Shown here: one piece after another, positions 1-64,000 of the stretch
Layout: every line of letters begins with the position of its first letter
How positions within the stretch are numbered: position 1 is the first letter of the stretch
Source of the DNA: Adhaeribacter rhizoryzae
GTDB taxonomy: Bacteria; Bacteroidota; Bacteroidia; Cytophagales; Hymenobacteraceae
Assembly: GCF_008629685.1 (NCBI RefSeq)
Contig: NZ_VWSF01000020.1
Span: 1-64,000 of the forward strand
Length of the DNA: 64,000 bases
Direction: 5' to 3'
Program-made: the position numbers and the translations under genes
The notes under the pieces: model-generated
Database searches by the model: none
What the model was told of the DNA's origin: nothing
The model's input: the letters and a program-made list of their open reading frames with translations, nothing else

Positions 1-1
1 T

Positions 2-91
2 GCGGTCTGCAACAAGCTGCTCAAACAAGCTTTTGCCATTGTAAAATCTGGTATTCCCTACCGCCCTGATTTTACTACTATTTCCGCCTAA
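2..91 (+). pseudogene. IS110-family transposase, C-terminal end (cut by window edge)
   Basis: An open frame enters from the left edge and ends at a TAA at 89-91. Its last 29 residues include QAFAIVKSGIPY and a PDF motif. This matches, from memory, the C-terminal tail of IS110-family transposases of Bacteroidota, whose helical end typically reads KLL..AFA..KSG.PY. IS110 elements lack long terminal inverted repeats, so none is expected just after the stop. Whether the gene is intact upstream cannot be seen. Family assignment rests on a short tail and is moderate. Confidence 0.5.
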
Positions 92-413
92 GAAGCTTGA
101 CTTTTAACACAGTTCATGTTAAAGAAAGCGTATTTTCCAAAATTGAACAGCATTATTTCCGAGCCACAGGGTAGGGGCTAATGGTGGTTTTGAGGAATCT
201 ACTATTTCTTTGATTCTATTAAATGAGTAATAAAAGATAGGAAAACAGCTGTCGTAAATAATTACCCTAGCCAAGTTCTTCCGGACGAATTATCCGAAAG
301 GACTAAGTTTATCCTAGGGCTGGAATGGCATGGCTTAGCTTAAGATATTTAATGATGATTCGAATCTTTTAATTGCTAGGTAAAGCAACACCCCATATAA
401 TTAAAAGATATGT
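92..413. other. Intergenic, no gene seen
   Basis: AT-rich spacer between the IS110 tail and a small minus-strand ORF. I see no ORF, tRNA or convincing hairpin here. Confidence 0.5.
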
Positions 414-638
414 CTAATCCACCCGTTTTACAAAGTTCCATCCAATGGCCATATCGGCTACGTACTCCTTTTTAAAGGTGAGTTGCGTTTCGCAGGTAAG
501 TACCATTTGTGGATAATGCGGTTTGATGCTATTAATAAACTGGTGGTGTTTCAAAGTGTAAACAATCTCTTCTGCCGCTACTTCAGAGGGCAAAGGGAGT
601 TGGTTGCGGACGAGCTCAATTTTATCTTTTAATTTCAT
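414..638 (-). CDS. Small hypothetical protein (74 aa)
   Basis: A 74-residue soluble protein with no signal peptide or membrane segment. The N-terminal third is charged and helical (starts MKLKDKIELVRNQLP), and the middle holds a hydrophobic, aromatic stretch with single Cys and Trp residues. I do not recognise a family. It stands alone in an AT-rich area near an IS tail and a plasmid-type rep gene, so it may be accessory. The ordinary amino-acid composition and clear ATG argue that it is real, but length alone does not prove it. Confidence 0.45.
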   Translation of the reverse strand: MKLKDKIELVRNQLPLPSEVAAEEIVYTLKHHQFINSIKPHYPQMVLTCETQLTFKKEYVADMAIGWNFVKRVD

Positions 639-1501
639 TTGCCTACTTTAAAGGACATAAAAGTTACTATGATTGACTTTTTCAGGTACTTTCTGGTCGT
701 TTATCATTTATCTTAACTTAAGCCCAATGGTGCTGGCAATGGTTGTACACTCTACAGCATTAAGGCTCGGCTGTAAAATGTTATATCGAAATTAACTTGC
801 TGTTAAATGTATATTAAAATATGATTAAAGAATTTCTGCTAAATCTTTGGACTTCCTTAAAAGCATTTTAGTATTTCTATGCATATCCTTATTGCTTTTC
901 CTAAATAACAGAGCAATTAAAATTCTTTAATTTTTTGATTCTATTAGTGTAGAATAGGGGGGAGATGATAATTGTGAAACAGTTAATAGGAGGGGAGCAT
1001 TAAAAACAAATTCAACATCTCATCAGGCATTTAACCACCTGATTGACTTTAAACGGGCAACCAAGCAGTAAGAAAGTTTTGTTTATGGCCATGTTGTCAA
1101 GAACGCCAGCGTAGCCGCCATCCGAGAGCGGGATTGGGCCAGGGTAGAGCCCCAACGCCGGAATGGAAGTATTGGGCGGTGGGGGAAAAAAGGACTAGGT
1201 AGCTGTTCAATTTAATCCCTACTGCCCGAATGCAAGGGGTACCGGATTTGAAAACTGGGCTGTATTCCGGTTTTCGTTAACTTCTGCTGCAACTTTACAA
1301 AGGGGAGAAAAAGAACCTTGGTCAACGCCAGACAAACCTGGAGGTAAAATAAGAGTAGGTTCCTGGCTTTTTTAATATTTGAGGGGGAGTGTAAGAGGTA
1401 GTAAAAACCTAATATTAATAGTAGCCCAGGTGCTGCGAAAATATCCCGCAAGAAAGCATTTCCTACCGGTCATACGCTCCTGCTTTTAGAAGCAAAATAA
1501 T
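639..1501. other. Long intergenic region upstream of the Rep gene 3' end
   Basis: About 860 bases without a convincing gene. The left part is very AT-rich. From about 1090 to 1180 the DNA becomes GC-rich and one plus frame reads a short Arg/Trp-rich peptide ending near 1223, possibly a relic reading frame. The right part (about 1168-1330) is a degenerate copy of a repeat seen again near 16.11 kb. A 79-codon minus ORF over 1212-1451 covers this repeat and does not look like a protein. Confidence 0.45.
1168..1330 (+). repeat. Dispersed direct repeat, copy A
   Basis: About 160 bases that align with 16112-16265 in the same orientation. The best-matching blocks are GGAAAAAAGGACTAGGTAGC against GGAAAAAAAGGACCAGGTAG, then CCCTACTGCCC in both, then AACTTTACAAAGGGGAGAAA against AACTTTATAAAAGGGAGAAA followed by AGAACCTT in both. 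Similarity is roughly three quarters by eye. Neither copy codes for a recognisable protein. Both lie just beyond the 3' end of a gene. Could be an IS remnant, a conserved non-coding element or an old recombination site. Confidence 0.6.
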
Positions 1502-2206
1502 CTAAGAAGGTACTGCCTGCTTAATGGTAAAATTTAGCTTCTTAACAGCTTTGCCCTCCTTTTCGGTGGCGTAGCTAATCCGAAGGTCAGCTTGTTCGTT
1601 TATTTGCCGGAGGGCTGGTTCCAAACTATTTTCATTAAACTGCTCCCAATACTCATCCTGGTCCGGACTGGTATCGTCCGGGTACTCCAGGTTTAATATT
1701 TCTATTAACTCCTTTACCTCATAAGAAACGAAACCAAAACCTTTCCACTTTGAAAACTGCACGTAGAGCCATTTGGCATCGGCAGCAGTCATCCGCAGGG
1801 CGCAAACCAAGGAAAAGCTGGTAAAGTTACCTCTTAGATCCACTAAAAAAGGCTTTATTGGTTCGTTTATAGAAAGTTGTATCTGGCCCTGTTCGGGCAA
1901 GTATTCCGCCCTACTGATTAGGGGTACATACAACAATCCATCCGCTTCTTCTATTTTAAATACTTGTTCGATTAGGTCATCTGTTGCTTCCTGAAGGTCA
2001 TCCTCATCCCACTGGCGCCCAACAAGCCTTTCCATTTCATTTACATCAATATTGTACTTTGTTCCACTAGTAACTCCTGGCTTCAGCTTGGAGAGAAGCA
2101 TAAAGTAGATATCTAACTGAACTGCGGAAAGCTCATGCCTCGCATTGGTAATGGCATTGTGGTGCCTAACTTGGTGGTTCTGGTTGAGGGTTTCTATTGC
2201 TACCAT
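1502..2206 (-). CDS. Plasmid-type replication initiator, Rep_3 family
   Basis: A 234-residue protein resembling RepB-type initiators (Rep_3, initiator replication protein family), which bind iterons through two winged-helix domains to start plasmid replication. The first domain starts near residue 13 with RHHNAITNARHELSAVQLDI, the usual opening of the family (N.L..A...LS..Q..I). The second follows from about residue 135 (ALRMTAADAKWLYVQFSKW), resembling the segment where family members carry R.Y.L...W. The length suits a compact initiator. Upstream (2207-2450) I found no clear iteron array, and no parA/parB or mobilisation gene is near. It may be an integrated plasmid remnant, or the window may be part of a large replicon. 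Confidence 0.7.
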   Translation of the reverse strand: MVAIETLNQNHQVRHHNAITNARHELSAVQLDIYFMLLSKLKPGVTSGTKYNIDVNEMERLVGRQWDEDDLQEATDDLIEQVFKIEEADGLLYVPLISRAEYLPEQGQIQLSINEPIKPFLVDLRGNFTSFSLVCALRMTAADAKWLYVQFSKWKGFGFVSYEVKELIEILNLEYPDDTSPDQDEYWEQFNENSLEPALRQINEQADLRISYATEKEGKAVKKLNFTIKQAVPS

Positions 2207-2439
2207 GGGGGTAATTTACAAAAAAACAGTAATAAATACCAGTCTATTGGACTTGTACCTCAAGACGGACAAAATAATAAACTGCTAAGGGTTGATATCT
2301 TAGTATTTCTTTCATTTGAGTTGGAGTAAAATAGACAAATGCTGAATGTAGTCTTTCCAAGTTGTAAAAGATTTCGATAAATGGCCAATAAGTCCGATTA
2401 TGTAAAGTCCCACCTACTCTTCTCAGAATTCAAAAAAAG

Positions 2440-2535
2440 GATGATTTTTGAGATGTGTTATTAAGATATAAATTCAACAAAAAAGACCTGCAACACCAGG
2501 TCTTTTTCAGTATCATTTTTCCGTCATTTTGGTCA
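2440..2535. repeat. Hairpin repeat family, copy 1
   Basis: Shares TTTTTGAGATG, a following AT-rich stretch, AACAAAAAAGACCTG, GGTCTTTTTCA and a trailing TTCCGTC motif with copies near 18815-18910 and 28540-28615. The centre is a GACCTG/CAGGTC hairpin flanked by A and T runs. Confidence 0.5.
2479..2507. terminator. Bidirectional rho-independent terminator
   Basis: AAAAAAGACCTG, a six-base loop, then CAGGTCTTTTT: a good stem with a T run on either strand. It lies downstream of the minus-strand M14-like gene that ends at 2636, so it can end that transcript. Confidence 0.6.
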
Positions 2536-2635
2536 ATGCCTCTGCCTGAAAAACATTGACCGATTGTTTTAATCCCTATTGAAGTTAACCCAATCATATT
2601 TCAAGACAATATAGAGTCTTTTTTGATAAAAAAGA

Positions 2636-3679
2636 TTATTGAATGTGCCCGATGTTAAATAAGCCATCGCCTTTTTTAATGGGGGGGTTAAAGGTTTTGT
2701 AAAGAATAATGCCATCTATCGGGCAGGTAACATAGCCTATTTTATTCCCGAAAAAATCGGTGGTAAAGCCAAGTTGCATGCCTTTTTTTACGTAATCGCC
2801 ACTGGTAAAATCGCTGTAGAAAATGCCGGTATGTTCGCTATTAACTGTGGTGCGCTTGGCTATGAATGCCGGGTTTTGTACAGCGTTAGGCTGGCCTTCC
2901 AAAATACCCAGGTGGCGCATTAAACTTTTAATAGCTGCCTGAATCTGCAACACGTTTTTTTCATCTACCCGGCCTTTGCCGCCACATTCTATATCGGCGG
3001 CCGGAATATTACGCTTGGTAGCTTCGCGGGAACAGTAAATGCTGGCTTCGGTTAAACTTTGTTCATTGCCAAACTGAACTATAAAATCGAAGCCCAAAGC
3101 CAGGGCCATTTGCTTCGCTTTTTCTGATACCGCTGGTTTATCAAAGTAATTATAATAACCTGAATAGGGCCTTAAATCGCCGTTGGCATCGCCATCGTGC
3201 ACGTCTAAAAAATAGTTGCAGCGGGCGATAATTTGGTTTGATATAATCCAGGCTATTTTATCGGTACTGGTGCTATTAGCTTTTCCCGGAAAAACGCGGT
3301 TCAGGTTTTTATTATCCAATGGGTTTACGCGCAAACTGCGGTTCAGAAAGCCCGGCACGTTGGCCAATTGCACTAATATTACTGTACCGCTCATTTTAGT
3401 TGGGTCCAGTTCCTGGTTTAATGCCTGAGCGGCCATAATGGGGGCATATTCTAAACCGTGTACCCCAGCCGTTATACCTAATACCGGACCTGATTTAATG
3501 CCATGAAATACCGTTACCGGAATGAAAGTACTATCGGTAGCGGTAATTACCGGCAATAAAAAGGCTTGCTTTGTACCCGGCTTAATTTGTTTTTGGTTAA
3601 ATAAGAATGGTTTAGGTTTCGCGTGCAAGCTAGTTGCGGTAACTAATAAAAGGGTTATATAAAAAAGCAGTTTTCTCAT
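2636..3679 (-). CDS. Secreted succinylglutamate desuccinylase/aspartoacylase-family (M14-like) zinc hydrolase
   Basis: A 347-residue AstE/AspA-family zinc deacylase, related to M14 carboxypeptidases. A signal peptide covers residues 1-20 (MRKLLFYITLLLVTATSLHA), so it acts in the periplasm or outside. Zinc ligands are visible as H74-x-x-E77 in AGVHGLEY and H161 in FLDVHDGD; E231 in ADIECGG is a good candidate for the catalytic glutamate. The C-terminal 70 residues look like the beta domain common in this family. It probably removes an N-acyl group from an amino acid or peptide, but the substrate cannot be read. It is a single gene with its own downstream hairpin. Family call is firm, substrate unknown. 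Confidence 0.85.
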   Translation of the reverse strand: MRKLLFYITLLLVTATSLHAKPKPFLFNQKQIKPGTKQAFLLPVITATDSTFIPVTVFHGIKSGPVLGITAGVHGLEYAPIMAAQALNQELDPTKMSGTVILVQLANVPGFLNRSLRVNPLDNKNLNRVFPGKANSTSTDKIAWIISNQIIARCNYFLDVHDGDANGDLRPYSGYYNYFDKPAVSEKAKQMALALGFDFIVQFGNEQSLTEASIYCSREATKRNIPAADIECGGKGRVDEKNVLQIQAAIKSLMRHLGILEGQPNAVQNPAFIAKRTTVNSEHTGIFYSDFTSGDYVKKGMQLGFTTDFFGNKIGYVTCPIDGIILYKTFNPPIKKGDGLFNIGHIQ

Positions 3680-3869
3680 TTGATTTTAAAAAATATAAAT
3701 AAAGCCTTGCACCTGAAAATGCTCGCTTTATCTTGTTTTAAAGGGCATACTAATAGCAAGCTCACCCGGATTGGATGAAAAGTTGGTGGCGGATAAGTGA
3801 AAAAGTAAAAATTAGTTTTTAAGTAATATTTAGGAACACGCTACTACTCTGAACGGAATAGCCGGATTA

Positions 3870-4205
3870 TTATCGGACCTGGCTGATAGGTGGCCCTCTC
3901 AGGTAGGTGTTATCGGGGAAAATATATTTACAGCGGTAGGAAAGATTAGCGGAATAAGTATCAGCAAAAATTAAAGCAGGAGCTTGGATTGCTGGAAATA
4001 TTTCCGGCACAAAGCCTGCATTATACAATTCGTCAATATGACAGTGGGTATGTTTAGTATCCAGTTTAAACCCATAATCGTTTCTGACGTGCCTATCCTC
4101 CGTATGTGCGTGGCGGTGTAATTGCAATACCGTCTTTTCCGGCAGCATAATCCGGATAAACAGGAGCAACAACACGTAAGAAACTGGCTTCTTAAAACGA
4201 TTCAA
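3870..4205 (-). CDS. His-rich small membrane-anchored protein, LRGPP tail (paralogue 1)
   Basis: A 111-residue protein with one N-terminal hydrophobic segment (about residues 9-22) and a His-rich exposed part: HRHAHTEDRH, then GFKLDTKHTHCHIDEL, ending DTYSANLSY and LRGPP. The protein at 8726-9052 has the same plan: the HTED..H, GFKLD.KHTHCH, DTYSAN.SY and LRGPP blocks are shared. The HTHCH cluster is a likely metal site. It is the last gene of the operon that holds the TonB receptor and the AztD-like lipoprotein, 54 bases after the latter. I infer a periplasmic metal-binding role, zinc being the first guess; copper or another metal is possible. I know no biochemical function for this family. 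Confidence 0.65.
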   Translation of the reverse strand: MNRFKKPVSYVLLLLFIRIMLPEKTVLQLHRHAHTEDRHVRNDYGFKLDTKHTHCHIDELYNAGFVPEIFPAIQAPALIFADTYSANLSYRCKYIFPDNTYLRGPPISQVR

Positions 4206-4259
4206 GGAATATTCTTAAAATGAATTATAAATGATTTACACTAAGTTTTAAATTAATAT

Positions 4260-5474
4260 TTAGTGTGATTCATTGGATTCGTATCCCATAATAACCAGTT
4301 TAGTAGGCTGGGCCGAAACTTTAATTTTAGTAACCTTCGAAAAATCAGCTAATAAAATCTGGTGTACTTCGCCTAAAGCCGGCATAGCGATATAGGCAAA
4401 TTTTTCAGTAGCTTCCAGAACCGGTTTAAGTGTTTCGGTAGCAGTTGTAGCCGGAATAACCATGCCTTCTTTTTTGAGATTACCAGTGGCTAAATCATAA
4501 ACTTTTAATGTACCATCTAAAAGCAATACCAACAGGTTTTTGCCCGCTTTATCCAGCTTACACTGCATAATATTGGTGCTTTCAAAAATAGGTGTAAACT
4601 GGTTGGCCGTGATATCAATAAAATAAATTCCTTTCAGATTGGTATAGCCAATAAATTTCTTGGCTGCTTCGGCGTACAAGACCGTTCCTACCCGCACCGT
4701 ACCAAAACCAGCCGGATTAGAAATAAGTCGCTGTTGACCGGTTTGCGTTAAGACCAAAGCACCTCCATCGGCCCCGAATACCGCGTTAGCGCCATCGGTA
4801 GCATTGCCATGAATCCGGCTGGTTGGCAAGGTAGATGCAGCCACTTCGGCACCTGTGGCGTTAATAATTTTTACCCCGTGCGGTCCGGACAAAGTAGAAG
4901 CATTATCGGTAATAGTAACGCCATAGTTGCCATTGTTAAACTTAACCATAGCGCCGTGGTGCGGTTGTAAGCCAGCATTTATTACCTGCATTTTAGCGCC
5001 CGGCGTATGAAAGTTGGCTTCTTTAGCAATGCTTAAAGTACCGTCGCCATCGTTAAAAACAATCGCTTCGTTGCCTTTCGATTTAAAATGCGTAGGTTTT
5101 AGGCCTTCGCCGCTAATAGCTGCAAACTTAGGCGTGCCTTTCATATCAACGTGGTCAGCGTGTAATTCCAGACCGCTGTCGAAGAATTCTACCAAGTTCA
5201 GATTACCAAATAGCAAGGCGGTGTACCGGCCCGAAGCCGTGGTATATAAATTCGCATTGGGGTATTTGGCATCAAACGCAAGTGTGGTGCCATCGGCCGG
5301 TTTTACCTGGGTTATTTTGGTAGAAGCGCCATCGGCCGTGAGCAATCGCACAAATTCAAATTCTTTATTTGCCACATCGGGTTGGTGGTTATGGTCGTGC
5401 TCATCTTTTTCGCAGGAAGCGAATAAGGCTACTGCTAAAGCGCATAAAATAGTTTTGCTCAAGTTTTGTTTCAT
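4260..5474 (-). CDS. AztD-like His-rich beta-propeller lipoprotein (putative zinc metallochaperone)
   Basis: A 404-residue lipoprotein. The lipobox is ALFASC near residue 21, followed at once by EKDEHDHNH, a metal-binding His cluster. The rest is a repeated beta-rich, propeller-like protein with His motifs at GLELHADHVDM, LKPTHF, LQPHHGAMV, GPHGVKI and SRIHGNATD. These positions resemble AztD, a periplasmic zinc chaperone that hands zinc to the AztC binding protein of an ABC transporter. Here no ABC transporter is nearby; the partner genes are a TonB receptor and small His-rich proteins. I infer that it binds zinc on the periplasmic or outer-membrane surface and works with the receptor. AztD assignment is from motif memory only. 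Confidence 0.65.
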   Translation of the reverse strand: MKQNLSKTILCALAVALFASCEKDEHDHNHQPDVANKEFEFVRLLTADGASTKITQVKPADGTTLAFDAKYPNANLYTTASGRYTALLFGNLNLVEFFDSGLELHADHVDMKGTPKFAAISGEGLKPTHFKSKGNEAIVFNDGDGTLSIAKEANFHTPGAKMQVINAGLQPHHGAMVKFNNGNYGVTITDNASTLSGPHGVKIINATGAEVAASTLPTSRIHGNATDGANAVFGADGGALVLTQTGQQRLISNPAGFGTVRVGTVLYAEAAKKFIGYTNLKGIYFIDITANQFTPIFESTNIMQCKLDKAGKNLLVLLLDGTLKVYDLATGNLKKEGMVIPATTATETLKPVLEATEKFAYIAMPALGEVHQILLADFSKVTKIKVSAQPTKLVIMGYESNESH

Positions 5475-5545
5475 AAAATTTTAAGGTTTAAAGTGAAAAA
5501 ATGGAAATTGTATTAATTGAAATAAAAGGTAATTAGCGGTTTTGC

Positions 5546-6124
5546 TTACTGCACTTTGGTGGTAAAATCCAGTTCCACATCGGTTTCGCCGGTAGTAATG
5601 GCGTTGTTCTTAGTGCCGGCCTGGTGTTTCAGAGTAACTTTTAATTTGCCAGTGCTGGCGGCACCTGTGGTAATTTTGGTTTTTAACCCGATAGGTAAAT
5701 TTTTACTGTCTTTGTCTTCGTATGCAACCGTTACATTTAAACCGGCAGTAGGGGTATAAAAAAACTGGTGGTCATCAGCTTCTTCTTCAATTTCGCTGGT
5801 TATATCTTCGGCCGGCGTAACCGATTCATTTTTCAAAGTAATAGCCGTATTGTAAACGGCATTGGGCTTTAGTACAATCTCATCAAACTTGGTAGGGGCA
5901 TTGCCGCCTTCGCCGTCCGGGTCGCGGAAAGTAGCGGTTACCGTATTACTGGTGCCCACTTCCTGCATGGTTAAAGTAACTGTGGTAATAAGCTCCGATT
6001 CATTTAGCGGCGCTTGGTCTTCGTCGTTGTTTTGGCAACTGCTGAGTATTCCGGCGGCCAGGAGCAGCACAAAGGCAGGTTTAACTAAATGTTTCTTCTG
6101 AATGTTAAATTGATTGGTTAACAT
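5546..6124 (-). CDS. Small acidic lipoprotein of the metal-uptake operon
   Basis: A 192-residue lipoprotein: lipobox AGILSSC followed by QNNDEDQ. The mature part is beta-rich and Thr/Asp/Glu-rich, with an acidic run at ITSEIEEEADDHQFF around residue 110 and a repeated-strand C-terminus (KLKVTLKHQAG, then TGETDVELDF). It lies 28 bases after the TonB receptor and 71 before the AztD-like gene, so it belongs to the same transcript. Proteins of this type sit beside TonB receptors in other Bacteroidota, as far as I recall, but I cannot name a domain. A surface-exposed accessory lipoprotein for substrate capture is the best guess. Confidence 0.6.
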   Translation of the reverse strand: MLTNQFNIQKKHLVKPAFVLLLAAGILSSCQNNDEDQAPLNESELITTVTLTMQEVGTSNTVTATFRDPDGEGGNAPTKFDEIVLKPNAVYNTAITLKNESVTPAEDITSEIEEEADDHQFFYTPTAGLNVTVAYEDKDSKNLPIGLKTKITTGAASTGKLKVTLKHQAGTKNNAITTGETDVELDFTTKVQ

Positions 6125-6152
6125 GGTTTTAAAATTTAAAGGTTAAGTGAAA

Positions 6153-8537
6153 TTATTTTGAATTAAAGTTTAAAGGCACCCGCACCCGCAGCACTACATT
6201 GCGGCCCATTTCATCGGCGAAGTAGCGGAAGCGGTTCAGGTATTCGCGGTAAGATTGGTTTAATAAATTATGGCCGGTAAAGCTTATTTCTACGGGCTGA
6301 TTTTTGATATTAATAGTAGTTCCCAAGCTGGCCTGCAATAGAAAGTACCCGGGCGGAGGCGGTATGAAGTCGCCATTTTTCGGCATAAATAGTGTTGCGG
6401 CATCTTCACCTGGGGTTAAGTTTGGTTCCAAATCTGCCGGCACCCGGTTTTGACGCGCTACCAGCAAGCCCCCAACCTGCAAAAAAGTACCTTTCGCCTG
6501 AACCGGCTCGTAGCGCAGGTGCGCATCTAAACGGTTAGCGGGCGTAAAAATTAAATAGTCGTCTTTTTTAAAGTTATAAGCCCAAACCAGAGAAGCCTTG
6601 ACCTGAGCCGAAAAGGCATCGGTAAACCCATACGATAGGCTTAAGTCGGCCCCTTTAAAGGTGGCATTGGTTTGGGTATGCCGGAACGCCAGGAAAGTCC
6701 CCGCTACGGTTAACTCAGGCGGAAATACCGGTTCCAGGAAAATATAATTCCGGATATAACTATGGTAAAAGCTTAATTCGCCGTTTAACTTTTTTTCGCT
6801 CCTGTACGTGGCGGTGGCTACTAATTTATAAGCGTTTTCCGACTTCAAATTGCGGTCTCCGATTTCAATAGTAGCGTGATGCCGCCCCCTACTGAAAAGC
6901 TCGTTCGCGCTTGGGGCCCGAAACGCCGTACCAGCATTCAAACTAAAAGTTACATAATGATTTAGCTCGTAAATTCCGCCCAGCGTGCCGGAAAAATTAT
7001 GATAGGTAAATTGCGGTTCTGTCCGGATATTTTTTTCATAAAGCACCACATCCAGTAAGCGGTAATCGTAACGGGTGCCGGCTTCCAATTGCCATTTCGC
7101 TTTCCGCCACCGTTCCAGCCAGAATAGGCCACTGGTATAATTGTAGTAATTCGGAATAAAAAACCGGCCTTGATATTGGTTGCGCTGCACCATGCCGGAA
7201 AGCCCAATGGTGCCGGTTATGTTTTTATAAGGGCGATGTTCCCAAGCCAGTTCATTCGAAAAAGTTTGTAATTGTAAACTTAATTCGGGCCGGTTTAAGG
7301 CGGCCAATTCATTGTTGCGCGGCAGGTGTTTGTCGTATTCGGCTCTTTTATTATCCTGAAAAGAAGAGACCCAGGTCAAGCGCCCTGCTTCTCCCGTGCG
7401 GATATAACCGGAAAGCTTCAGCAAATCGTGGTTTACTTGCTGGTAAGGACGGTTAATTTTATAGCTAAAGTTGGAGGTTTCCAGTGGTACCGGACTTTCA
7501 ATAGCCCGCAACAAATCAGTTGGGTTGCCAATATGGGCTGCCGATAAAATGCCTAACCGGGTATTAAACTGGCTGTAATATAATTCTAAGCCATACCTTC
7601 CCTGTCGGTAGCCTATTGTTGCCGAAAAGTTGTGTTCGGAAAAGCCGGTATTTTTTAAATAGTAATCCGGCGTTTTAGCATTGCCGCCTTTCTTTAACGT
7701 TCCTTGCAGCCGCCAACTTAAAGCCGGTAGTTTGGCAGAATTATGATTAACCGTAGCGCCCATATTGCCCATGCGGCTATTGCTCCTGCCCACCAGGTTT
7801 ATGGTTGCATCTGTACCTACCGAATCGCGCAAGGGAGCGGGTTCTACCAATACTACCCCGCCAATGGCATCAGAACCAAACCGGACACCTGCGGCGCCTT
7901 TTACCACCGTTAGGGTTGAGACAATATTCGGGTCAATTTCCGGCGCGTGCTCCGCACCCCATTGCTGCCCTTCCTGCCGTACGCCATTATTCAGCAGCAG
8001 CACCCGGTTACTATGCAACCCGTGAATGATAGGTTTAGAAATGCTTGGCCCGGTATTAAGGGTAGTTACTCCGGCCACTTGCTCCAATACTCGGCCCAAC
8101 GATTCGCCCCGCGTACTTTCTAAAGCTTCGCCAGTTATTATGCCGGTTGCCTGGGTAGGTGGCGGTGCCACCCGGTTCCCGGATATTTGTACGGTACCTA
8201 ATTCGGTTGTATTCGGGTGTAACTTTAAGTTCCGGATGGCTGGCGCGGCTAAACGTACTTCCAGGCGGATGGGGTCAAAACCTACGTAAGTTGTTTTTAT
8301 GTGATATACGCCCGGGCATAAATCATGAAAATGGTAATTACCTGCCATATCAGTTTGGATGGCCTGGTTTAGTTCTTCCAGTATAATAGTTGCCGCCGGC
8401 AAAGGTTCGTCCCGGTGCTGGTTAGTTATTTTGCCCGCTAAGGTTAAACCGCAGTTATTACTTGCCGGCAATTTTTGGGCAACAACAGGAATTTGGGACA
8501 GCCATAGCAGTCCTGCAAAAAGGTTTTTTAGCACCAT
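6153..8537 (-). CDS. TonB-dependent outer-membrane receptor, probable zinc/metal uptake
   Basis: About 794 residues from the ATG at 8537, chosen over a GTG at 8561 because it gives a normal signal peptide (MVLKNLFAGLLWLSQIPVVAQ). After it come a carboxypeptidase-regulatory-like beta domain (about 25-110; AGKITNQHRDEPLPAATI), the plug (about 130-240; VLEQVAGVTTL, IHGLHSNRVLLLNNG) and a 22-strand barrel ending in the aromatic/basic C-terminal strand. The plug stretch GVRQEGQQWGAEHAPEIDP is typical of ZnuD-like and related receptors. With a His-rich propeller and two His-rich small proteins in the operon, zinc is the likely cargo, but copper or a metal chelate cannot be excluded. Import would be powered by TonB-ExbBD encoded elsewhere. 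Confidence 0.85.
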   Translation of the reverse strand: MVLKNLFAGLLWLSQIPVVAQKLPASNNCGLTLAGKITNQHRDEPLPAATIILEELNQAIQTDMAGNYHFHDLCPGVYHIKTTYVGFDPIRLEVRLAAPAIRNLKLHPNTTELGTVQISGNRVAPPPTQATGIITGEALESTRGESLGRVLEQVAGVTTLNTGPSISKPIIHGLHSNRVLLLNNGVRQEGQQWGAEHAPEIDPNIVSTLTVVKGAAGVRFGSDAIGGVVLVEPAPLRDSVGTDATINLVGRSNSRMGNMGATVNHNSAKLPALSWRLQGTLKKGGNAKTPDYYLKNTGFSEHNFSATIGYRQGRYGLELYYSQFNTRLGILSAAHIGNPTDLLRAIESPVPLETSNFSYKINRPYQQVNHDLLKLSGYIRTGEAGRLTWVSSFQDNKRAEYDKHLPRNNELAALNRPELSLQLQTFSNELAWEHRPYKNITGTIGLSGMVQRNQYQGRFFIPNYYNYTSGLFWLERWRKAKWQLEAGTRYDYRLLDVVLYEKNIRTEPQFTYHNFSGTLGGIYELNHYVTFSLNAGTAFRAPSANELFSRGRHHATIEIGDRNLKSENAYKLVATATYRSEKKLNGELSFYHSYIRNYIFLEPVFPPELTVAGTFLAFRHTQTNATFKGADLSLSYGFTDAFSAQVKASLVWAYNFKKDDYLIFTPANRLDAHLRYEPVQAKGTFLQVGGLLVARQNRVPADLEPNLTPGEDAATLFMPKNGDFIPPPPGYFLLQASLGTTINIKNQPVEISFTGHNLLNQSYREYLNRFRYFADEMGRNVVLRVRVPLNFNSK

Positions 8538-8725
8538 TCTGAGAATAGTAAAACAACACACTGCTTTCTGCTATACAGCAAAAAGTCAGGACTTAATAAA
8601 AATGAAAGAATGAGTGGTTTTCCTGGTCCGGGGAAATTTAAAAAAGAAGTAGTGGGGTTAAACTAAATATAACCTTAAGCGACTACCAGTATTCATAGTA
8701 GTTCCGGACAAGAAAAAAAGATAGG

Positions 8726-9052
8726 TTAGGCTACTGGGGGACCGCGTAAATCGGTATTGTTCGGGAAAGTAAATTTCCAGATGTAGGAATGGTTGGCCGA
8801 ATAGGTATCAGTAATGGTAATAATTGGAGCCGCTATTTTTGTGGCCCATTCAGGAGAATAAGGCGAATTGAAAAGATTATCGGTATGACAGTGGGTGTGC
8901 TTTTTATCCAGTTTAAAGCCATTGTCCATTTTCTCGTGCACATCCTCGGTATGTTCGTGGGCATGCAACGCCAGAACGGCTGCGTCCGGAGTTAATATCC
9001 GCATAAACAGCAGTAACAGAAAAATGGTGATATAATTTTTAAACCGGTACAC
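8726..9052 (-). CDS. His-rich small membrane-anchored protein, LRGPP tail (paralogue 2)
   Basis: A 108-residue paralogue of the protein at 3870-4205. N-terminal hydrophobic segment (about 9-22), then ALHAHEHTEDVHEK, GFKLDKKHTHCHTDNL, DTYSANHSY and the end LRGPPVA. The HTHCH cluster and further His residues suggest metal binding outside the cytoplasm. It is the first gene of the metal-uptake operon, 188 bases before the receptor ATG. The two paralogues therefore bracket the receptor and lipoprotein genes. Divergence outside the shared blocks shows an old duplication. Function is inferred from context only. Confidence 0.65.
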   Translation of the reverse strand: MYRFKNYITIFLLLLFMRILTPDAAVLALHAHEHTEDVHEKMDNGFKLDKKHTHCHTDNLFNSPYSPEWATKIAAPIITITDTYSANHSYIWKFTFPNNTDLRGPPVA

Positions 9053-9086
9053 TTAATTCCAAAGCACAGGTGTTCTAAACCTAGGA

Positions 9087-9094
9087 CAAAGATA
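9087..9094 (-). promoter_or_regulatory. Candidate -7 promoter element for the metal-uptake operon
   Basis: On the minus strand this reads TATCTTTG, a match to the Bacteroidota TAnnTTTG element, about 35 bases before the ATG at 9052. No clear TTG -33 box is at the expected distance, which would fit a regulator-dependent promoter. No obvious Fur/Zur palindrome was seen. Confidence 0.35.
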
Positions 9095-9208
9095 AGATTG
9101 TTTTTTTGTAACCCATTACTTACTGGCAATTTAATAGTATTGGTTTATAAGTAGTTTTAAGTAACATATAAAAATACCAATATCCTTGGCTTAAGGCCTG
9201 GTTTTACC

Positions 9209-9535
9209 TTAGCTCTCTTTCAATATATTTTTTATTTGAAGAACAAGTGATGCTTGATGGATTAAATCCATTAATCCAGCGAGTTCTTCTAAGCTAAAAG
9301 CCAGCATGAGGTGATGAACAGAAGGGGAAAGAAATATATTTCGTTCATTTGCTGGCAGTCCTGACTGCTTTTCCTGTTCATATAATGGAGGTATATACAC
9401 TTGTAGCACCTCCAGTTCGGACTCGGATAATCCTAAAACAAAATTGCCAAAACTGAGCTGAATGCGGGCAGAACAAGCACATTGGGTTATCTCCCCGAAT
9501 TTATTTTGATATAAGCGTTTAACCTGACACATCAT
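9209..9535 (-). CDS. Small cysteine-containing protein (possible DUF6686 family)
   Basis: A 108-residue cytoplasmic protein opening MMCQVKRLYQNKFGEITQCACSARIQLSFGN-like: a Cys, then a CxC pair, then an FGN motif. This resembles a small Bacteroidota family that I believe is DUF6686, found near iron and heme genes; the name is from memory. The remainder is helical and Leu-rich. It is last in the siderophore/heme operon, 119 bases after the PepSY gene. The cysteines could bind iron or a metal, but no function is known to me. Confidence 0.55.
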   Translation of the reverse strand: MMCQVKRLYQNKFGEITQCACSARIQLSFGNFVLGLSESELEVLQVYIPPLYEQEKQSGLPANERNIFLSPSVHHLMLAFSLEELAGLMDLIHQASLVLQIKNILKES

Positions 9536-9654
9536 TATTTTCCTCTAATTTAGGCGCATTTGAACCTGATGGAGCTGATTATTTAGTAAGACTGCCTTAC
9601 TGCTCTTGACTGAAAGTGAAATGATAAGCAAATAATATTTGTTAACGAAAGCTT

Positions 9655-10890
9655 TTAAACTGTGGCGACGTTGGGATTTCTTGCTTTAATATTCTCAGAA
9701 CTTTTAAGTGGATTAACTTTTTTCTTGGGCTTCTTCTTTTTATTCCACCACACCAAAAACCCGGTAATGGGTAAGCTGGCACAAATTAAGCTAATGCAGA
9801 AAGCCAGAATTTTGCCCGGTAATCCCCATACGGCCCCAATGTGGATGTCGTAGTTAAGCATGGATAATTGGTCGGCAAAGCCCGCTTCTGCATAACGGTC
9901 GCCTTGCACACGGAAAAGCTCCAGCGTGTACTGGTCGTAGTAATATTCGTTCCGGTTGTACCAGGAGCCGTGAGCCTGGTAGGCAATAATTTCAATGGCA
10001 TCTTCCTTGTCTTCCAGAATCGGGGTCATGTACATGCCCTGCACGTTTGGTTCTACCGCTAAGGTTTTATACCACGCCTGGTCGAGCACCGAAACTGTAT
10101 TGTTGGCCAGTAAGCCAGTTTTGGTAACATCGGAATGCGGATGGTGGTGCCCTGGCTTCTCCTGTCCGCCGGAAGTTACGTAGTACAGGCCATCTTCAAA
10201 CCACTTAAAGCTCCAAACCAATCCGGTTACGCCCAGCACAAAAGCCAGTAGCAGGCTGTAAAAACCAACTACATTGTGCAAATCGTAGTTTACCCGTTTA
10301 AAGCTACCATTCCACCTGATTTTTAAACTCTTATCAATATTGGATTTATTCCAACGCTTTGGCCACCACATCACCAGGCCGGTAATCAGCAACACAAGGA
10401 AAATAAGCGTACAAATCCCTACAATTGGACGGCCAATCTCGCAGGGCAGCCAAAGGGCACGGTGCCCATCAATAATGAACCGGAAAAAGTCGAATTCCCC
10501 TTTGCCTATGGATTGTTGTTTCTGCAAAAATTCGCCGGTATAAGGATTTAGGAAAATAGCCGTAAAACTACGTTCCCCATTTTCAAAGCTGCTGAACCCA
10601 ACGGCGGCGGCGCCCTCCCGGTTGCTATAGGTAAGGCCGGTGGGTTTGCTGCCGGGCATGTAAGCCATAGCGGTATCGAGCAACTGACTGGGCGGCACAA
10701 AACTTTTTTCCTGCACCTCTACAAACCGCCAGGGCTCTAAGGCATCTTTAATTTCTTGCTGAAAAGCGTAAAAACAACCCGTAATGCTCACAATAAACAC
10801 CACAATACCTGAAATCAAGCCCAGCCAGAGGTGGAGCCAATCATTTAAGCGTCTGAATACACCCGGGTTGTTCGTTTTTTTGCTTATCAT
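9655..10890 (-). CDS. PepSY-associated TM helix protein (iron-regulated membrane protein, PiuB-like)
   Basis: A 411-residue inner-membrane protein with the usual four-helix PepSY_TM plan: helix 1 at about 18-45 (WLGLISGIVVFIVSITGCFYAF), a large periplasmic domain, paired helices at about 150-175 and 205-230, a second periplasmic stretch with HHHPHSD, and a last helix near 365-390. Conserved His residues in the first helices (NDWLHLWLG, YDLHNVVGFY, NYDIHIGAVWG) can bind heme. Family members act with TonB receptors in reducing or processing ferric siderophores. The start fits, and the gene follows the DUF4374 lipoprotein after a hairpin. Basic C-terminal tail. Confidence 0.85.
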   Translation of the reverse strand: MISKKTNNPGVFRRLNDWLHLWLGLISGIVVFIVSITGCFYAFQQEIKDALEPWRFVEVQEKSFVPPSQLLDTAMAYMPGSKPTGLTYSNREGAAAVGFSSFENGERSFTAIFLNPYTGEFLQKQQSIGKGEFDFFRFIIDGHRALWLPCEIGRPIVGICTLIFLVLLITGLVMWWPKRWNKSNIDKSLKIRWNGSFKRVNYDLHNVVGFYSLLLAFVLGVTGLVWSFKWFEDGLYYVTSGGQEKPGHHHPHSDVTKTGLLANNTVSVLDQAWYKTLAVEPNVQGMYMTPILEDKEDAIEIIAYQAHGSWYNRNEYYYDQYTLELFRVQGDRYAEAGFADQLSMLNYDIHIGAVWGLPGKILAFCISLICASLPITGFLVWWNKKKKPKKKVNPLKSSENIKARNPNVATV

Positions 10891-10920
10891 GTTGCACTAC
10901 AATTAGAAAAAGTAAAAGAA

Positions 10921-10956
10921 AATACCAGCCTTAATGATGGATATTAAAGCTGGTAT
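10921..10956 (-). terminator. Intra-operon hairpin between DUF4374 and PepSY genes
   Basis: AATACCAGC and GCTGGTAT pair around a short AT stretch, giving an imperfect stem in the gap between the two genes. It lacks a long T run, so it may attenuate rather than end the transcript, or protect an mRNA end. Confidence 0.4.
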
Positions 10957-10968
10957 AATTCGTTAATC

Positions 10969-12189
10969 TTAAAGCTTGGAGAATCCGGCTACAAAGTTGG
11001 CCTGTACTTCAGCGCCTTTGGTAGCCGTGTGGTTTTGCGTATCTATTTTGTACACATAAATGCCGTTTCCTTCCGGAATGGCCATATACACGGCATTGCC
11101 ATCCTGCAAGGCGGCCAAACGGCGACCGTTACCAGCATGTTGGGGCAAACCATTAATATAGGTTACGATTTTGGCGTTCAGGTCAACAATGGCGGTTTTC
11201 AGCGGGCCATCCGACCATCTGGCTTGGTTCGCGTTTGCTTCCGCGTTGATTTCGGCTAAGGCTTTCCCGTTGCCCAAATACTTTAAGTGTGAAATATTTT
11301 TACCGCCGGTAACGGCTTCCACATCAAAGAAGTAATTCTGGTCGAAGGTGGTTTGGCCGCTGGCAATGCGCAGAATACCGCCTTTTTTGGTGGTTTGGCT
11401 GTAGCCGTTGGCCGGGTTCGAGTTAGATAAGGCGTAAATATTGCCTTGCTCGTCTTTTATCAGACCAGTTTTGGTGTTAAAACCGCCCGCTGGTCCGGTG
11501 CGCGTATCGGAAATAACTTTCTGGAACTCCAAGGCCGGATAAGAATAAACCGCTACCTGCGCTTCGTTAGTATGCGGCGTGGCAAAAGTGGTTGGGTCGC
11601 TAATGTAATAGCTCAGGAAAAGCTGGTTACCGCTAATGCGCATACCGGAATAAGACGGTGCCGAAAGATTGGTCAGGTTAGAAACCGGGTGCTGCTTGGT
11701 GCTGGTAACCGTTACGGTATTGGCATTGATGGTGTGAAATTTTACCATGTTAGAGTTTGAACTCATTTCCACGGCTACCAGTGTATTGGCATCAGCCTGT
11801 ATAATATCAGAGAGGCTGTTGGCAAACGAAATATTGCCTAACTGTTGCAGTTCGCCGGTTGCCGTTTTGGTAATGCCTACTACATTCACATCATCCAGGC
11901 CGCCAATGCTGTAAATGGTATTACCTATTTGGGTAAAATCGAAATAACCAGGTTGCTCAATGCCTTTCCCCTGCGCCGATAGGGAACCCGTCATAACATC
12001 GGCAAACGGTACGGTGTAATACGTAAAAGTATTATTGCTACCCTGAATAGCCAGTGACATTACAAACTGGTCGCCCTGCGTACCGGCATTTTTAGTATCA
12101 TCATCTTCGCTGCAAGAGGTAAAGGTAAGCGCGGCCCCGAGGCTCAGCATCGGCAAAGCCAGCTTTTTTACTTGTGTAATAGAGAACAT
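10969..12189 (-). CDS. DUF4374 family lipoprotein
   Basis: A 406-residue lipoprotein (lipobox in LTFTSC, followed by SEDDD) with a beta-propeller-like body, matching the DUF4374 family of Bacteroidota. Typical features are repeated strand motifs such as GNTIYSIGG, GNQLFLSYYI and QGNIYALSN, and a C-terminal end GNGIYVYKID. The gene lies 36 bases after a TonB receptor and before a PepSY membrane protein, the arrangement in which DUF4374 usually occurs. I infer a surface lipoprotein that helps capture or release iron-siderophore or heme. No metal ligand cluster is visible. Confidence 0.8.
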   Translation of the reverse strand: MFSITQVKKLALPMLSLGAALTFTSCSEDDDTKNAGTQGDQFVMSLAIQGSNNTFTYYTVPFADVMTGSLSAQGKGIEQPGYFDFTQIGNTIYSIGGLDDVNVVGITKTATGELQQLGNISFANSLSDIIQADANTLVAVEMSSNSNMVKFHTINANTVTVTSTKQHPVSNLTNLSAPSYSGMRISGNQLFLSYYISDPTTFATPHTNEAQVAVYSYPALEFQKVISDTRTGPAGGFNTKTGLIKDEQGNIYALSNSNPANGYSQTTKKGGILRIASGQTTFDQNYFFDVEAVTGGKNISHLKYLGNGKALAEINAEANANQARWSDGPLKTAIVDLNAKIVTYINGLPQHAGNGRRLAALQDGNAVYMAIPEGNGIYVYKIDTQNHTATKGAEVQANFVAGFSKL

Positions 12190-12225
12190 ATATTTTAATT
12201 AATGGTAGTTAAAGGTTAGTTAAGG

Positions 12226-14631
12226 TTAAAGAACGTATCGTAATTTTAAGTAAAAGGCCCGGCCCGGTTTCTGGAGGTAATACTTATCGTAGAGGAGGGC
12301 ATCGGTTAAATTGCGGCATTCGGCCGTAATATTATATTTCCCCTGCTTCAGGCTATAGGAAAGCTCCAGGTTATGGGAATATTGCCTGGGAATTACTTTT
12401 TTGAAGTCTCTGGAGCCCAACTCGGCCCAGCTCAGGAAATACTGCTCCACAAAATTAAAGTAGTAATTAATGCCCCATACTGATTTTTCGGTAAGCACGT
12501 TTTTGAAAGTCAGGCCGGCATTAGCGTTGCCGAACAAGTAGGGAATATTGGGAACCCGGAAATCTTTCTGGAAATTCTTTTGGTAGCCCGTATTGGTGTA
12601 AGACTCATTAAAAACAAAATCAGCCTGGTCAGTAATATCCTGAAAAGTCATGCTGCCGCCCATGTTAAAAGTTTCGCGCCAGCGGTAGCGTAGGCCACCT
12701 TCTATCCCCACCGTACGAGTTTTGCTAAGGTTATCGTAATAGGTTTCCGGGCTGGCTACTTTTACTACCTGGTAGATTAGGTCGTTTGCGGCGCGGTATA
12801 TAAAGCTGCTTTCTAGGTTAAACTGGTGATCCGGGCCTAGATTGAAGCCGTAAGCGGCCCCGGCGTTAACGTTATTGCTTTGCTCTGGACCTAAATCAGG
12901 GTTAGGGGTGGTGAACAAGCCATCGCCGAATATTTCAGTGGCCCAGGGCATCCGGTAAGTGTGTTCATAGGAAGCCTTTAGCTGTAGTTTTGGCAGCAAA
13001 AAATAGGTAGAGGCAATCCCGTAGCCAATGTTTTCCTTCTGAGACTCGAAAGCATCTATGCGTTGGTTATCTTGCGCAAAATCATACTGCTTGCTGGTTT
13101 TGGCGTTTAAGTAGTAAAACTTGCCGAAAACGGTGGTGCTCCATTTTTCAGTAGGGTCGAACTTAAACGCAAGTCCCGCCAATTGTTTGGTTAGCGATTT
13201 CGGAAATTTATTCTCAATCCGGTCCGGGTTTTCGGTATCAAAACTTTCGCGGGCGAAATAAGATAAGGCATAATTGAAAGCTAACGATACTTTAGGGCCA
13301 AATGCGTAACTGGTATTAAACTGACTATTAAAGTCGTTGTCGGTTAGGGTAGTAAAGGTGCGGTTTAATTCCCCATCGGTAGAGCCGGGCGTATAAGTGG
13401 CTTCACCTAACCAGTTATACTGCACGCCGCGCAGGGTATCAATTACCTCGCTTTTGGTCCTATTAAAAGCGCTGGAAAAACTAACATTTAATCCTTTAAG
13501 AAAAAGATTTTCTTTGCTGTATTTTAAGGTAGGTACGATGGATTGGCTGTTGCGGGTGATGCCGCCATAAACGCTGCTCATGGTAGCACCTGTTTGCACC
13601 TGTTTGTCGTTGCCGGTGGCAATAATTCCAAACAAGAAGTTATCCGCAAACTTCTGGTCCACCCAACCTGTTTCTAACTTCAAGGTGCCGGAGCGGTAGC
13701 GGTCGTGGAAGCGTTTTACCTCCGCCGAATCTATCACGTTGTTGCCTTTTTTAATGGGTACCCAAACCTTGTAGTTGTTGTCGGAATAATTATAGTTGGC
13801 AGTTCCCCGGAGAGTAAAACCGCTGGTGGGGTTGGTATAAGCCCCGTTTATAGAAAGACGATGGGTATTGAAAGAGCCAACCGAATACGAAGCATCCAGG
13901 AAGTTATTCTTTTTATTGGTAATAATATTAACGGCTCCGCCCAGGGCATCGGTGCCTAACCAAACCGGCACCACGCCTTTGTAAACCTCCAGCCGGTCTA
14001 TGGTGTTAACCGGAATATCGCTCAGGCTCAAAGAAGAAGAGAAATTATCCATTGGAATGCCATCCAGGAAGAACTTTACCTGGTCACCGGAAAAACCATT
14101 TAGGGTAAAACTTAAGTTAGAACCCAGGCCGCCTTCCTCCAATACCTTCACCCCGGAAACCCGGTTCAATACCTCTTTGGCGTCCGAAGAGCTGTTTTGT
14201 AATTCCTTTACCGAGATAGCCGTCACGGCATAGGGCTGTTCGTTGATTTCCTTGGTAGCTGTTTTGCCCACAATCTCAACGCTATTCATTACGAAAGCCT
14301 TGTTTATAAGCCTGAGGTTTAGCTCCAGGTTTTGGGATTCTCCTAGTTGTATGGGCTGCTCCTGCGTTTCAAATCCGATGTAGCTGAGGGTTAAGACGTA
14401 ATTGCCGGCTGAAATTCCTGAAATTCTGAACTGGCCTTTTTCATCCGTTGTAGTGCCTATATTCGCATCTTTCAACGCTACGCTAACCCCAATCAGAACC
14501 TCGCCGGTAGCGGAACTTACTTTACCGAAAACGGTGGCTTTGTCTTGGCCTTGAGCCCAGCCAGTCTTAGGTAAGCTAATGAACGTCAGAATTAGTAACA
14601 GGGCCTTGATGAAATTGGTATGTTGAGTCAA
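12226..14631 (-). CDS. TonB-dependent siderophore/heme receptor
   Basis: An 801-residue outer-membrane receptor. Signal peptide to about residue 26 (ends GWAQG), carboxypeptidase-like regulatory domain at about 32-110 (ATVFGKVSSATGEVLIGVSV), plug at about 125-240 (VLNRVSGVKVLEEGGLGSN, LDGIPMDN, IDRLEVYKGVVP), then a barrel ending YLKLRYVL. Together with the downstream DUF4374 and PepSY proteins this is a ferric-siderophore or heme import operon; the precise ligand is not readable. It is first in the operon and has its own well-formed promoter at 14666-14695. Confidence 0.85.
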   Translation of the reverse strand: MTQHTNFIKALLLILTFISLPKTGWAQGQDKATVFGKVSSATGEVLIGVSVALKDANIGTTTDEKGQFRISGISAGNYVLTLSYIGFETQEQPIQLGESQNLELNLRLINKAFVMNSVEIVGKTATKEINEQPYAVTAISVKELQNSSSDAKEVLNRVSGVKVLEEGGLGSNLSFTLNGFSGDQVKFFLDGIPMDNFSSSLSLSDIPVNTIDRLEVYKGVVPVWLGTDALGGAVNIITNKKNNFLDASYSVGSFNTHRLSINGAYTNPTSGFTLRGTANYNYSDNNYKVWVPIKKGNNVIDSAEVKRFHDRYRSGTLKLETGWVDQKFADNFLFGIIATGNDKQVQTGATMSSVYGGITRNSQSIVPTLKYSKENLFLKGLNVSFSSAFNRTKSEVIDTLRGVQYNWLGEATYTPGSTDGELNRTFTTLTDNDFNSQFNTSYAFGPKVSLAFNYALSYFARESFDTENPDRIENKFPKSLTKQLAGLAFKFDPTEKWSTTVFGKFYYLNAKTSKQYDFAQDNQRIDAFESQKENIGYGIASTYFLLPKLQLKASYEHTYRMPWATEIFGDGLFTTPNPDLGPEQSNNVNAGAAYGFNLGPDHQFNLESSFIYRAANDLIYQVVKVASPETYYDNLSKTRTVGIEGGLRYRWRETFNMGGSMTFQDITDQADFVFNESYTNTGYQKNFQKDFRVPNIPYLFGNANAGLTFKNVLTEKSVWGINYYFNFVEQYFLSWAELGSRDFKKVIPRQYSHNLELSYSLKQGKYNITAECRNLTDALLYDKYYLQKPGRAFYLKLRYVL

Positions 14632-14665
14632 AGCTTCTTTTATTTAGAATAATTTTAAATTATTG

Positions 14666-14695
14666 CAAATGTAGGAGGTAAATGGAAAAGAGCAA
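14666..14695 (-). promoter_or_regulatory. Bacteroidota-type promoter of the siderophore-receptor operon
   Basis: On the minus strand, TTG (14695-14693) is followed by 19 bases and TACATTTG (14673-14666). This is a full match to the TTG-N19-TAnnTTTG consensus of the Bacteroidota housekeeping sigma factor, about 35 bases before the start codon. Confidence 0.6.
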
Positions 14696-15245
14696 ATTTT
14701 ATTTAGATTAATTATAAATAAGAAAGCCTAAAGAATTTTGATGATGAAGTCTGATATTTATATACTGACTTGATTATTACTACAAATTTTATATAACTTA
14801 TACCTGCATTACAAATAGGCCCCTATTCTGTGCTTTCTAAGCTAATTACTACTCTCATTGAACAGCTCGCTTGTTGCAAAATTCTGAAGTAAGCAGAACT
14901 AGCAAGTAAAAAATTACCGATTTTGCTAAGGATAAACTACTGGAAGGCTTTAGTTACAGGATAATAATGAAGCAAAAAGGTCTGGATAGGCTAGACCTCT
15001 TTGCAAACAATCAAACAATTAAATTTTCAATCCTTGGAGTACCGGAGAGCCCCAAGTTTAATCCTGTATTAAAAGAAAGGTAAAATCAGGGAAAAAGAGC
15101 TGGGAAATTTCTCCCGAATACACCCCTTTTTACTAGCATCTTGGTAGCGGGCCGTTGTTTACTATCCGGCATGTTGATTTGTAATTAACTCTACAAGCAC
15201 ATTTATGGTGTTATACATTTGGTGTAAAACTATTTCAGGAGTTTA
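14696..15245. other. Intergenic region with one hairpin
   Basis: About 550 bases between the receptor promoter and the truncated nuclease. The only structure seen is a hairpin at 14972-15004. No homology to the missing N-terminal YhcG domain was found in any frame by eye. Confidence 0.4.
14972..15004. terminator. Hairpin, possible terminator
   Basis: GCAAAAAGGTCT and AGACCTCTTTGC form a 12-base stem with one mismatch and a 9-base loop. It is not at the end of a visible gene, so it may be a relic of the GGTCT-type hairpin family. Confidence 0.4.
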
Positions 15246-15263
15246 CCTTTTCCGGACGAACAC

Positions 15264-15288
15264 ATTTTGACGACACTGTCGTCAAAAT
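15264..15288. promoter_or_regulatory. Perfect 11-bp palindrome over the nuclease start codon
   Basis: ATTTTGACGAC, three bases, then GTCGTCAAAAT: an exact inverted repeat that contains the proposed TTG start. It could be an operator, an mRNA hairpin hiding the start, or a chance product of coding sequence. Confidence 0.45.
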
Positions 15289-16016
15289 TATCCTGGTCGC
15301 ACCTGGTGGAAATCATTAAACTCAAAGATGCCCTGAAGAGAGAATTCTACCTCACCATGTACGCCAACAAAGGTTGGAGTGTGCGCGAATTGGGCAGACG
15401 GATAAACAGCCTGCTTTTCGAACAGACCGCCATTAGCAAAAAGCCAGCGGATACCATTTACCACGACTTAAAGCATCTGCGGGAAGCGAGAGTGATGAGT
15501 GTAGATTTATTTCTCAAAGACCCCTATATGCTCGACTTCCTGGGACTGGAAAATACTTTTGCCGAGAAAGATTTAGAGACGGCTATACTGGTGAAACTGC
15601 AGCATTTTATCTTAGAGTTCGGCAGCGATTTTGCCGTCCTGGCCCGGCAAAAAAGAATTACTATCGACCAAGAAGATTATTACATGGACCTGCTGTTTTA
15701 TCACCGCAAATTGAAGCGGTTAGTAGCCATTGAATTAAAGTTGGGAAAATTCAAACCGGAATACAAAAGCCAGTTAGAGCTTTATCTGCGCTGGTTAAAC
15801 AAATACGAACGGCAGGAGGGAGAGAACCCACCATTAGGATTGCTTTTATGTGCCGAAAAAAGCGACGAAATGATTGAGCTCTTGAAATTAGATAAGTCCG
15901 GTATTCACGTAGCCACTTATTTAACGGAACTGCCGCCCCTGGATTGGCTCCGGGCCAAGTTGCACAAATCCATAGAAGAAGCTCAAAACCGGTTAAACCC
16001 TCCAGCTGAAGAATAA
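15267..16016 (+). pseudogene. YhcG/DUF1016-family PDDEXK nuclease, lacking its N-terminal domain
   Basis: The 249 residues match the C-terminal PD-(D/E)XK domain of YhcG/DUF1016 proteins: LSWSHL, LKREFYLTMYANKGWSVREL, KDPYMLDFLGLENTFAEKDLETA, RQKRITID, YYMDLLFYHRKLKRLVAIELKLGKFK (nuclease core with D and E-x-K) and YLTELPP. The usual N-terminal helical domain of roughly 130-150 residues is absent. Homology goes a little upstream of the TTG start (FPDEHILTTLSSKLS is in frame from about 15246) and then meets a TAA at 15225-15227. So this is either a 5'-truncated relic or a stand-alone nuclease domain beginning at TTG. Full-length relatives act in DNA repair or as parts of restriction/defence loci. 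Confidence 0.7.
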
Positions 16017-16111
16017 GGTGGCAAAACCAAAGCAATCAATCAAATAGAGTAGAAGCAACAAATCGGACAGTTGCAGCACCAGGTTCTGGAACGAAAGAAA
16101 CAGCACTTAGG

Positions 16112-16265
16112 TTTGGGTAGTAGGAAAAAAAGGACCAGGTAGCAGTTTTATTTCTTCCCTACTGCCCTTATGTACTGGGTGCCGTTTTATACCAGAAGTG
16201 TTTTCGGGTTTGAACTAGCTGCTTAATTAACTTTATAAAAGGGAGAAAAGAACCTTTGCCGATTC
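16112..16265 (+). repeat. Dispersed direct repeat, copy B
   Basis: Partner of 1168-1330 in the same orientation, starting about 95 bases after the nuclease stop. Shared blocks: GGAAAAAAAGGACCAGGTAG, TTCCCTACTGCCC, AACTTTATAAAAGGGAGAAA, AGAACCTT. No coding potential seen. Confidence 0.6.
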
Positions 16266-16282
16266 CGGACATACATAGGATG

Positions 16283-16786
16283 TTAAACTAAGGGATTATT
16301 GAATATTGTTAATGGTTTCAACCACTTCATCAATGAATTCATGATACTTAGTTGGAACATTACTTTTTTTCTGTCTAACAACCAGAACTTTCTTTTTCCC
16401 TTGTGTTTGAACTCAAGGTAAAGTCCGCCCCAGTCACCCGCATCCGGTTGCCCAATCACTTTATCGGACTCTTTGCATAAATCACGGGGAAAGTTATGGA
16501 TTAAATCTTTTGCAATATTAAACTGCGACAGCCTTAATTTTACATAATTACCTTCGTAAAATTTAGAAAAAGAGGGATAAAGGTCTTTCGTGTCTTGCAA
16601 TAACTGATTTTGGTCCAGTTTATAATTCTCAACACAATTCTCTCCTCCGGCACACTCGCCATAAAAGTGTCCGAAAACTAAATAACCCTTGAAAGCTGCC
16701 TTAATATCATCTTTCTGGCAGCTTATAAACAATAGAGATATAAGGAATAAGAACAGCAATTGACTTCTTATAGTTGAAGCTTTCAT
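16283..16786 (-). CDS. Hypothetical lipoprotein with a C-terminal frameshift
   Basis: A 167-residue lipoprotein (LLFISC lipobox near residue 23, then QKDD). The body has paired Cys residues (ECAGGENC) and reads as a secreted domain I do not recognise. The last 20 or so residues change character: after LLDRKK the frame runs into a hydrophobic tail. Adding one base to the A7 run (T7 at 16364-16370 on the plus strand) gives DRKKSNVPTKYHEF, then IDEVVETINNIQ and a TAA at 16296-16298, a much more natural end. I conclude a one-base homopolymer deletion, real or a sequencing error. It is followed by, and partly faces, repeat copy B. Confidence 0.6.
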   Translation of the reverse strand: MKASTIRSQLLFLFLISLLFISCQKDDIKAAFKGYLVFGHFYGECAGGENCVENYKLDQNQLLQDTKDLYPSFSKFYEGNYVKLRLSQFNIAKDLIHNFPRDLCKESDKVIGQPDAGDWGGLYLEFKHKGKRKFWLLDRKKVMFQLSIMNSLMKWLKPLTIFNNPLV

Positions 16787-17035
16787 TATTCATATTTTAT
16801 TAAATGAGTTGCACAACTTCAAAAATATGCAAGACGGTAGCTGCCATATAAGTCCAGTTATGCTAAACAAAATCAGTATGGCTGTTTTCCTTCTATGTTC
16901 TAAAACCAAGGTGTTCTCTCCTATTAAACTGTTCTGTTTTCAGGCGTACCTACACGGTTAAGGGTTAAAGAGAGACCTGTAACTCCTAACCCTTTCTTTT
17001 GAATTGATTTCAAAAACAAAACAATTATTTACTTT

Positions 17036-18370
17036 TTACACGTAAATTCTGGAACGACGAGTTTTGAAATACTTTAGTAGGTAGAACAATAAACTTAATA
17101 CTACAGGGGTAATAAATATTCCAATCATTTCCGATTTTGTAAGGTTTGATAGGAACCAGATAATTGTTACAACTGCCAGAATTGGAACAGTATATCCCCC
17201 ATAAATTTGAAAGGATGAGGGGTCAGCCTTATTCTTTATCCTTAACTTAATTACCGCTAAGGCAACACCTAAATATATTAAAAGCACAGACGAGGAGGAT
17301 AAGATTGCTAACTGTTTGAATTCACCCGTAATAGCCAGAAAACAGCCTAAAGCTGTAAATGATATTACAGAAACATAGGGAGTAGCAAATTTCGGATGTA
17401 TAAGCGCTAATGGTCTTATAGGAATTACCCCGTCTTTGGCAGAACGGAATAACACCCTAGGCATATTTAATAGGTCGCCACTTAAATAACCAAACATTGA
17501 GATGGAAGCCCCAATTATCATTAATGTCACTCCGAAAGGACCTATTATTCTTTTGGCCACCTCAGCTAAGGGAGCCGCTTTATAATCGGGAAATGAGTCA
17601 CCCAGAATTCCCTGAGAAACCAGTTGCACTGCCATATAAAGTAAAAGAATAACGGATAAACTCAGAAAGATTCCGTTAGGGATTGTTTTTTTAGGGTTTT
17701 TAACCTCCCCACTGACGCTTAAACCATTTTCTGCTCCCTGAAAGGCAAAAAATAAAATAAGTGAAATGGTGCCAAAATCATTTATTGATGGTGCTCTATC
17801 CCATTTTAGGTTCTGCACAGAGACTTCTGTTGTTCCCCAAATAATCAATAGTAATAACGGTGTCAATTTGGCAATAGTTGTAAGTTTTACCAGGGTAATC
17901 CCTTGCTTTACTCCGAGTACATTTATGATTGTTAAACCCGAAAACATGAAGATAAAAAAACCTGCTCTAAATAGTTTATTTCCAAATACTGGCATCAAGT
18001 AAGACAAAGTATCAGCAAGTGCATTGGCAACCGCCGCCGTTGCCATCAAGGAAGCCCCAAAAATAAATAGGTTTGCGGTTAGAAAGCCAAAGTATTTCCC
18101 AAAGGCTGCTTCAATGTAAGCGTAAGCACCTCCCGTCATGGTTACTTTACTTCCTACCTCGGCAAAGCAAAGCATGATTATGGTTATGAGGAATCCACAA
18201 AACAGGTAAGCCAGTATTCCAGCGGCTCCCAGTCCCTGGCTAACTACAGCTGGCAAAACAAATATGCCGGAGCCAATGACAACATTTATAATATTTGAAG
18301 TCAGCCCCCAAAGTCCTATTTCTCTTTTTAAACCTTCTTCTGTATGAAAGCTGCTAGAAGTATCCTGCAT
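17036..18370 (-). CDS. APC-family amino acid permease
   Basis: A 444-residue, roughly 12-helix inner-membrane transporter of the amino acid-polyamine-organocation superfamily. The first helix holds the substrate-binding motif GSGIFVLP (about 33-40), followed by the long GAYAYIEAAFG segment and the FAFQGAENGLSVSGEVKNPKKTIPNGI motif (about 213-239) typical of the family. The substrate is probably an amino acid but cannot be specified. Base composition is more AT-rich than in the envelope genes around it. Monocistronic, with its own upstream region. Confidence 0.85.
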   Translation of the reverse strand: MQDTSSSFHTEEGLKREIGLWGLTSNIINVVIGSGIFVLPAVVSQGLGAAGILAYLFCGFLITIIMLCFAEVGSKVTMTGGAYAYIEAAFGKYFGFLTANLFIFGASLMATAAVANALADTLSYLMPVFGNKLFRAGFFIFMFSGLTIINVLGVKQGITLVKLTTIAKLTPLLLLIIWGTTEVSVQNLKWDRAPSINDFGTISLILFFAFQGAENGLSVSGEVKNPKKTIPNGIFLSLSVILLLYMAVQLVSQGILGDSFPDYKAAPLAEVAKRIIGPFGVTLMIIGASISMFGYLSGDLLNMPRVLFRSAKDGVIPIRPLALIHPKFATPYVSVISFTALGCFLAITGEFKQLAILSSSSVLLIYLGVALAVIKLRIKNKADPSSFQIYGGYTVPILAVVTIIWFLSNLTKSEMIGIFITPVVLSLLFYLLKYFKTRRSRIYV

Positions 18371-18455
18371 AAAACAATATTTAATTTGTCACCTAACTAC
18401 AAAGTTGGCGCTTTACTTAGAACATTGGTGTTAAATTAATTGTTTTGGGAAACCA

Positions 18456-18662
18456 ATGTACAATTTTACGGAACCCGCAGGCGCCGCCTCTTGCTTGAAG
18501 AAAGTAGCCCGTGTTATCTACCAGGATGAAAGCAACCGAGCTATATTTGATGAAACTGTAAATAAGCTGAAGAATAAGTATCAGGCTGTCGTAGAGGTAC
18601 AGCAGTTCTGGACCTTCAACGAAGCCGCTAATTGTGATTACGGTGATTCGAGCCTAAATTAA
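18456..18662 (+). CDS. Short ORF, possible gene fragment (68 aa)
   Basis: A 68-residue frame with a helical middle (SNRAIFDETVNKLKNKYQ) and a C-terminal part WTFNEAANCDYG. It looks protein-like but I know no family, and it begins abruptly in the intergenic region divergent from the permease. It may be the remains of a longer gene. Confidence 0.3.
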   Translation: MYNFTEPAGAASCLKKVARVIYQDESNRAIFDETVNKLKNKYQAVVEVQQFWTFNEAANCDYGDSSLN

Positions 18663-19161
18663 AGGGTTTCTTGGTGCTTTCTCTGCGATAGCATATTCCT
18701 AAATGGAAGGAAAAGTGCGTTGGACCTTAAGGACTAACTACCTGTTTATTGTTAGAAATTACTCCTACTTGTTTGTCTCAGCTCATTCATCTCACGAATT
18801 ATAATTCCGCGCTCCTTTTTGAGATGGCTTTATGAAATTAGTTTACAGCAAAAAGATTTGCTAGAACGAGGTCTTTTTCAATCGCATAATTCCGTCCTTT
18901 TTTGAGAAAGTTCTGTCAACTTGTTTTAGGACTAGAAACTGCCAAGAGGTTTTCTAGGACGGTAGCTTTAATGAATAATGGTATTTAATCTTAGTGTATC
19001 ACCTCTGCTAGCGAAACTTCAGGCCTGCAAAAGAGGATTGTCATATTCTCCAGCTGTTTCAACCTGAACAATCCCTTACTCCTCCGCACCGGTCAACCCT
19101 ACAAAACCCGCCATGACGAAAAGCATGGCTGAAATGAAACATTAGGTTATTTAATAGTTTT
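18663..19161. other. Intergenic region holding hairpin-repeat copy 2
   Basis: No gene seen. Contains a member of the GGTCTTTTTC hairpin repeat family at about 18815-18910. Confidence 0.4.
18815..18910. repeat. Hairpin repeat family, copy 2
   Basis: TTTTTGAGATG, ACAGCAAAAAGAT, GAGGTCTTTTTCA and ATTCCGTCCTTTTTTGAG align with the copies near 2440-2535 and 28540-28615. The central stem is damaged in this copy, so it is an older member. Confidence 0.45.
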
Positions 19162-19206
19162 ATAATTATCGGTTAATACAGCCTTAACATTGCCGACCTA
19201 CTTTTA
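19162..19206 (+). promoter_or_regulatory. Putative Pho box array and promoter of the Oar-type receptor
   Basis: Three 11-base units in phase: ATAATTATCGG (19162), TTAATACAGCC (19173), TTAACATTGCC (19184). TACTTTTA, one base off TAnnTTTG, starts 15 bases after the last unit starts, the same spacing as at 25394/25409. Tandem 11-base repeats replacing a -35 box are the hallmark of PhoB binding sites in E. coli. Confidence 0.45.
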
Positions 19207-19434
19207 CGAGCATAAAAACAGGTTTAATCAATCTAAAAACATCTCTGACCAATATCCAATAACGCTTACCAGAACATTTCAAAATATGGCCATTGGGTGG
19301 TGTTGAAGCATTGGAGCTTTATTATGAATTAATTAATCCTACCCTCCCAAAACTGCTGCACCACACTCTCGAAGGTATTAAAGGAAAGATTTAACCTGAT
19401 TTTACTACAATTATCACTCCTTAAATCAACAAAA

Positions 19435-22400
19435 ATGAAACAACTATTTACAGGATGTATGGTATTGCTTACCATCTTATTTTCTTCGTACGTACCTTTG
19501 TTTGGGCAAGGTAATGAAGCAACTATTATTGGGAAAGTAACTGAAGTAAATTCCGGCCCCATAATCGGAGCTACGGTATTGGTCAGAAATGAATCTACCG
19601 GGTTTCAGGCCGGAACCGTAACCGACCTAAATGGCGACTACATTATTAAACAATTGCCTCTGGGGTCGCCCTATTCGGTTACGGTATCTTATATTGGTTT
19701 TAGCCAACAAAAGAAAACCGGTTACGCCCTTAGCCAGGGGGACCAGTTGCGGCTGAATTTCCAAATAGCACCCAGCGCCACCGAACTGCAGGCGGTTGAA
19801 ATTATAGCTGCTAATACGCTAAAAAGCACCGTTCCAAACTTGGGAGCTTCTACACCTGTTACTGCCAAAGATATTGCCAAATTGCCGGTAAATGGCCGTA
19901 ATTTTACTTCTTTAATAGATCTTTCGCCTTTAAGTAACGGTACGAGTTTGGGCGGGCAGCTTGCTTCCTCTACCAACTTTACTGTGGATGGAATGACTTC
20001 GCGCGGTACCATTGCCGGTGGTTCTACGTCCAGTGCTTATTCCATTTCAATGGAAGCAATTCGCGAATTTAAAGTAGTAACCAATGAATACGATGTAACC
20101 ATGGGCCGTAGTGGTGGCGGTACCATTAGCACAGTAACCAAATCCGGTACGAACAAGCTGTCGGGTAGTGCCTTTAACTTCACGCGGACCGATTGGCTTT
20201 CGAGCCCCTATGACCCAAGAGGAAACAGAAGAACCCAGGACTTCTCCACGAATCAGTATGGATTCTCCTTAGGTGGGCCCATTTTAAAAGACAAAGCGCA
20301 CTTCTTTGTTGCCTGGGACCACCAGGCCGATTCCCGCCCGCTGTTTATTGCCAACATCCAGTCGGCCGCCGACGAAGCCGCCAACCGGGTAACCCAGGAA
20401 ACGCTCGATAACTTCCTGGATATTGCCCGCGATAAATACGGGGTTTCGAACAATCCGCAGTTTGGCGCATTTGGCAAAACCAAAGGAACCGACGCTGTTT
20501 TTGCCCGGATTGACTGGCAGTTAAATAACAAGCATCTTTTAACCTTGCGCAACAACCTCGTGCGCGAAAACGACCTTTTATCAGAAGGCGACAACTCCGG
20601 TATTAATGCCCTGGAATCGTACATCGACCGGAAGAAATTAGACAACAGTTTAATGCTTTCGCTACGGTCAAGCCTGACCCCCAAAATAACCAACGAATTT
20701 AAAGTACAGCATTTCTTCCAGGACGAAGCCGTTATTCCGAGTCCGGAACTTCCTTCGGATGGAATACCACGGGCCATCGTTGAAAACGTAGAATCAGTTT
20801 CCGGAACCAACACCTACTTTAATTCTATTCAGATTGGCGGACAGCGTTTTTCGCCGGAATGGTTTAAGGGCAATGTGGTGCAGCTAGTAGATAATTTCTA
20901 TTACAATACCGGCAAAATCAATTATACTTTTGGCTTAGACCTGATGTACAACCGGATGCATTCCTTGTATGGCAGTGAAATGAACGGTCGTTTTTACTTT
21001 AACGGTCTGGAAAACTTTAGAAACCAGACGCCATACCGGTACGCCCGGGAAATTAATTTGCTGGCCGACCCCAGCAACGTGGTGAATTCTTTAGCTACTG
21101 GCGCTTACGCGCAAATGGAAACTACTCTAGCCCCTGGGCTGGATGTGATGGCGGGTTTGCGACTGGATAATACCCGCTACCTGAACAAAGCCAATATTAG
21201 CCCGCTGGTATTTAATAAACTGGGTTTGCGTACCGATAATGTAATTAATACGACCCAGTTGCAGCCCCGCGTACAGTTTACCTGGGACGTGAATGAGCAA
21301 AGCAGGGATATTATCCGTTTTGGAGCCGGTGTTTTTGGTTCGGCTTTAAACCCGTATTCCATGATCAACAACATGTTGTTCGACGGAACCAGGGTAGCTT
21401 CGGTGGAAATTCAGGGAGATTTAGTACCACAGCCCAACTTTCCGGGCTACCGCGAAAACCCAGCCACTGCCCCAGGAACTGAGCTTTTTAGCAATCCCAG
21501 CATAGATAGGTTATTAACGATTAACACCAACAGCAAAGATGCTAAAGTGCCGGTTGTTTATAAAACCAATTTCTCGCTTAACCACTTTTTCAGCGACCGG
21601 TTACGCATGGGGGTGAGCGGCTATGCTTCTTGGGCACGTAACAACTATATGTACGTTGACCGCAATATGGTGGAAGAACCCTACTTCCGGATAGTACCAG
21701 AAGGAAACCGGGGTGTTTATGTACCGGCCTCGACCATTACGGATAAAGGCATCGTTAACTGGGTAAACAGCCGAAAAACCACCCAGGTAGGTCGGGTGCT
21801 TGAGTTAAACAGCAAAGGTAGAAAAGACCAATATGCCGTAGTAATAGACGGAACTTATCGGTATTTCCGGGACGGACAAATTACAGCTTCGTACACCTGG
21901 AACGACTCTAAAGACAATACTTCTTACAACGGTAACGTGGCCAACACCGCTACTTTGGCTTTAATGGTAGAAGATGACCCCAGAGACCTAAGCCGGATGA
22001 GTTATGCAGATAATCAGTTCCGGAACAAGGTGGTATTTTATGGCACAGCGCCAAGTGTTTGGGGAACCACGTTCAGCGTGCGTTACTCGGGTATTGGCGG
22101 CACGCGCTATTCTTTGGCGGTAAGCGGCAACACTAACGGTGATTTTGTTTCTTCAAACGACCTGGCTTTCATCTACGACCCTAATAATAATGAAGTGCCG
22201 GAATATCTGCGCACGGGCATTCAGGCCATTCTGGACAACCCAGATGCGGAAGAAAGCATTAAAAATTACATTCGTCAGAATCTAGGTCAAGTGGCGGAGC
22301 GCAACGGCGGTATTAATGATTTTTACGGCGTATTCGATGTTAGGCTTGCCAAACGGTTTAAGTTATTTAACAATCACGGCCTGGAAGCTTCGGTTGATAT

Positions 22401-22593
22401 TTTCAACGTAGGAAATCTATTTAACCGGGACTGGGGCATTGGCCACAATCTGGGCAAGCAAAACCTGTACTCCATCAGAAGCTTCGATCAGGCAACCCAA
22501 CGATTTGTTTACAACGTGAACCGGGCCAGTGGGGTATCCGGCCTCAACGGTAACCCTTACCAGATTCAATTAGGTGCCCGGTATTCTTTCTAA
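19435..22593 (+). CDS. Oar-type TonB-dependent receptor with carboxypeptidase-like domain
   Basis: A 1052-residue outer-membrane protein. Signal peptide to about residue 24 (ends LFGQ), carboxypeptidase-regulatory-like domain at about 30-115 (EATIIGKVTEVNSGPIIGAT), plug at about 135-235 (AKDIAKLPVNGRNFTSLIDL, TVDGMTSRGTIAGG, AIREFKVVTNEYDV-type) and a large barrel ending QIQLGARYSF. The NEYDVTMGRSGGG motif and length are typical of the Oar family, which often lacks SusD partners. It begins a group with two secreted phosphoesterases, so I infer uptake of a phosphorus-containing ligand, perhaps under phosphate control given the upstream repeats. A strong terminator follows. Confidence 0.85.
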   Translation: MKQLFTGCMVLLTILFSSYVPLFGQGNEATIIGKVTEVNSGPIIGATVLVRNESTGFQAGTVTDLNGDYIIKQLPLGSPYSVTVSYIGFSQQKKTGYALSQGDQLRLNFQIAPSATELQAVEIIAANTLKSTVPNLGASTPVTAKDIAKLPVNGRNFTSLIDLSPLSNGTSLGGQLASSTNFTVDGMTSRGTIAGGSTSSAYSISMEAIREFKVVTNEYDVTMGRSGGGTISTVTKSGTNKLSGSAFNFTRTDWLSSPYDPRGNRRTQDFSTNQYGFSLGGPILKDKAHFFVAWDHQADSRPLFIANIQSAADEAANRVTQETLDNFLDIARDKYGVSNNPQFGAFGKTKGTDAVFARIDWQLNNKHLLTLRNNLVRENDLLSEGDNSGINALESYIDRKKLDNSLMLSLRSSLTPKITNEFKVQHFFQDEAVIPSPELPSDGIPRAIVENVESVSGTNTYFNSIQIGGQRFSPEWFKGNVVQLVDNFYYNTGKINYTFGLDLMYNRMHSLYGSEMNGRFYFNGLENFRNQTPYRYAREINLLADPSNVVNSLATGAYAQMETTLAPGLDVMAGLRLDNTRYLNKANISPLVFNKLGLRTDNVINTTQLQPRVQFTWDVNEQSRDIIRFGAGVFGSALNPYSMINNMLFDGTRVASVEIQGDLVPQPNFPGYRENPATAPGTELFSNPSIDRLLTINTNSKDAKVPVVYKTNFSLNHFFSDRLRMGVSGYASWARNNYMYVDRNMVEEPYFRIVPEGNRGVYVPASTITDKGIVNWVNSRKTTQVGRVLELNSKGRKDQYAVVIDGTYRYFRDGQITASYTWNDSKDNTSYNGNVANTATLALMVEDDPRDLSRMSYADNQFRNKVVFYGTAPSVWGTTFSVRYSGIGGTRYSLAVSGNTNGDFVSSNDLAFIYDPNNNEVPEYLRTGIQAILDNPDAEESIKNYIRQNLGQVAERNGGINDFYGVFDVRLAKRFKLFNNHGLEASVDIFNVGNLFNRDWGIGHNLGKQNLYSIRSFDQATQRFVYNVNRASGVSGLNGNPYQIQLGARYSF

Positions 22594-22606
22594 TACCATA
22601 ACAACT

Positions 22607-22646
22607 AAAAATAAAGAGAGCCACAAAAGAAGCTCTCTTTATTTTT
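22607..22646. terminator. Rho-independent terminator after the Oar-type receptor
   Basis: AAAAATAAAGAGAGC and GCTCTCTTTATTTTT form a perfect 15-bp stem with a 10-base loop and a T run on both strands. Confidence 0.8.
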
Positions 22647-22730
22647 AAACCAAAACCTTAAGGCACTATTCAAAGCCAATTATTTAAAAAATTGCTGGTC
22701 AGCATAAAACTTATTAATACCTACGCTAAC

Positions 22731-24086
22731 ATGTATCGCTTAACCATAAAACATTTACTATCATTTATATGCCTGAGCCTTTTTATTTCTGGTCAGGCAT
22801 TTAGCCAATTGGCCAAGCACGTAATAATCATCAGTATCGATGGATTCCGCCCAGAATTTTATCAAGATAATTCCTGGGCCGCGCCTAACCTACGTCAAAT
22901 GGCCATGAGTGGCGTGCAGGCAAATGGTGTGCGTGGTGTTTTTCCAAGTGTAACCTATCCATCTCATACCACCATTCTTACCGGGGTTATGCCCGCTCAA
23001 CACGGAATTTACTACAATGCCCCATTTGAGCCAGATGGCCCAACCGGACGTTGGTACTGGGAAGAAAACTTAATTAAAACCGAAACTTTATGGGATGCCG
23101 TGCATAAAGCCGGCTTAAAGTCAGCCTCTGTTTTCTGGCCTGTATCTGCGGGGGCTCCCGTAGATTATAACATTCCGGAAGTATGGTCGATAGATAAAAC
23201 TGTAGACCGGGTATCTCCCATTCGCAAAGGAGCTTTCCCAAAGGGCTTGTTTGAGGAGATTGAGCAAAATGCCACGGGTAAACTCCAGGAAAAAGATTTA
23301 AACAGCGATTACATGATTGCCGACGAAAACGGCAGCCGGATGGCAGCTTATCTAATCGAAACCTACAAACCCAATCTATTAACCTTTCATATTTTTACCG
23401 TAGACCATGCAGCTCATGTGGAAGGACGGGAAGGCGAACACGTACGAAAAGCGGTGGCTACTGCTGATAGAGCGGTGGGCAATATTTTAGAAGCCATTGA
23501 AAAGGCAGGTATTAGAGAAAGTACCGCGGTAATTGTTACCGGCGACCATGGCTTTGTGGATATTAATCAAAGCTTTTCGCCGAATATTGCCTTGGCTAGA
23601 AATGGCTTAATAGGTATTGGAAAAGGAGAATGGAAAACTAAATTTCATACCTCCGGAGCTGCCGCCTTTTTATATCTGAAAGATAAAAAAGATATTAAAA
23701 CGTTTAACAAAGTCAAAAAAATACTTTCAGAATTACCTGAATCACAGAAAAAGCTTTTTCGGGTAGTAGAACGGGCGGAACTAGCTAAAATTGGCGCTGA
23801 CCCTAATGCTGAATTAGCTTTAGCGCCCGTACCTGGCGTAACCATGAGTGCTGCTACCGATGGTGAAATTTTAAAAGCAGCGAAAGGGGGCACCCATGGT
23901 TACTTTCCGGATTTTAAAGAAATACAAACTGGGTTCATCGGTTATGGGTCTGGTTTTAAGACCAAAACTACTTTATCGCTGATGGGGCTGGAAGACATTG
24001 CCCCCATAGTTTGCCAGCTTCTAGGTGTTTCTTTAAATTCAGCTGCAACTTCCAATCCAACGGTATTAAGAGCTGTAGCAAAATAA
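22731..24086 (+). CDS. Secreted nucleotide pyrophosphatase/phosphodiesterase (alkaline phosphatase superfamily)
   Basis: Start set at the ATG 22731 rather than a TTG at 22692, since MYRLTIKHLL opens a clean signal peptide ending near QAFS. The 451-residue enzyme belongs to the NPP (type I phosphodiesterase) family. Metal and catalytic motifs: SIDGFRPE (D37), FPSVTYPSHTT (nucleophile T75), TVDHAAHVEG, VTGDHGFVD and a late GGTHGYFP His. NPPs hydrolyse nucleotide, sugar-nucleotide or phospholipid phosphodiesters in the periplasm. It follows the receptor after a terminator, so it probably has its own promoter. With the metallophosphoesterase nearby this suggests phosphate scavenging. Confidence 0.85.
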   Translation: MYRLTIKHLLSFICLSLFISGQAFSQLAKHVIIISIDGFRPEFYQDNSWAAPNLRQMAMSGVQANGVRGVFPSVTYPSHTTILTGVMPAQHGIYYNAPFEPDGPTGRWYWEENLIKTETLWDAVHKAGLKSASVFWPVSAGAPVDYNIPEVWSIDKTVDRVSPIRKGAFPKGLFEEIEQNATGKLQEKDLNSDYMIADENGSRMAAYLIETYKPNLLTFHIFTVDHAAHVEGREGEHVRKAVATADRAVGNILEAIEKAGIRESTAVIVTGDHGFVDINQSFSPNIALARNGLIGIGKGEWKTKFHTSGAAAFLYLKDKKDIKTFNKVKKILSELPESQKKLFRVVERAELAKIGADPNAELALAPVPGVTMSAATDGEILKAAKGGTHGYFPDFKEIQTGFIGYGSGFKTKTTLSLMGLEDIAPIVCQLLGVSLNSAATSNPTVLRAVAK

Positions 24087-24369
24087 TTATAAATAGAAAT
24101 GGAAATTTTAAGAAGGCCTTCTCAGCTGAAAAGGTCTCCTATCTTTATTATGGGATTCTATATTTTGCACTTATTTGATTATTGTATAAGTTTTTAATTA
24201 TAATAAAGTTGAATTAGCTCATACACCGACCGGAAAAATTGAAAAAACACCTGGGAACGGATAGAGGAGTTAGTCCGGATCAGAGAAAGCGAGCAGATGG
24301 CAAAAATCCCTTCTATGAATAGCTAAACAGGACCATTCACAAATCTAGGATTCTGAGCCTCAGTGAATG

Positions 24370-24415
24370 ATAACAATTTCTTAACAGCGAGAAGGAAATC
24401 TGTAGGGTATCTTTA
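24370..24415 (+). promoter_or_regulatory. Putative Pho box pair and promoter before the 105-aa ORF
   Basis: ATAACAATTTC (24370) and TTAACAGCGAG (24381) are 11-base tandem units, followed by TATCTTTA at 24408, one base off TAnnTTTG, 24 bases before the ATG at 24439. Spacing to the -7 box is longer than in the two other arrays. Confidence 0.35.
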
Positions 24416-24438
24416 TCAAAATCTTAAATCAGAAAATC

Positions 24439-24756
24439 ATGGCAGTTATAAAATTCAATACGCTCTTTAGTGACATGAAGCCCAGCATGCAACAGGTAGA
24501 AGTAATAACAAGCGGGTATGTCACAGAAGAGAAAACTTTTTATTGTCATACTTTAGAGCGTTGTGCCTTATCGCCAGGGTTAGAAAAAGTGGAGTATTAC
24601 GTAAACGAAAAAGACCAACTTTTTAGCATCCATTACGCGCACATGCTGGACCTTCGCCTTTCTGTTTGTGTTATTGATTTTTTCCCCGATTACTCCAGAG
24701 ATGAGGTAGATAAGGCGGCAGCTATTATTTTGGATGAAATAAGACGAAAAGTGTAG
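24439..24756 (+). CDS. Hypothetical protein (105 aa)
   Basis: A soluble 105-residue protein without signal or membrane segment. It opens MAVIKFNTLFSDMKPS and has an alternating strand/helix pattern ending in a charged helix (DEVDKAAAIILDEIRRKV), with three Cys residues. I know no family. The gene sits between two phosphoesterase genes and carries upstream 11-base repeats like theirs, so it may share their control. A good ATG and normal composition support a real gene. Confidence 0.5.
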   Translation: MAVIKFNTLFSDMKPSMQQVEVITSGYVTEEKTFYCHTLERCALSPGLEKVEYYVNEKDQLFSIHYAHMLDLRLSVCVIDFFPDYSRDEVDKAAAIILDEIRRKV

Positions 24757-24844
24757 TTAATTATTTACTATGAAAGTACCTTAATGATAATAATATAGCT
24801 CTTTAAGTAAGCCTGAACTGCGGGGTAAAAAGGAAAATAATTAC

Positions 24845-25054
24845 TTAACAGTGCTGACCACTCTGATTTCTTCTTTTTATTTCTCTTAATCGGAGTTCAA
24901 TCTTAATCTTAATAAGTTGGTATCTAATATAACTCACCGGACTTTCATCTTTGTCTATCAATGTATCAACATAGTAAAGACAATTTATACTATCTTCGTA
25001 ACTAAGGGTTGATACCACCAGTTTTTCTAAAATAGTAAATAGTAATCCGTCCAT
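24845..25054 (-). CDS. Hypothetical small protein (69 aa)
   Basis: A 69-residue helical protein (MDGLLFTILEKLVVSTLSYEDS, then a charged helix rich in Arg, Lys and Ile, ending GQHC). Convergent with the 105-aa gene and divergent from the metallophosphoesterase, whose upstream repeat array lies about 95 bases from its start. Unrecognised; modest support. Confidence 0.4.
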   Translation of the reverse strand: MDGLLFTILEKLVVSTLSYEDSINCLYYVDTLIDKDESPVSYIRYQLIKIKIELRLREIKRRNQSGQHC

Positions 25055-25149
25055 TTATATTCTTGATTTTATCAACCAAATAATTGTAAGCCCCTCATCA
25101 AAGCATTACAAACTTAGTCTAAACCCCTCAGGAATATACATTTTGGAAG

Positions 25150-25193
25150 TTAAGCTTCTATCAAGAATTTGTTAAGCAACCACTAACACGTAT
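25150..25193. promoter_or_regulatory. Putative Pho box array (four 11-bp units)
   Basis: Four in-phase 11-base units: TTAAGCTTCTA (25150), TCAAGAATTTG (25161), TTAAGCAACCA (25172), CTAACACGTAT (25183). Located in the 505-base region between the 69-aa gene and the metallophosphoesterase. Confidence 0.4.
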
Positions 25194-25360
25194 TTCGCTT
25201 TGTATATGCTGCAACGAATTCAATTAATTAAATAAGGAAGAATTAATAAAGTTAAATGATATTCTTACTTTTAAATGGGATTTAAAATTGTAATGTCTTT
25301 CACTCCAGCCTTCTATTTCAAAAATCCTTCTTCTGAGGTATTTTACCTTAATAACAAAGC

Positions 25361-25416
25361 ATTACAATTCAGTAAAACATCCTTAACCATACCATAACAT
25401 CATTAAAATATCTTTG
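25361..25416 (+). promoter_or_regulatory. Putative Pho box array with TATCTTTG promoter before the metallophosphoesterase
   Basis: In-phase units ATTACAATTCA (25361), GTAAAACATCC (25372), TTAACCATACC (25383), ATAACATCATT (25394), then a perfect TAnnTTTG box, TATCTTTG, at 25409-25416. No TTG -33 box is present; the repeats occupy its place, as at activator-dependent promoters. A 13-base sequence CAAAGCATTACAA at 25355 also occurs at 25099. Confidence 0.5.
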
Positions 25417-25559
25417 CTTCTCTTAAATCAATGATTAAGCAATTATAAAAAGGTGAAAATCTTTTTCAATAAGTTTATAAATAATTTATCCTTAATAACC
25501 ATTAAGGTTAAACATGTCTTATTCAATGATTAAAGCCAAAAAATAAATAATATAAAACC

Positions 25560-27056
25560 ATGTTTAGGAGAAAATTTTTACAAAGCCTGGGTACTATTGG
25601 TTTGGGATTAGGTTTACCTGTTTCGACCGTTCAGGCGCAGCAAGTAGCTAACCGTTACGAGCAGAAATACAACCTAACGCCTATTTCTTTAAAAGGTAAG
25701 GTTCATCAGAATGGCAAAGGCATTGCGGGCGTGGCAGTTACCGATGGCCTAAATATTGTTTTAACTGATAAAGCTGGCCGGTATGCTTTAAACAGCAATG
25801 CTACCTCCGAATTCGTATATATATCTATTCCCCGGGGTTATGCTTTTCCGCAGGAAAAAGGCATTACCCAGTTCTTTAAGCCCATCAAAGCCGGCAACAC
25901 GGCCATTACCACCGATTTTGAACTACAACAATTAACTACCGATGATACTAAGCATAATTTTGTGGTTTGGGCTGACCCGCAGATAATAGATAAAAGCGAT
26001 GCTGAGCAATTAATAACTGTTTCGGCTCCGGACTTGAAAAACTTAGTAGCGCAATATGGCAGTAATACCTTAATGCACGCCATTGGCTGCGGCGACCTGG
26101 TTTGGGATAAATTTGAGCTGTTCGATGATTACAAGAAAGCTGTGGAAGTAACTGGTGTTCCTTTCTTCCAGGTAATTGGTAACCATGATATGGATATCAA
26201 AGCCCGAACGGATGATGGTTCGGCCCAAACTTTTAAGAGTTTGTTTGGCCCAAGTTATTATTCTTTTAACCGGGGTGAAATCCATTATGTCGTGCTAGAC
26301 GATGTATTTTTTATCGGCACCGCCAAGAAATATATTGGTTACCTCACCGAAAAGCAATTGCAATGGCTGGAGCAGGATTTAAGTTATGTGAAGCCCGGCA
26401 CCACCGTAGTGGTTTCGTTGCACATCCCGGTAAACAGTGGCAATAAAAGACGGAATAATTTAAAGGAAGATGCCATTGGTGGTGTGGTTTCAAATAGGGC
26501 AGAGTTATACCGGATTTTAAAGTCTTATAAAGCACACATCATGTCGGGCCATACACATGTGTGCGAGAAAGTTTTAGAAGAAAATACTATTGAGCACACG
26601 CACGGTGCCGTTTGTGGGGCCTGGTGGACCGGACCAATATGTACCGATGGCACTCCCAGCGGCTACGGCGTTTACGAGGTAAACGGTAGTGATTTAAAGT
26701 GGTATTATAAATCAGTAGGTAAAGATAAAAACCATCAGTTCCGGATTTATCCCAAAGGCAGTGTGCCTGACCGGCCCGACGAAATTGTGGTAAATGTTTG
26801 GAATTGGGACCCTGAATGGAAAGTAACCTGGTTTGAAAACGGCAATAATAAAGGAGAAATGAAAAGGGAGGTGGGGCTTGATCCACTTTCGGTAGAATTA
26901 CATGCAGGAGCAGCGTTACCCCAAAAACATAAATTTGTGGACCCTACTTTAACTGACCACCTATTCTTTGCCAAACCATCTAGTCAGGCAAAAGAAATAA
27001 AAATAGAAGTTACCGATCGGTTTGGCCAGGTATTTTCTGATTCTTTAACCGTTTAA
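25560..27056 (+). CDS. Secreted calcineurin-like metallophosphoesterase, three-domain type
   Basis: A 498-residue protein with a Tat-like N-terminus (MFRRKFLQSLGTIGLGLGLP) and the three-domain plan MetallophosN - Metallophos - MetallophosC. The N-terminal beta domain covers about 40-125. The catalytic domain has all metal motifs: VWADPQI, GCGDLVW, GNHDMD, SLHIPV and SGHTHVCE. The C-terminal beta domain runs from about 385. Members hydrolyse phosphomonoesters or diesters outside the cytoplasm; the substrate is not known. It is monocistronic, preceded by two arrays of 11-base repeats and a TATCTTTG box, and closed by a GC-rich hairpin at 27265. Confidence 0.9.
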   Translation: MFRRKFLQSLGTIGLGLGLPVSTVQAQQVANRYEQKYNLTPISLKGKVHQNGKGIAGVAVTDGLNIVLTDKAGRYALNSNATSEFVYISIPRGYAFPQEKGITQFFKPIKAGNTAITTDFELQQLTTDDTKHNFVVWADPQIIDKSDAEQLITVSAPDLKNLVAQYGSNTLMHAIGCGDLVWDKFELFDDYKKAVEVTGVPFFQVIGNHDMDIKARTDDGSAQTFKSLFGPSYYSFNRGEIHYVVLDDVFFIGTAKKYIGYLTEKQLQWLEQDLSYVKPGTTVVVSLHIPVNSGNKRRNNLKEDAIGGVVSNRAELYRILKSYKAHIMSGHTHVCEKVLEENTIEHTHGAVCGAWWTGPICTDGTPSGYGVYEVNGSDLKWYYKSVGKDKNHQFRIYPKGSVPDRPDEIVVNVWNWDPEWKVTWFENGNNKGEMKREVGLDPLSVELHAGAALPQKHKFVDPTLTDHLFFAKPSSQAKEIKIEVTDRFGQVFSDSLTV

Positions 27057-27264
27057 AGTACATAAAATATGCACTGGTAAAGGTTAGCATTTTATAATTA
27101 TAAAATCTCTAAATTCAATTATTTTCTTTTCTGCCTTATTTGGTGCAATATAATTTAATACTTACTTAATATTATGGTTACGTAGCGTTAAAGTAAACAA
27201 GCTTAATTTGTACCTGTAGTTTCATAAGTAGCTTAGAAATTATTTCATGTTTGTTGATCATTTA

Positions 27265-27297
27265 ATAAGGCCGGTTTTCAACCGGCTTTATTTTTTG
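27265..27297 (+). terminator. Rho-independent terminator after the metallophosphoesterase
   Basis: GCCGGTT and AACCGGC pair around a TTC loop, extended by AT pairs and followed by TTTATTTTTTG. It lies just before the next gene, so that gene would need a promoter inside or after it. Confidence 0.7.
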
Positions 27298-27317
27298 TTA
27301 TAAATAGCAAATTTTTT

Positions 27318-27632
27318 ATGGAAAAGCTAATCTTTATTCATAGTGCCCTAATATTAATTTTACTAGTAGCAGTATTGGGCTTGCTGCTTTGGGAGGAAAT
27401 AAATGAAGCAAACCAAGTAATGGATAGTAAAACAACTCCTCTTCTTTCTTGCGTAAGCCTTATAGCAGGGCTTATTTTACACCTGAACTGGATAATCCTG
27501 CCTTGGGCCAGGGAGCAGAAAGGAGACTTGGTTGCTGTTGCTAATTTTGGGGTGTTAGTAATTACTTTTTCTTTGCTAATCTGGTACTGGTATAAAAGCT
27601 TTATCGACTGGAAAGCGAAGCATTCTAGATAA
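27318..27632 (+). CDS. Small membrane protein (104 aa)
   Basis: Three hydrophobic segments at about 4-24, 42-63 and 72-92, with short charged links (EEINEANQVMDSK, PWAREQKGD) and a basic C-terminal tail (DWKAKHSR). No family recognised. It starts 21 bases after a terminator hairpin. Confidence 0.55.
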   Translation: MEKLIFIHSALILILLVAVLGLLLWEEINEANQVMDSKTTPLLSCVSLIAGLILHLNWIILPWAREQKGDLVAVANFGVLVITFSLLIWYWYKSFIDWKAKHSR

Positions 27633-27760
27633 GGTGTCGGTTGATACTTGTTTCAGAAGGTAGTGTAACCTTTTAGAATTTACAATCCATCACCTGTCAG
27701 AAGCATAATAAGGGTTTTACGATGTACTGTGATGGTAAGGCGGTAGCTTTACGGAGCAGG

Positions 27761-27970
27761 TTACCTTTTATCTAAATGGACTACTATCTGAATAATTTGT
27801 TTATCCGGCAGGTCTATCGTTTGAAGATGGGTAATTGATTTTACGGAATAACCTTCTTTGAAATAGGGCTCAAATTTATTTGTCAAATCTAAGTCAAAAA
27901 GGGAAGCTCTCACATTCCAAGAGCCTGGGTTGGTTTCAAATCCTAGAGAGATTATTTTTTGGTCTTGCAT
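27761..27970 (-). CDS. Hypothetical small protein (69 aa)
   Basis: A soluble 69-residue protein, MQDQKIISLGFETNPGSWNV onward, with a beta-alpha-beta look ending IIQIVVHLDKR. No known family. Lone gene beside a large non-coding stretch. Confidence 0.4.
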   Translation of the reverse strand: MQDQKIISLGFETNPGSWNVRASLFDLDLTNKFEPYFKEGYSVKSITHLQTIDLPDKQIIQIVVHLDKR

Positions 27971-28943
27971 ATCTAAATTTACGAAGGTAAATCGCAGATA
28001 CCCTTTTTAGGAGGTTATTTTTAAGTTATCATATGATTACGATAAGTTTATCGCCCAAGAAACCCTGTTTGGTACTGCCGCATTATTTTCCTTAAAATTA
28101 GTAATTTCAGAGAGTCGCCGCTAAACGGGCCGTCTTCTTTAACTCTTACCAACCATTTTGGGCATAATAAAAAGGTTTTCTAATCCGTTAAGCCATCTAA
28201 TAGCTCTCGTTAAGCAGCATAACTAAAGCCCCTTTTGGTAAAAGGAAACCCCAGGTGTTTAATTCATACCGAATTCTTGGAAGAACTTCCACCTATATTT
28301 ACTAATTACAGCAACCCTTTTCCAAGGGCAATGGCAACAAGCTTATAACAAGTTTTATGTTAAATTGGCGCTGTTCTCTGGATTTTTTATAGTTTTCCGG
28401 AACATGGAAAACTATAAAATAGATGCTGCTGCTTGCTACTATACTTGAGTTCTCTGGTTTGTTTTATCTTTCGGATGCGGTCTTAAAATCACAAAAATAA
28501 TTTGATTTGCGAGTTGCTTTTCGCGAGTTGCTTTTTTAATTTAGATATTCAGCAAAAAATACCTGGTACGCCCAGGCCTTTTTCTTTATCATAATTAGGT
28601 TCTTTTTAGAGAAAATCTCTAGAATAAGACAGGTAAAGCAAGTGATATAAAATATTAGATTAAAGTAAGAAAATTCTAATATATTCTATTCTGGTTCAAA
28701 ATTGTTTAAAACCAAAAATTTAATTATATTCACCCTGACCCCGATAACTGTTGGACTTTGCACTTATCCTGAAGAATAAGGATAAGCGTCAACATCATCT
28801 TATAGGAATGAAACCAAGCATGGGACTTTCTAACTCATATATTATTTCTAAATAGTTTTTGTAGGTGTTCTACACCCACATAGGCTATAAAGTAGAAAGA
28901 CGTACCTGCAATAGTACTCAACTTTATCTTAACTAATTCAGGT
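27971..28943. other. Long non-coding region before the cyclase gene
   Basis: About 970 bases without a convincing gene. It holds a hairpin at 28386-28418 (TTTATAGTTTTCC / GGAAAACTATAAA) and hairpin-repeat copy 3. A short frame near 28120 reads AKRAVFFNSYQPFWA, which faintly recalls the end of an IS3 transposase, too short to call. Confidence 0.4.
28540..28615. repeat. Hairpin repeat family, copy 3
   Basis: ATTCAGCAAAAAATACCTGG, CCCAGGCCTTTTTC and TATCATAATTAGG align with copies near 2440-2535 and 18815-18910. The CCTGG/CCAGG stem is kept although its bases differ from copy 1. Confidence 0.45.
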
Positions 28944-30875
28944 ATGCGTCAACTTGCTGCCATAATGTTTTCCGACATGGTTGGTTATACTGCTCTGATG
29001 CAACAAAACGAGCAATCAGCCAAAGAAAAGCGGCGCAGACTAAAGCAAGTTTTGGAAACTTCTGTCTCTGGACATAATGGAAAAATTCTGCAATACTATG
29101 GCGATGGTGCTTTAAGCATTTTTAACAGCGCAGTTGATAGCGTTAAATGTGCCCTGCTTATACAACAAACCTTACGGCAGGAACCTAAAGTAGATTTGCG
29201 AATAGGTATACATTCGGGCGATATTTCCATAGAAGAAGAAACTATTTATGGCGATGGCGTTAACCTGGCATCCAGGGTTGAATCTCTTGCTGTACCGGGC
29301 TCTATTTTCATTTCAGAAAAGGTTTTTGACGAAATAAAAAACCAGGAAACCCTTTCCGCTCGGGAAATGGGCTACTTTGAATTCAAGAACATAATAAGGC
29401 CTGTCCGCATTTTTGCTATCGATAACAAAGGTCTGGTCGTTCCCACCCGTGATGTCCTAAGAGGAAAAACCAAAGAGCCCACTAATCGCTTGGCAGTACT
29501 GCCTTTTGTAAACCTGAGTGCCGATGCTGAAAATGAATACTTCAGTGACGGTATTACAGAAGAGTTACTCAATGCACTAACTAAAGTTAATGGTCTTCAG
29601 GTAACCTCCAGAACCTCGGCTTTTGCTTTTAAAGGAAAGAACACGGATATACGGGAAATTGGCATCCAGCTAAACGTAGACAAAATATTGGAAGGAAGTG
29701 TGCGGAAAGCGGGAAACCGGGTACGCATTACCGCGCAGCTAATAAATGCCGCGGACGGTTATCATATCTGGAGTGAAAATTATGACCGGAACCTAACTGA
29801 TATATTCCAGGTGCAGGATGAGATTAGCAGTATTATCGCCAATAAGCTGCGGGAGAATTTGACGGCGAAAGAACATGAGGAAACACTGGTAAAGGTACCC
29901 ACCCAAAATCTGGAGGCTTATACCCTTTTCTTGCAGGGCTTACATTATCATAATAAAATAACGCCCATGGATGTAAAAAAAGCAATAGCCTGTTTTGAAA
30001 AAGCCATTACCCTTGAACCAGATTATGCCCAGGCTTATGCTATGGCGGCAGCAGGTTATACTTTTCTGGGAGCAACCGGCCAAATGCAACCTAAGGAAGC
30101 TTTTGCATTGGTACATCTGTATAGTGATAAAGCATTACAACTGGATAATTCCCTGGCAATGGGATATGCGGCTAAGGGTTCGGCTTATTTGTTATACGAT
30201 TGGCAATGGCAACAGGGCTATGATGCATTATTAAAAGCAATAGAACTTAATCCGGCTACCACGGGTGCTCACCAGATGCTTTCTTTCTATTATATGATTA
30301 TCGGGCAAAAGCAAGAAGCGGTGACTATTATGGAAAAAGCCTTGCAGGTAGACCCCTTGTCGCTGCTAGTTAACAAGTCCCTGGTAGATGCTTACAACCA
30401 TGCGGGAAGAACGGATGAGGCATCAAAACAAGTTGAATGGTTGTTAGACCTGCATCCGCAGCTGCCGGTAGCTTTAGAATTAAAAGGCTGGTGTGCCGGC
30501 CATAAAGGAGATTGGCAGCAGGCTGCCGAAATATTTGAAGAAGTCCACCGATTAACAAAGCATCCCTTAAAAGGGCTTACATCATTAGGGTGTGCTTATG
30601 GAAAATTAGGAGAAACCGAAAAAGCATTAGCCTGTATTAGTAAGATAGAGCGACGGCAAGCGGAAGAACCCGGAGTGGTTTTGGATGCCGACTTAGCCAT
30701 GATTTGGTGGTCCTTAGGCGAAAAAGATAAAGCTTTTTATTATTTATTTCTGTGTGTTGAAAAAAGGATGGGGCCGGTAGCCATTATTATTGAGCACCCG
30801 CTGTTCAAAGTAGCGTCGGACGACCCCCGGTACCAGTTATTAAAAGAGCAGCTGAACCTGGTTGAATACATTTAA
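28944..30875 (+). CDS. Class III adenylate/guanylate cyclase - TolB/FlgO-like - TPR regulator
   Basis: A 643-residue soluble protein. Residues 1-150 are a class III cyclase domain with metal Asp D11 (IMFSDMVGYT) and D54 (YYGDGALSIF) and the N107-x3-R111 pair (NLASRVES), so it looks active. Residues about 180-310 match the TolB-like/FlgO-type domain often linked to such cyclases (RLAVLPFVNLSADAENEYFSDG, then TSRTSAFAFKGKNTD). From about 320 on come TPR repeats (AIACFEKAITLEPDYAQAYA, then ALQLDNSLAMGYAAKGSAYL). This makes cAMP or cGMP and probably senses partners through the TPRs. No membrane segment is visible. Monocistronic after a 970-base region. Confidence 0.85.
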   Translation: MRQLAAIMFSDMVGYTALMQQNEQSAKEKRRRLKQVLETSVSGHNGKILQYYGDGALSIFNSAVDSVKCALLIQQTLRQEPKVDLRIGIHSGDISIEEETIYGDGVNLASRVESLAVPGSIFISEKVFDEIKNQETLSAREMGYFEFKNIIRPVRIFAIDNKGLVVPTRDVLRGKTKEPTNRLAVLPFVNLSADAENEYFSDGITEELLNALTKVNGLQVTSRTSAFAFKGKNTDIREIGIQLNVDKILEGSVRKAGNRVRITAQLINAADGYHIWSENYDRNLTDIFQVQDEISSIIANKLRENLTAKEHEETLVKVPTQNLEAYTLFLQGLHYHNKITPMDVKKAIACFEKAITLEPDYAQAYAMAAAGYTFLGATGQMQPKEAFALVHLYSDKALQLDNSLAMGYAAKGSAYLLYDWQWQQGYDALLKAIELNPATTGAHQMLSFYYMIIGQKQEAVTIMEKALQVDPLSLLVNKSLVDAYNHAGRTDEASKQVEWLLDLHPQLPVALELKGWCAGHKGDWQQAAEIFEEVHRLTKHPLKGLTSLGCAYGKLGETEKALACISKIERRQAEEPGVVLDADLAMIWWSLGEKDKAFYYLFLCVEKRMGPVAIIIEHPLFKVASDDPRYQLLKEQLNLVEYI

Positions 30876-31107
30876 CCCATTACCCGCACTGCTAAGGTCT
30901 CATACCTGCAGGATTTCTTGTTACCAAGACGGAAATGAAAACAATTCCAATAAGGGAAATTAAGCCAACATCAAGCGAACCAAAAATTTCTCTGACTTTT
31001 AGGATTCGCAGGTTAGAAACCTTGCTTGATGGTAAGGACATGTTCCAGGACATTCACTGAGGTGTGTCGAAAAAGACGGACAGTAAATTTGCTTAAGCGT
31101 TATAAAG

Positions 31108-31999
31108 TTAGTGTATGTTTTCATAATTCAAAGGACTCCTATAGCCTAAAGCCGAATGCCTTCTTTTGGTGTTGTAGTACATTTCAATGTACTCAATGAT
31201 CTCGGTCTGGGCATCCTGTTTATTTTCAAAAGCCCCGTCTTCGAGCAGCTCTGTTTTGAATCGGCTGAAGCAGGACTCCATAAAAGCATTATCGTAAGCA
31301 TTGTCGGCCCGGCTCATACGCTAGCGTATCTGATGCTGGTCCAACAACTTCCTGAACACCTTACCAGCGTACTGTCCGCCCCGGTCCGAGTGCAGCACCA
31401 TTCCTTCGGCAATGATTCGGATGGCGAGCGCCTGCCTCAAGGCCGCTATCACCAACTCCTCCTGCATCTGCGCTTCCAATTTCCAGCCCACAATTCTTCT
31501 TGAGTACAAGTCCATCCACACAGCTAAATAGAGAAATCCGCCGCCGGCCAAGGGAATGTAGGTGATATCTCCTACCTACACCTGGTTTGGAGCCGTGGGA
31601 AAAGCAAGGTCCAACAGCAGATTCGGACTTATCGGGTAAGGATGACGGCTGTTGGTGGTTCGGGGAACAAAACTGCGGGGCTGGATAGCCTTGAGTCCAT
31701 ATTTTTGTAACACCAGCCGCACTTTATAAGCTCCTATCTCCAAGCCCTTATCCTGTAACTCAGCCACTAAACGACGAACTCCGTAACGTCTGCGGTGTTC
31801 CAGAAACGTTTGCTGAATAAGTCTTTCCATTTCTTCTTCCCTTTTGTCTACTTTATCACCTGTCGTGAGCCAACGGTAGTAGGCGCTGCGGCTCACCCGC
31901 AACACCAGGCAAAGCGTGTGCACCGGCCAACTGCCACTATGGCTTTTAATGAAACCATAAGTTTTACTCAGGTCTGCCGGCTGAAAATGGCCAAGGCTT
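31108..31999 (-). pseudogene. IS3-family transposase orfB, two amber stops
   Basis: The frame covers the whole integrase-like transposase: HTH_21 region (RLIQQTFLEHRRRYGVRRLV), then the DDE core with GDITYIPLAGGGFLYLAVWMD, VLHSDRGGQYAG and the C-terminal NTKRRHSALGYRSP. It is cut by TAG at 31576-31578 (expected Trp in NQVWVGDITY) and TAG at 31321-31323. Upstream codons before the first ATG (31923) read on in frame into the orfA overlap, so orfB is normally made by -1 frameshifting at the A7 run (T7 at 31998-32004 on the plus strand). Inactive unless complemented by a copy elsewhere. Confidence 0.8.
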
Positions 32000-32264
32000 T
32001 TTTTAAAATATCCCGCTCGGTCTCTAACTCCCGAATACGTCGATTAAGTCCCTCCACTTGCGCAAAATCTATTCCTTTCAATTCTTCAGGCTGATGAGCC
32101 ATATGCACATACCGGCTCTTCCACTTGTAAATCAGGTTTTCCCCTATGCCCAAACTCTGAGCTATCTCGTTCACAGGACGGCCACTGGATACCATTCTAA
32201 GAACCTCTTCTTTGAAACCAGCATCGTACTTACGACGCTTCTTTGTTACTGCTTTTTCTTTCAT
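31968..32264 (-). CDS. IS3-family transposase orfA
   Basis: A 98-residue DNA-binding protein: basic start, helix-turn-helix at about 15-50 (YDAGFKEEVLRMVSSGRPVNE, LGIGENLIYKWKSRY) and a leucine-zipper-like helix (LNRRIRELETERDILKKALAIF). The A7 run in ILKK is a slippery site for the -1 shift that makes the OrfAB transposase. The frame is intact, unlike orfB. Confidence 0.85.
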   Translation of the reverse strand: MKEKAVTKKRRKYDAGFKEEVLRMVSSGRPVNEIAQSLGIGENLIYKWKSRYVHMAHQPEELKGIDFAQVEGLNRRIRELETERDILKKALAIFSRQT

Positions 32265-32320
32265 CTTGATTTGCTAAGGTAAGCAAATCAACTGTCCGTA
32301 TTTATTAGAGCATCTCAATC

Positions 32321-32785
32321 TTACGTGTGCCCAAGCAGCTGTAAAGCAAAGCCACTGGCAATAAAAGCTAAATTCAAGCCAATGCTGAACAGTATCATTT
32401 TTTCAGCGTGCCGCTGGTGATCCATTTGTTGCAGGATTGTCTGGGACTGGTTAAATACCTCATTGTGGTGGGAATAGAGGAACCAGGCGACTCCCAAGTT
32501 TACCACCCCCCAACTACTGTTCATGGCAGAAAAATAAGAAAGTTGGTCCTCCGTCGCAATAAACATCAGTATTCCCCCGGTTACAAGGTTCAACCCGGCC
32601 CAAATGGCCAGCACGGTGGCATAGCCGGTTTTCAGTTGTTTCATCCGCCTATCAAAATTCAAAGAAGCTTCCGGCTGGGCTTTGTTAGAGTAGGATAGGC
32701 CTAGTAAAATAATAGCCTGTAGTAATGGGCATGCCTGTAGCAAGAGGGGCTTGAGGTTAGAAGTACAGAAAAAAAATATTGTCAT
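32321..32785 (-). CDS. Membrane protein, possible DUF6992 family (154 aa)
   Basis: Four hydrophobic helices: about 13-30, 52-75, 86-103 and 130-148. The second half has a conserved look (GYATVLAIWAGLNLVTGGILMF, SSWGVVNLGVAWF), which I recall from a Bacteroidota family named DUF6992; this is from memory. Its 3' end lies only 9 bases from the IS3 end, so the insertion landed just behind the gene and may have altered the original C-terminus. Function unknown. Confidence 0.55.
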   Translation of the reverse strand: MTIFFFCTSNLKPLLLQACPLLQAIILLGLSYSNKAQPEASLNFDRRMKQLKTGYATVLAIWAGLNLVTGGILMFIATEDQLSYFSAMNSSWGVVNLGVAWFLYSHHNEVFNQSQTILQQMDHQRHAEKMILFSIGLNLAFIASGFALQLLGHT

Positions 32786-33082
32786 TTTTCAGGAATAAAG
32801 CACTTGTTTTTCTTCCATTCTATTCATTAGTGAAAGCTAATGCCTAATTGGTGATTTAACGAGAAAAGAAAACATGGCTAATTTTAAACAGGCTAAGTTG
32901 AAAAAAATGGGGGTTAATTTCTTTTAATAAAGGGAATGATGATTAGTATCACTCAACTTACTAACTAAAATCATTACAAATAGGTTATAGCCTTTGTAAT
33001 TTCAGGTGTTGACAGAATACTAACCTGTTTGAAAACAACTGCTACCTTGATTTAAAAATATGAACTATAACTTTCTAATACC

Positions 33083-33967
33083 ATGAAAACGATTCTTGTT
33101 CCCACTGATTTTTCTACTAATGCTGCTAATGCCATTAATTACGCTGCTGGAATAGCCGTATCTACCAATAGTAAACTAATTCTAATGCACGCCATAGAGC
33201 CAGATGTAGTAGAGTTTCCTGGTAATCCTTTCATCCGCAGAACCGATAATAGATTGGTAGCATATTACCAAGACAAGCTCCAAAATCTGGCTAAATACAT
33301 CCGTTTACGGTTCGATAGTAATTTAGAGGTGGAAACCATATGTGTGCCAGGTCCTTTCCTCAAACCTTTAAACGATTTGGTTTATAGCAAGCAAGTTGAC
33401 TTGGTTGTAATGGGCACAAAAGGTGCGCATGATTGGCTCGATAAAATTTTTGGTACCAATACCGCTAGCTTTATTAAACAAGCGGTTAGCCCAGTTCTGG
33501 CAATTCCGTCAGGTGTACAGCTTAAATTTATAAAGACTATAGCTTATGCTTCTAATTTTGAAAGCCAAGAAACAATGTACTTGAAACAGCTTGTGAAATT
33601 TGCTGAACCGCTTGGCTCCTCAATAGCCATCTTTAATATTAAAAGCGAAAATCAACTCGACTTGGTGAGCGACCAGCAAATTTTGCGTAAAATAAAGAGA
33701 GATTTTCCAGAGAATAACTTTAGCTTTTCGCAAATAAAAGAAAATGATATAATTGCCGGAATAGAAACTTTTGTGCGGGAAAACCAAATTGATATCTTGG
33801 CATTATCTGTTTATGAACCAGATATGCTGGAGAGAATTTTCCACAATAGCGTATCGGAACAATTGGTTTATCGCAGCCAGATACCGTTACTCGCCTTACC
33901 TTCAAAACCTTATTCTGTAAAGAAAACTACCAAAAGCAAGCAGCAGAAATCTCAGGAAACTCACTAG
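33083..33967 (+). CDS. Universal stress protein, two tandem Usp domains
   Basis: A 294-residue protein with two UspA folds (about 1-145 and 150-280). The first opens MKTILVPTDFSTNAANAINYA, with the typical TDFS start, and holds VVMGTKGAHDW with a nearby FIKQAVSPVLAIP, near the G-x2-G-x9-G(S/T) nucleotide motif. The second is more diverged (IKTIAYASNFESQETMYLK, LALSVYEPDML). Tandem Usp proteins are common in Bacteroidota and respond to starvation or stress. Basic Lys/Gln-rich tail. Its gene stands alone. Confidence 0.85.
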   Translation: MKTILVPTDFSTNAANAINYAAGIAVSTNSKLILMHAIEPDVVEFPGNPFIRRTDNRLVAYYQDKLQNLAKYIRLRFDSNLEVETICVPGPFLKPLNDLVYSKQVDLVVMGTKGAHDWLDKIFGTNTASFIKQAVSPVLAIPSGVQLKFIKTIAYASNFESQETMYLKQLVKFAEPLGSSIAIFNIKSENQLDLVSDQQILRKIKRDFPENNFSFSQIKENDIIAGIETFVRENQIDILALSVYEPDMLERIFHNSVSEQLVYRSQIPLLALPSKPYSVKKTTKSKQQKSQETH

Positions 33968-34033
33968 TTAATTTATTTAATTAAAAAGAGTTCGATTTAA
34001 TACTACTCTAATTATTAGATCAAGCATTTTAGG

Positions 34034-34180
34034 CTAAAACTTGAGCTTTCGTTTGTTGGGCAAAAAGGAGTACACGATTAAACCGAGGTTAAAATTAACC
34101 AGCCAGTTGGTTTTAGAGCAGTATCGGATATGCTCAATCTGGCAGATATTTTTCAAAAAGTCGTTGACCGATTCGATGGG
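34034..34180 (-). pseudogene. IS982-family transposase, C-terminal remnant
   Basis: IESVNDFLKNICQIEHIRYC, then NWLVNFNLGLIVYSFLPNKR: this matches, from memory, the end of Bacteroidota IS982-type transposases (IE..N..LKNI.QIEH.RHRS..NFLVN...GLI.Y...PKKP). It is in frame behind a YhcG relic, giving a chimeric 72-codon ORF (34034-34252). The start and core of the transposase are missing. Confidence 0.6.
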
Positions 34181-34738
34181 TATAAGAGCGTTTTCTATAA
34201 CTTTATCGGTTAATTTTTCCCCTGCAAGTACCCCTAAAAACTCAAAAAGCAAAGGGGCTTTGATGAGCTATTTTCCTGTTTTTCCAATCTTCTCTGCTGT
34301 TGGCTCTTTTTCCTTTTACCCTGACTTTTCTGCTAGGCTCCGCTCAAAGTACAAGGTGTAGATATTGCGTTCCAGTTCCCGATTATTTCAGCCGTTTTCA
34401 ACCGAATACCTGATATAGTAGAGGCGCTTTTATTCTGCTTCTAGCCGGCAAAGGAGCGGTAATGTGTCCAACTCAATTTGGACCGCAGTGCGTTCCAAAT
34501 TGAAAAAGCCAAGAAAAATGCCCGCATGTTATTTAGGTTACAGACGTTGAATCCCTTTCCGAATTTCTGAGTGTGCGCATGAGCCAGGTTCTTTAATATC
34601 TTTTCTCCAAAAGCTTGCCCTGGAAGTGCCCTGTTGTCCGTCTTGCAAAATGAGCTTTCCTATCTGCCAACAGCTTTCGAGTAATAAACTGTTGATGGCC
34701 CGATAAAATTTGGCGCTAGCGGATGCTTTCATCTGTTT
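34181..34738 (-). pseudogene. YhcG/DUF1016-family nuclease relic (N-terminal and middle parts)
   Basis: Reading the minus strand with frame changes gives the DUF1016 N-terminal domain: FYRAINSLLLESCWQIGKLI, QQGTSRASFG, KILKNLAHAHTQKFGKGFN, NLNNMRAFF, LRSKLSWTHYRS, then YYIRYSVENG, NNRELERNIYTLYFERSLA and LFEFLGVLAGEKLTDKVIENALI. There is at least one frameshift near 34615, stops at the SWTHYRSFAG site and at ENG-W (TGA), and the gene is cut by the IS982 tail at 34180. The C-terminal nuclease core is gone. It is a different paralogue from that at 15267, since both contain the KLSW segment. Confidence 0.7.
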
Positions 34739-34741
34739 AAT

Positions 34742-35485
34742 GGCTGAAAGAATATCCCTTTCAGGTTCCTAAGCAAATAAGGGTAGATGTACTGCTTATC
34801 GCCCAGTGGGGTCAAATGCTTTCTGGGGTAAATAGGTCGTATGGTAGCCAAGCACATTAGCCTTCTTACCCGCTCGTACCCCCTTTAAGACCCTAATATG
34901 CTAGCCTGGATTGCATCGTCAGCACCTCGACTGTATATGAGCATCCATCAATTGCAAATGCGGAGGTTATTGGCATACTCTTGCTCGGGCACATAATAGA
35001 AAGCCCTGCAAAGTGGCAGGGCTGTTAAGTTCTAATTGTATGAGAAATTTTCATTTCAAGAGCTATTATGGAATTGAATAAAAATTTAAAAATTAGATAA
35101 AAAACATACTCTAATTTTCTAAAAATTTAAATCAATTTAGGCTCTAAAATTAGAACTTAACGGCCCTGCCTGCAAAGGGGGAGCAGATTGCATTGTTGGC
35201 GAATGCTCAAATTATGGTGCGGGCATATCACTAACTTGTGCTCAGGTATAGTCCGTTCTTATTCAAGCGTTTTTTGACCTGCAGACGTGTGTCAGCTTCG
35301 GGTCTAATCCCGCTCCATCTCCAACTACCCAATTTAGCATACAGCACTTCTAGATTTATCTCTTTTTCTTGTTCTTTTCCTACTGTCCAGGAGAACACTA
35401 CTTGGGAGTTCAAAACAAACTCCTGCTTCCAATGTGATATCTGATTCGGGTATATTTCAAAATGAAAAGGCGGCTAACGTCTCCC
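34742..35485 (-). pseudogene. IS3-family transposase relic (orfA and start of orfB), split by a MITE
   Basis: Minus strand, orfB part: RQQCNLLPLCRAFYYVPEQE, then GYERVRRLMCLATIRPIYPR, LGDKQYIYPYLLRNLKG, with stops inside; this follows the HTH_21 region of IS3 transposases. The orfA part upstream (from about 35485) reads YPNQISHWKQEFVLNSQVVF and INLEVLYAKLG in two frames, as in the HPNQI..WK and LYAKIGQL motifs. The DDE core is missing. The orfB reading frame joins perfectly if 35014-35177 is removed. The 60-codon ORF at 35231-35413 is part of this relic, not a separate gene. Confidence 0.65.
35007..35177. mobile_element. MITE-like element (about 156 bp) with 7-bp target duplication
   Basis: Terminal inverted repeats of 23 bases with one mismatch: GGCAGGGCTGTTAAGTTC at 35015 and its complement ending at 35170. 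Target duplication TGCAAAG at 35007-35013 and 35171-35177. The inside is AT-rich and non-coding. It sits inside the IS3 relic, so it came later. The parent transposon is not in the window. Confidence 0.7.
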
Positions 35486-35810
35486 GCACTTTTTAATGCT
35501 TTTAGCACTACCTAGGCTTTGAATGCAACTGTAATTTTCTCCTTACTTTTTTCATCTTTACCACTCTTTTAGGTTATTACTCCTAAACTTATTTCGTGGT
35601 ATAATTTTGCCGGAGTATTATACCCTTTAAATGGAGAGAAATCCTTTCTTCTAAACAGAGTTTTTATTTTGAATAGCTTTTTTAAAGGTAAATCTTTTGG
35701 TTAGATACTAAATAGTGGTAATTTTATTCCATTAAAGGAGTACAGTCAATTTTCTTGCGTGATTCGTGGAGTAGGAATTATAGATAGAATGTAAATTATT
35801 GATTATTAAG
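35486..35810. other. Intergenic, no gene seen
   Basis: AT-rich stretch between the IS3 relic and the tRNA fragment. No gene or clear repeat was found. Confidence 0.4.
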
Positions 35811-35814
35811 GCTT

Positions 35815-35846
35815 TGGGAAGATGGTTCGAATCCCATCCTCTCTGC
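35815..35846 (+). tRNA. tRNA 3'-end fragment (possible attachment-site remnant)
   Basis: GATGGTTCGAATCCCATC is a T-arm with its GTTCGAATC loop, one G short of a full stem, followed by CTCTCTGC, which looks like a 3' acceptor strand. The D-arm, anticodon arm and 5' acceptor strand are absent; upstream DNA is AT-rich. It resembles the end of a tRNA-Ser-type gene, as left when an integrating element uses the tRNA 3' end. Not a working tRNA. Confidence 0.5.
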
Positions 35847-35862
35847 TGATAGTACTTATTAA

Positions 35863-35899
35863 AAAAAAGCCTTTGAATTATACATTCAAAGGCTTTTTT
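35863..35899. terminator. Strong rho-independent terminator
   Basis: AAAAAAGCCTTTGAAT, loop TATAC, ATTCAAAGGCTTTTTT: a perfect 16-bp stem with U runs on both strands, 16 bases after the tRNA fragment. It probably served the intact tRNA gene. Confidence 0.8.
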
Positions 35900-36373
35900 G
35901 TTTTGCTTGCTCCGCTAAATCGGGCATTTAAACTCATAGTTTACCAGCATCGCTTTTTAAGTGAGCAAATTATTTAAACTAGTTGCTATTATCCTACTCC
36001 AAGTAGCATGAACAACCTGCTATAGATGAAGGCTATTTTTGCGTCCTGTTTAACTCGCCCATTCCAGAAGAATCTTCTGCGTTATCTAATCAGAAAATTC
36101 TTCCAGAATGACCCAGATAAGTGAGATAATTTATTCTTTTCTGCTATGGAAACTGCTTTTTACTATTTGGTATTATTCAGCAATAAATATTTATCTTTTC
36201 CCGGTAAAATTTACCTTATAAAATTTCTTTTATAGACCTTAGTTTTTATTGTATATGCCCGCTTAGCAATTTCTGCCTGTTTAAATAATTTACTTATTCA
36301 GGAACATGCAGCCCTTTATTATGGGTGTAAATGATTAGAGGTTTTATTACTTACAAACAAACACTCGCGATGG
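35900..36373. other. Intergenic, no gene seen
   Basis: About 470 bases downstream of the terminator. AT-rich; no ORF with coding character, no repeat noticed. Confidence 0.4.
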
Positions 36374-36973
36374 TTAATTTAAAACCACCTGAGTTTCCGG
36401 TTCTGTTTCTTTTGCTTTTTCAAGACAGTTAAATACAAGTTTGTAAAATTCAGGCTGCGACTGCCAGGTTTTGCCAGTAACAATTCTTCCGTCCTGAACG
36501 GCCTGTTCTACATTCTCATAAATACCACCGCAAGATTCAACTTCAAATTTTACATGTTCGTAACAAGCAATCTTACGGCCATCTACGAGTCCAGCGGTTA
36601 CCAATATCTGAACGCCATGACAAATAGCAAATATGTATTTATTGCTGTTATAAAACGCTTTAACAATATTAAGTACCCGTTGATCATTGCGTAAAAACTC
36701 GGGCGCTCTGCCACCCGGAATAAGTAAGCAATGGTAGTCAGCCGGATTTACATCGTCAAACGAAAGGTCAGATTCTATCAGGTAACCTTGGCGTTCTATA
36801 TAGGTATCCCAACCCGGTTCAAAATCGTGCATCACCAGGTTCATTCGTTTTACAGCGGGTGCGGCAATTACAGGTTGGTAGCCGGCTTCCAGCAGCCGGT
36901 GCGAGGCATACAGGATTTCAAAACTTTCACCCGCATCACCAGTTATAATCAGAACTTTTTTATTGTTATTCAT
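36374..36973 (-). CDS. DJ-1/PfpI-family protein
   Basis: A 199-residue glutamine-amidotransferase-like protein of the DJ-1/PfpI superfamily. The nucleophile elbow is AICHG (C118, H119); LIPGGRAPEFLR (about 84-95) is the conserved loop before it; GDAGESFE near the start supplies the acidic residue that lowers the Cys pKa. The C-terminal part reads VQDGRIVTGKTWQSQPEF, as in PfpI proteins. Family members act as stress proteins, reported as chaperones, proteases or deglycases; the specific role is open. Cytoplasmic, monocistronic. Confidence 0.85.
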   Translation of the reverse strand: MNNNKKVLIITGDAGESFEILYASHRLLEAGYQPVIAAPAVKRMNLVMHDFEPGWDTYIERQGYLIESDLSFDDVNPADYHCLLIPGGRAPEFLRNDQRVLNIVKAFYNSNKYIFAICHGVQILVTAGLVDGRKIACYEHVKFEVESCGGIYENVEQAVQDGRIVTGKTWQSQPEFYKLVFNCLEKAKETEPETQVVLN

Positions 36974-37332
36974 AAAATTAATTTAGGATAAGAGAACTTT
37001 AAATATCTGTAATATTTTTTAAATATAATATTATGGTGGCAAGGCATTACAAAATTTCCTTCTAGTTGTACTAAAAATCAATACTAAAAGCACAACAAAA
37101 ATTTTATAAGCTATCCTGATAATGAAACCATTAAGTAGGAGCGTAAAAATTTATTAGTAACCTGTTTATTTATGAGAATAGACTTTTTATAGGTTAATCA
37201 TTTCGGACCGTAAATATTAACTATTGATTTTTAAATAAAGGAATACAGTTGTTTTGCTGGCTATTCCCATTTTTTTCCGGTTTTGTGCCCGAGCTTTGAT
37301 TAAAATTTATTTAAAACTTAAAATTTAAAGCT
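36974..37332. other. Divergent intergenic region
   Basis: Upstream of both the DJ-1 gene and the PepSY-like gene. Very AT-rich. No promoter matching the full consensus was found. Confidence 0.4.
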
Positions 37333-37776
37333 ATGCGGTTTATTATTTTTTTAGGCCTTTTACTAAGTAGTGGGTTTGCAGCTTGTAGCCAGGATATTAA
37401 TGCCAAGCGGGTACCGGCACTCGTAAATAATGCTTTAATGGCTAAATTTCCCAATGCCGTAGATATTGAATGGGAGAAAAAGAAAAATTTGTACGAAGCA
37501 GATTATGATGTAAACCAAACCGAATTTACGGCCTTAATAGATGCTTCCGGTAACATTGTTATGTACAAACAAGATATTCCGGTAACCGAAATACCAGCGG
37601 TGCTTTCGGGTACGCTGCAGAAAAGTTTTGCCGATTACAAGGTAGATGACGCGGAAAAAATACAGAAAGACGGTAAAATATTTTTCCAGGTGCAGTTAGA
37701 AAAAAATAATCAGGAGTTGAAGAAAGTATTTGCAGAGGATGGCCAGGCAACTACCGCCATTACTTACTGGGATTAA
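37333..37776 (+). CDS. PepSY-like secreted protein (147 aa)
   Basis: Signal peptide or lipoprotein leader (MRFIIFLGLLLSSGFAACSQ; the AAC could be a lipobox), then two PepSY-like (DUF2874 type) half-repeats: ALMAKFPNAVDIEWEKKKNL with YEADYDVNQTEFTALIDASG, and LQKSFADYKVDDAEKIQKDG with FFQVQLEKNNQELKKVFAED. Proteins of this type are periplasmic and may inhibit or scaffold others; no precise role known. The next gene follows after 62 bases on the same strand. Another PepSY-like protein lies at 40072. Confidence 0.8.
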   Translation: MRFIIFLGLLLSSGFAACSQDINAKRVPALVNNALMAKFPNAVDIEWEKKKNLYEADYDVNQTEFTALIDASGNIVMYKQDIPVTEIPAVLSGTLQKSFADYKVDDAEKIQKDGKIFFQVQLEKNNQELKKVFAEDGQATTAITYWD

Positions 37777-37838
37777 TTAAAATTAACTTCCTCAGCCCAG
37801 GGCCAGTATAATTAGACTTAACTTAAAAAGAATAATAT

Positions 37839-38741
37839 ATGTCTGGTATACGCAGCATTTGCGCAAATATGCTTTTAGCATTTTTTTTACTTTCCTGCGA
37901 TGGTAATAAAGCCGCTGATGCGGGTAAAAAATCGCCGGCGCAGGAAGCGAAGAAAAAGAAAAAAGACGATTGGAATAAAGAAGCGCCTTCTACGGACATA
38001 GCAATACGCCAGAAGTGGGAAGTGCCGGCTATTCTAAAAGAAGTATCGGGCATTGCCTTTTTGGGAAATAATCAATTTGCCTGTGTTCAGGACGAGGCGG
38101 GCGTAATATTTATTTTAAATACCAGTACCGGCAAAATAGATAAGCAGGTTACTTTTGGCGCTGCCGCCGACTACGAAGGAATTGCAATGGTGGGCAGAAC
38201 CGCTTATGTGGTGCGCAGCGAAGGTAAAATATTTGAAGTAGATAATATTGACCGGAAGCCTCCTCGCATTCGGGAATATAGTACCGGTTTAACTAAGAAG
38301 AACAACGTAGAAGGCATTGCTTACGACCAAAAGCAAAACCGCTTATTGCTGGTAATAAAAGGAGCCGAAGCCGGCACGAAAGACTACAAAGGCATTTACG
38401 CTTTTAACCTGCAAACAAAAAAGTTTGTAGCAGAACCAGTATTTAAAATAAATCTGCACGATTCTTTGCTGGCTAATTATAAAGGTGAAAACCTGAACAA
38501 GGCGCTACGGCCGGCTGAAATTGCCATAGATCCGGTTACGGGATTGATTTATTTGATTGAAGCCAGTAACCCGCAACTATTTATTTTAAACAACGATGGC
38601 TCGCTTAAATTGCGGTACAAGCTAGACGAAACTGTTTTTGGTCAACCGGAGGGGCTAACCTTTAGCCCCTCCGGCGACCTTTATATCTCGAACGAAGGAA
38701 AAAAAGAAAAAGGCAATATTTTAAAAGTTCAACTTCGTTAA
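37839..38741 (+). CDS. SdiA-regulated-type beta-propeller lipoprotein
   Basis: A 300-residue protein with a lipobox-like leader (LLAFFLLSCDGNK) and a Lys-rich linker (residues about 29-45). The rest is a beta-propeller like the SdiA-regulated family: LKEVSGIAFLGNNQFACVQD, ADYEGIAMVGRTAYVV, NNVEGIAYDQKQNRLLLV, RPAEIAIDPVTGLIYLIEAS and QPEGLTFSPSGDLYISNEG. The repeated E-G/S-I-A blade motifs are clear. Role unknown; possibly a surface or periplasmic esterase-like scaffold. Probably co-transcribed with the PepSY-like gene before it. Confidence 0.8.
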   Translation: MSGIRSICANMLLAFFLLSCDGNKAADAGKKSPAQEAKKKKKDDWNKEAPSTDIAIRQKWEVPAILKEVSGIAFLGNNQFACVQDEAGVIFILNTSTGKIDKQVTFGAAADYEGIAMVGRTAYVVRSEGKIFEVDNIDRKPPRIREYSTGLTKKNNVEGIAYDQKQNRLLLVIKGAEAGTKDYKGIYAFNLQTKKFVAEPVFKINLHDSLLANYKGENLNKALRPAEIAIDPVTGLIYLIEASNPQLFILNNDGSLKLRYKLDETVFGQPEGLTFSPSGDLYISNEGKKEKGNILKVQLR

Positions 38742-38878
38742 GTAAAGTGTCAGTAATATTCTTAATAAAATCACTTAACCCAAATTTTTTCCGCTCTTAG
38801 ATTAACTTTAAGTTACCCTTATTTATTCTTATCGTAAACGGCTGAAGCTCATTAGAACAACTGGTTTTTAATAAATAT

Positions 38879-39586
38879 TTAGAGCGGCTCCGGGTGTTGA
38901 AGCTTTCTGTTATAAGGCCGATAAAAGCTCAGGAAAACAAAGCAGGCCATCGCAAATTCATCTAACTCCCATTTCCAGCTATTTTGAATTAACAGCACTA
39001 GCAGAAAAGATACTACAAAGCAAATGCTGTAAGTTGGGGCTGGTAAAGGCAAACCGGTAATATTTATTATTTTACGAAACCAGGCAATATTTTTATATAA
39101 AATATTGAATACCAGAAAGTAAACAAACAAACTAAAATACATAAATACCCCAAAAATTAGTTTGTTCAGTTTAACTTCGCCTACTTTTAAATTATGCAGA
39201 TTAAATTCTTGCTGCGAATTAGCCATTTTAATTTTTTCCGGGGTTTCAAAACCTAATACCCGTTGTCCCCAGGAAATTTCTTCTCCAAAACCAAAAAAGA
39301 ATAGCAAAGCCGCCAGGCAAAAAAAGGCAACGGCAATTTTGTTTCGTGTATGAAATGCTTTGTAGAGGCAGGTAAAAGAAGTGAATAGCAGGAAAAAAGC
39401 GGTTAAATATTCGATGTACCCATCTTCAGCAATATACCTCTGAAATAAGGGCAAATTAATATAAAACAAGAGTAAGCCCAGCAAAACATGGCTTATGCCA
39501 AAAATGCAAATTATTTGTGCGGTAATATTAACCAGTTGGTTACGGTTAATTGCTTTTTTGCTTTGCCTTTCCGGAATATAATCCAT
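38879..39586 (-). CDS. Multi-pass membrane protein of unknown function (235 aa)
   Basis: About six hydrophobic helices (near 20-47, 60-78, 87-103, 143-165, 180-205, 210-225). Between helices 3 and 4 lies the conserved-looking motif FGEEISWGQRVLGFETPE followed by NLHNLKVGE, which I recall from uncharacterised bacterial membrane proteins. No transport or enzyme signature is certain. Convergent with the propeller gene upstream. Confidence 0.6.
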   Translation of the reverse strand: MDYIPERQSKKAINRNQLVNITAQIICIFGISHVLLGLLLFYINLPLFQRYIAEDGYIEYLTAFFLLFTSFTCLYKAFHTRNKIAVAFFCLAALLFFFGFGEEISWGQRVLGFETPEKIKMANSQQEFNLHNLKVGEVKLNKLIFGVFMYFSLFVYFLVFNILYKNIAWFRKIINITGLPLPAPTYSICFVVSFLLVLLIQNSWKWELDEFAMACFVFLSFYRPYNRKLQHPEPL

Positions 39587-40071
39587 TGCATTTATTTTAT
39601 TTAAATAATACAGGGCTATTACAAAGTTGTTGTTTTAATCTTTTAATCTCTCACCTCAAAAGAGAAATTTTCACAAATCTGCAAAAGTCAATAATATATA
39701 AAGTGTTGGTAGTTACACAGGTGCTTCACTTTTAGAACAACTAAATTAATTGTGGTAAATATTCGGGCTGCTTTAGCATTCCCAATTCTATCCAGTTTTA
39801 GATTTTACTTTTGATTGTACTTAAAAATTACAACTATAAAAGCAATATAAAGAAGGTCTTTCACCATTATTAACAAATGGTGGCCCTTGCAGGAGCTGGC
39901 TACTTTAAATATTGATAATCCTTGTGGTTGCGTAAATATTCATTCGCTTGGCTAAAAAGGTGGCGTAAAAAAGTTTTAAAATATTAGATACAGAAGCTGC
40001 CGGCAACCTGTTTGCCGGGCTAAAATAGAGCAAATAAGCAGTTTATATATTTTAATTTAATATTAATACGT
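39587..40071. other. Intergenic, no gene seen
   Basis: About 485 AT-rich bases. A small hairpin CACCATT/AATGGTG near 39865-39886 is the only structure noticed. Confidence 0.4.
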
Positions 40072-40509
40072 ATGAGAAACAAAATATTTTTAGGCGCGGG
40101 TATGCTTGCTGTCATGTTCTTATTTGGCTGCGAGAAAGAGCAAATAATAAGCAAAAACGATTTGCCCCAACCCGCCAAAGATTTTATCTCCACGCACTTT
40201 GCCGGTGTAGGAATTGCGTCCGTAGAAAAAGAAAGCGATATTCTGGAAAAAACCTACGATGTAATTTTAAGTAATGGTACTTCTTTAGATTTTAATGAAG
40301 ATGGTGCCTGTACCGAAATAGATGGCCATACAGATAAAATACCCGACAGTGTGGTGCCTACTAAAATATTAGAATACGTACAAACTAACTATGCTGCTGA
40401 TTTTATTACTAGCTGGGAAAAAGATGATTCTCAGCAGGATATAGAACTGGCCAGCAAACTGGAATTAAAATTTGGCCAGGAGAGCAACTTCCTGCAGCTG
40501 GAAAATTAA
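40072..40509 (+). CDS. PepSY-like lipoprotein (145 aa)
   Basis: Lipoprotein leader MRNKIFLGAGMLAVMFLFGC followed by EKEQ, then PepSY-like half-repeats: LPQPAKDFISTHFAGVGIAS with YDVILSNGTSLDFNEDG, and VVPTKILEYVQTNYAADFIT with IELASKLELKFGQE. The S-N-G-T-S-L-D-F strand is a hallmark of the family. Periplasmic; function unknown. About 26% acidic and basic residues, no metal motif. A hairpin with a T run follows at about 40612-40661. Confidence 0.8.
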   Translation: MRNKIFLGAGMLAVMFLFGCEKEQIISKNDLPQPAKDFISTHFAGVGIASVEKESDILEKTYDVILSNGTSLDFNEDGACTEIDGHTDKIPDSVVPTKILEYVQTNYAADFITSWEKDDSQQDIELASKLELKFGQESNFLQLEN

Positions 40510-40611
40510 TGCTTAACTATTCTGAATATCAGGATTAGTTACCTATAAGTAAACACCTTAGCAACCATAGCTATTTATTTAAACAATTTTTAGCTGCAAT
40601 GGTATTTACTT

Positions 40612-40662
40612 AAAAATAGGAGGCAAGCAGCATCTGTTTTGTGCGCCTTTTCTATTTTTTCT
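40612..40662 (+). terminator. Probable terminator after the PepSY-like lipoprotein
   Basis: AAAATAGGAGGC and GCGCCTTTTCTATTTTTT pair imperfectly, closing with a T run. Confidence 0.4.
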
Positions 40663-40726
40663 TTACGCCCCTAAACACCTGTATGCCGAGACACTTAAGA
40701 TTAGATATTACTTAAACGATACCCTT

Positions 40727-41728
40727 ATGTCTTATATTATTACCCGCCTCTTTTCAGGATTGTTCTTGCTCATTTCTCATTTAAGCGTTGCCCAAACAGA
40801 ACCGCTGGCACCTTTGTCTGTGCGGCCGCTGCTCACAGCCGATAGCCTTTACCAAGCCGCGCTAGCGGAACCCCAAAGTAAAGCACTAAATAATAATCTT
40901 TTTATTCCCGAAACCCCTGGTAACCTCGAAAGCAAGGTAATGGCTTTACGGTTGTTTTATAACCAGAATTTAGAGCGGTTAGCCGTGCCGCTAGCCACCG
41001 TTAACCAAAAATACGACGCACTTAATCCGCAGGTAAAAAGATTTGCGCTGCCGGCAGCTTTGGTGGGCATCGGTTTTGTAGGCCTGGGCCGCAATCATAT
41101 TTTTGATTATGATGCAGAGATTCACGAAGACATCATGGAAGAGCATGCAGGATTTAGGACCACTATAGATGACCATACCCGCTTAGTGCCGCTGGTGGCC
41201 GTTTATGGCTTAAATTTAGCCGGTATTAAAGGAAAGCATAACCTCGTAGAACTTTCTATAATTGCCTTAACCACCGATTATCTTTCGGGCATTATTACCA
41301 ACAATATTAAAACTTTAACCCGCGAACATCGCCCCGATGGCTCCAACGACGATTCTTTTCCTTCGGGCCATACAAGTTCTGCTTTTTCCAAAGCAACAAT
41401 TTTGTGGCAGGAGTACAAAGATGTAAGCATTTGGTATGGCGTGGGCGGCTATGCCTTTGCCTCGGCCACCGGCGCTTTACGCATGCTGAATAAAAAACAT
41501 TGGTTATCCGATGTGCTGGCCGGAGCCGGCGTGGGCATTTTAACTACCCAGGCGGTTTATGCGGTTTATCCGTGGGTTCAACAAAAAATAAAGCACACCA
41601 TACCCGCACTGGCGGAAAAGCAGCTAATGGTTATGCCGGCTTATACACAAGGCAGCATTGGCTTTAGTATGGTTTACGCGCTTAACAAACCCAACCAGGC
41701 TAAATACACCGCCAAGGCAAAAAGATAA
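40727..41728 (+). CDS. PAP2-family phosphatase, secreted/membrane
   Basis: A 333-residue protein with a signal peptide (ends SVAQ) and a PAP2 phosphatidic-acid-phosphatase domain. All three motifs are present: KTLTREHRPDGS, SFPSGHTSSAF and RMLNKKHWLSDVLAGAGVG (catalytic His). Members dephosphorylate lipid phosphates such as undecaprenyl pyrophosphate or phosphatidate. The C-terminal 60 residues contain a barrel-like end (MVYALNKPNQ). The porin gene follows after 38 bases, so the two are probably an operon; together they suggest phosphorus or polyphosphate handling at the envelope. Confidence 0.85.
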   Translation: MSYIITRLFSGLFLLISHLSVAQTEPLAPLSVRPLLTADSLYQAALAEPQSKALNNNLFIPETPGNLESKVMALRLFYNQNLERLAVPLATVNQKYDALNPQVKRFALPAALVGIGFVGLGRNHIFDYDAEIHEDIMEEHAGFRTTIDDHTRLVPLVAVYGLNLAGIKGKHNLVELSIIALTTDYLSGIITNNIKTLTREHRPDGSNDDSFPSGHTSSAFSKATILWQEYKDVSIWYGVGGYAFASATGALRMLNKKHWLSDVLAGAGVGILTTQAVYAVYPWVQQKIKHTIPALAEKQLMVMPAYTQGSIGFSMVYALNKPNQAKYTAKAKR

Positions 41729-41766
41729 GCTAAGGGCTCTTAGTGGTTGGGGTAGAAATTTTTATC

Positions 41767-42975
41767 ATGACAAAAACATTACTGCTACTCTTTTGGGTGT
41801 TAATGCTGAATAGTGCGTATGCGCAATCTAATTTGCAAGCATACTGGGACGATGGCTTAAATTTTCAGAGTCAGGATAGCTTGTTCCGCTTTTCGGTAGG
41901 CGGCAGGGTGCACTATGATGTTGCCTTTACGGGGCAATCGGCCGGGCTTGATAGTTTATTTGGCACACCCTCTGCCAAAGTACAGGTAAGGCGCGCCCGG
42001 CTAAGTTTTGAAGGTTCGCTTAACAAGGCCTTTACTTACGAATTTGAATTTACGTTTGGTGAAACCATTGAATTTGCCGATATGTACTTTGCTTTTCTGG
42101 AAGTTCCTTTCCTGGAACAGTTAACGATTGGCCATTTTCGGGAACCATTTGGTTTAGAAGAAATGACCAGCAGCAATGCCATTGTTTTTATGGAGCGTTC
42201 GTTAACCAGTGCTTTTGGCCCTTCGCGCAATACGGGTATTATGGTGCAAAAACAGTTCTTTAACAAAAAGCTCCGGGGCTATGCCGGTATGTTCCGGATT
42301 ACCGATGATTTGGGAAATGACCTGAAGGGCAAAGGCAATCATTCTTTTTCGAGCAGGTGGGCTTATACCCCTTTGGTGGCTAGTAACAACAGGTTGCTGC
42401 ATTTGGGCCTTTCGTACAATAATTTTACGCCAATTAATTCTATATATAGCATAGAACCCAACAATGAAGTAAATACAGAGCCGGAATATATGGCAACCCA
42501 TGAGATTGCCGGCGTAAGAAAGATAAATCAGTTGGTCGGCGAAATTGGTTACACTAAAGGTCCTTTAACTATTCAGAGCGAGTGGGTTAGTTCTAGGGTA
42601 AATTTACCCCAAAGTGCTGCCGCAGGTAACGGCGAAAACTCACAACTCCATAAAAGCTTTTATCTCATGACTTCGTATTTTCTGAAAGGTGGTTACCGCA
42701 GTTACAGCAGCCGTGGCAACCGGTTTTCGGCAATAAAACTAACCCAAAAGCATAGAACGGGTAGTTTAAGTGGTGCCTGGGAAACCGGGCTTCGGTTTTC
42801 TTACCTGGATTTAAGCGAGGCCAGGCAGCCTATACACACCCTCAGCAACGTTACCGCCGGCCTCAATTGGTATTACAACTCCAACACCAGGGTTATGTTT
42901 AATTATGTTTATTCTTTATTTAACAACGGTTTAAAAGCCAACACCCTGCAACTGCGCATGCAGGCTAGTTTCTGA
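41767..42975 (+). CDS. Porin O/P-type outer-membrane porin
   Basis: Start set at the ATG 41767 rather than a GTG at 41743, giving the signal peptide MTKTLLLLFWVLMLNSAYAQ. About 402 residues of 16-strand barrel, as in the phosphate-selective porin O/P family: VRRARLSFEGSLNKAFTYEF, LTIGHFREPFGLEEMTSSN (conserved G-x-F-x-x-P-F-G-L-E) and MERSLTSAFGPSRNTGI. Ends in an aromatic strand (LRMQASF). It lets small anions, phosphate or polyphosphate in the best-known members, cross the outer membrane; selectivity here is not proven. Translated just after a PAP2 phosphatase. Confidence 0.85.
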   Translation: MTKTLLLLFWVLMLNSAYAQSNLQAYWDDGLNFQSQDSLFRFSVGGRVHYDVAFTGQSAGLDSLFGTPSAKVQVRRARLSFEGSLNKAFTYEFEFTFGETIEFADMYFAFLEVPFLEQLTIGHFREPFGLEEMTSSNAIVFMERSLTSAFGPSRNTGIMVQKQFFNKKLRGYAGMFRITDDLGNDLKGKGNHSFSSRWAYTPLVASNNRLLHLGLSYNNFTPINSIYSIEPNNEVNTEPEYMATHEIAGVRKINQLVGEIGYTKGPLTIQSEWVSSRVNLPQSAAAGNGENSQLHKSFYLMTSYFLKGGYRSYSSRGNRFSAIKLTQKHRTGSLSGAWETGLRFSYLDLSEARQPIHTLSNVTAGLNWYYNSNTRVMFNYVYSLFNNGLKANTLQLRMQASF

Positions 42976-43060
42976 TACACCATAAACGCTCTTGGGAAAA
43001 CTGCTAGTCCGGTACGGGCAGATACGGCAAGGGTGTATCAATTATTCGGAAAAAAATAAT

Positions 43061-43109
43061 GGCGATTCTGAACTGGATATACATCAAACATATTCAGTTC
43101 AAAATCGCC
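43061..43109. terminator. Terminator between convergent porin and lipocalin-like genes
   Basis: GGCGATTCTGAACTG and CAGTTCAAAATCGCC form a 15-bp stem with one mismatch and a TTTTC tail; on the minus side it is preceded by an A run. Confidence 0.6.
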
Positions 43110-43165
43110 TTTTCAGGAGTAAATAAAAATTGTTATACCAATATTAACTATTGGCAAAAATATTA

Positions 43166-43687
43166 TTACTTCTTCTTTTCAAAGGTGTACACAACCGGAG
43201 ATTGCGTCATTACATTAACGCTATCGGTGGGGTTTATGGCATTTTCGCGGTGTTTCATTACAAATCGACCTTTGGCATTAACTACTTTTTCGTGCCGCTC
43301 AATAATTAAGGCGTCGGTGGTTATGCTGTTTACCTTGTATTGGGCATCAACATCTCCGTTTAGCACTAACTTATCGGTATCTTTTAACGCCCACGTTCCA
43401 CCGTTTGAGTAGCCGTATGGAATGCTGGTGTCTACTGTCCGATAATATAAATTTAGTGCGTAAGTACCATCACCTAAATTGCTGCCGCCTCTGTCAATTA
43501 TCAGCCGGCTATCATTTATGGCCTCGTACTGCGTACCTTCCTGCGTAATATGAGATAATTTCCAGTGACCGATTAATACTTCTTTCTCAGGGCTAAGGGG
43601 GGTAACTTCTTCTTTATCTTTATCGCAACCAACAAAGGCAAAAAGAGCTAATAAAAGAACAAGGGTATTAAATTTTAAAAGTTTCAC
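43166..43687 (-). CDS. Lipocalin-like lipoprotein (173 aa)
   Basis: Lipoprotein leader MKLLKFNTLVLLLALFAFVGC then DKDKEE. The mature part has the lipocalin-like layout of Bacteroidota: KEVLIGHWKLSHI at the first strand, NGGTWALKDTDKLVLNG, and SITTDALIIERHE, a G-x-W start and a late strand. Such domains bind small hydrophobic ligands or act as structural lipoproteins; function here is unknown. Confidence 0.7.
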   Translation of the reverse strand: MKLLKFNTLVLLLALFAFVGCDKDKEEVTPLSPEKEVLIGHWKLSHITQEGTQYEAINDSRLIIDRGGSNLGDGTYALNLYYRTVDTSIPYGYSNGGTWALKDTDKLVLNGDVDAQYKVNSITTDALIIERHEKVVNAKGRFVMKHRENAINPTDSVNVMTQSPVVYTFEKKK

Positions 43688-44175
43688 GCGTTGTTTTAGT
43701 TATAGTTAATATAAATGCAAATATATAGGTTAATTATTATGTTAATGCGTTTGTAATTTCTGCCTTTATAATATTGGCAGCATATATAAATAATAAAGCG
43801 GCATGCTTTTTTATTGCTCAGTGCCAAATATTACCTAAGCCAAGAACCGCAAGTATAAATACCAGCATTGCCAATACCACATAATTTACCTCTGGCGCAG
43901 GCCGGCTAAATTGTTTTGGTGCTGTTAAATTAAAGTCCTTAAATGAAGATTAGATGAAATATTGTATATAGCAGAAATAAAATTTTTACTTATAATAATT
44001 ATACCCACTGGTATAAAAGCTGCGCCAAAGCGCATACTACAAGTTAGTGCTTGTGTACGAGCTATTTGGGGAGTTCTGAAGCTTTAAAGAAATATTTTGC
44101 CCCGAATGCGTTTTGTAGATATAAAATTTGATAAAAATATTAAGCTAAACCGGAGTAGCTGTATTCAAAAATTGT
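43688..44175. other. Intergenic, no gene seen
   Basis: About 490 AT-rich bases upstream of the lipocalin-like gene and downstream of the glycoside hydrolase. I see no structure worth naming. Confidence 0.4.
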
Positions 44176-46941
44176 TTATTCAAAAAGCCAATCAATATTT
44201 TTAGCGCTTACGGCTAAGCCCGCATCCCGCATCCGGATTTCTTGGGTGCCATCGATGAAGCCCAGTAATAGTAAGGCGCCTTTGGGTAGGTTTAAGGTGT
44301 GCGTACCAGCTTTAAAAGCATAAGCATGAATATTTACCGGCGGGAGATTGCCGGCCACCAGGGCATTAGAAATTTTAATCTCACTTTGCCCGTAATCACT
44401 GGCACTGGCATCGGTTTCCAGTTCAGGCGCTTTTGCAAAGTTTGGGTCTGGGTCGGCGCTAAAGCCGGCTTGTTTGTTAAAATAGCCCACCAACAGCTTT
44501 ACCGGCTGCCTCGCCGTAAACCGGATTGTAGTTCCTTTGGCTACCTGCTCTGCTTTACTATATTTAAATCCTTTCAGGCCCCTAAGTTCCGGTGCCACCA
44601 CCTGAATAAGTACCGTGGTATCCGCAAATATTGGCTGTTCTTGGCTCAAACTATAAACGCCTTTGGTTTGGGAGTGTAGCGTAACCGGCGCATTTTTGAA
44701 AGGAATAATTTTAACCGGGGTTGCCTTAACGGATGATTTTAGAGAATCGATGCGCTGCTTAAAAGTATCGAGCTCTTTTTCAAATACCGGCAGCACTTCG
44801 GCCCAGGTTTTAAAGGTTCCATCTACGGCCGGAACCGGAATTTTACGTTGTGGCGTTTGCATGCTGTTGGCGTACAGGTAAGTGTCTTTGGTTAAATTTA
44901 CGAATTCGCGATAGTGTTGCACGCTGTTTTCCAGGTGAGGTACTGCTTTTTCCAAATCGGTTATATCTTCAGAATATTTGTAACGCAATACCGCTATAGC
45001 GGCTTTCACCTTCTCGGAGTAATGCCTGGCCATGGCGTTGTAGCAATACATGTCGTTCCGGAGCCTGTTAAATTCATTTTTATTTTTAGTGACGGCACCA
45101 GCTGCTTTTTCAATGGCCGCTACCGCTTGCTGGCCGTGTACTACTATTTCTTCGGCTACCTGTAAAGGTGTTTCTCCCAGGTGCTTTTCTTTTTTAGATT
45201 CTTTCTCAGCGTACTGAATAATCATTTCCCCCTCCGGTGCTTCCGACTCGTACAAAAGCGTAAATACCCGGTACCGGAAAGGATTTATGAATTGCGTCAT
45301 TAACATGCCTAAGGTCATGGTTTGGCGGTTACCATCAGTTATACCAAAGCGGCGTAATATTTTCGGGGATATTTCGCCGGCTTGTTCCTGGGCTTCCAGC
45401 ACCGCTGCTCCTTTATCGGTTGGCAGACCAAATTCTTCAGCTAAGAGGTTGCTCCAATAAGTTACTTCCTCGGTTCTGCTTCTTTTGTAATTCCAGGCGT
45501 AGCGCGCCCAGGCTTTGTACCACATACCGTCGCGGTTTATTTGCAACAGCCGAACCGGGGTTTTATCGGCGGAAAATGGCCAATCCCAGTAAGAGGCTTG
45601 CGGAAATAAGTGCAACCCGTTTGATTCATATACCTCGTGCATGGCCTTAACCGATTTCTGAATAAAGTCCGGCGAACTGTACCGGAAGGGCTCTAAGTTT
45701 GCCAGAATATGCACGTTTTGCAAATGCACAGTTCCTATGCGGCTGAGGCTCCGGTGCAGTTCGGCCCACTTGCCCCGGGGCGTGTAGGTAGTGAGCGCCT
45801 CGCCATTGTATTTGGCCATGGTGTACAAGTTCTTATAAATTGGCATAGCGGCTTTCATCACGCGGGGCGCATCGGTATCGTGGGCGCGCAGCACAATGGG
45901 TGGCTCTACCGTTTGCCCCCGGGCTTTTAATCCGTCTTGCACGCCCGGTATAATCGTTTTGGTAAACCATTCCACATCATCCGGACCGGTTCCTTCCATG
46001 GCTTCCCCCAGTGTAATAAGCAAGCCTACATTCGGGTATTTTTCTACAAAAGCTGCTATTGATTTGCGGGTATAATCAGATAATAAGTGCGTAATAGGCC
46101 GATTCCGGTCTTGCGTTTTAAGGTTGTGCTTCTCGGCAAATGGTTGGGAAAGAATAATATTATAAAACATCTGAATTACCCAAATTCCCCGCTTGTCGGC
46201 TTCTTCGGTCAGGAAGCGAAACATTTCCTCGTTCTTTGCAAAAGTTGCTTCGTCTACTTCCACCGCGTAAGGGTAATCCGGGAGCTTAACCAGCGAGGCA
46301 AATGGGTGGCCGTTCCAGAGGTAGAGCGAGTTGTAGCGATTTTCTACTAACATGTCCAAATATTTCACCCACAAGGCTTTGTCGTAAAACCAGGGGAAGG
46401 TTTCTGGCGTGTAAGGGTACTCGTACACGGTGCGGCCGGGCAGGTAATAGGGTTTCTGTAAACCGATTGCCGTGCCGCGTAATACCATCTGCGGCTGATC
46501 GCTTAGTTGCAGGTTTGCCGGAAGTTTTCCGCTGTTTTTCACTTGAGCAGCTACTTCCAGGCAGCCATATAGCGCACCAGAAGCATCGGCTCCTTTTATG
46601 GTCAGGAGGTTTTCGGTGGAAGTAATGGTAAACCCTTCTTTGCCTGAAACATTAAAGTTATTGGTAGCGGCAGCATTAACTGGCGTGGCTTCGTTGGAAT
46701 ATGCCACCAATATTTTCCAGCCTTTTTTTAGCGGCTTATCCGGTGTTACTATTGCTACCAGATAGCCTGCATTCGCCAAAGCTTCCTTTAATTTATTTGC
46801 CCCAAAGGCAACTCTGACCGGCGCTTTTTCTGGCAACACAATAACTAAAGCCTCTTTTTCAGGAGAAGTAGTTAAAGCTATTGGCCGACAAGAAGCTAAA
46901 AGCAATAAAAATATAGGTACCAAAAGGAGCAGCCGTATCAT
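44176..46941 (-). CDS. Putative secreted glycoside hydrolase, GH67/GH20-type N-terminus (921 aa)
   Basis: Lipoprotein leader (LLLASC). Residues about 30-140 form an alpha/beta domain like the N-terminal domain of GH67 alpha-glucuronidases and GH20 enzymes (IVLPEKAPVRVAFGANKLKE, GADASGALYGCLEVA). Residues about 150-500 are a TIM barrel (VENRYNSLYLWNGHPFASLV, PNVGLLITLGEAMEGTG, with E in GEAME as a candidate acid/base). The middle of the C-terminal half is a helical domain (about 560-710), and the last 150 residues are a beta sandwich. No family number can be assigned by eye. Monocistronic, with an AT-rich upstream region shared with the carboxylesterase. Likely acts on a uronic-acid or acetamido glycan. 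Confidence 0.6.
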   Translation of the reverse strand: MIRLLLLVPIFLLLLASCRPIALTTSPEKEALVIVLPEKAPVRVAFGANKLKEALANAGYLVAIVTPDKPLKKGWKILVAYSNEATPVNAAATNNFNVSGKEGFTITSTENLLTIKGADASGALYGCLEVAAQVKNSGKLPANLQLSDQPQMVLRGTAIGLQKPYYLPGRTVYEYPYTPETFPWFYDKALWVKYLDMLVENRYNSLYLWNGHPFASLVKLPDYPYAVEVDEATFAKNEEMFRFLTEEADKRGIWVIQMFYNIILSQPFAEKHNLKTQDRNRPITHLLSDYTRKSIAAFVEKYPNVGLLITLGEAMEGTGPDDVEWFTKTIIPGVQDGLKARGQTVEPPIVLRAHDTDAPRVMKAAMPIYKNLYTMAKYNGEALTTYTPRGKWAELHRSLSRIGTVHLQNVHILANLEPFRYSSPDFIQKSVKAMHEVYESNGLHLFPQASYWDWPFSADKTPVRLLQINRDGMWYKAWARYAWNYKRSRTEEVTYWSNLLAEEFGLPTDKGAAVLEAQEQAGEISPKILRRFGITDGNRQTMTLGMLMTQFINPFRYRVFTLLYESEAPEGEMIIQYAEKESKKEKHLGETPLQVAEEIVVHGQQAVAAIEKAAGAVTKNKNEFNRLRNDMYCYNAMARHYSEKVKAAIAVLRYKYSEDITDLEKAVPHLENSVQHYREFVNLTKDTYLYANSMQTPQRKIPVPAVDGTFKTWAEVLPVFEKELDTFKQRIDSLKSSVKATPVKIIPFKNAPVTLHSQTKGVYSLSQEQPIFADTTVLIQVVAPELRGLKGFKYSKAEQVAKGTTIRFTARQPVKLLVGYFNKQAGFSADPDPNFAKAPELETDASASDYGQSEIKISNALVAGNLPPVNIHAYAFKAGTHTLNLPKGALLLLGFIDGTQEIRMRDAGLAVSAKNIDWLFE

Positions 46942-47324
46942 TTATATAAAATTTACATATAAATATAAATTTTAAATTTAAAAATTTTAAATCTTAATAC
47001 AAGTAAAATCTGGTTGTTTTATCTTACTTAAAATTATTGCTGTATTTTTCTTTATTGTTATCACTCCGAAATCAGAAATATTGAGCGGAAAATCTGTAAA
47101 CAGGGCAAGAAGCAAAGTAAGATTGGTTAGAACGCTAAAAAGGTTCATTCCTAAAATGCAAGTCTTATTGTAGACTCAAATCCTATTGTAGACCATTAAA
47201 TATATTGGATTACGCCGGCAGAAAAACTTTACTGGTTAATGAAGCAGCTCATTTAAATTCATGTATATTTATTTTTAAATAATCCATTTCGGCGCTGCAA
47301 AATTAAGCTAAGTAGGCTCGTTCC
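46942..47324. other. Divergent intergenic region
   Basis: About 380 bases between the glycoside hydrolase and carboxylesterase starts. Very AT-rich with TTTAAATTT-type palindromes near 46970. No confident promoter. Confidence 0.4.
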
Positions 47325-48986
47325 ATGAACCCAATAAACAGAAGAACTTTTTTATCGCAACTAACGCTGGCTACAGCCGCATTCTCCCTGCCGCAATATG
47401 CTTTTTCCGCATCGTCCATGCCAGCCGACTTTGTAGAAGTAGAAATTACGCACGGAAAAATTCGTGGATTGAGGAGCGAGGGTGTGAATATTTTTAAAGG
47501 AATACCTTATGCCGGCAGCGTTTCCGGCGACCATCGGTTTCGTCGGCCGGCACCACTCCAGTCATGGACGGGTGTACGGGAAGCTTTACAATTAGGCGCC
47601 CCTGCCATACAGCCTCCCCGGCGAAATGAACCCGCTCCGGCTGAGGATTGCCTTTTCCTGAACGTCTGGACTCCGGCCAACGACAACAAGAAGCGTCCGG
47701 TGATGTTTTACAACCATGGCGGTGGCTTTGTGATTGGCTCGGGAGGTTCAGCCAGTCAGGATGGAACCAACCTGGCGCGTAATTTTGATGTGGTAGTGGT
47801 TGAAACCAATCACCGGTTAGGCTTACTGGGCTTTCTGTACCTCGACGAAATAGCCGGGGCCGATTATGCTGGTTCGGGTAATATGGGTTTGCTGGACATG
47901 GTGGCGGGCTTAAAATGGGTGCAGGAAAACATAGCGCAATTTGGCGGCGACCCCAACAATGTTATGATTTGGGGCGAGTCGGGTGGGGGAGCCAAAACCG
48001 CTTGTTTGTATGCCATGCCCGCGGCGGCTCCTTATTTTAACAAAGCATCTATTGAAAGCGGGCCCGGTGTACGCATGACCCCTAAGGAAATAGCCACCGA
48101 AACAACGGCTATGCTGCTTAAAGAATTAAATATTGCCCCCAAAGACTGGCGAAAATTGCTGGCTGTACCGGCGGCCGATTTATTAAATATGCAAAGCAAG
48201 TTGCCGTTTGTGCCGCCTTTTATCGAAAAAAATAAGAGTGTGGGTTTTATGCGCCGCAACTACGGTGGTTTTGGCCCGGTGGTAGATGGCAAAATATTAC
48301 CGCACCACCCTTTCGATCCCGCTGCACCCCAAATATCGCGCAATAAACCTTTGCTGGTAGGCTGGAACGAAGATGAATACACTTTTTTTGCCTGGGAGCG
48401 CAAAGACACCGAATTTGCTACGCTTGATTTTGCGGGTTTGCAGCAAAAACTAGAACCCCAATACGGCCCGCATACTAAAAAAATTATCGATACTTACCGT
48501 AAAGCAAGGCCTAACGCAACGGCAGCCAATATTTTTATTGCGGTTTCTTCTATTACCATGATGGGATTAGGTTCCGTGGAGATTGCTGAAAAAAAGGTGA
48601 AGCAACAAGGTGCGCCGGTATATTTATACAATTTTGGGTATAAGTCGGAGAAAAAGATTCCGGGCACGGATTACCCCATGGGTACGCCCCATGCCATGGA
48701 TATTTCTTTTAAATTTAACAATGAAATTCCGCCCCGCGGTGGTTCTGCACCAAAAGAGAGTTTCTTTGGCGGTAATAAACCCGAAAGATTTGTGGCTTCG
48801 CGTAACTTTGCCGAGCTATGGACTACTTTTGCCCGTACCGGTAAACCCGCCGCGAAAAATGCACCCGCCTGGCCGGCCTATAATCTGCAAAACAGACCCA
48901 CCATGCGCATTGATACCAAATGTGAGGTAATAAACAACCGGTTCAGCCAGGAGCTGGCCATGTGGCGTTCCATTGGAAAGCTATAG
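47325..48986 (+). CDS. Type-B carboxylesterase/lipase, secreted
   Basis: A 553-residue alpha/beta hydrolase of the carboxylesterase type-B family. The N-terminus carries an RR pair and a hydrophobic stretch (MNPINRRTFLSQLTLATAAF), suggesting Tat export. Motifs: EDCLFLNVWTP near 107-118, oxyanion-hole YNHGGGF (129-135), nucleophile elbow WGESGGG (S219), an acidic residue in GWNEDEYTFF and His in GTPHAMDISFKF. It cleaves an ester of unknown nature. Its TAG stop lies inside TATAGGCA, the left boundary motif of the following cassette-like gene. Confidence 0.9.
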   Translation: MNPINRRTFLSQLTLATAAFSLPQYAFSASSMPADFVEVEITHGKIRGLRSEGVNIFKGIPYAGSVSGDHRFRRPAPLQSWTGVREALQLGAPAIQPPRRNEPAPAEDCLFLNVWTPANDNKKRPVMFYNHGGGFVIGSGGSASQDGTNLARNFDVVVVETNHRLGLLGFLYLDEIAGADYAGSGNMGLLDMVAGLKWVQENIAQFGGDPNNVMIWGESGGGAKTACLYAMPAAAPYFNKASIESGPGVRMTPKEIATETTAMLLKELNIAPKDWRKLLAVPAADLLNMQSKLPFVPPFIEKNKSVGFMRRNYGGFGPVVDGKILPHHPFDPAAPQISRNKPLLVGWNEDEYTFFAWERKDTEFATLDFAGLQQKLEPQYGPHTKKIIDTYRKARPNATAANIFIAVSSITMMGLGSVEIAEKKVKQQGAPVYLYNFGYKSEKKIPGTDYPMGTPHAMDISFKFNNEIPPRGGSAPKESFFGGNKPERFVASRNFAELWTTFARTGKPAAKNAPAWPAYNLQNRPTMRIDTKCEVINNRFSQELAMWRSIGKL

Positions 48987-48989
48987 GCA
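48982..48989. repeat. Left boundary motif TATAGGCA of the cassette-like insertion
   Basis: Exact inverted partner of TGCCTATA at 51513-51520. The motif overlaps the stop codon of the carboxylesterase and lies 23 bases before the ATPase start. Confidence 0.5.
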
Positions 48990-49012
48990 ATGGTAAAACG
49001 ATACTACACTAA

Positions 49013-51502
49013 ATGAATATACAGAATAAACTCAAAAATCTTAAAGACCAAAAGAGTTATAGTATTCCAGCCAAAAGGGTAATGGAGCATTTAAAACCTA
49101 TCCTTAGCAAATCAAATGACTTGCGACAAAGATGGATGTGGGAATTACTTCAAAATGCAAGTGATTTAGGCGACAATGTAAAAGCAAGGTTTGAAATAAC
49201 TCCTGACAAATTAAAATTCAGCCACAATGGAAAACCATTCTCATTGGACGAAGCATATAATCTCATTATGCCCGACTCGACCAAAGATGATGAGGCAACA
49301 CATAAAAAAAGTGTAATCGGACAGTTTGGAACTGGTTTTATTTCAACTCATATACTTTCCAAGATTATTAAAATTGAGGGCATAATTGAAGATGACGAGC
49401 AACTTTACAGTTTTAACTTTCACCTTGACAGACGTCAAAGAAACGATAAAGATTTTTTAATTCAATCAATAAAAGACGCAGAAGCAGAGTATAAGGAAAA
49501 CCTTGAAAAACTTGATGAGCTTCCAGAAGATGAATTTCAAACTTCATTTACTTATAGTGTTGACAATACCTATTCTTCTTTAAACGGACAAGAAATTGTT
49601 GATGATGGAATTGAAAGTTTTAAGGAATTGATACCATATGTTTTGACATTTAGACCTCAATTGACAGAAATTGAAGTAATTGACTACAGGACTACAACAA
49701 CTAAGCTAATGTTCAAACGTGAGGAAGTAGAAAATGATATTGAAGACCTCATAATTATACAAACAATTTGCCATAAAAACGGCAAACACATTGGAAACAA
49801 ACTAATAGGAAACATTATTGATGAAGAAACTGAAATTGCTTTCCCAATCAAACACATAGAAGCAGAAACATTTCAGTTGCTTTCATTTCCTGACAACTGC
49901 CCTTTATTGTTTTGTGCATTCCCAATGGTAGGCACAGACGATTTTAATTTCCCAGTAGTTATTCACAGTGAAAAGTTTGTACCAAATAGAGAGCGAGATG
50001 GAATTGAAATTTCTGATTATGATACAGAAAACAGAGATAGGTTAATAGAAGCTAAAGACGCATTTTTGAGATTATTAGGAATAATTGAAGAATATGACTG
50101 GACAGATGCCTTTAATATTTCTTTTCTAAACAATCCAAAATTTAATGAATATTCAATAAAGAATTGGTTTACAAATTCAATTTTCAAGCCAATTAAAGAA
50201 GGATTATATAAAACTAAAATGGTCGAATTAGATCAAGCCCTAAATATTGAAAACAAAAGACTTTCATTAAGCGAAGTATATATTCCTTATGCAGATAAAA
50301 GGGCGAAAAATTATGCTGAATTGGCAACAGATATTTACAATTTTGCATTTAAAACCATACCAACTTTGTTGCCCAAAAGAGAACATTCTCTAAGTTGGTT
50401 TGAAACCTTAGATTTTGAAATATTCACAGGAGAAAAACTTGACTTAGAAGAACTCTCAAAAAAAATATGTGAAGATGTCGATTCGCTTGAAAAGTTTTGC
50501 TCCGCCTACTCAATGAATGAAACAAAAGCAATTAAATTTCTTATTGATTTTATTAAATTGATTATAGCACAAGAAGAAGAGAAACTTCTTGATAAATATA
50601 AGCTAATATTAAATCAAAGTAATCAACTTTGCTTTCTAAAAGGTATTCAACTAGATGTTATTGATCATAAAGGACTTAAAGATGGCTATGATGAGAAACT
50701 AAAAGACATTTACTACTCCTTATCAAATAAGGAGTGCCGTGATGTATTACTTCATAAAGGCTTTGAACAAATAGATAACCTTGTTGACGAAGATGATATC
50801 TATGAATTTAAGAAATTGGCTAAGGACACAGATGAAGAACTTAGAAATTATGAAGGAAACTTTCAAGATGAAGACTTTTTGCTAATACTTAAAGACCTTT
50901 TTAATTGGTATACTACTTGTGGTATTTCAGAGGAAACATTAATAAACTTATTTCCATACTTCTCACTAAATAAATCGCAATTATACCTTAATACAAAAAC
51001 ACCACAAGAATTAGAATATGCTTTTGATATTGAGATAAGTGGTAAAAGCGAAGTATTAGCAAAACTTGCCAACAGTTCATTGTCAGATAAAGATTTAGAA
51101 ATTATTGCTGACAACCCAAAGTTAGTATCTAATTTTATGGAATGGCTTAATAGCAAACAAGAAGACAACCCTGATGAAGAATTAGGAAATATCGGAGAAG
51201 AGTTTTTATATCACCAGCTTTGTCAAATATTTGGAGAAAATAGAGTGCTTTGGGAAGACAAATCTGAATATGATTTTAGAGTTCTTGAAAAGGACTTAAC
51301 GACTACAAAATACTTTATTGACGCAAAGACAACTGGCAAGGGAATCGCAAACAGTGACAATATTCCATTTTTTATGCGGACAGCACAATGGTCTTTTCTT
51401 GACAAACAACAAGCAGGCGGGAAGTATATAATAGCAAGGATATTCAAAAACGGTGGGGCAATTGACGTTAAGTATTTAAAACTAAACAAACAATCATTAT
51501 AA
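49013..51502 (+). CDS. GHKL (Hsp90/sacsin-like) ATPase fused to a C-terminal NOV/DUF3883-like nuclease domain
   Basis: An 829-residue soluble protein. N-terminal GHKL ATPase: RWMWELLQNASDLG (E44, N48 of the N box), a HNGKPFS motif (71-77, G1-like) and GQFGTGFIST (103-112, G2-like). A long helical middle follows. The last 120 residues resemble NOV_C/DUF3883: GNIGEEFLYHQL (E729, E730), YDFRVLEKD (D754), FIDAKTT (D770-x-K772), a PD-(D/E)XK-type core. I see no membrane segment. Codon use and composition are far more AT/A-rich than the genes around it, suggesting recent transfer. ATPase plus nuclease in one protein is common in phage defence and restriction; I infer that role. Not named in any system I can recall with confidence. 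Confidence 0.7.
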   Translation: MNIQNKLKNLKDQKSYSIPAKRVMEHLKPILSKSNDLRQRWMWELLQNASDLGDNVKARFEITPDKLKFSHNGKPFSLDEAYNLIMPDSTKDDEATHKKSVIGQFGTGFISTHILSKIIKIEGIIEDDEQLYSFNFHLDRRQRNDKDFLIQSIKDAEAEYKENLEKLDELPEDEFQTSFTYSVDNTYSSLNGQEIVDDGIESFKELIPYVLTFRPQLTEIEVIDYRTTTTKLMFKREEVENDIEDLIIIQTICHKNGKHIGNKLIGNIIDEETEIAFPIKHIEAETFQLLSFPDNCPLLFCAFPMVGTDDFNFPVVIHSEKFVPNRERDGIEISDYDTENRDRLIEAKDAFLRLLGIIEEYDWTDAFNISFLNNPKFNEYSIKNWFTNSIFKPIKEGLYKTKMVELDQALNIENKRLSLSEVYIPYADKRAKNYAELATDIYNFAFKTIPTLLPKREHSLSWFETLDFEIFTGEKLDLEELSKKICEDVDSLEKFCSAYSMNETKAIKFLIDFIKLIIAQEEEKLLDKYKLILNQSNQLCFLKGIQLDVIDHKGLKDGYDEKLKDIYYSLSNKECRDVLLHKGFEQIDNLVDEDDIYEFKKLAKDTDEELRNYEGNFQDEDFLLILKDLFNWYTTCGISEETLINLFPYFSLNKSQLYLNTKTPQELEYAFDIEISGKSEVLAKLANSSLSDKDLEIIADNPKLVSNFMEWLNSKQEDNPDEELGNIGEEFLYHQLCQIFGENRVLWEDKSEYDFRVLEKDLTTTKYFIDAKTTGKGIANSDNIPFFMRTAQWSFLDKQQAGGKYIIARIFKNGGAIDVKYLKLNKQSL

Positions 51503-51512
51503 AAAGAACCAC

Positions 51513-51570
51513 TGCCTATAACACCACCTAAAAAGCATAAAAACGCTTTTTAGCCAAGTCCGTTATAATA
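51513..51570. repeat. attC-like imperfect palindrome after the ATPase gene
   Basis: TGCCTATAAC (51513) pairs at the outside with GTTATA (51562-51567), and inside CTAAAAAGC pairs with GCTTTTTAG around a short loop. Two paired arms with unpaired joints resemble the folded recombination sites of gene cassettes. The outer motif also mirrors TATAGGCA at 48982. Confidence 0.45.
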
Positions 51571-51605
51571 CTATCATCAATTGGTTAAGGCACGTAAGTT
51601 ATTGC

Positions 51606-51684
51606 GGTCAGTTGAGCTTGTCGAAATAGCTAATTCTACCTTTTCCATAACTGTATTAGATCCTTCGACAGGCTCAGGATGACC
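51606..51684. repeat. REP-like palindrome (GTCATCCTGAGC..GTCGAA type)
   Basis: GGTCAGTTGAGCTTGTCGAA at 51606 and TTCGACAGGCTCAGGATGAC from 51664 are imperfect inverses, the stem of a common Bacteroidota repeat I recall with CCTGAGC and GTCGAAGGA. It lies between the cassette-like element and the PEP-hydrolase-like gene. Confidence 0.55.
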
Positions 51685-51740
51685 AATAATGTACACTTAG
51701 GCGCAGGTTCCGTTTTATAATAGTATCAGTTACCTTATTC

Positions 51741-52610
51741 TTAATTTCTAGCGGGTAAAGTAATTGATTTGAATTTTACGGTAAGTTCGGTTAAAGAAGC
51801 TTCTACTCCCATGCGTTCGAGTGAAGAAGCGCCCACAAAACCATGCGCACTGGTTTTACTTAATATTTCGCGCACGTCATCGGGAGTATTAACCGGGCCG
51901 CCGTGCGTCAGAAAGAAAGTATTGGGGTTTACTTCTGCGGCAGCGTCAATAATTTTTTGGGTACGTTCCACGGCATCATCCATGGTACAGGTAGCCTCTA
52001 CCACCCCAATAGAACCGCCCACGGTAGTACCCACGTGCGCAATAATGGCATCCGCGCCAGCCTCGGCCATTTGCCGGGCTTCTTCAGGTTTGGCTACGTA
52101 CACAATCGAGAATAAATCCATTTTAGAAGCAAGTTGCACCATTTCTACTTCCTTTATAAAGCCCATGCCGGTCTCCTCTAGTACCTGACGAAAGTGCCCA
52201 TCCACAATGGAGTGCGTTGGAAAATTATTGATGCCGGAAAAGCCCATTTCTTTTACTTTTAGTAAATGGTGCCACATGCGGCGGCGGGGGTCAGAGCCGT
52301 GTACGCCGCAAATAACCGGAACTTCTTCTACTACGGGCAGTACTTCAAACTCGCCAATTTCCATAGCCACGGCATTGGCATCGCCGTATGCCATTAAGCC
52401 GGCAGTAGAGCCGTGGCCGGCCATCCGGAAACGACCGGAGTTGTAAATAATAATTAAATCGGCGCCGCCTTTCTCAATAAATTTAGCGCTAATGCCAGTT
52501 CCGGCGCCAGCTGCAATAATGGCTTTTTGCTGGTTTAAAGTTGCTTGTAAACGGTCTCTTACTTCTTGGCGGGTGTAAGGGTTTCCCTTACCGGTCCATG
52601 GGTTTGGCAT
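51741..52610 (-). CDS. Phosphoenolpyruvate hydrolase-like TIM-barrel protein
   Basis: A 289-residue protein matching the PEP hydrolase-like family (PEP mutase/hydrolase-like barrel). Diagnostic stretches: GAGTGISAKFIEKGGADLII, IYNSGRFRMAGHGSTAGLMA, AYGDANAVAMEIGEFEVLP, VICGVHGSDPRRRMWHHLL and IAHVGTTVGGSIGVVEATC, and a late FFLTHGGPVNTPDDVREIL. The gene is downstream of the Tm-1-like gene (about 220 bases apart with a palindrome between), mirroring plant Tm-1, in which the same domain follows the ATP-binding domain. Catalysis of a phosphonate- or PEP-related step in a sugar or acid pathway is probable; the substrate is unknown. Confidence 0.85.
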   Translation of the reverse strand: MPNPWTGKGNPYTRQEVRDRLQATLNQQKAIIAAGAGTGISAKFIEKGGADLIIIYNSGRFRMAGHGSTAGLMAYGDANAVAMEIGEFEVLPVVEEVPVICGVHGSDPRRRMWHHLLKVKEMGFSGINNFPTHSIVDGHFRQVLEETGMGFIKEVEMVQLASKMDLFSIVYVAKPEEARQMAEAGADAIIAHVGTTVGGSIGVVEATCTMDDAVERTQKIIDAAAEVNPNTFFLTHGGPVNTPDDVREILSKTSAHGFVGASSLERMGVEASLTELTVKFKSITLPARN

Positions 52611-52700
52611 AATATTATATTAGCTTGTAGTTTTAATTACCTGTTTAAATTTAAGTATTGATGTTACTTAGCAATGTGTAATACTAACTTTGGTATTTTG

Positions 52701-52777
52701 AACTCACACCTGTCATTCAGGAGGAAACTATTTAGTAAGTAGCCAACAAGTTTCCTCCTGAATGACAAATGTGAGTT
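52701..52777. repeat. Large palindrome between the Tm-1-like and PEP-hydrolase-like genes
   Basis: AACTCACACCTGTCATTCAG with GGAGGAAACT pairs with AGTTTCCTCC and TGAATGACAAATGTGAGTT: a 29-base stem with two mismatches and a 19-base loop. Likely a REP/MITE or terminator hairpin. Confidence 0.65.
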
Positions 52778-52832
52778 TCTTAAACTATCTAATAAAAACT
52801 TTTTGCGTAATCTCAGTTATACATGCTTTCTG

Positions 52833-54083
52833 TTAATTTATTAATTTGGTAGCTACTGAATTTTTCTCCAGTATTTCCAGCAGTTCTTTTACCAATATTT
52901 CTGCAAATTTATCTTCATTAATATGGGCATCTACCTCCAGCACTTTAATGGGTTCCTGGGCGTGCTCTTTTATAGAATTAAATAAAGCTTCGTTGGCTTC
53001 TGGTGCATAAAATAAGCCGTCGGCGGCATCTAACTGCGAAATTCCTTTTAAGGGTAAAACAACGGTAACTTTATTAGTAGATTTATTTAGTTTTTGTACC
53101 AGCATTTCGCCCAATAGGCTGTTTTCCTCGGCATTGGTTCGCATCAGGGTTACATCGGGTGCCCAGCTATACAATTTTCGGGTTTGGTAATGCGCCGGTA
53201 CGGTATCTGGCTGGGCAAAATTTACCATATCTAAACAGCCCGGCACCACTACTTGCGGAATACCCATATCGGCGGCAGCGGTTAACCGCTCCGGACCCGC
53301 ACTTAAAATTCCGCCGCACAACTCATCGGCCAGTTCGGTAGTAGTTATATCCAGCACCGCTTTAAAATAATTTTCCCGGATTAAAGCTTCTAGGGTGCGG
53401 CCGCCCACTCCGGTGGCATGAAAAGAGAAAACCTCGTAGCCTTGCTCTTTTAACAAAGCACTGCAGCGGTCTACGCATGGTGTGGTATTGCCAAACATGC
53501 TAATGGCTATGGCCCCGCCGGCGGTGCTGCGCGACGGAACAGGTACCCTGGCCATGGCACTAACAGCTGCCGCCGCCTGGCTAATTAATAACTGGCTCAT
53601 ACTGTTTAAGCCGGCCAAATCTACCACCGAGGGCATTAAAGTAATATCTTTAATACCTATTTGTTGCGATAAATCTTTAGTTGCTAGTGTGGTTAAACAA
53701 AGTTTTGGAATGCCCAACGGAATTGCCTGCATGGCCGAAAGCACAATGTAAGTGCCGCCGCCGCCGCCCATACCAATAATGGCTTTAATATTGCCGGTTT
53801 GCCTTAAAGTTGCTACAATGTGGGCAGCGCCTTTACCCATCACCTCCACGGCAAAACCCCGATCCTTCTTTTCGCGCAATTCGGTAATGGTGGTGCCGGC
53901 ACCCAGTGCCACCTGTTCTGCTTCATAATCAACCGGAAATAAATTGGTGGTACCCATTACGCCGGTGTTTAGGGTAATAACCTGTTCGCCCTGCGCCAGC
54001 AAGCACTCGCGGAGGTAAGCAAAAACTTCGCCTTTGGTGTCGAAGCAGCCCAGCATTAAAATATATTGGTCCGTAGCAGCCAT
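52833..54083 (-). CDS. Tm-1-like ATP-binding protein (UPF0261 family)
   Basis: A 416-residue soluble protein of the UPF0261/Tm-1 N-terminal family. Typical blocks: ILMLGCFDTKGEVFAYLREC, VITLNTGVMG near 35-45, IGMGGGGGTYIVLSAMQAIP (Gly-rich nucleotide loop), CLTTLATKDL, MFGNTTPCVDRCSALLKEQG, GRTLEALIREN and PERLTAAADMGIPQVVVPGC. In tomato Tm-1 this domain binds ATP. Here it is encoded just upstream of the PEP-hydrolase-like protein, so the two may form a complex or enzyme pair. Cytoplasmic. A TAAGTTTG promoter element lies 32 bases before the start. Confidence 0.85.
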   Translation of the reverse strand: MAATDQYILMLGCFDTKGEVFAYLRECLLAQGEQVITLNTGVMGTTNLFPVDYEAEQVALGAGTTITELREKKDRGFAVEVMGKGAAHIVATLRQTGNIKAIIGMGGGGGTYIVLSAMQAIPLGIPKLCLTTLATKDLSQQIGIKDITLMPSVVDLAGLNSMSQLLISQAAAAVSAMARVPVPSRSTAGGAIAISMFGNTTPCVDRCSALLKEQGYEVFSFHATGVGGRTLEALIRENYFKAVLDITTTELADELCGGILSAGPERLTAAADMGIPQVVVPGCLDMVNFAQPDTVPAHYQTRKLYSWAPDVTLMRTNAEENSLLGEMLVQKLNKSTNKVTVVLPLKGISQLDAADGLFYAPEANEALFNSIKEHAQEPIKVLEVDAHINEDKFAEILVKELLEILEKNSVATKLIN

Positions 54084-54648
54084 ATTATTCCTGTTTCCTA
54101 AAATTTGCCGATTTCAAACTTATGAATTTTTGTTCTTTTAATTTGGTAAGTTGTCCGGTTCACCTGGTTCGCCAGCCGGTACTTAAATGAATTGAGGCGT
54201 ATAGTTAATGGTATTTTCTCAAAAACGAAAACATCCGTCTGAAAATAGGTAACCTAATCAGAACTCAGGAAAATGTTTTTCTCCTGACGAATAACGCCGT
54301 TTTAAAGCCGATTAAAGCTGAATAAATTTATAATAGATGCGGTAAGTTCAGTTGCATGCGAATAATTATTTGCCCGGAAAATTATTGCTGAAAAAAGACG
54401 CTGAAAAAAAATATTTGCTGCCGTTGACCTTATAAATAGAAAATACTTTTATTATTGCTGAAAATTATCTTGGCAATTCCAGTAAACTGCCGCAAAATCT
54501 TTGCTTCTCAAAACGCCCTTTTAACAATTCTGGTCAGAAGCAAAGCCGAAATAATTTATCCAAATTAACCCCGGGCCGCTTCTAAGGCCTGCCCAATACC
54601 GAAATATATTACCGCACACTTATTTCATATAACTTAAGAATATTTCGT
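54084..54648. other. Divergent intergenic region
   Basis: About 565 bases between the Tm-1-like and PHP-like genes. AT-rich in the left half. Apart from the promoter element at 54115 I see no structure. Confidence 0.4.
54115..54122 (-). promoter_or_regulatory. Candidate -7 element for the Tm-1-like gene
   Basis: Reads TAAGTTTG on the minus strand, a TAnnTTTG match 32 bases before the ATG. No clear TTG at the -33 distance. Confidence 0.35.
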
Positions 54649-56745
54649 ATGATCCATCTCTCACCACGCCACTTTTGTTTGTTACTAGTTTTTTGCCTCT
54701 ACAATTATGTTTTCGCCTATGGTCAGGTACCGGTAAATACCACCAGGTTTAATAAGAAAAGCGGCGTGCAGGTGCTGCAGCAAAATAATACCCTGCAAGT
54801 ATCCTGGCCAACTGGTAACGGTGATAAAGGTAGCTTAATGCTTAATCTGCAGCCGGATGCCCCGGTTTTTCAGAAAATTCAGGTACAGCAACAAGGGCAG
54901 GTAAAAGAAATAGCCGCCGAAGTAGACCCGGTGTTTTTGCTAACAGTAGGTAAAAGAGACCTGGTAAAGCAAAACGGCTGGAATATATTTTTTGATAATA
55001 CGGCTTATTTGCCGTACCAAACTTTTCCGGTTAAGCTAACCAAAAAAAACGTGCAAGTAGTTTCGGATGGCAGCCAAACCAATATTATTATTGGTCAGGC
55101 CACCGCCGGCAATTTTACGGGTAACCTGGAAATTACTTTGTATAATGGCAGCCCCTTGTTAAATATTGCCGCCGTGCTGGCTACCGAAGCAGATTCTACG
55201 GCTATTATTTACGATGCGGGTTTGGTAAGTAAAAATAAAACCTGGGAAAAAGTTTTCTGGGCCGATGCCAAAACCACCAACGTGCAGAGCGCTTTGGCCG
55301 CAAACCAGGCCGCGCAGGATTTAGCTGTTAAGTACCGCACCATTATTGGGCAGGGAAAAGCCGGTAGTTTAGCTGTTTTTCCGGCACCGCATCAGTATTT
55401 TTATCCTTTAGATAATGTCTATAATTTAAAATACGTCTGGCACGGTACCGGTTACCGGGATTTAGTAGATGGCTACGGACTGGGCATCCGGCACGATTTA
55501 TTAGGCGACCGGCGGTGGGTACCATGGTTTAATGCGCCGCCTAAAACGCAGCAGCGGTTAAATTTCTTTTGTTTATTAAGTACCCAAAAAGACGGAAAAG
55601 TGCTGGAAGATGTGAAGAAATTCACCAACGGCGATGCTTACCAAGCGGTTGATGGGCATTATACCCTGGCCGCACATTTTCACCAGGAGCACGTTGATGA
55701 TGTATTAACCCATAAACCTTTACCGGAACTTCCGGGCTTTGTGCAGGCGCTGCGTAATACCGGGGTAAATATTGTAGCTACCGGCGAGTTTCACCTGGCA
55801 GGAAATCCCAAAGATTTAGGCCCCAGACGGTTAACCGAGTTTAAAAAGTTGTTTGACGAATGCGCGCGCTTATCGAACGGTAATTTTTTGCTGTTGCCCG
55901 GAGAAGAAGCCAACGTGTATTACGGCGGCCACTGGATGAATTTTTTTCCCAAGCCGGTTTACTGGATTCAGTCACGGCAACCAAACCAGCCTTTTGTAGA
56001 GCCGCACCCGGAGTACGGAAAAGTTTACCGGGTAGGCAGTAAAGCCGATATGCTTCAGTTACTAGAAGCCGAAAAAGGTATAGCCTGGACCGCTCACGCC
56101 CGTACCAAAGGCTCGGTAGGGTTTCCGGATAAATACATGACCGAAAACTTTTATAAGAACCAGACTTTCTTTGGTGCAGCCTGGAAAAATTTGCCCGCCG
56201 ATTTATCGCAGCCCCGATTGGGCAAGCGCGCCCTGGATGTGCTGGACGATATGGCCAATGCTGGCGATAAAAAATACCTCTTAGGCGAAGCCGATTTATT
56301 TAAAATTGAGCCGGATTACGAACTGTACGGCCATATGAACATTAATTACCTGCAACTAGACAAAATGCCGGAGTTTAAAGATGGCTGGCAGCCGGTGTTA
56401 GATGCCCTGCAAAAAGGTAAATTTTTTGTCTCGACGGGGGAGGTGTTGTTGCCGGCTTTTACCGTAAATAACCAAAAAAGCGGCGAAACCGCTCAATTAC
56501 CAAGCAATGGCAAAGCCACCATTTCCTTAACCGCCAACTGGACCTTCCCGCTTAATTTTGCCGAAATAATTTCCGGCGACGGCAAACAGGTTTACCGCCA
56601 AACCATTAACCTAAAAGATACCCAAGCTTTTGGCAGTAAGCAGTTTAATTTTTCGGCCGATTTAAAAAACCGGAAATGGGTGCGGCTGGAAGTTTGGGAT
56701 ACCGCGGCCAATGGCGCTTTTACCCAACCGGTTTGGCTGGAGTAA
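54649..56745 (+). CDS. Secreted PHP-type/CehA-like metallohydrolase (698 aa)
   Basis: Signal peptide to about residue 26 (ends AYGQ). The first 300 residues are beta-rich and not recognised. From about 345 the protein reads YTLAAHFHQEHVDD, ALRNTGVNIVATGEFHLAG, NFLLLPGEEANVYYGGHW, then GIAWTAHARTKGSVGFPD, a pattern of His/Glu clusters like the PHP fold and CehA/McbA-type metallohydrolases. The C-terminal 100 residues form a beta domain (DGWQPVLDALQKGKFFVSTG, then a sandwich). Cleavage of a phosphate, sulfate or carboxyl ester is possible; I cannot choose. Divergent from the Tm-1-like gene and upstream of the SusC locus, so it may belong to the same catabolic unit. Confidence 0.55.
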   Translation: MIHLSPRHFCLLLVFCLYNYVFAYGQVPVNTTRFNKKSGVQVLQQNNTLQVSWPTGNGDKGSLMLNLQPDAPVFQKIQVQQQGQVKEIAAEVDPVFLLTVGKRDLVKQNGWNIFFDNTAYLPYQTFPVKLTKKNVQVVSDGSQTNIIIGQATAGNFTGNLEITLYNGSPLLNIAAVLATEADSTAIIYDAGLVSKNKTWEKVFWADAKTTNVQSALAANQAAQDLAVKYRTIIGQGKAGSLAVFPAPHQYFYPLDNVYNLKYVWHGTGYRDLVDGYGLGIRHDLLGDRRWVPWFNAPPKTQQRLNFFCLLSTQKDGKVLEDVKKFTNGDAYQAVDGHYTLAAHFHQEHVDDVLTHKPLPELPGFVQALRNTGVNIVATGEFHLAGNPKDLGPRRLTEFKKLFDECARLSNGNFLLLPGEEANVYYGGHWMNFFPKPVYWIQSRQPNQPFVEPHPEYGKVYRVGSKADMLQLLEAEKGIAWTAHARTKGSVGFPDKYMTENFYKNQTFFGAAWKNLPADLSQPRLGKRALDVLDDMANAGDKKYLLGEADLFKIEPDYELYGHMNINYLQLDKMPEFKDGWQPVLDALQKGKFFVSTGEVLLPAFTVNNQKSGETAQLPSNGKATISLTANWTFPLNFAEIISGDGKQVYRQTINLKDTQAFGSKQFNFSADLKNRKWVRLEVWDTAANGAFTQPVWLE

Positions 56746-57498
56746 TATTTTAAATATTTGCGGTTAAGAAAGGCTTTTTCACTTTATGCAAAATCCTTCA
56801 TGTTGCAAGAACCTCCTGATTATTTAAGTCAGAAGATTCTTGCAACATGAAGGTATTGAATATGTTAAGCTTTTTTTAAACGCCTCCCTATATTTTAAGG
56901 GAACCGCCCTTAAATAATTTAATTCAATATTTGAATTTGCCCGAATTGCCCTTCTGCATAAGCTAAATAGCATAAAGTTATAAGTTTAATCATCTTAACT
57001 ACAGTCCTTGGCAACACTCTGCCAAAATCAGTAAAAAAGGTACCTGCCCAATATAATTAAATCAAATAAAGGCTTTTTTAAAACTGAGCAGGATTGCCAT
57101 TTATTATTCTGAGTATTTATTGTTAAAATAACAATATTGGTGTTCACATGCTAAATTTAACAATGACTTGCTTTAATACTAATTGGCTAATTATTGATAT
57201 ACGTTGCCAGTAAATTTGAACAGTTGTTTTAAACTTAGTAAGTTATTTTAGGATTTTACACCTATCTATTAAATATTTATGTCATATATTTAAGATTATA
57301 TTGCTTTTAATAATTATAATAATATCAACTTTATACAGACAATTTGTAAGTATAACACATTTTTAATTTGTTTAATTTATAAATATAAGATACTTATATT
57401 GAATATTATCTTTTTTGATAATTAATATTTAAGATTCCTTTCTGAAAAATATTTCATCTAATATTTTGCTTTTCCGAAAAAATCAAACTTATTTTAGA
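56746..57498. other. Long region upstream of the SusC locus operators
   Basis: About 750 AT-rich bases with a strong palindrome at 56795-56853. The middle has no clear ORF or repeat. Confidence 0.4.
56795..56853. repeat. Perfect 17-bp palindrome after the PHP-like gene
   Basis: CCTTCATGTTGCAAGAA and TTCTTGCAACATGAAGG pair exactly with a 25-base loop. It may be a REP-type repeat or a 3'-end hairpin; without a T run it is not a classic terminator. Confidence 0.6.
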
Positions 57499-57551
57499 CA
57501 ACCGGTTGCGCAACTAACACAACCGGTTGTGTTAAAAAATACAACCGGTTG
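57499..57551. promoter_or_regulatory. Three CAACCGGTTG operators upstream of susC (LacI-type)
   Basis: CAACCGGTTG at 57499-57508, 57520-57529 and 57542-57551, spaced 21 and 22 bases, about two helical turns. The middle copy is an 18-base perfect palindrome, AACACAACCGGTTGTGTT. A central CG flanked by inverted arms is the usual operator form for LacI-family repressors, and a LacI-family start is present at 63950. Confidence 0.65.
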
Positions 57552-57710
57552 CGCTTTTCTTTCAGATATATAGCCCTAACTCGTGGAGGTAAGGCTACTC
57601 ATTTTGCTTGCCTTAAAATTTTATTATCAACCTAAACGCTTGTTGCTTATGTAAATATAAGCCTAGTACAAAATTTCCACCATCTAAAAATTAACTTAAA
57701 ATCTACAACC

Positions 57711-60700
57711 ATGATCAACAATTTACCGAGAAAAGTGCTCCCTGCCCCGGGTAATCCTAAGGGGAAACCGATTTATTTGTTGCTCTTGCTCACAGCGCTG
57801 TTGTGTATAACTAACAGTCAGCTATTTGCCCAGGAACGGAATTTAAAGGGTAAAGTAATCGGAGAAAAAGACGATGTTTTGCCGGGTGTTACCGTGTTAA
57901 TTAAAGGCACCACCAACGGTACTGCCACCGATGCTAACGGTAATTTTACTTTATCGGCCCCGGCCGAAGGCGGAATATTGGTGGTATCTTTTGTGGGTTA
58001 TATTACCCAGGAAGTACCCATTGGTAACCGCACCGTGGTTAACGTTTCGTTAGCGCCGGATGCCAAAGCCCTGCAGGAAGTAGTGGTTGTGGGCTACGGG
58101 ACCCAAACCAAAGAATCTATTACGGGTGCCGTCTCGGCCGTAACTAGTAAGGACCTGGATCGGGTACATGCATCTACTGTTAGTGCCGCCTTAGCCGGTA
58201 AGATACCTGGCGTATCCTTCCGGATGCCGGATGGCCGCCCAGGTGCCAGTGCCAATATTAATATCCGGAATATGGGAAACCCTTTATATGTTATTGACGG
58301 GATACAGCAGGATGCCGGTCAGTTCAATAATTTAGCCCCAAACGATATAGAAAGTATCACAATATTAAAAGATGCTTCAGCGGCCGTGTATGGTTCCAGA
58401 GGTGCTAACGGGGTAGTTGTGGTTACCACTAAAAGAGGTGCTGCCGGAAGTAATAACTTAAACATTGCGGCCTATACCGGTTGGCAAAATTGGGCGCGGT
58501 TTCCCGAGACTGTTAATGCTTACGAGTGGATGGCTGGCCGCGCAGATGCTGAAATGAACCAACTAGGAAGAACGAGTATTACGCAAGCCGAGCTGGACAA
58601 ATGGCGAGCCGGTACCGAAAAAGGTTATCAGAGTTTCGACTGGTATGATTTTATTATTAAACCTAATGCACCCTTAACCTCTCTTAATGCCAATGCTACC
58701 GGCGGTACCGATAGAATAAATTATTACTTATCTGTAACCAGGCTAGATCAGCAATCAGTGTTAGGCCGGGAGTTTACCTTTGACCGAACTAACATCCAAT
58801 CTAACGTGGATGCTAAAATATCAGATCGTATTAAGGTAGGGGTTCAGATTAATGGCCGGATTGAAAACCGGGAGAACCCTGGTGTGCCAGGAGGTGATGA
58901 TTATTGGGCGCCGCGATTTGCGCTGTTCCGAAATCGACCTACGGAGCGGCCCTATGCTAATGACAATCCGGCTTATGTAAACGATATAGGCCACAACGAT
59001 ACCAACTGGGGTATATTAAATAAAACCATATCAGGATACTTGGCAGATACCTGGCGCGTACTGCAAACTAATTTTAACGCCGAATACCAGTTACCCATTA
59101 AAGGGCTCTCGGTTAAAGGCTTGTACTCTTATTATTTGGCAGACCGTGTAAGGGATGTCCACGAATATACCTACGATGCTTATACGTACAATGAGGCAAC
59201 ACAAGAATATGTAAGAACCGGCGGGAGCACCAACCCCTATCGGCAAAGGATTAATGAAAAGGTTTTTAATACTACTGTTCAAGGACAATTAAATTACAAC
59301 AATACTTTTGGTAAACACACCATTGGCGGTACATTGGTGGCCGAAAGATTAACCCGCCGGAACCTTTTTACGGAGGCACGTCCTGTTCCTAAAACCAACG
59401 TCCTTCCGATAATTCAGTTTGCGGACCTTACTGTTTATGACGATAGAATTAATGAAGAGGCCCGTATAGGCTATATTGCGCGGGTAAACTATAATTTTGC
59501 CGATAAATATTATTTTGAATTTGCCGGCCGGAGAGATGCTTCCTGGAGATTTTCTCCCGAACAAAGATGGGGTAATTTCCCTTCCGTTTCTGCGGGATGG
59601 CGCATTACCGAAGAAAGCTTTTTCAAATCGTTGGGCTTAACTGCTTTAACCGACCTGAAACTTCGTGGATCATACGGTGTATTAGGCGATGATGATATCG
59701 GAAATGGTTTCACTCCTTTCGAGCATATTGTGGGCTACACTTACCCGTCAGGCGTAAACGTTCTCAACGGAGTCATAACTCCCGGTGCCCAGCAGAACCG
59801 TGCGGTACCAACTACCAATATTTCATGGTTTACCAGTCATATTACTGATATTGGCTTGGATTATGGCTTTTTCAACGGCCGGTTATCAGGTGCAGTAGAT
59901 TATTTCTACCGGAAACGTTCCGGCTTGTTTCAGACCCGTTATGATGTTTTGGTGCCAAGCGAATTAGGCTATACATTACCGGCTGAAAATTTACGGAGTG
60001 ATGCCCAAATGGGCGGTGAAGTATCTTTGTCCTACAGCGGTAACATAAACAACGTTGAATTTGGGATAGGTGGTAATGTTGGCTATTCAAGGAGTCGTGA
60101 TTTAAAACGGTATAAGCCCAGATATGCTAACTCTTGGGATAATTACCGGAACACAAATGAATCTGAAGATAGATGGAACGGTATTTTCTGGGGATACCAG
60201 GTTGCCGGCCAATTTGAGTCTCAGGAGCAAATAAATAATTACCCAGTAAACATTGACGGACAAGGTAACCGAACTTTATTACCTGGCGATTTGATCTATA
60301 AGGATTTGAATGAAGACGGCAAAATTGACGGCTATGATGAAAGACCAATAGGCTTTCCGAGAGACCGGAACCCAATGTTAAACTTTGGTTTAAACTTCTC
60401 TGCTGCTTATAAAGGATTTGATGTTAAAGCCGATTTCTCCGGCGGTGCTGGCTATTCCTTCTTAGCAGAGAACGAACTGAGAAATCCTTATCAGAATACC
60501 GGAAATTTACTCAAAGCAATCTATGAAGACAGATGGCACAGGGAAGATCCACTCAATATGGATAGCCCTTGGATAGCGGGTAAATATCCGGCCTTGCGAT
60601 TCAACGACGGGGGGCATAGTAATAATAACCGCCAATCTGATTTTTGGCTGATTAATGCCAAATACCTGAGGGCCAGAACAATGGAAATTGGCTACACCGT

Positions 60701-60881
60701 ACCGGAAGCGTTATTAACCAGAGTAAAAGTAAAAAGAGCCCGCGTTTATATAAATGCTTACAACCTGTTCTCAATTGATAATGTAGCCCATCTGGGGGTA
60801 GATCCGGAGGTTATGGATACCAATGGTCTGCAGTATCCACAGAATAAATTTGTAAACCTGGGGGTAAACCTTTCTTTATAA
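57711..60881 (+). CDS. SusC/RagA-type TonB-linked outer-membrane protein
   Basis: A 1056-residue SusC-like transporter. Signal peptide to about residue 41 (ends LFAQ), carboxypeptidase-like domain at about 44-115 (RNLKGKVIGEKDDVLPGVTV), the SusC-type linker ALQEVVVVGYGTQTKESITGAVSAV (part, near 125-150), a plug with ADGRPGA-like and NPLYVIDGIQQ, SITILKDASAAVYGSRGANG (the RagA signature) and a barrel ending FVNLGVNLSL. Pairs with the SusD gene 8 bases downstream. Together they import glycans or oligosaccharides. The ligand cannot be read from this sequence. Confidence 0.9.
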   Translation: MINNLPRKVLPAPGNPKGKPIYLLLLLTALLCITNSQLFAQERNLKGKVIGEKDDVLPGVTVLIKGTTNGTATDANGNFTLSAPAEGGILVVSFVGYITQEVPIGNRTVVNVSLAPDAKALQEVVVVGYGTQTKESITGAVSAVTSKDLDRVHASTVSAALAGKIPGVSFRMPDGRPGASANINIRNMGNPLYVIDGIQQDAGQFNNLAPNDIESITILKDASAAVYGSRGANGVVVVTTKRGAAGSNNLNIAAYTGWQNWARFPETVNAYEWMAGRADAEMNQLGRTSITQAELDKWRAGTEKGYQSFDWYDFIIKPNAPLTSLNANATGGTDRINYYLSVTRLDQQSVLGREFTFDRTNIQSNVDAKISDRIKVGVQINGRIENRENPGVPGGDDYWAPRFALFRNRPTERPYANDNPAYVNDIGHNDTNWGILNKTISGYLADTWRVLQTNFNAEYQLPIKGLSVKGLYSYYLADRVRDVHEYTYDAYTYNEATQEYVRTGGSTNPYRQRINEKVFNTTVQGQLNYNNTFGKHTIGGTLVAERLTRRNLFTEARPVPKTNVLPIIQFADLTVYDDRINEEARIGYIARVNYNFADKYYFEFAGRRDASWRFSPEQRWGNFPSVSAGWRITEESFFKSLGLTALTDLKLRGSYGVLGDDDIGNGFTPFEHIVGYTYPSGVNVLNGVITPGAQQNRAVPTTNISWFTSHITDIGLDYGFFNGRLSGAVDYFYRKRSGLFQTRYDVLVPSELGYTLPAENLRSDAQMGGEVSLSYSGNINNVEFGIGGNVGYSRSRDLKRYKPRYANSWDNYRNTNESEDRWNGIFWGYQVAGQFESQEQINNYPVNIDGQGNRTLLPGDLIYKDLNEDGKIDGYDERPIGFPRDRNPMLNFGLNFSAAYKGFDVKADFSGGAGYSFLAENELRNPYQNTGNLLKAIYEDRWHREDPLNMDSPWIAGKYPALRFNDGGHSNNNRQSDFWLINAKYLRARTMEIGYTVPEALLTRVKVKRARVYINAYNLFSIDNVAHLGVDPEVMDTNGLQYPQNKFVNLGVNLSL

Positions 60882-60889
60882 AAGTCAAA

Positions 60890-62773
60890 ATGAAAAAATA
60901 TATTTATATATTCTTAACTGGGCTATTGGTTAGTAGCTCCAGTTGTAACGATGAGGAATTTTTGAATAAAAAGCCAACCAATATTCTTCTGGATGAAGAT
61001 GTTTGGACCAGCCCAAACTTGGTATTATCGGTATTAAGTAATCTTTACATGCGTTTCCCAGATTTTCAATCTATTGAAGGATGGGCTAACTATACGGAGT
61101 TTGATGAAGCTTTTGCTTCAAATGCTGGCGATTACGGGCGCCACCGCAACACGGATTATGGCTATGGAAACTGGGGTTTGTGGGATTATGGCTACATCCG
61201 GGAAATAAACTTGTTTATTCAGAAATGCACAGCGGCTACAGCACTTAATTCAACTGTTAGAGACCGGTTTTTGGCGGAAGCTCGTTTTATTCGGGCCGGC
61301 ATTTATTTCGAACACGTAAAAAGAATGGGCGGCGTTCCTTTAATTACCGAGCCTTTAACTTATGATTTAAGTGGGGATCCCTCTTATCTGCGTCATCCTC
61401 GGGCCAAAGAACACGAAGTTTATGATTTTGTCATTAAAGAGTTAGAAGAAATTAAAGCAACCCTTCCTAATGAGCTTGGTAGCAAATCCAGGGCTACAAA
61501 AGGCGCGGCCTTAGCTATGCAAGCCAGAGCTGCTTTATATGCTGCCTCCATTGCTAAATACGGCGCTTCTACGCCCGAGGTATCCTTGCCAGGAGGTCAA
61601 GTAGGTATTCCGGCTAATATGGCTATTGGTTATTACCAAACGGCATTAAAAGCTGCGCAGGAAGTAATGACGCTCGGCTACGGTTTATATATGAATAAAC
61701 CTGATTTGGGCGAAAACTTTGCCAGTATATTCTACGAAAAAGCAAATAATCCGGAAGCTATTTGGGTAGAAGATTTTGCGTTAGCAGGTGGCAGACCTCA
61801 TGGGTTTACGATAGAGAACCAACCCCGTTATCAGGCAGAAGAGCAGCAAGGAGGCCGGATAAATCCTACGTTGAATCTGGTGCAAGAATTCGAAAAACTG
61901 GATAATACCTTTGCGCCTTTGCCTATAAACGATGCCAGTGGCAATCCGATTCTTTATAGTAACCCAACCGATTTATTTGCGGGTCGCGATGCGCGGTTGT
62001 GGGGTACGGTTATTTTGCCTGGTACACAATTTAAAAATAAAGAGGTAGATATATGGGCTGGCTACATGCGCCCTAACGGCAGCATTATAACTTCTAATAA
62101 TATAGGTGGGCGAGCGGATGTAAATGGCGATGGGGTTACTGAGCAGGTGGTTGGTTTTAGCGGCCCGATAGATGGTTTGGAGTGGACAGCTCAAACTGGT
62201 TTCTACATTAGGAAATACTTGGACCCGGACCCAGGATCCGGTACAATTGGTACCCGCAGCGATGTTTGGTGGATACGCTATCGTTATGCTGAAGTATTAC
62301 TTAATGCGGCCGAAGCTGCATTTGAATTGGGTCAGCCAGATGTAGCGGCCAATTATATGAATCAGGTACGGGCAAGAGCCGGGCTAACTAAACCCTTAAC
62401 AACTGCTGATATTACTTTTGATCGTATAGTACACGAAAGAAAAGTGGAATTAGCCTTTGAGGGACATCAGCTATTTGATATGAAACGCTGGCGATTAGCC
62501 CACGTGGTTTGGAATGGCTCCAGAATGACTGTTGCTGATCTTAATGCTAACATAGGGAAGGCCGAAAAGGCAAGTACAATGCCGTTTGGTGTTTGGCCTT
62601 ATAGATATTTAACCAACCCGGCTGATCCAACTAAATATGATTGGGTATTCAGAGTAGTTATTCCTAACCCGGCAACCAACCCAGATAGGTTCCGGTTGGG
62701 CAATTACTATTCACAAATTAGCGATGCTATCATTAGTAATAATCCACTGCTAGTAAGACAACCTAATCAGTAA
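60890..62773 (+). CDS. SusD/RagB-type surface nutrient-binding lipoprotein
   Basis: A 627-residue lipoprotein (lipobox in LLVSSSSCNDEEF, followed by acidic residues). SusD architecture of TPR-like helices with the N-terminal EEFLNKKPTNI motif, AEARFIRAGIYFEHVKRMGG (about 128-147), RATKGAALAMQARAALYAA, IRYRYAEVLLNAAEAAFELG and ERKVELAFEGHQLFDMKRWR near the C-terminus. It forms the lid over SusC and binds the substrate at the surface. Length is above the common 500-600 residues. The DUF3823 lipoprotein follows. Confidence 0.9.
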   Translation: MKKYIYIFLTGLLVSSSSCNDEEFLNKKPTNILLDEDVWTSPNLVLSVLSNLYMRFPDFQSIEGWANYTEFDEAFASNAGDYGRHRNTDYGYGNWGLWDYGYIREINLFIQKCTAATALNSTVRDRFLAEARFIRAGIYFEHVKRMGGVPLITEPLTYDLSGDPSYLRHPRAKEHEVYDFVIKELEEIKATLPNELGSKSRATKGAALAMQARAALYAASIAKYGASTPEVSLPGGQVGIPANMAIGYYQTALKAAQEVMTLGYGLYMNKPDLGENFASIFYEKANNPEAIWVEDFALAGGRPHGFTIENQPRYQAEEQQGGRINPTLNLVQEFEKLDNTFAPLPINDASGNPILYSNPTDLFAGRDARLWGTVILPGTQFKNKEVDIWAGYMRPNGSIITSNNIGGRADVNGDGVTEQVVGFSGPIDGLEWTAQTGFYIRKYLDPDPGSGTIGTRSDVWWIRYRYAEVLLNAAEAAFELGQPDVAANYMNQVRARAGLTKPLTTADITFDRIVHERKVELAFEGHQLFDMKRWRLAHVVWNGSRMTVADLNANIGKAEKASTMPFGVWPYRYLTNPADPTKYDWVFRVVIPNPATNPDRFRLGNYYSQISDAIISNNPLLVRQPNQ

Positions 62774-62799
62774 GTTAAATTTCAAAGAAAAATTATAAT

Positions 62800-63501
62800 A
62801 TGAAAAATAAGATTTTTGTACTGATTTGTTTTGTCTTAGGCATTGGTTGTGCCTCCTGCGACACAGACAACTACGAGGCACCCCAGTCTAAACTAGAAGG
62901 TAGAATTGTTTATAATGGCGAACCTATACACCTTGGCTACAACGAAGTAAATATGCAGCTATGGGAACCGGGGTGGCAATTAAGGGCCCCTATTGATGTA
63001 GCCGTTGACCAGGACGGTTCATATTCTGCCGTGCTCTTTAACGCCACTTATAAATTAAATATTCGATCGGCCCAAGGGCCTTTCCGCTCTATCCAAAATT
63101 CCACTACCCAGTCCGATACCATTATGGTTGATTTAAAAGGAAACCAGGTACTGGATATTGAGGTGATGCCCTATTATATGATCCGGAATACGCAAATTGC
63201 CAGTTCTGCCCGCGACATAACCGCTAATTTTAAGCTCGAAAGAATTATTACCGATGCGAATGCAAAGAACGTAGAACGAGTGTCTTTGTACATTAATAAA
63301 ACTACGTTTGTAGACCGCGGTAATAATATTGCTTCCAAAGACTTAAGCGGCGCTAATATTATTGATTTAAATAGTATTAACTTAAGTGCAACTGTACCGG
63401 CCATTACCCCGGCCCAAAATTATGTTTTTGCCCGGGTGGGGGTAAAAATTGCCGGGGTAGAAGATATGCTGTATTCCGCTATTCAGAAGATTCAACTTTA
63501 A
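62800..63501 (+). CDS. DUF3823 lipoprotein
   Basis: A 233-residue lipoprotein (GIGCASC leader, DTDNYE) with two beta-rich halves. Matching DUF3823: LEGRIVYNGEPIHLG, VNMQLWEPGWQLR, IDVAVDQDGSYSAVLFNATY, KLNIRSAQGPF and the later RDITANFKLERIITDANAK. These proteins are often coded next to SusC/SusD and probably act as surface glycan-binding or scaffold lipoproteins. It is the last gene of the operon (27 bases after susD) and is closed by a terminator. Confidence 0.8.
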   Translation: MKNKIFVLICFVLGIGCASCDTDNYEAPQSKLEGRIVYNGEPIHLGYNEVNMQLWEPGWQLRAPIDVAVDQDGSYSAVLFNATYKLNIRSAQGPFRSIQNSTTQSDTIMVDLKGNQVLDIEVMPYYMIRNTQIASSARDITANFKLERIITDANAKNVERVSLYINKTTFVDRGNNIASKDLSGANIIDLNSINLSATVPAITPAQNYVFARVGVKIAGVEDMLYSAIQKIQL

Positions 63502-63949
63502 GCTAATTTTTTAATAAAGCTGGCTGGTATATTTTACCAGTCAGCTTTATTTTTTCCTCAAAAAGTAATAATCGTTTTGGTATAAATTCCGTTTTCTCTT
63601 TATGGAATTCACTATTAAATAAAATATTACTTAGTTCCCCACCTAAGCTTTGGAGGGGTTAGGAGTGGTTGTTTTGCTTAGCTTAATTTCCGGCAGGTGC
63701 AGTCGCCTTCATTATTAGTTTTCTAATTTGGGAATCAGTTTAATCCAAAGGTCCGAGGTGTTTTTATCAAAAAAATAATTGTTGTTTTGATAATTGTAAG
63801 TATATTGGAAGTTAGAAGCTGCGCAAATATAGACTTACCGGAGGCTGTTTAAGTAAGAGCAATTTGATTAACTATTTAGCTAGCAGCAATACCAATGTTA
63901 AATTAATACTAGTATTCCTAAGCGTGCACGGGAATAGCAAGAGAGACTA
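63502..63949. other. Intergenic region between DUF3823 and the LacI-family start
   Basis: Holds the terminator at 63513-63551 and a short REP-like stretch (CCCCACCTAAGC and TGGAGGGG) around 63637-63660. The LacI-type gene would be transcribed from its own promoter in the last 200 bases; none matching the consensus was found. Confidence 0.4.
63513..63551. terminator. Terminator of the SusC/SusD/DUF3823 operon
   Basis: AATAAAGCTGGCTGGTA and TACCAGTCAGCTTTATT form a 17-bp stem with one mismatch, 5-base loop and TTTTTCC tail. Confidence 0.75.
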
Positions 63950-64000
63950 ATGCAAATAAAGCAAACCACAATTATAGATATTGCTAAAGAATTAAATGTT
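63950..64000 (+). CDS. LacI-family transcriptional regulator, N-terminal fragment (cut by window edge)
   Basis: The last 51 bases read MQIKQTTIIDIAKELNV, the opening of a LacI/GalR helix-turn-helix (typically TIxDIAxxLxVSxxTVSRAL). The rest is outside the window. Its position right after a SusC/SusD operon that has LacI-type palindromes upstream makes it the likely regulator of that operon. Confidence 0.75.
   Translation, partial: MQIKQTTIIDIAKELNV

Follow-up and report, generated by a model that had tools for sequence, protein, structure and literature searches.

A large, AT-rich ATPase gene lies directly behind a carboxylesterase-like gene in Adhaeribacter rhizoryzae, and the question is how it came to this position. 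An earlier note on this DNA, made from the letters of the window (the whole stretch of 64,000 nt that was analysed), took the gene for a mobile unit inserted by site-specific recombination. Our data favour this view: the right end belongs to a family of attC-like sites, the two ends of the unit are complementary, and orthologues of the esterase are not followed by the ATPase. Together with the position of the hairpin between tandem cassettes in relatives, this makes it very likely that the unit is a single-gene integron cassette with a lone attC off any array, lying at a G|TT within the final esterase codons. The features of the locus are (window positions; G, L and C numbers below denote genomes, fetched loci and contigs of the own genome, G000):

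47325..48986, forward strand: carboxylesterase-like host gene, whose stop codon carries the left junction
48980..48989, forward strand: left junction G|CTATAGGCA, putative cassette start, reverse complement of the unit's own R'' with one mismatch (C for T)
48981..51562, forward strand: putative whole cassette, about 2.58 kb by the G|TT crossover rule, with ends placed from the two junction motifs
49013..51502, forward strand: cargo gene, 829-aa sacsin/HSP90-type GHKL ATPase, TmtA-like with a weak C-terminal NOV_C, by profile matches
51513-51567: attC hairpin, right end
51513..51522, forward strand: attC R'' arm TGCCTATAAC, 10 nt 3' of the ATPase stop
51528..51553, forward strand: attC inner stem CTAAAAAGC / GCTTTTTAG with loop ATAAAAAC, 67.2 bits to model R1, in which this site is one of nine
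51562..51570, forward strand: R' GTTATAATA, right junction, the G being the cassette end and TTATAATA the host flank

The unit thus reads GGAAAG|CTATAGGCA...ATG(49013)...TAA(51502)...TGCCTATAAC ACCAC CTAAAAAGC ATAAAAAC GCTTTTTAG CCAAGTCC G|TTATAATAC. Directly 3' of it, an imperfect inverted repeat GGTCAGTTGAGCTTGTCGAA...TTCGACAGGCTCAGGATGACC that is REP- or MITE-like was observed at 51607-51683.

The cargo protein matches NCBIfam NF047352 (sacsin-type ATP-binding domain) with 65.1 bits at a cut-off of 50. Its residues 1-550 align to the PADLOC TmtA model PDLC03967 (1.9e-117), covering only positions 1-539 of 1063, and a full-length match was not obtained. TmtA, which we take to be the Tiamat protein, thus resembles the window protein in the N-terminal 550 residues but differs from it in the C-terminal part. 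At the C-terminal end Pfam NOV_C scores 0.0057, under its cut-off; a protein of G662 that matches this end only lies above the NOV_C cut-off. Judged from these profiles, an anti-phage role and a nuclease-like tail are probable for the cargo ATPase. Among 395 genomes of the class, 16, the own genome included, had a homologue at any strength; separate searches with the ATPase gave no confirmed viral contig, no phage and three plasmids with distant matches. In the G136 homologue (69%) the start junction is G|TTATACGCG, 31 nt from the ATG, the same distance as for the window cassette; the surrounding genes are unrelated, and the contig stops short of the right end.

The AT-richness of the gene against its neighbours was confirmed: GC is 0.316 for 48981-51566, 0.494 for the esterase and 0.489 for the next gene, the lowest-GC 2.5-kb intervals of the 64 kb fall on the cassette region, and GC3 is 0.25 for the ATPase and 0.49 and 0.46 for the neighbours. 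As first noted, the ATPase ORF starts 26 bases past the esterase stop, which overlaps the left motif, and the 8-base inverted pair is present (TATAGGCA at 48982-48989, TGCCTATA at 51513-51520). Base composition can account for the frequency of this 8-mer (5 in the window versus 2.9 expected, with 5 reached by 14 of 100 shuffles) but hardly for its placement, as the probability of an occurrence within 60 nt upstream of the ATPase start is about 0.002. TGCCTATA is common by itself, and the case for a mobile unit therefore cannot rest on the 8-mer.

The outer arms gave no family signature. In the own genome 16 copies of TGCCTATAAC were counted versus 9 for the reversed control, no second arm was seen by eye in the 100 nt after the other 15 copies, and TATAAC...GTTATA pairs showed no enrichment (23 places versus 117 in the reversed control). 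The suggested TGCCTATAAC/GTTATAGGCA signature of Bacteroidota did not hold: TGCCTATAAC...GTTATA was found in 22 of 395 genomes of the phylum, the reversed control in more. Two search patterns were also rejected. A longer form of the outer-arm motif gave 10 scattered stretches in the genome collection, and viral scans for the outer-arm motif gave 2 each; Flavilitoribacter (L109) has a palindrome, but no array was seen there. The pattern CACCACCTAA...TTAGCC gave at least 120 viral stretches, most of them lacking a second arm (4 when tightened), and was too strict in the phylum (3 of 395 genomes).

The proposal of an attC-like right end was substantiated by its folding, its blastn relatives, its covariation and its position in tandem arrays. 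The hairpin lies directly behind the gene on the same strand with R'' 10 nt after the stop, and the bottom strand of 51507-51575 folds more stably than the top strand (z −4.4 versus −3.6), either strand beating 200 of 200 shuffles. Rfam matches in the window region were all far under their gathering scores. The cassette start at 48980 matches the reverse complement of TGCCTATAAC in 9 of 10 positions. At the right junction G|TT is present, and at the left it reads G|CTA with one mismatch; the left end is CTATAGGCA where the rule predicts TTATAGGCA, which speaks against a lone cassette. The window R'' (CTATAAC) is two positions off RYYYAAC and so does not conform to the R-box consensus. Within the family, RYYYAAC was found in 16 of 74 sites, with AAC constant by construction as it was the anchor of the count, and GTTRRRY in 13 of 70.

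What relatives of the site have in common is the inner hairpin; the outer arms are cassette-specific and the TATAGGCA arm is not shared. When 78 bases were used as a blastn query, plasmids of three genera proved to carry similar sites (Adhaeribacter swui, E 7e-6; Flammeovirga, 0.05; Tenacibaculum, 0.01), located between, behind and before genes and each adjoining a gene end or start. A further relative is on Polaribacter phage P12002L (E 0.001), where the loop is CATTAAAACG in both sites seen and not CATAAAAACG as in the window. The P12002L array was described as a CALIN with two tested sites; IntI1 recombined attC2, but not attC1, with attI1 (PMC9892861). Nine aligned sites show compensatory changes in the inner stem, with 94% of cells paired, compared with no more than 50% in slid controls. 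Neither the 12 double-change cells nor the covariation score was reached by any of 500 shuffles and the share of paired cells was also above all 500, while two of five measures stayed within the shuffles (double-change pairs 106/500, further pair types 74/500).

A covariance search with model R1 at E 0.01 covered 360 genomes of the order, and 69 of them hold sites. The six genus members counted, the own genome among them, carry 4 to 30 sites each (13 in the own genome, 30 in G005); the order-wide scan at E 0.01 gave 11 in G003 and 13 in G006. Many sites of the family stand singly, others in tandem single-gene arrays. Among the arrays L308 has eight sites in 10.5 kb and L325 eight at E 0.05, and the Flammeovirga plasmid stretch has four plus a weak fifth. 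As to the question whether the motifs frame single genes in tandem, it is the inner hairpin that separates tandem single-gene cassettes in these relatives.

The ends of the cassettes were analysed with 79 model matches from 50 loci, of which two short antisense matches were dropped (77 used, 74 distinct). For the 25 pairs of neighbouring sites 200-3000 nt apart, R' agreed with the reverse complement of the next R'' in 190 of 250 letters versus 139.3 (sd 6.4) after permutation, a value reached in 0 of 20000. Upstream of 43 of the 74 sites the own start was found at 9/10, while 60 permutations gave a mean of 5.8 and a maximum of 11. An ORF stop (at least 50 aa, same strand) lies at most 80 nt upstream in 48 of the 70 sites with more than 400 nt of upstream sequence, and the median distance from stop to R'' is 8 nt.

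Cassettes of the family also show signs of movement. In the congener G006 an identical stretch of 603 bp occurs in two places (L300rc 2507-3109 and L303 2678-3280). Its left edge of identity is exactly at G|TT; its right edge is not at G|TT but 8-10 nt before R', since the attC copies differ there (CAGCCGTT versus GCGGCCCGTT), and this counts against the cassette reading. Two other cassettes of G006 (L301 and L305) share 90% identity across 640 bases, and their edges fall at GTTs. For a cassette on contig C12 of the own genome, whose flanks look by eye like ilvE and prfB, the flanks lie 31-259 nt apart lacking the cassette in G001-G007. The joined flanks, aligned with G001 and G007 only, match G001 ungapped at the junction with gaps about 10 nt to either side. 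This empty site fits G|TT but is located in repeats, which leave a choice between two G|TT positions. Short repeats of the C12 cassette flanks recur widely in genus genomes, as seen in the intergenic flanks of L332.

At the window locus, esterase orthologues of 88% (G028), 79% (G002), 78% (G001) and 77% (G034) identity were compared. The end position is the same in three of them, and that of G001 is two residues longer. In the comparison proposed by the earlier note, no ATPase was found within 1.5 kb behind the orthologues of G028, G002 and G001, or within 0.3 kb in G034 (contig end). An exact empty junction was not found: no close strain was available, and past the esterase stop the sequences of the relatives could not be aligned with the window. 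Removal of 48981-51562 would leave AAG|TTA TAA, keeping Lys-Leu-stop of the esterase, and the present AAG CTA TAG would likewise be read as Lys-Leu-stop. By this scheme a circular cassette would have recombined via its folded bottom strand into genomic AAG|TTATAA, and the insertion would have kept the last residue and the stop codon of the esterase.

Which enzyme could have done so? The statement that no integrase is nearby is correct for the window locus, but a probable one is encoded elsewhere in the same genome. On contig 36 (C36, L367) an intact recombinase ORF of 483 aa is followed by one cassette. Of 83 screened loci, most of them chosen for a site and often with short flanks, four (L294, L269, L272 and L310) carry a Xer-like tyrosine recombinase that is followed on its own strand by attC sites. 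None was in view in the other fetched stretches, including the arrays L308, L325, L326 and L328. In a wider view of L272 (L369, G017) the recombinase is followed by 14 model-R2 sites (E 0.05; two of them were in the model) on the same strand, mostly with one ORF between them, and L371 and L375, which were selected only by their protein, have R1 sites 3' of the recombinase on the same strand.

None of the residues R, K, HxxR, H and Y is missing from these recombinases. They are not IntI by TIGR02249 (cut-off 265), where the C36 protein reaches 199.6 bits and the five scanned 199-207; with the XerA-type model NF040815 (cut-off 220), whose title includes "integron integrase", the five reach 200-233 and two pass. 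According to PMC9668308 the IntI-specific domain is unique to IntI and necessary for recombination, and IntegronFinder detects IntI by it. From GKGxKDR to LRHS, 67-68 residues were counted in all 16 recombinases, which indicates that the IntI-specific insertion near patch III is absent; the same spacing is 105 and 109 in the two IntI of four in which it was measurable, 71 in E. coli XerC and 75 in XerD. In a tree, four IntI form a 100/100 clade that leaves out the 16 recombinases, and these join IntI against XerC/D and their relatives at 100/99. Because of long branches this placement is tentative, and no more than 8% of bootstrap trees have a branch that sets the 16 apart from all others. Relatives of the catalytic part occur in 608 plasmid records of many phyla (E 1e-30), only 2 of them covering 80%, and the recombinase family is therefore not confined to arrays.

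A small divergent gene stands beside the recombinase at L367 (5162-5542), L368 (6449-6823), L369 (13673-14065), L370 (6041-6433) and L381 (6508-6888). It is possibly a regulator or partner. Of four scanned, L367, L370 and L381 gave sub-threshold matches to DUF2116 (treble clef) and L369 none.

An attI-like junction, as would start the first cassette, was found behind most of these recombinases. We looked for a GTT 20-200 nt after the recombinase stop whose 10-mer recurs inverted and ending in AAC 150-2200 nt further on; these limits were set after looking at the same loci, and the downstream match needs no hairpin. The 10-mer recurred in 13 of 16 loci at 9/10 and in 9 of 16 at 10/10, compared with 26 and 2 of 240 cross-locus control pairs and with 0 of 16 on the 5' side; at 8/10 the test does not discriminate (13/16 versus 114/240). 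Three of the 16 loci (L368-L370) came via attC hits and 13 by protein match alone, the last three of these from the 608 plasmid records. Ten of the 13 pass at 9/10; L372 and L374 have less than 0.7 kb of contig left, and L379 fails. Among 14 recombinase loci fetched, L372, L373, L374, L376, L377, L378, L379 and L380 are without a convincing R1 site; all of these except L380 (276 aa, 114.7 bits) entered the test. Ahead of the junction, L367 resembles L371 (TACATAATA|GTT) and L372 resembles L373 (ACAACCGACTA|GTT), but the likeness is between congeners and between copies of one genome. Named plasmids with such a recombinase come from Pontibacter kalidii, from Rufibacter tibetensis, with eight tandem genes behind the recombinase, and from a Chryseobacterium (L383), with two candidate junctions.

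Since its type heads several arrays of the family and an attI-like junction follows its stop, the contig-36 recombinase of the own genome, if active, would be the likely enzyme to have moved the window cassette. Taken further, Bacteroidota probably have an integron class of their own, in which attI-attC platforms are served by a Xer-like integrase lacking the IntI domain, sister or forerunner of IntI, and from which single cassettes, a defence-like ATPase among them, are strewn through genomes such as the own one. That recombinases were seen at only 4 of the 83 screened loci weakens this reading.

We consider it unlikely that the cassette was instead placed by an ordinary IntI-type integrase, now lost or plasmid-borne, with the Xer-like recombinases as bystanders. 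IntI1 can use a Bacteroidota phage attC (PMC9892861), and most fetched arrays have no Xer-like recombinase in view. With six candidates scored per genome, no IntI over the curated cut-off or at E 1e-50 was found in the 360 genomes of the order, 69 of which hold sites; this result is weak alone, because of the limit of six and because nothing gave a signal in the controls. When all candidates were scored against the TIGR02249 cut-off, 2 of 15 genomes were over it (G002, G005) and 1 of 11 in another set (G002), with the own genome under it, which lends some probability to an IntI as past mover. The genes concerned look degenerate, however (L118 1435-2415 and L323 1435-2430, in two congeners). 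Both read GLKITEGL, with Lys where Arg is usual at what we take to be the catalytic position, and that of G005 has an in-frame stop. Near them no convincing R1 site was found, the best being 14.5 bits (E 0.42) in 50 kb of G002 and 17.9 bits (E 0.036) in 12 kb of G005. The inverted recurrence of the junction 10-mer behind the Xer-like recombinases (13 of 16 loci) also argues against bystanders.

It is improbable that the ATPase arrived by homologous recombination or an ordinary transposon and that the attC is left from an older, eroded array: the window locus offers neither a second attC nor an exact empty site, but the start motif and the attC stand at cassette-typical distances (10 nt from the stop for the latter), and the G136 homologue, with different neighbours, begins at a junction of this kind too. 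A transcription terminator or REP/MITE-like repeat with a chance TATAGGCA pair would fit the A/T runs of the stem, the frequent 8-mer and the adjoining repeat, but is extremely improbable and was rejected on the covariation and array permutation tests, as the relatives separate tandem cassettes, show covariation and retain unpaired internal loops, and each start pairs with its own end (0 of 20000).

The preferred reading, a lone cassette moved by site-specific recombination, can be compared with known systems. Like an integron gene cassette or single-attC CALIN, the unit has one gene, an attC few nt past the stop, complementary ends, a G|TT-like junction and no integrase nearby; unlike these, the R boxes of its family are looser than RYYYAAC/GTTRRRY. 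It lies in the chromosome outside an array, as do cassettes inserted at attG sites of genomes (Loot et al. 2024, as cited in PMC12901181). With the CALIN of P12002L (PMC9892861) it shares the hairpin sequence family, but P12002L is a virulent phage with methyltransferase genes between the sites. The platforms resemble a complete integron (IntI, attI and attC array) in having a tyrosine recombinase at the array end that adjoins a recombination-like junction. They differ in that the recombinase is without the IntI insertion, outside the IntI clade and often with extra N-terminal sequence, and in that its reading direction is towards the cassettes, so that the junction adjoins its 3' end.

PMC9668308 mentions the detection of integrons in Bacteroidota; according to the accessible part of PMC9024848, IntegronFinder 2.0 brought one complete integron, in Salinibacter, to a phylum in which only In0 had been known earlier. 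Among the literature matches listed, mostly outside subscription journals and accessible in part, no report of Bacteroidota platforms as described here was present. Integrons are recognised by IntI, and IntI by its extra domain; if the platforms are what they appear to be, this definition would widen, the origin of IntI from Xer-type recombinases would become testable, and a phylum with few reported integrons would hold many, invisible to integron finders that require the IntI domain. The movement of large single genes, defence ATPases for instance, among chromosomes, plasmids and phages of Bacteroidota would then have an explanation as well.

Some further elements were observed near cassettes. 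Group II intron matches (RF02001, RF01998) lie beside cassettes at L133 7699-7869 and L135 4271-4535, and in L135 the cassette end TGTGCCTAA runs into intron-end-like sequence; group II introns that target attC sites are known. Of seven named plasmid stretches, L133, L381, L382 and L383 have IS110-family transposase genes beside or inside them, and L134, L135 and L261 do not; the IS110 group includes attC-targeting members. In a prophage-like stretch of G423 (L100 5519-6400), two tandem small units carry a different attC-like repeat, CGTATAACTTTTAATT..AGTG..GTTATACGCA, perhaps another attC type.
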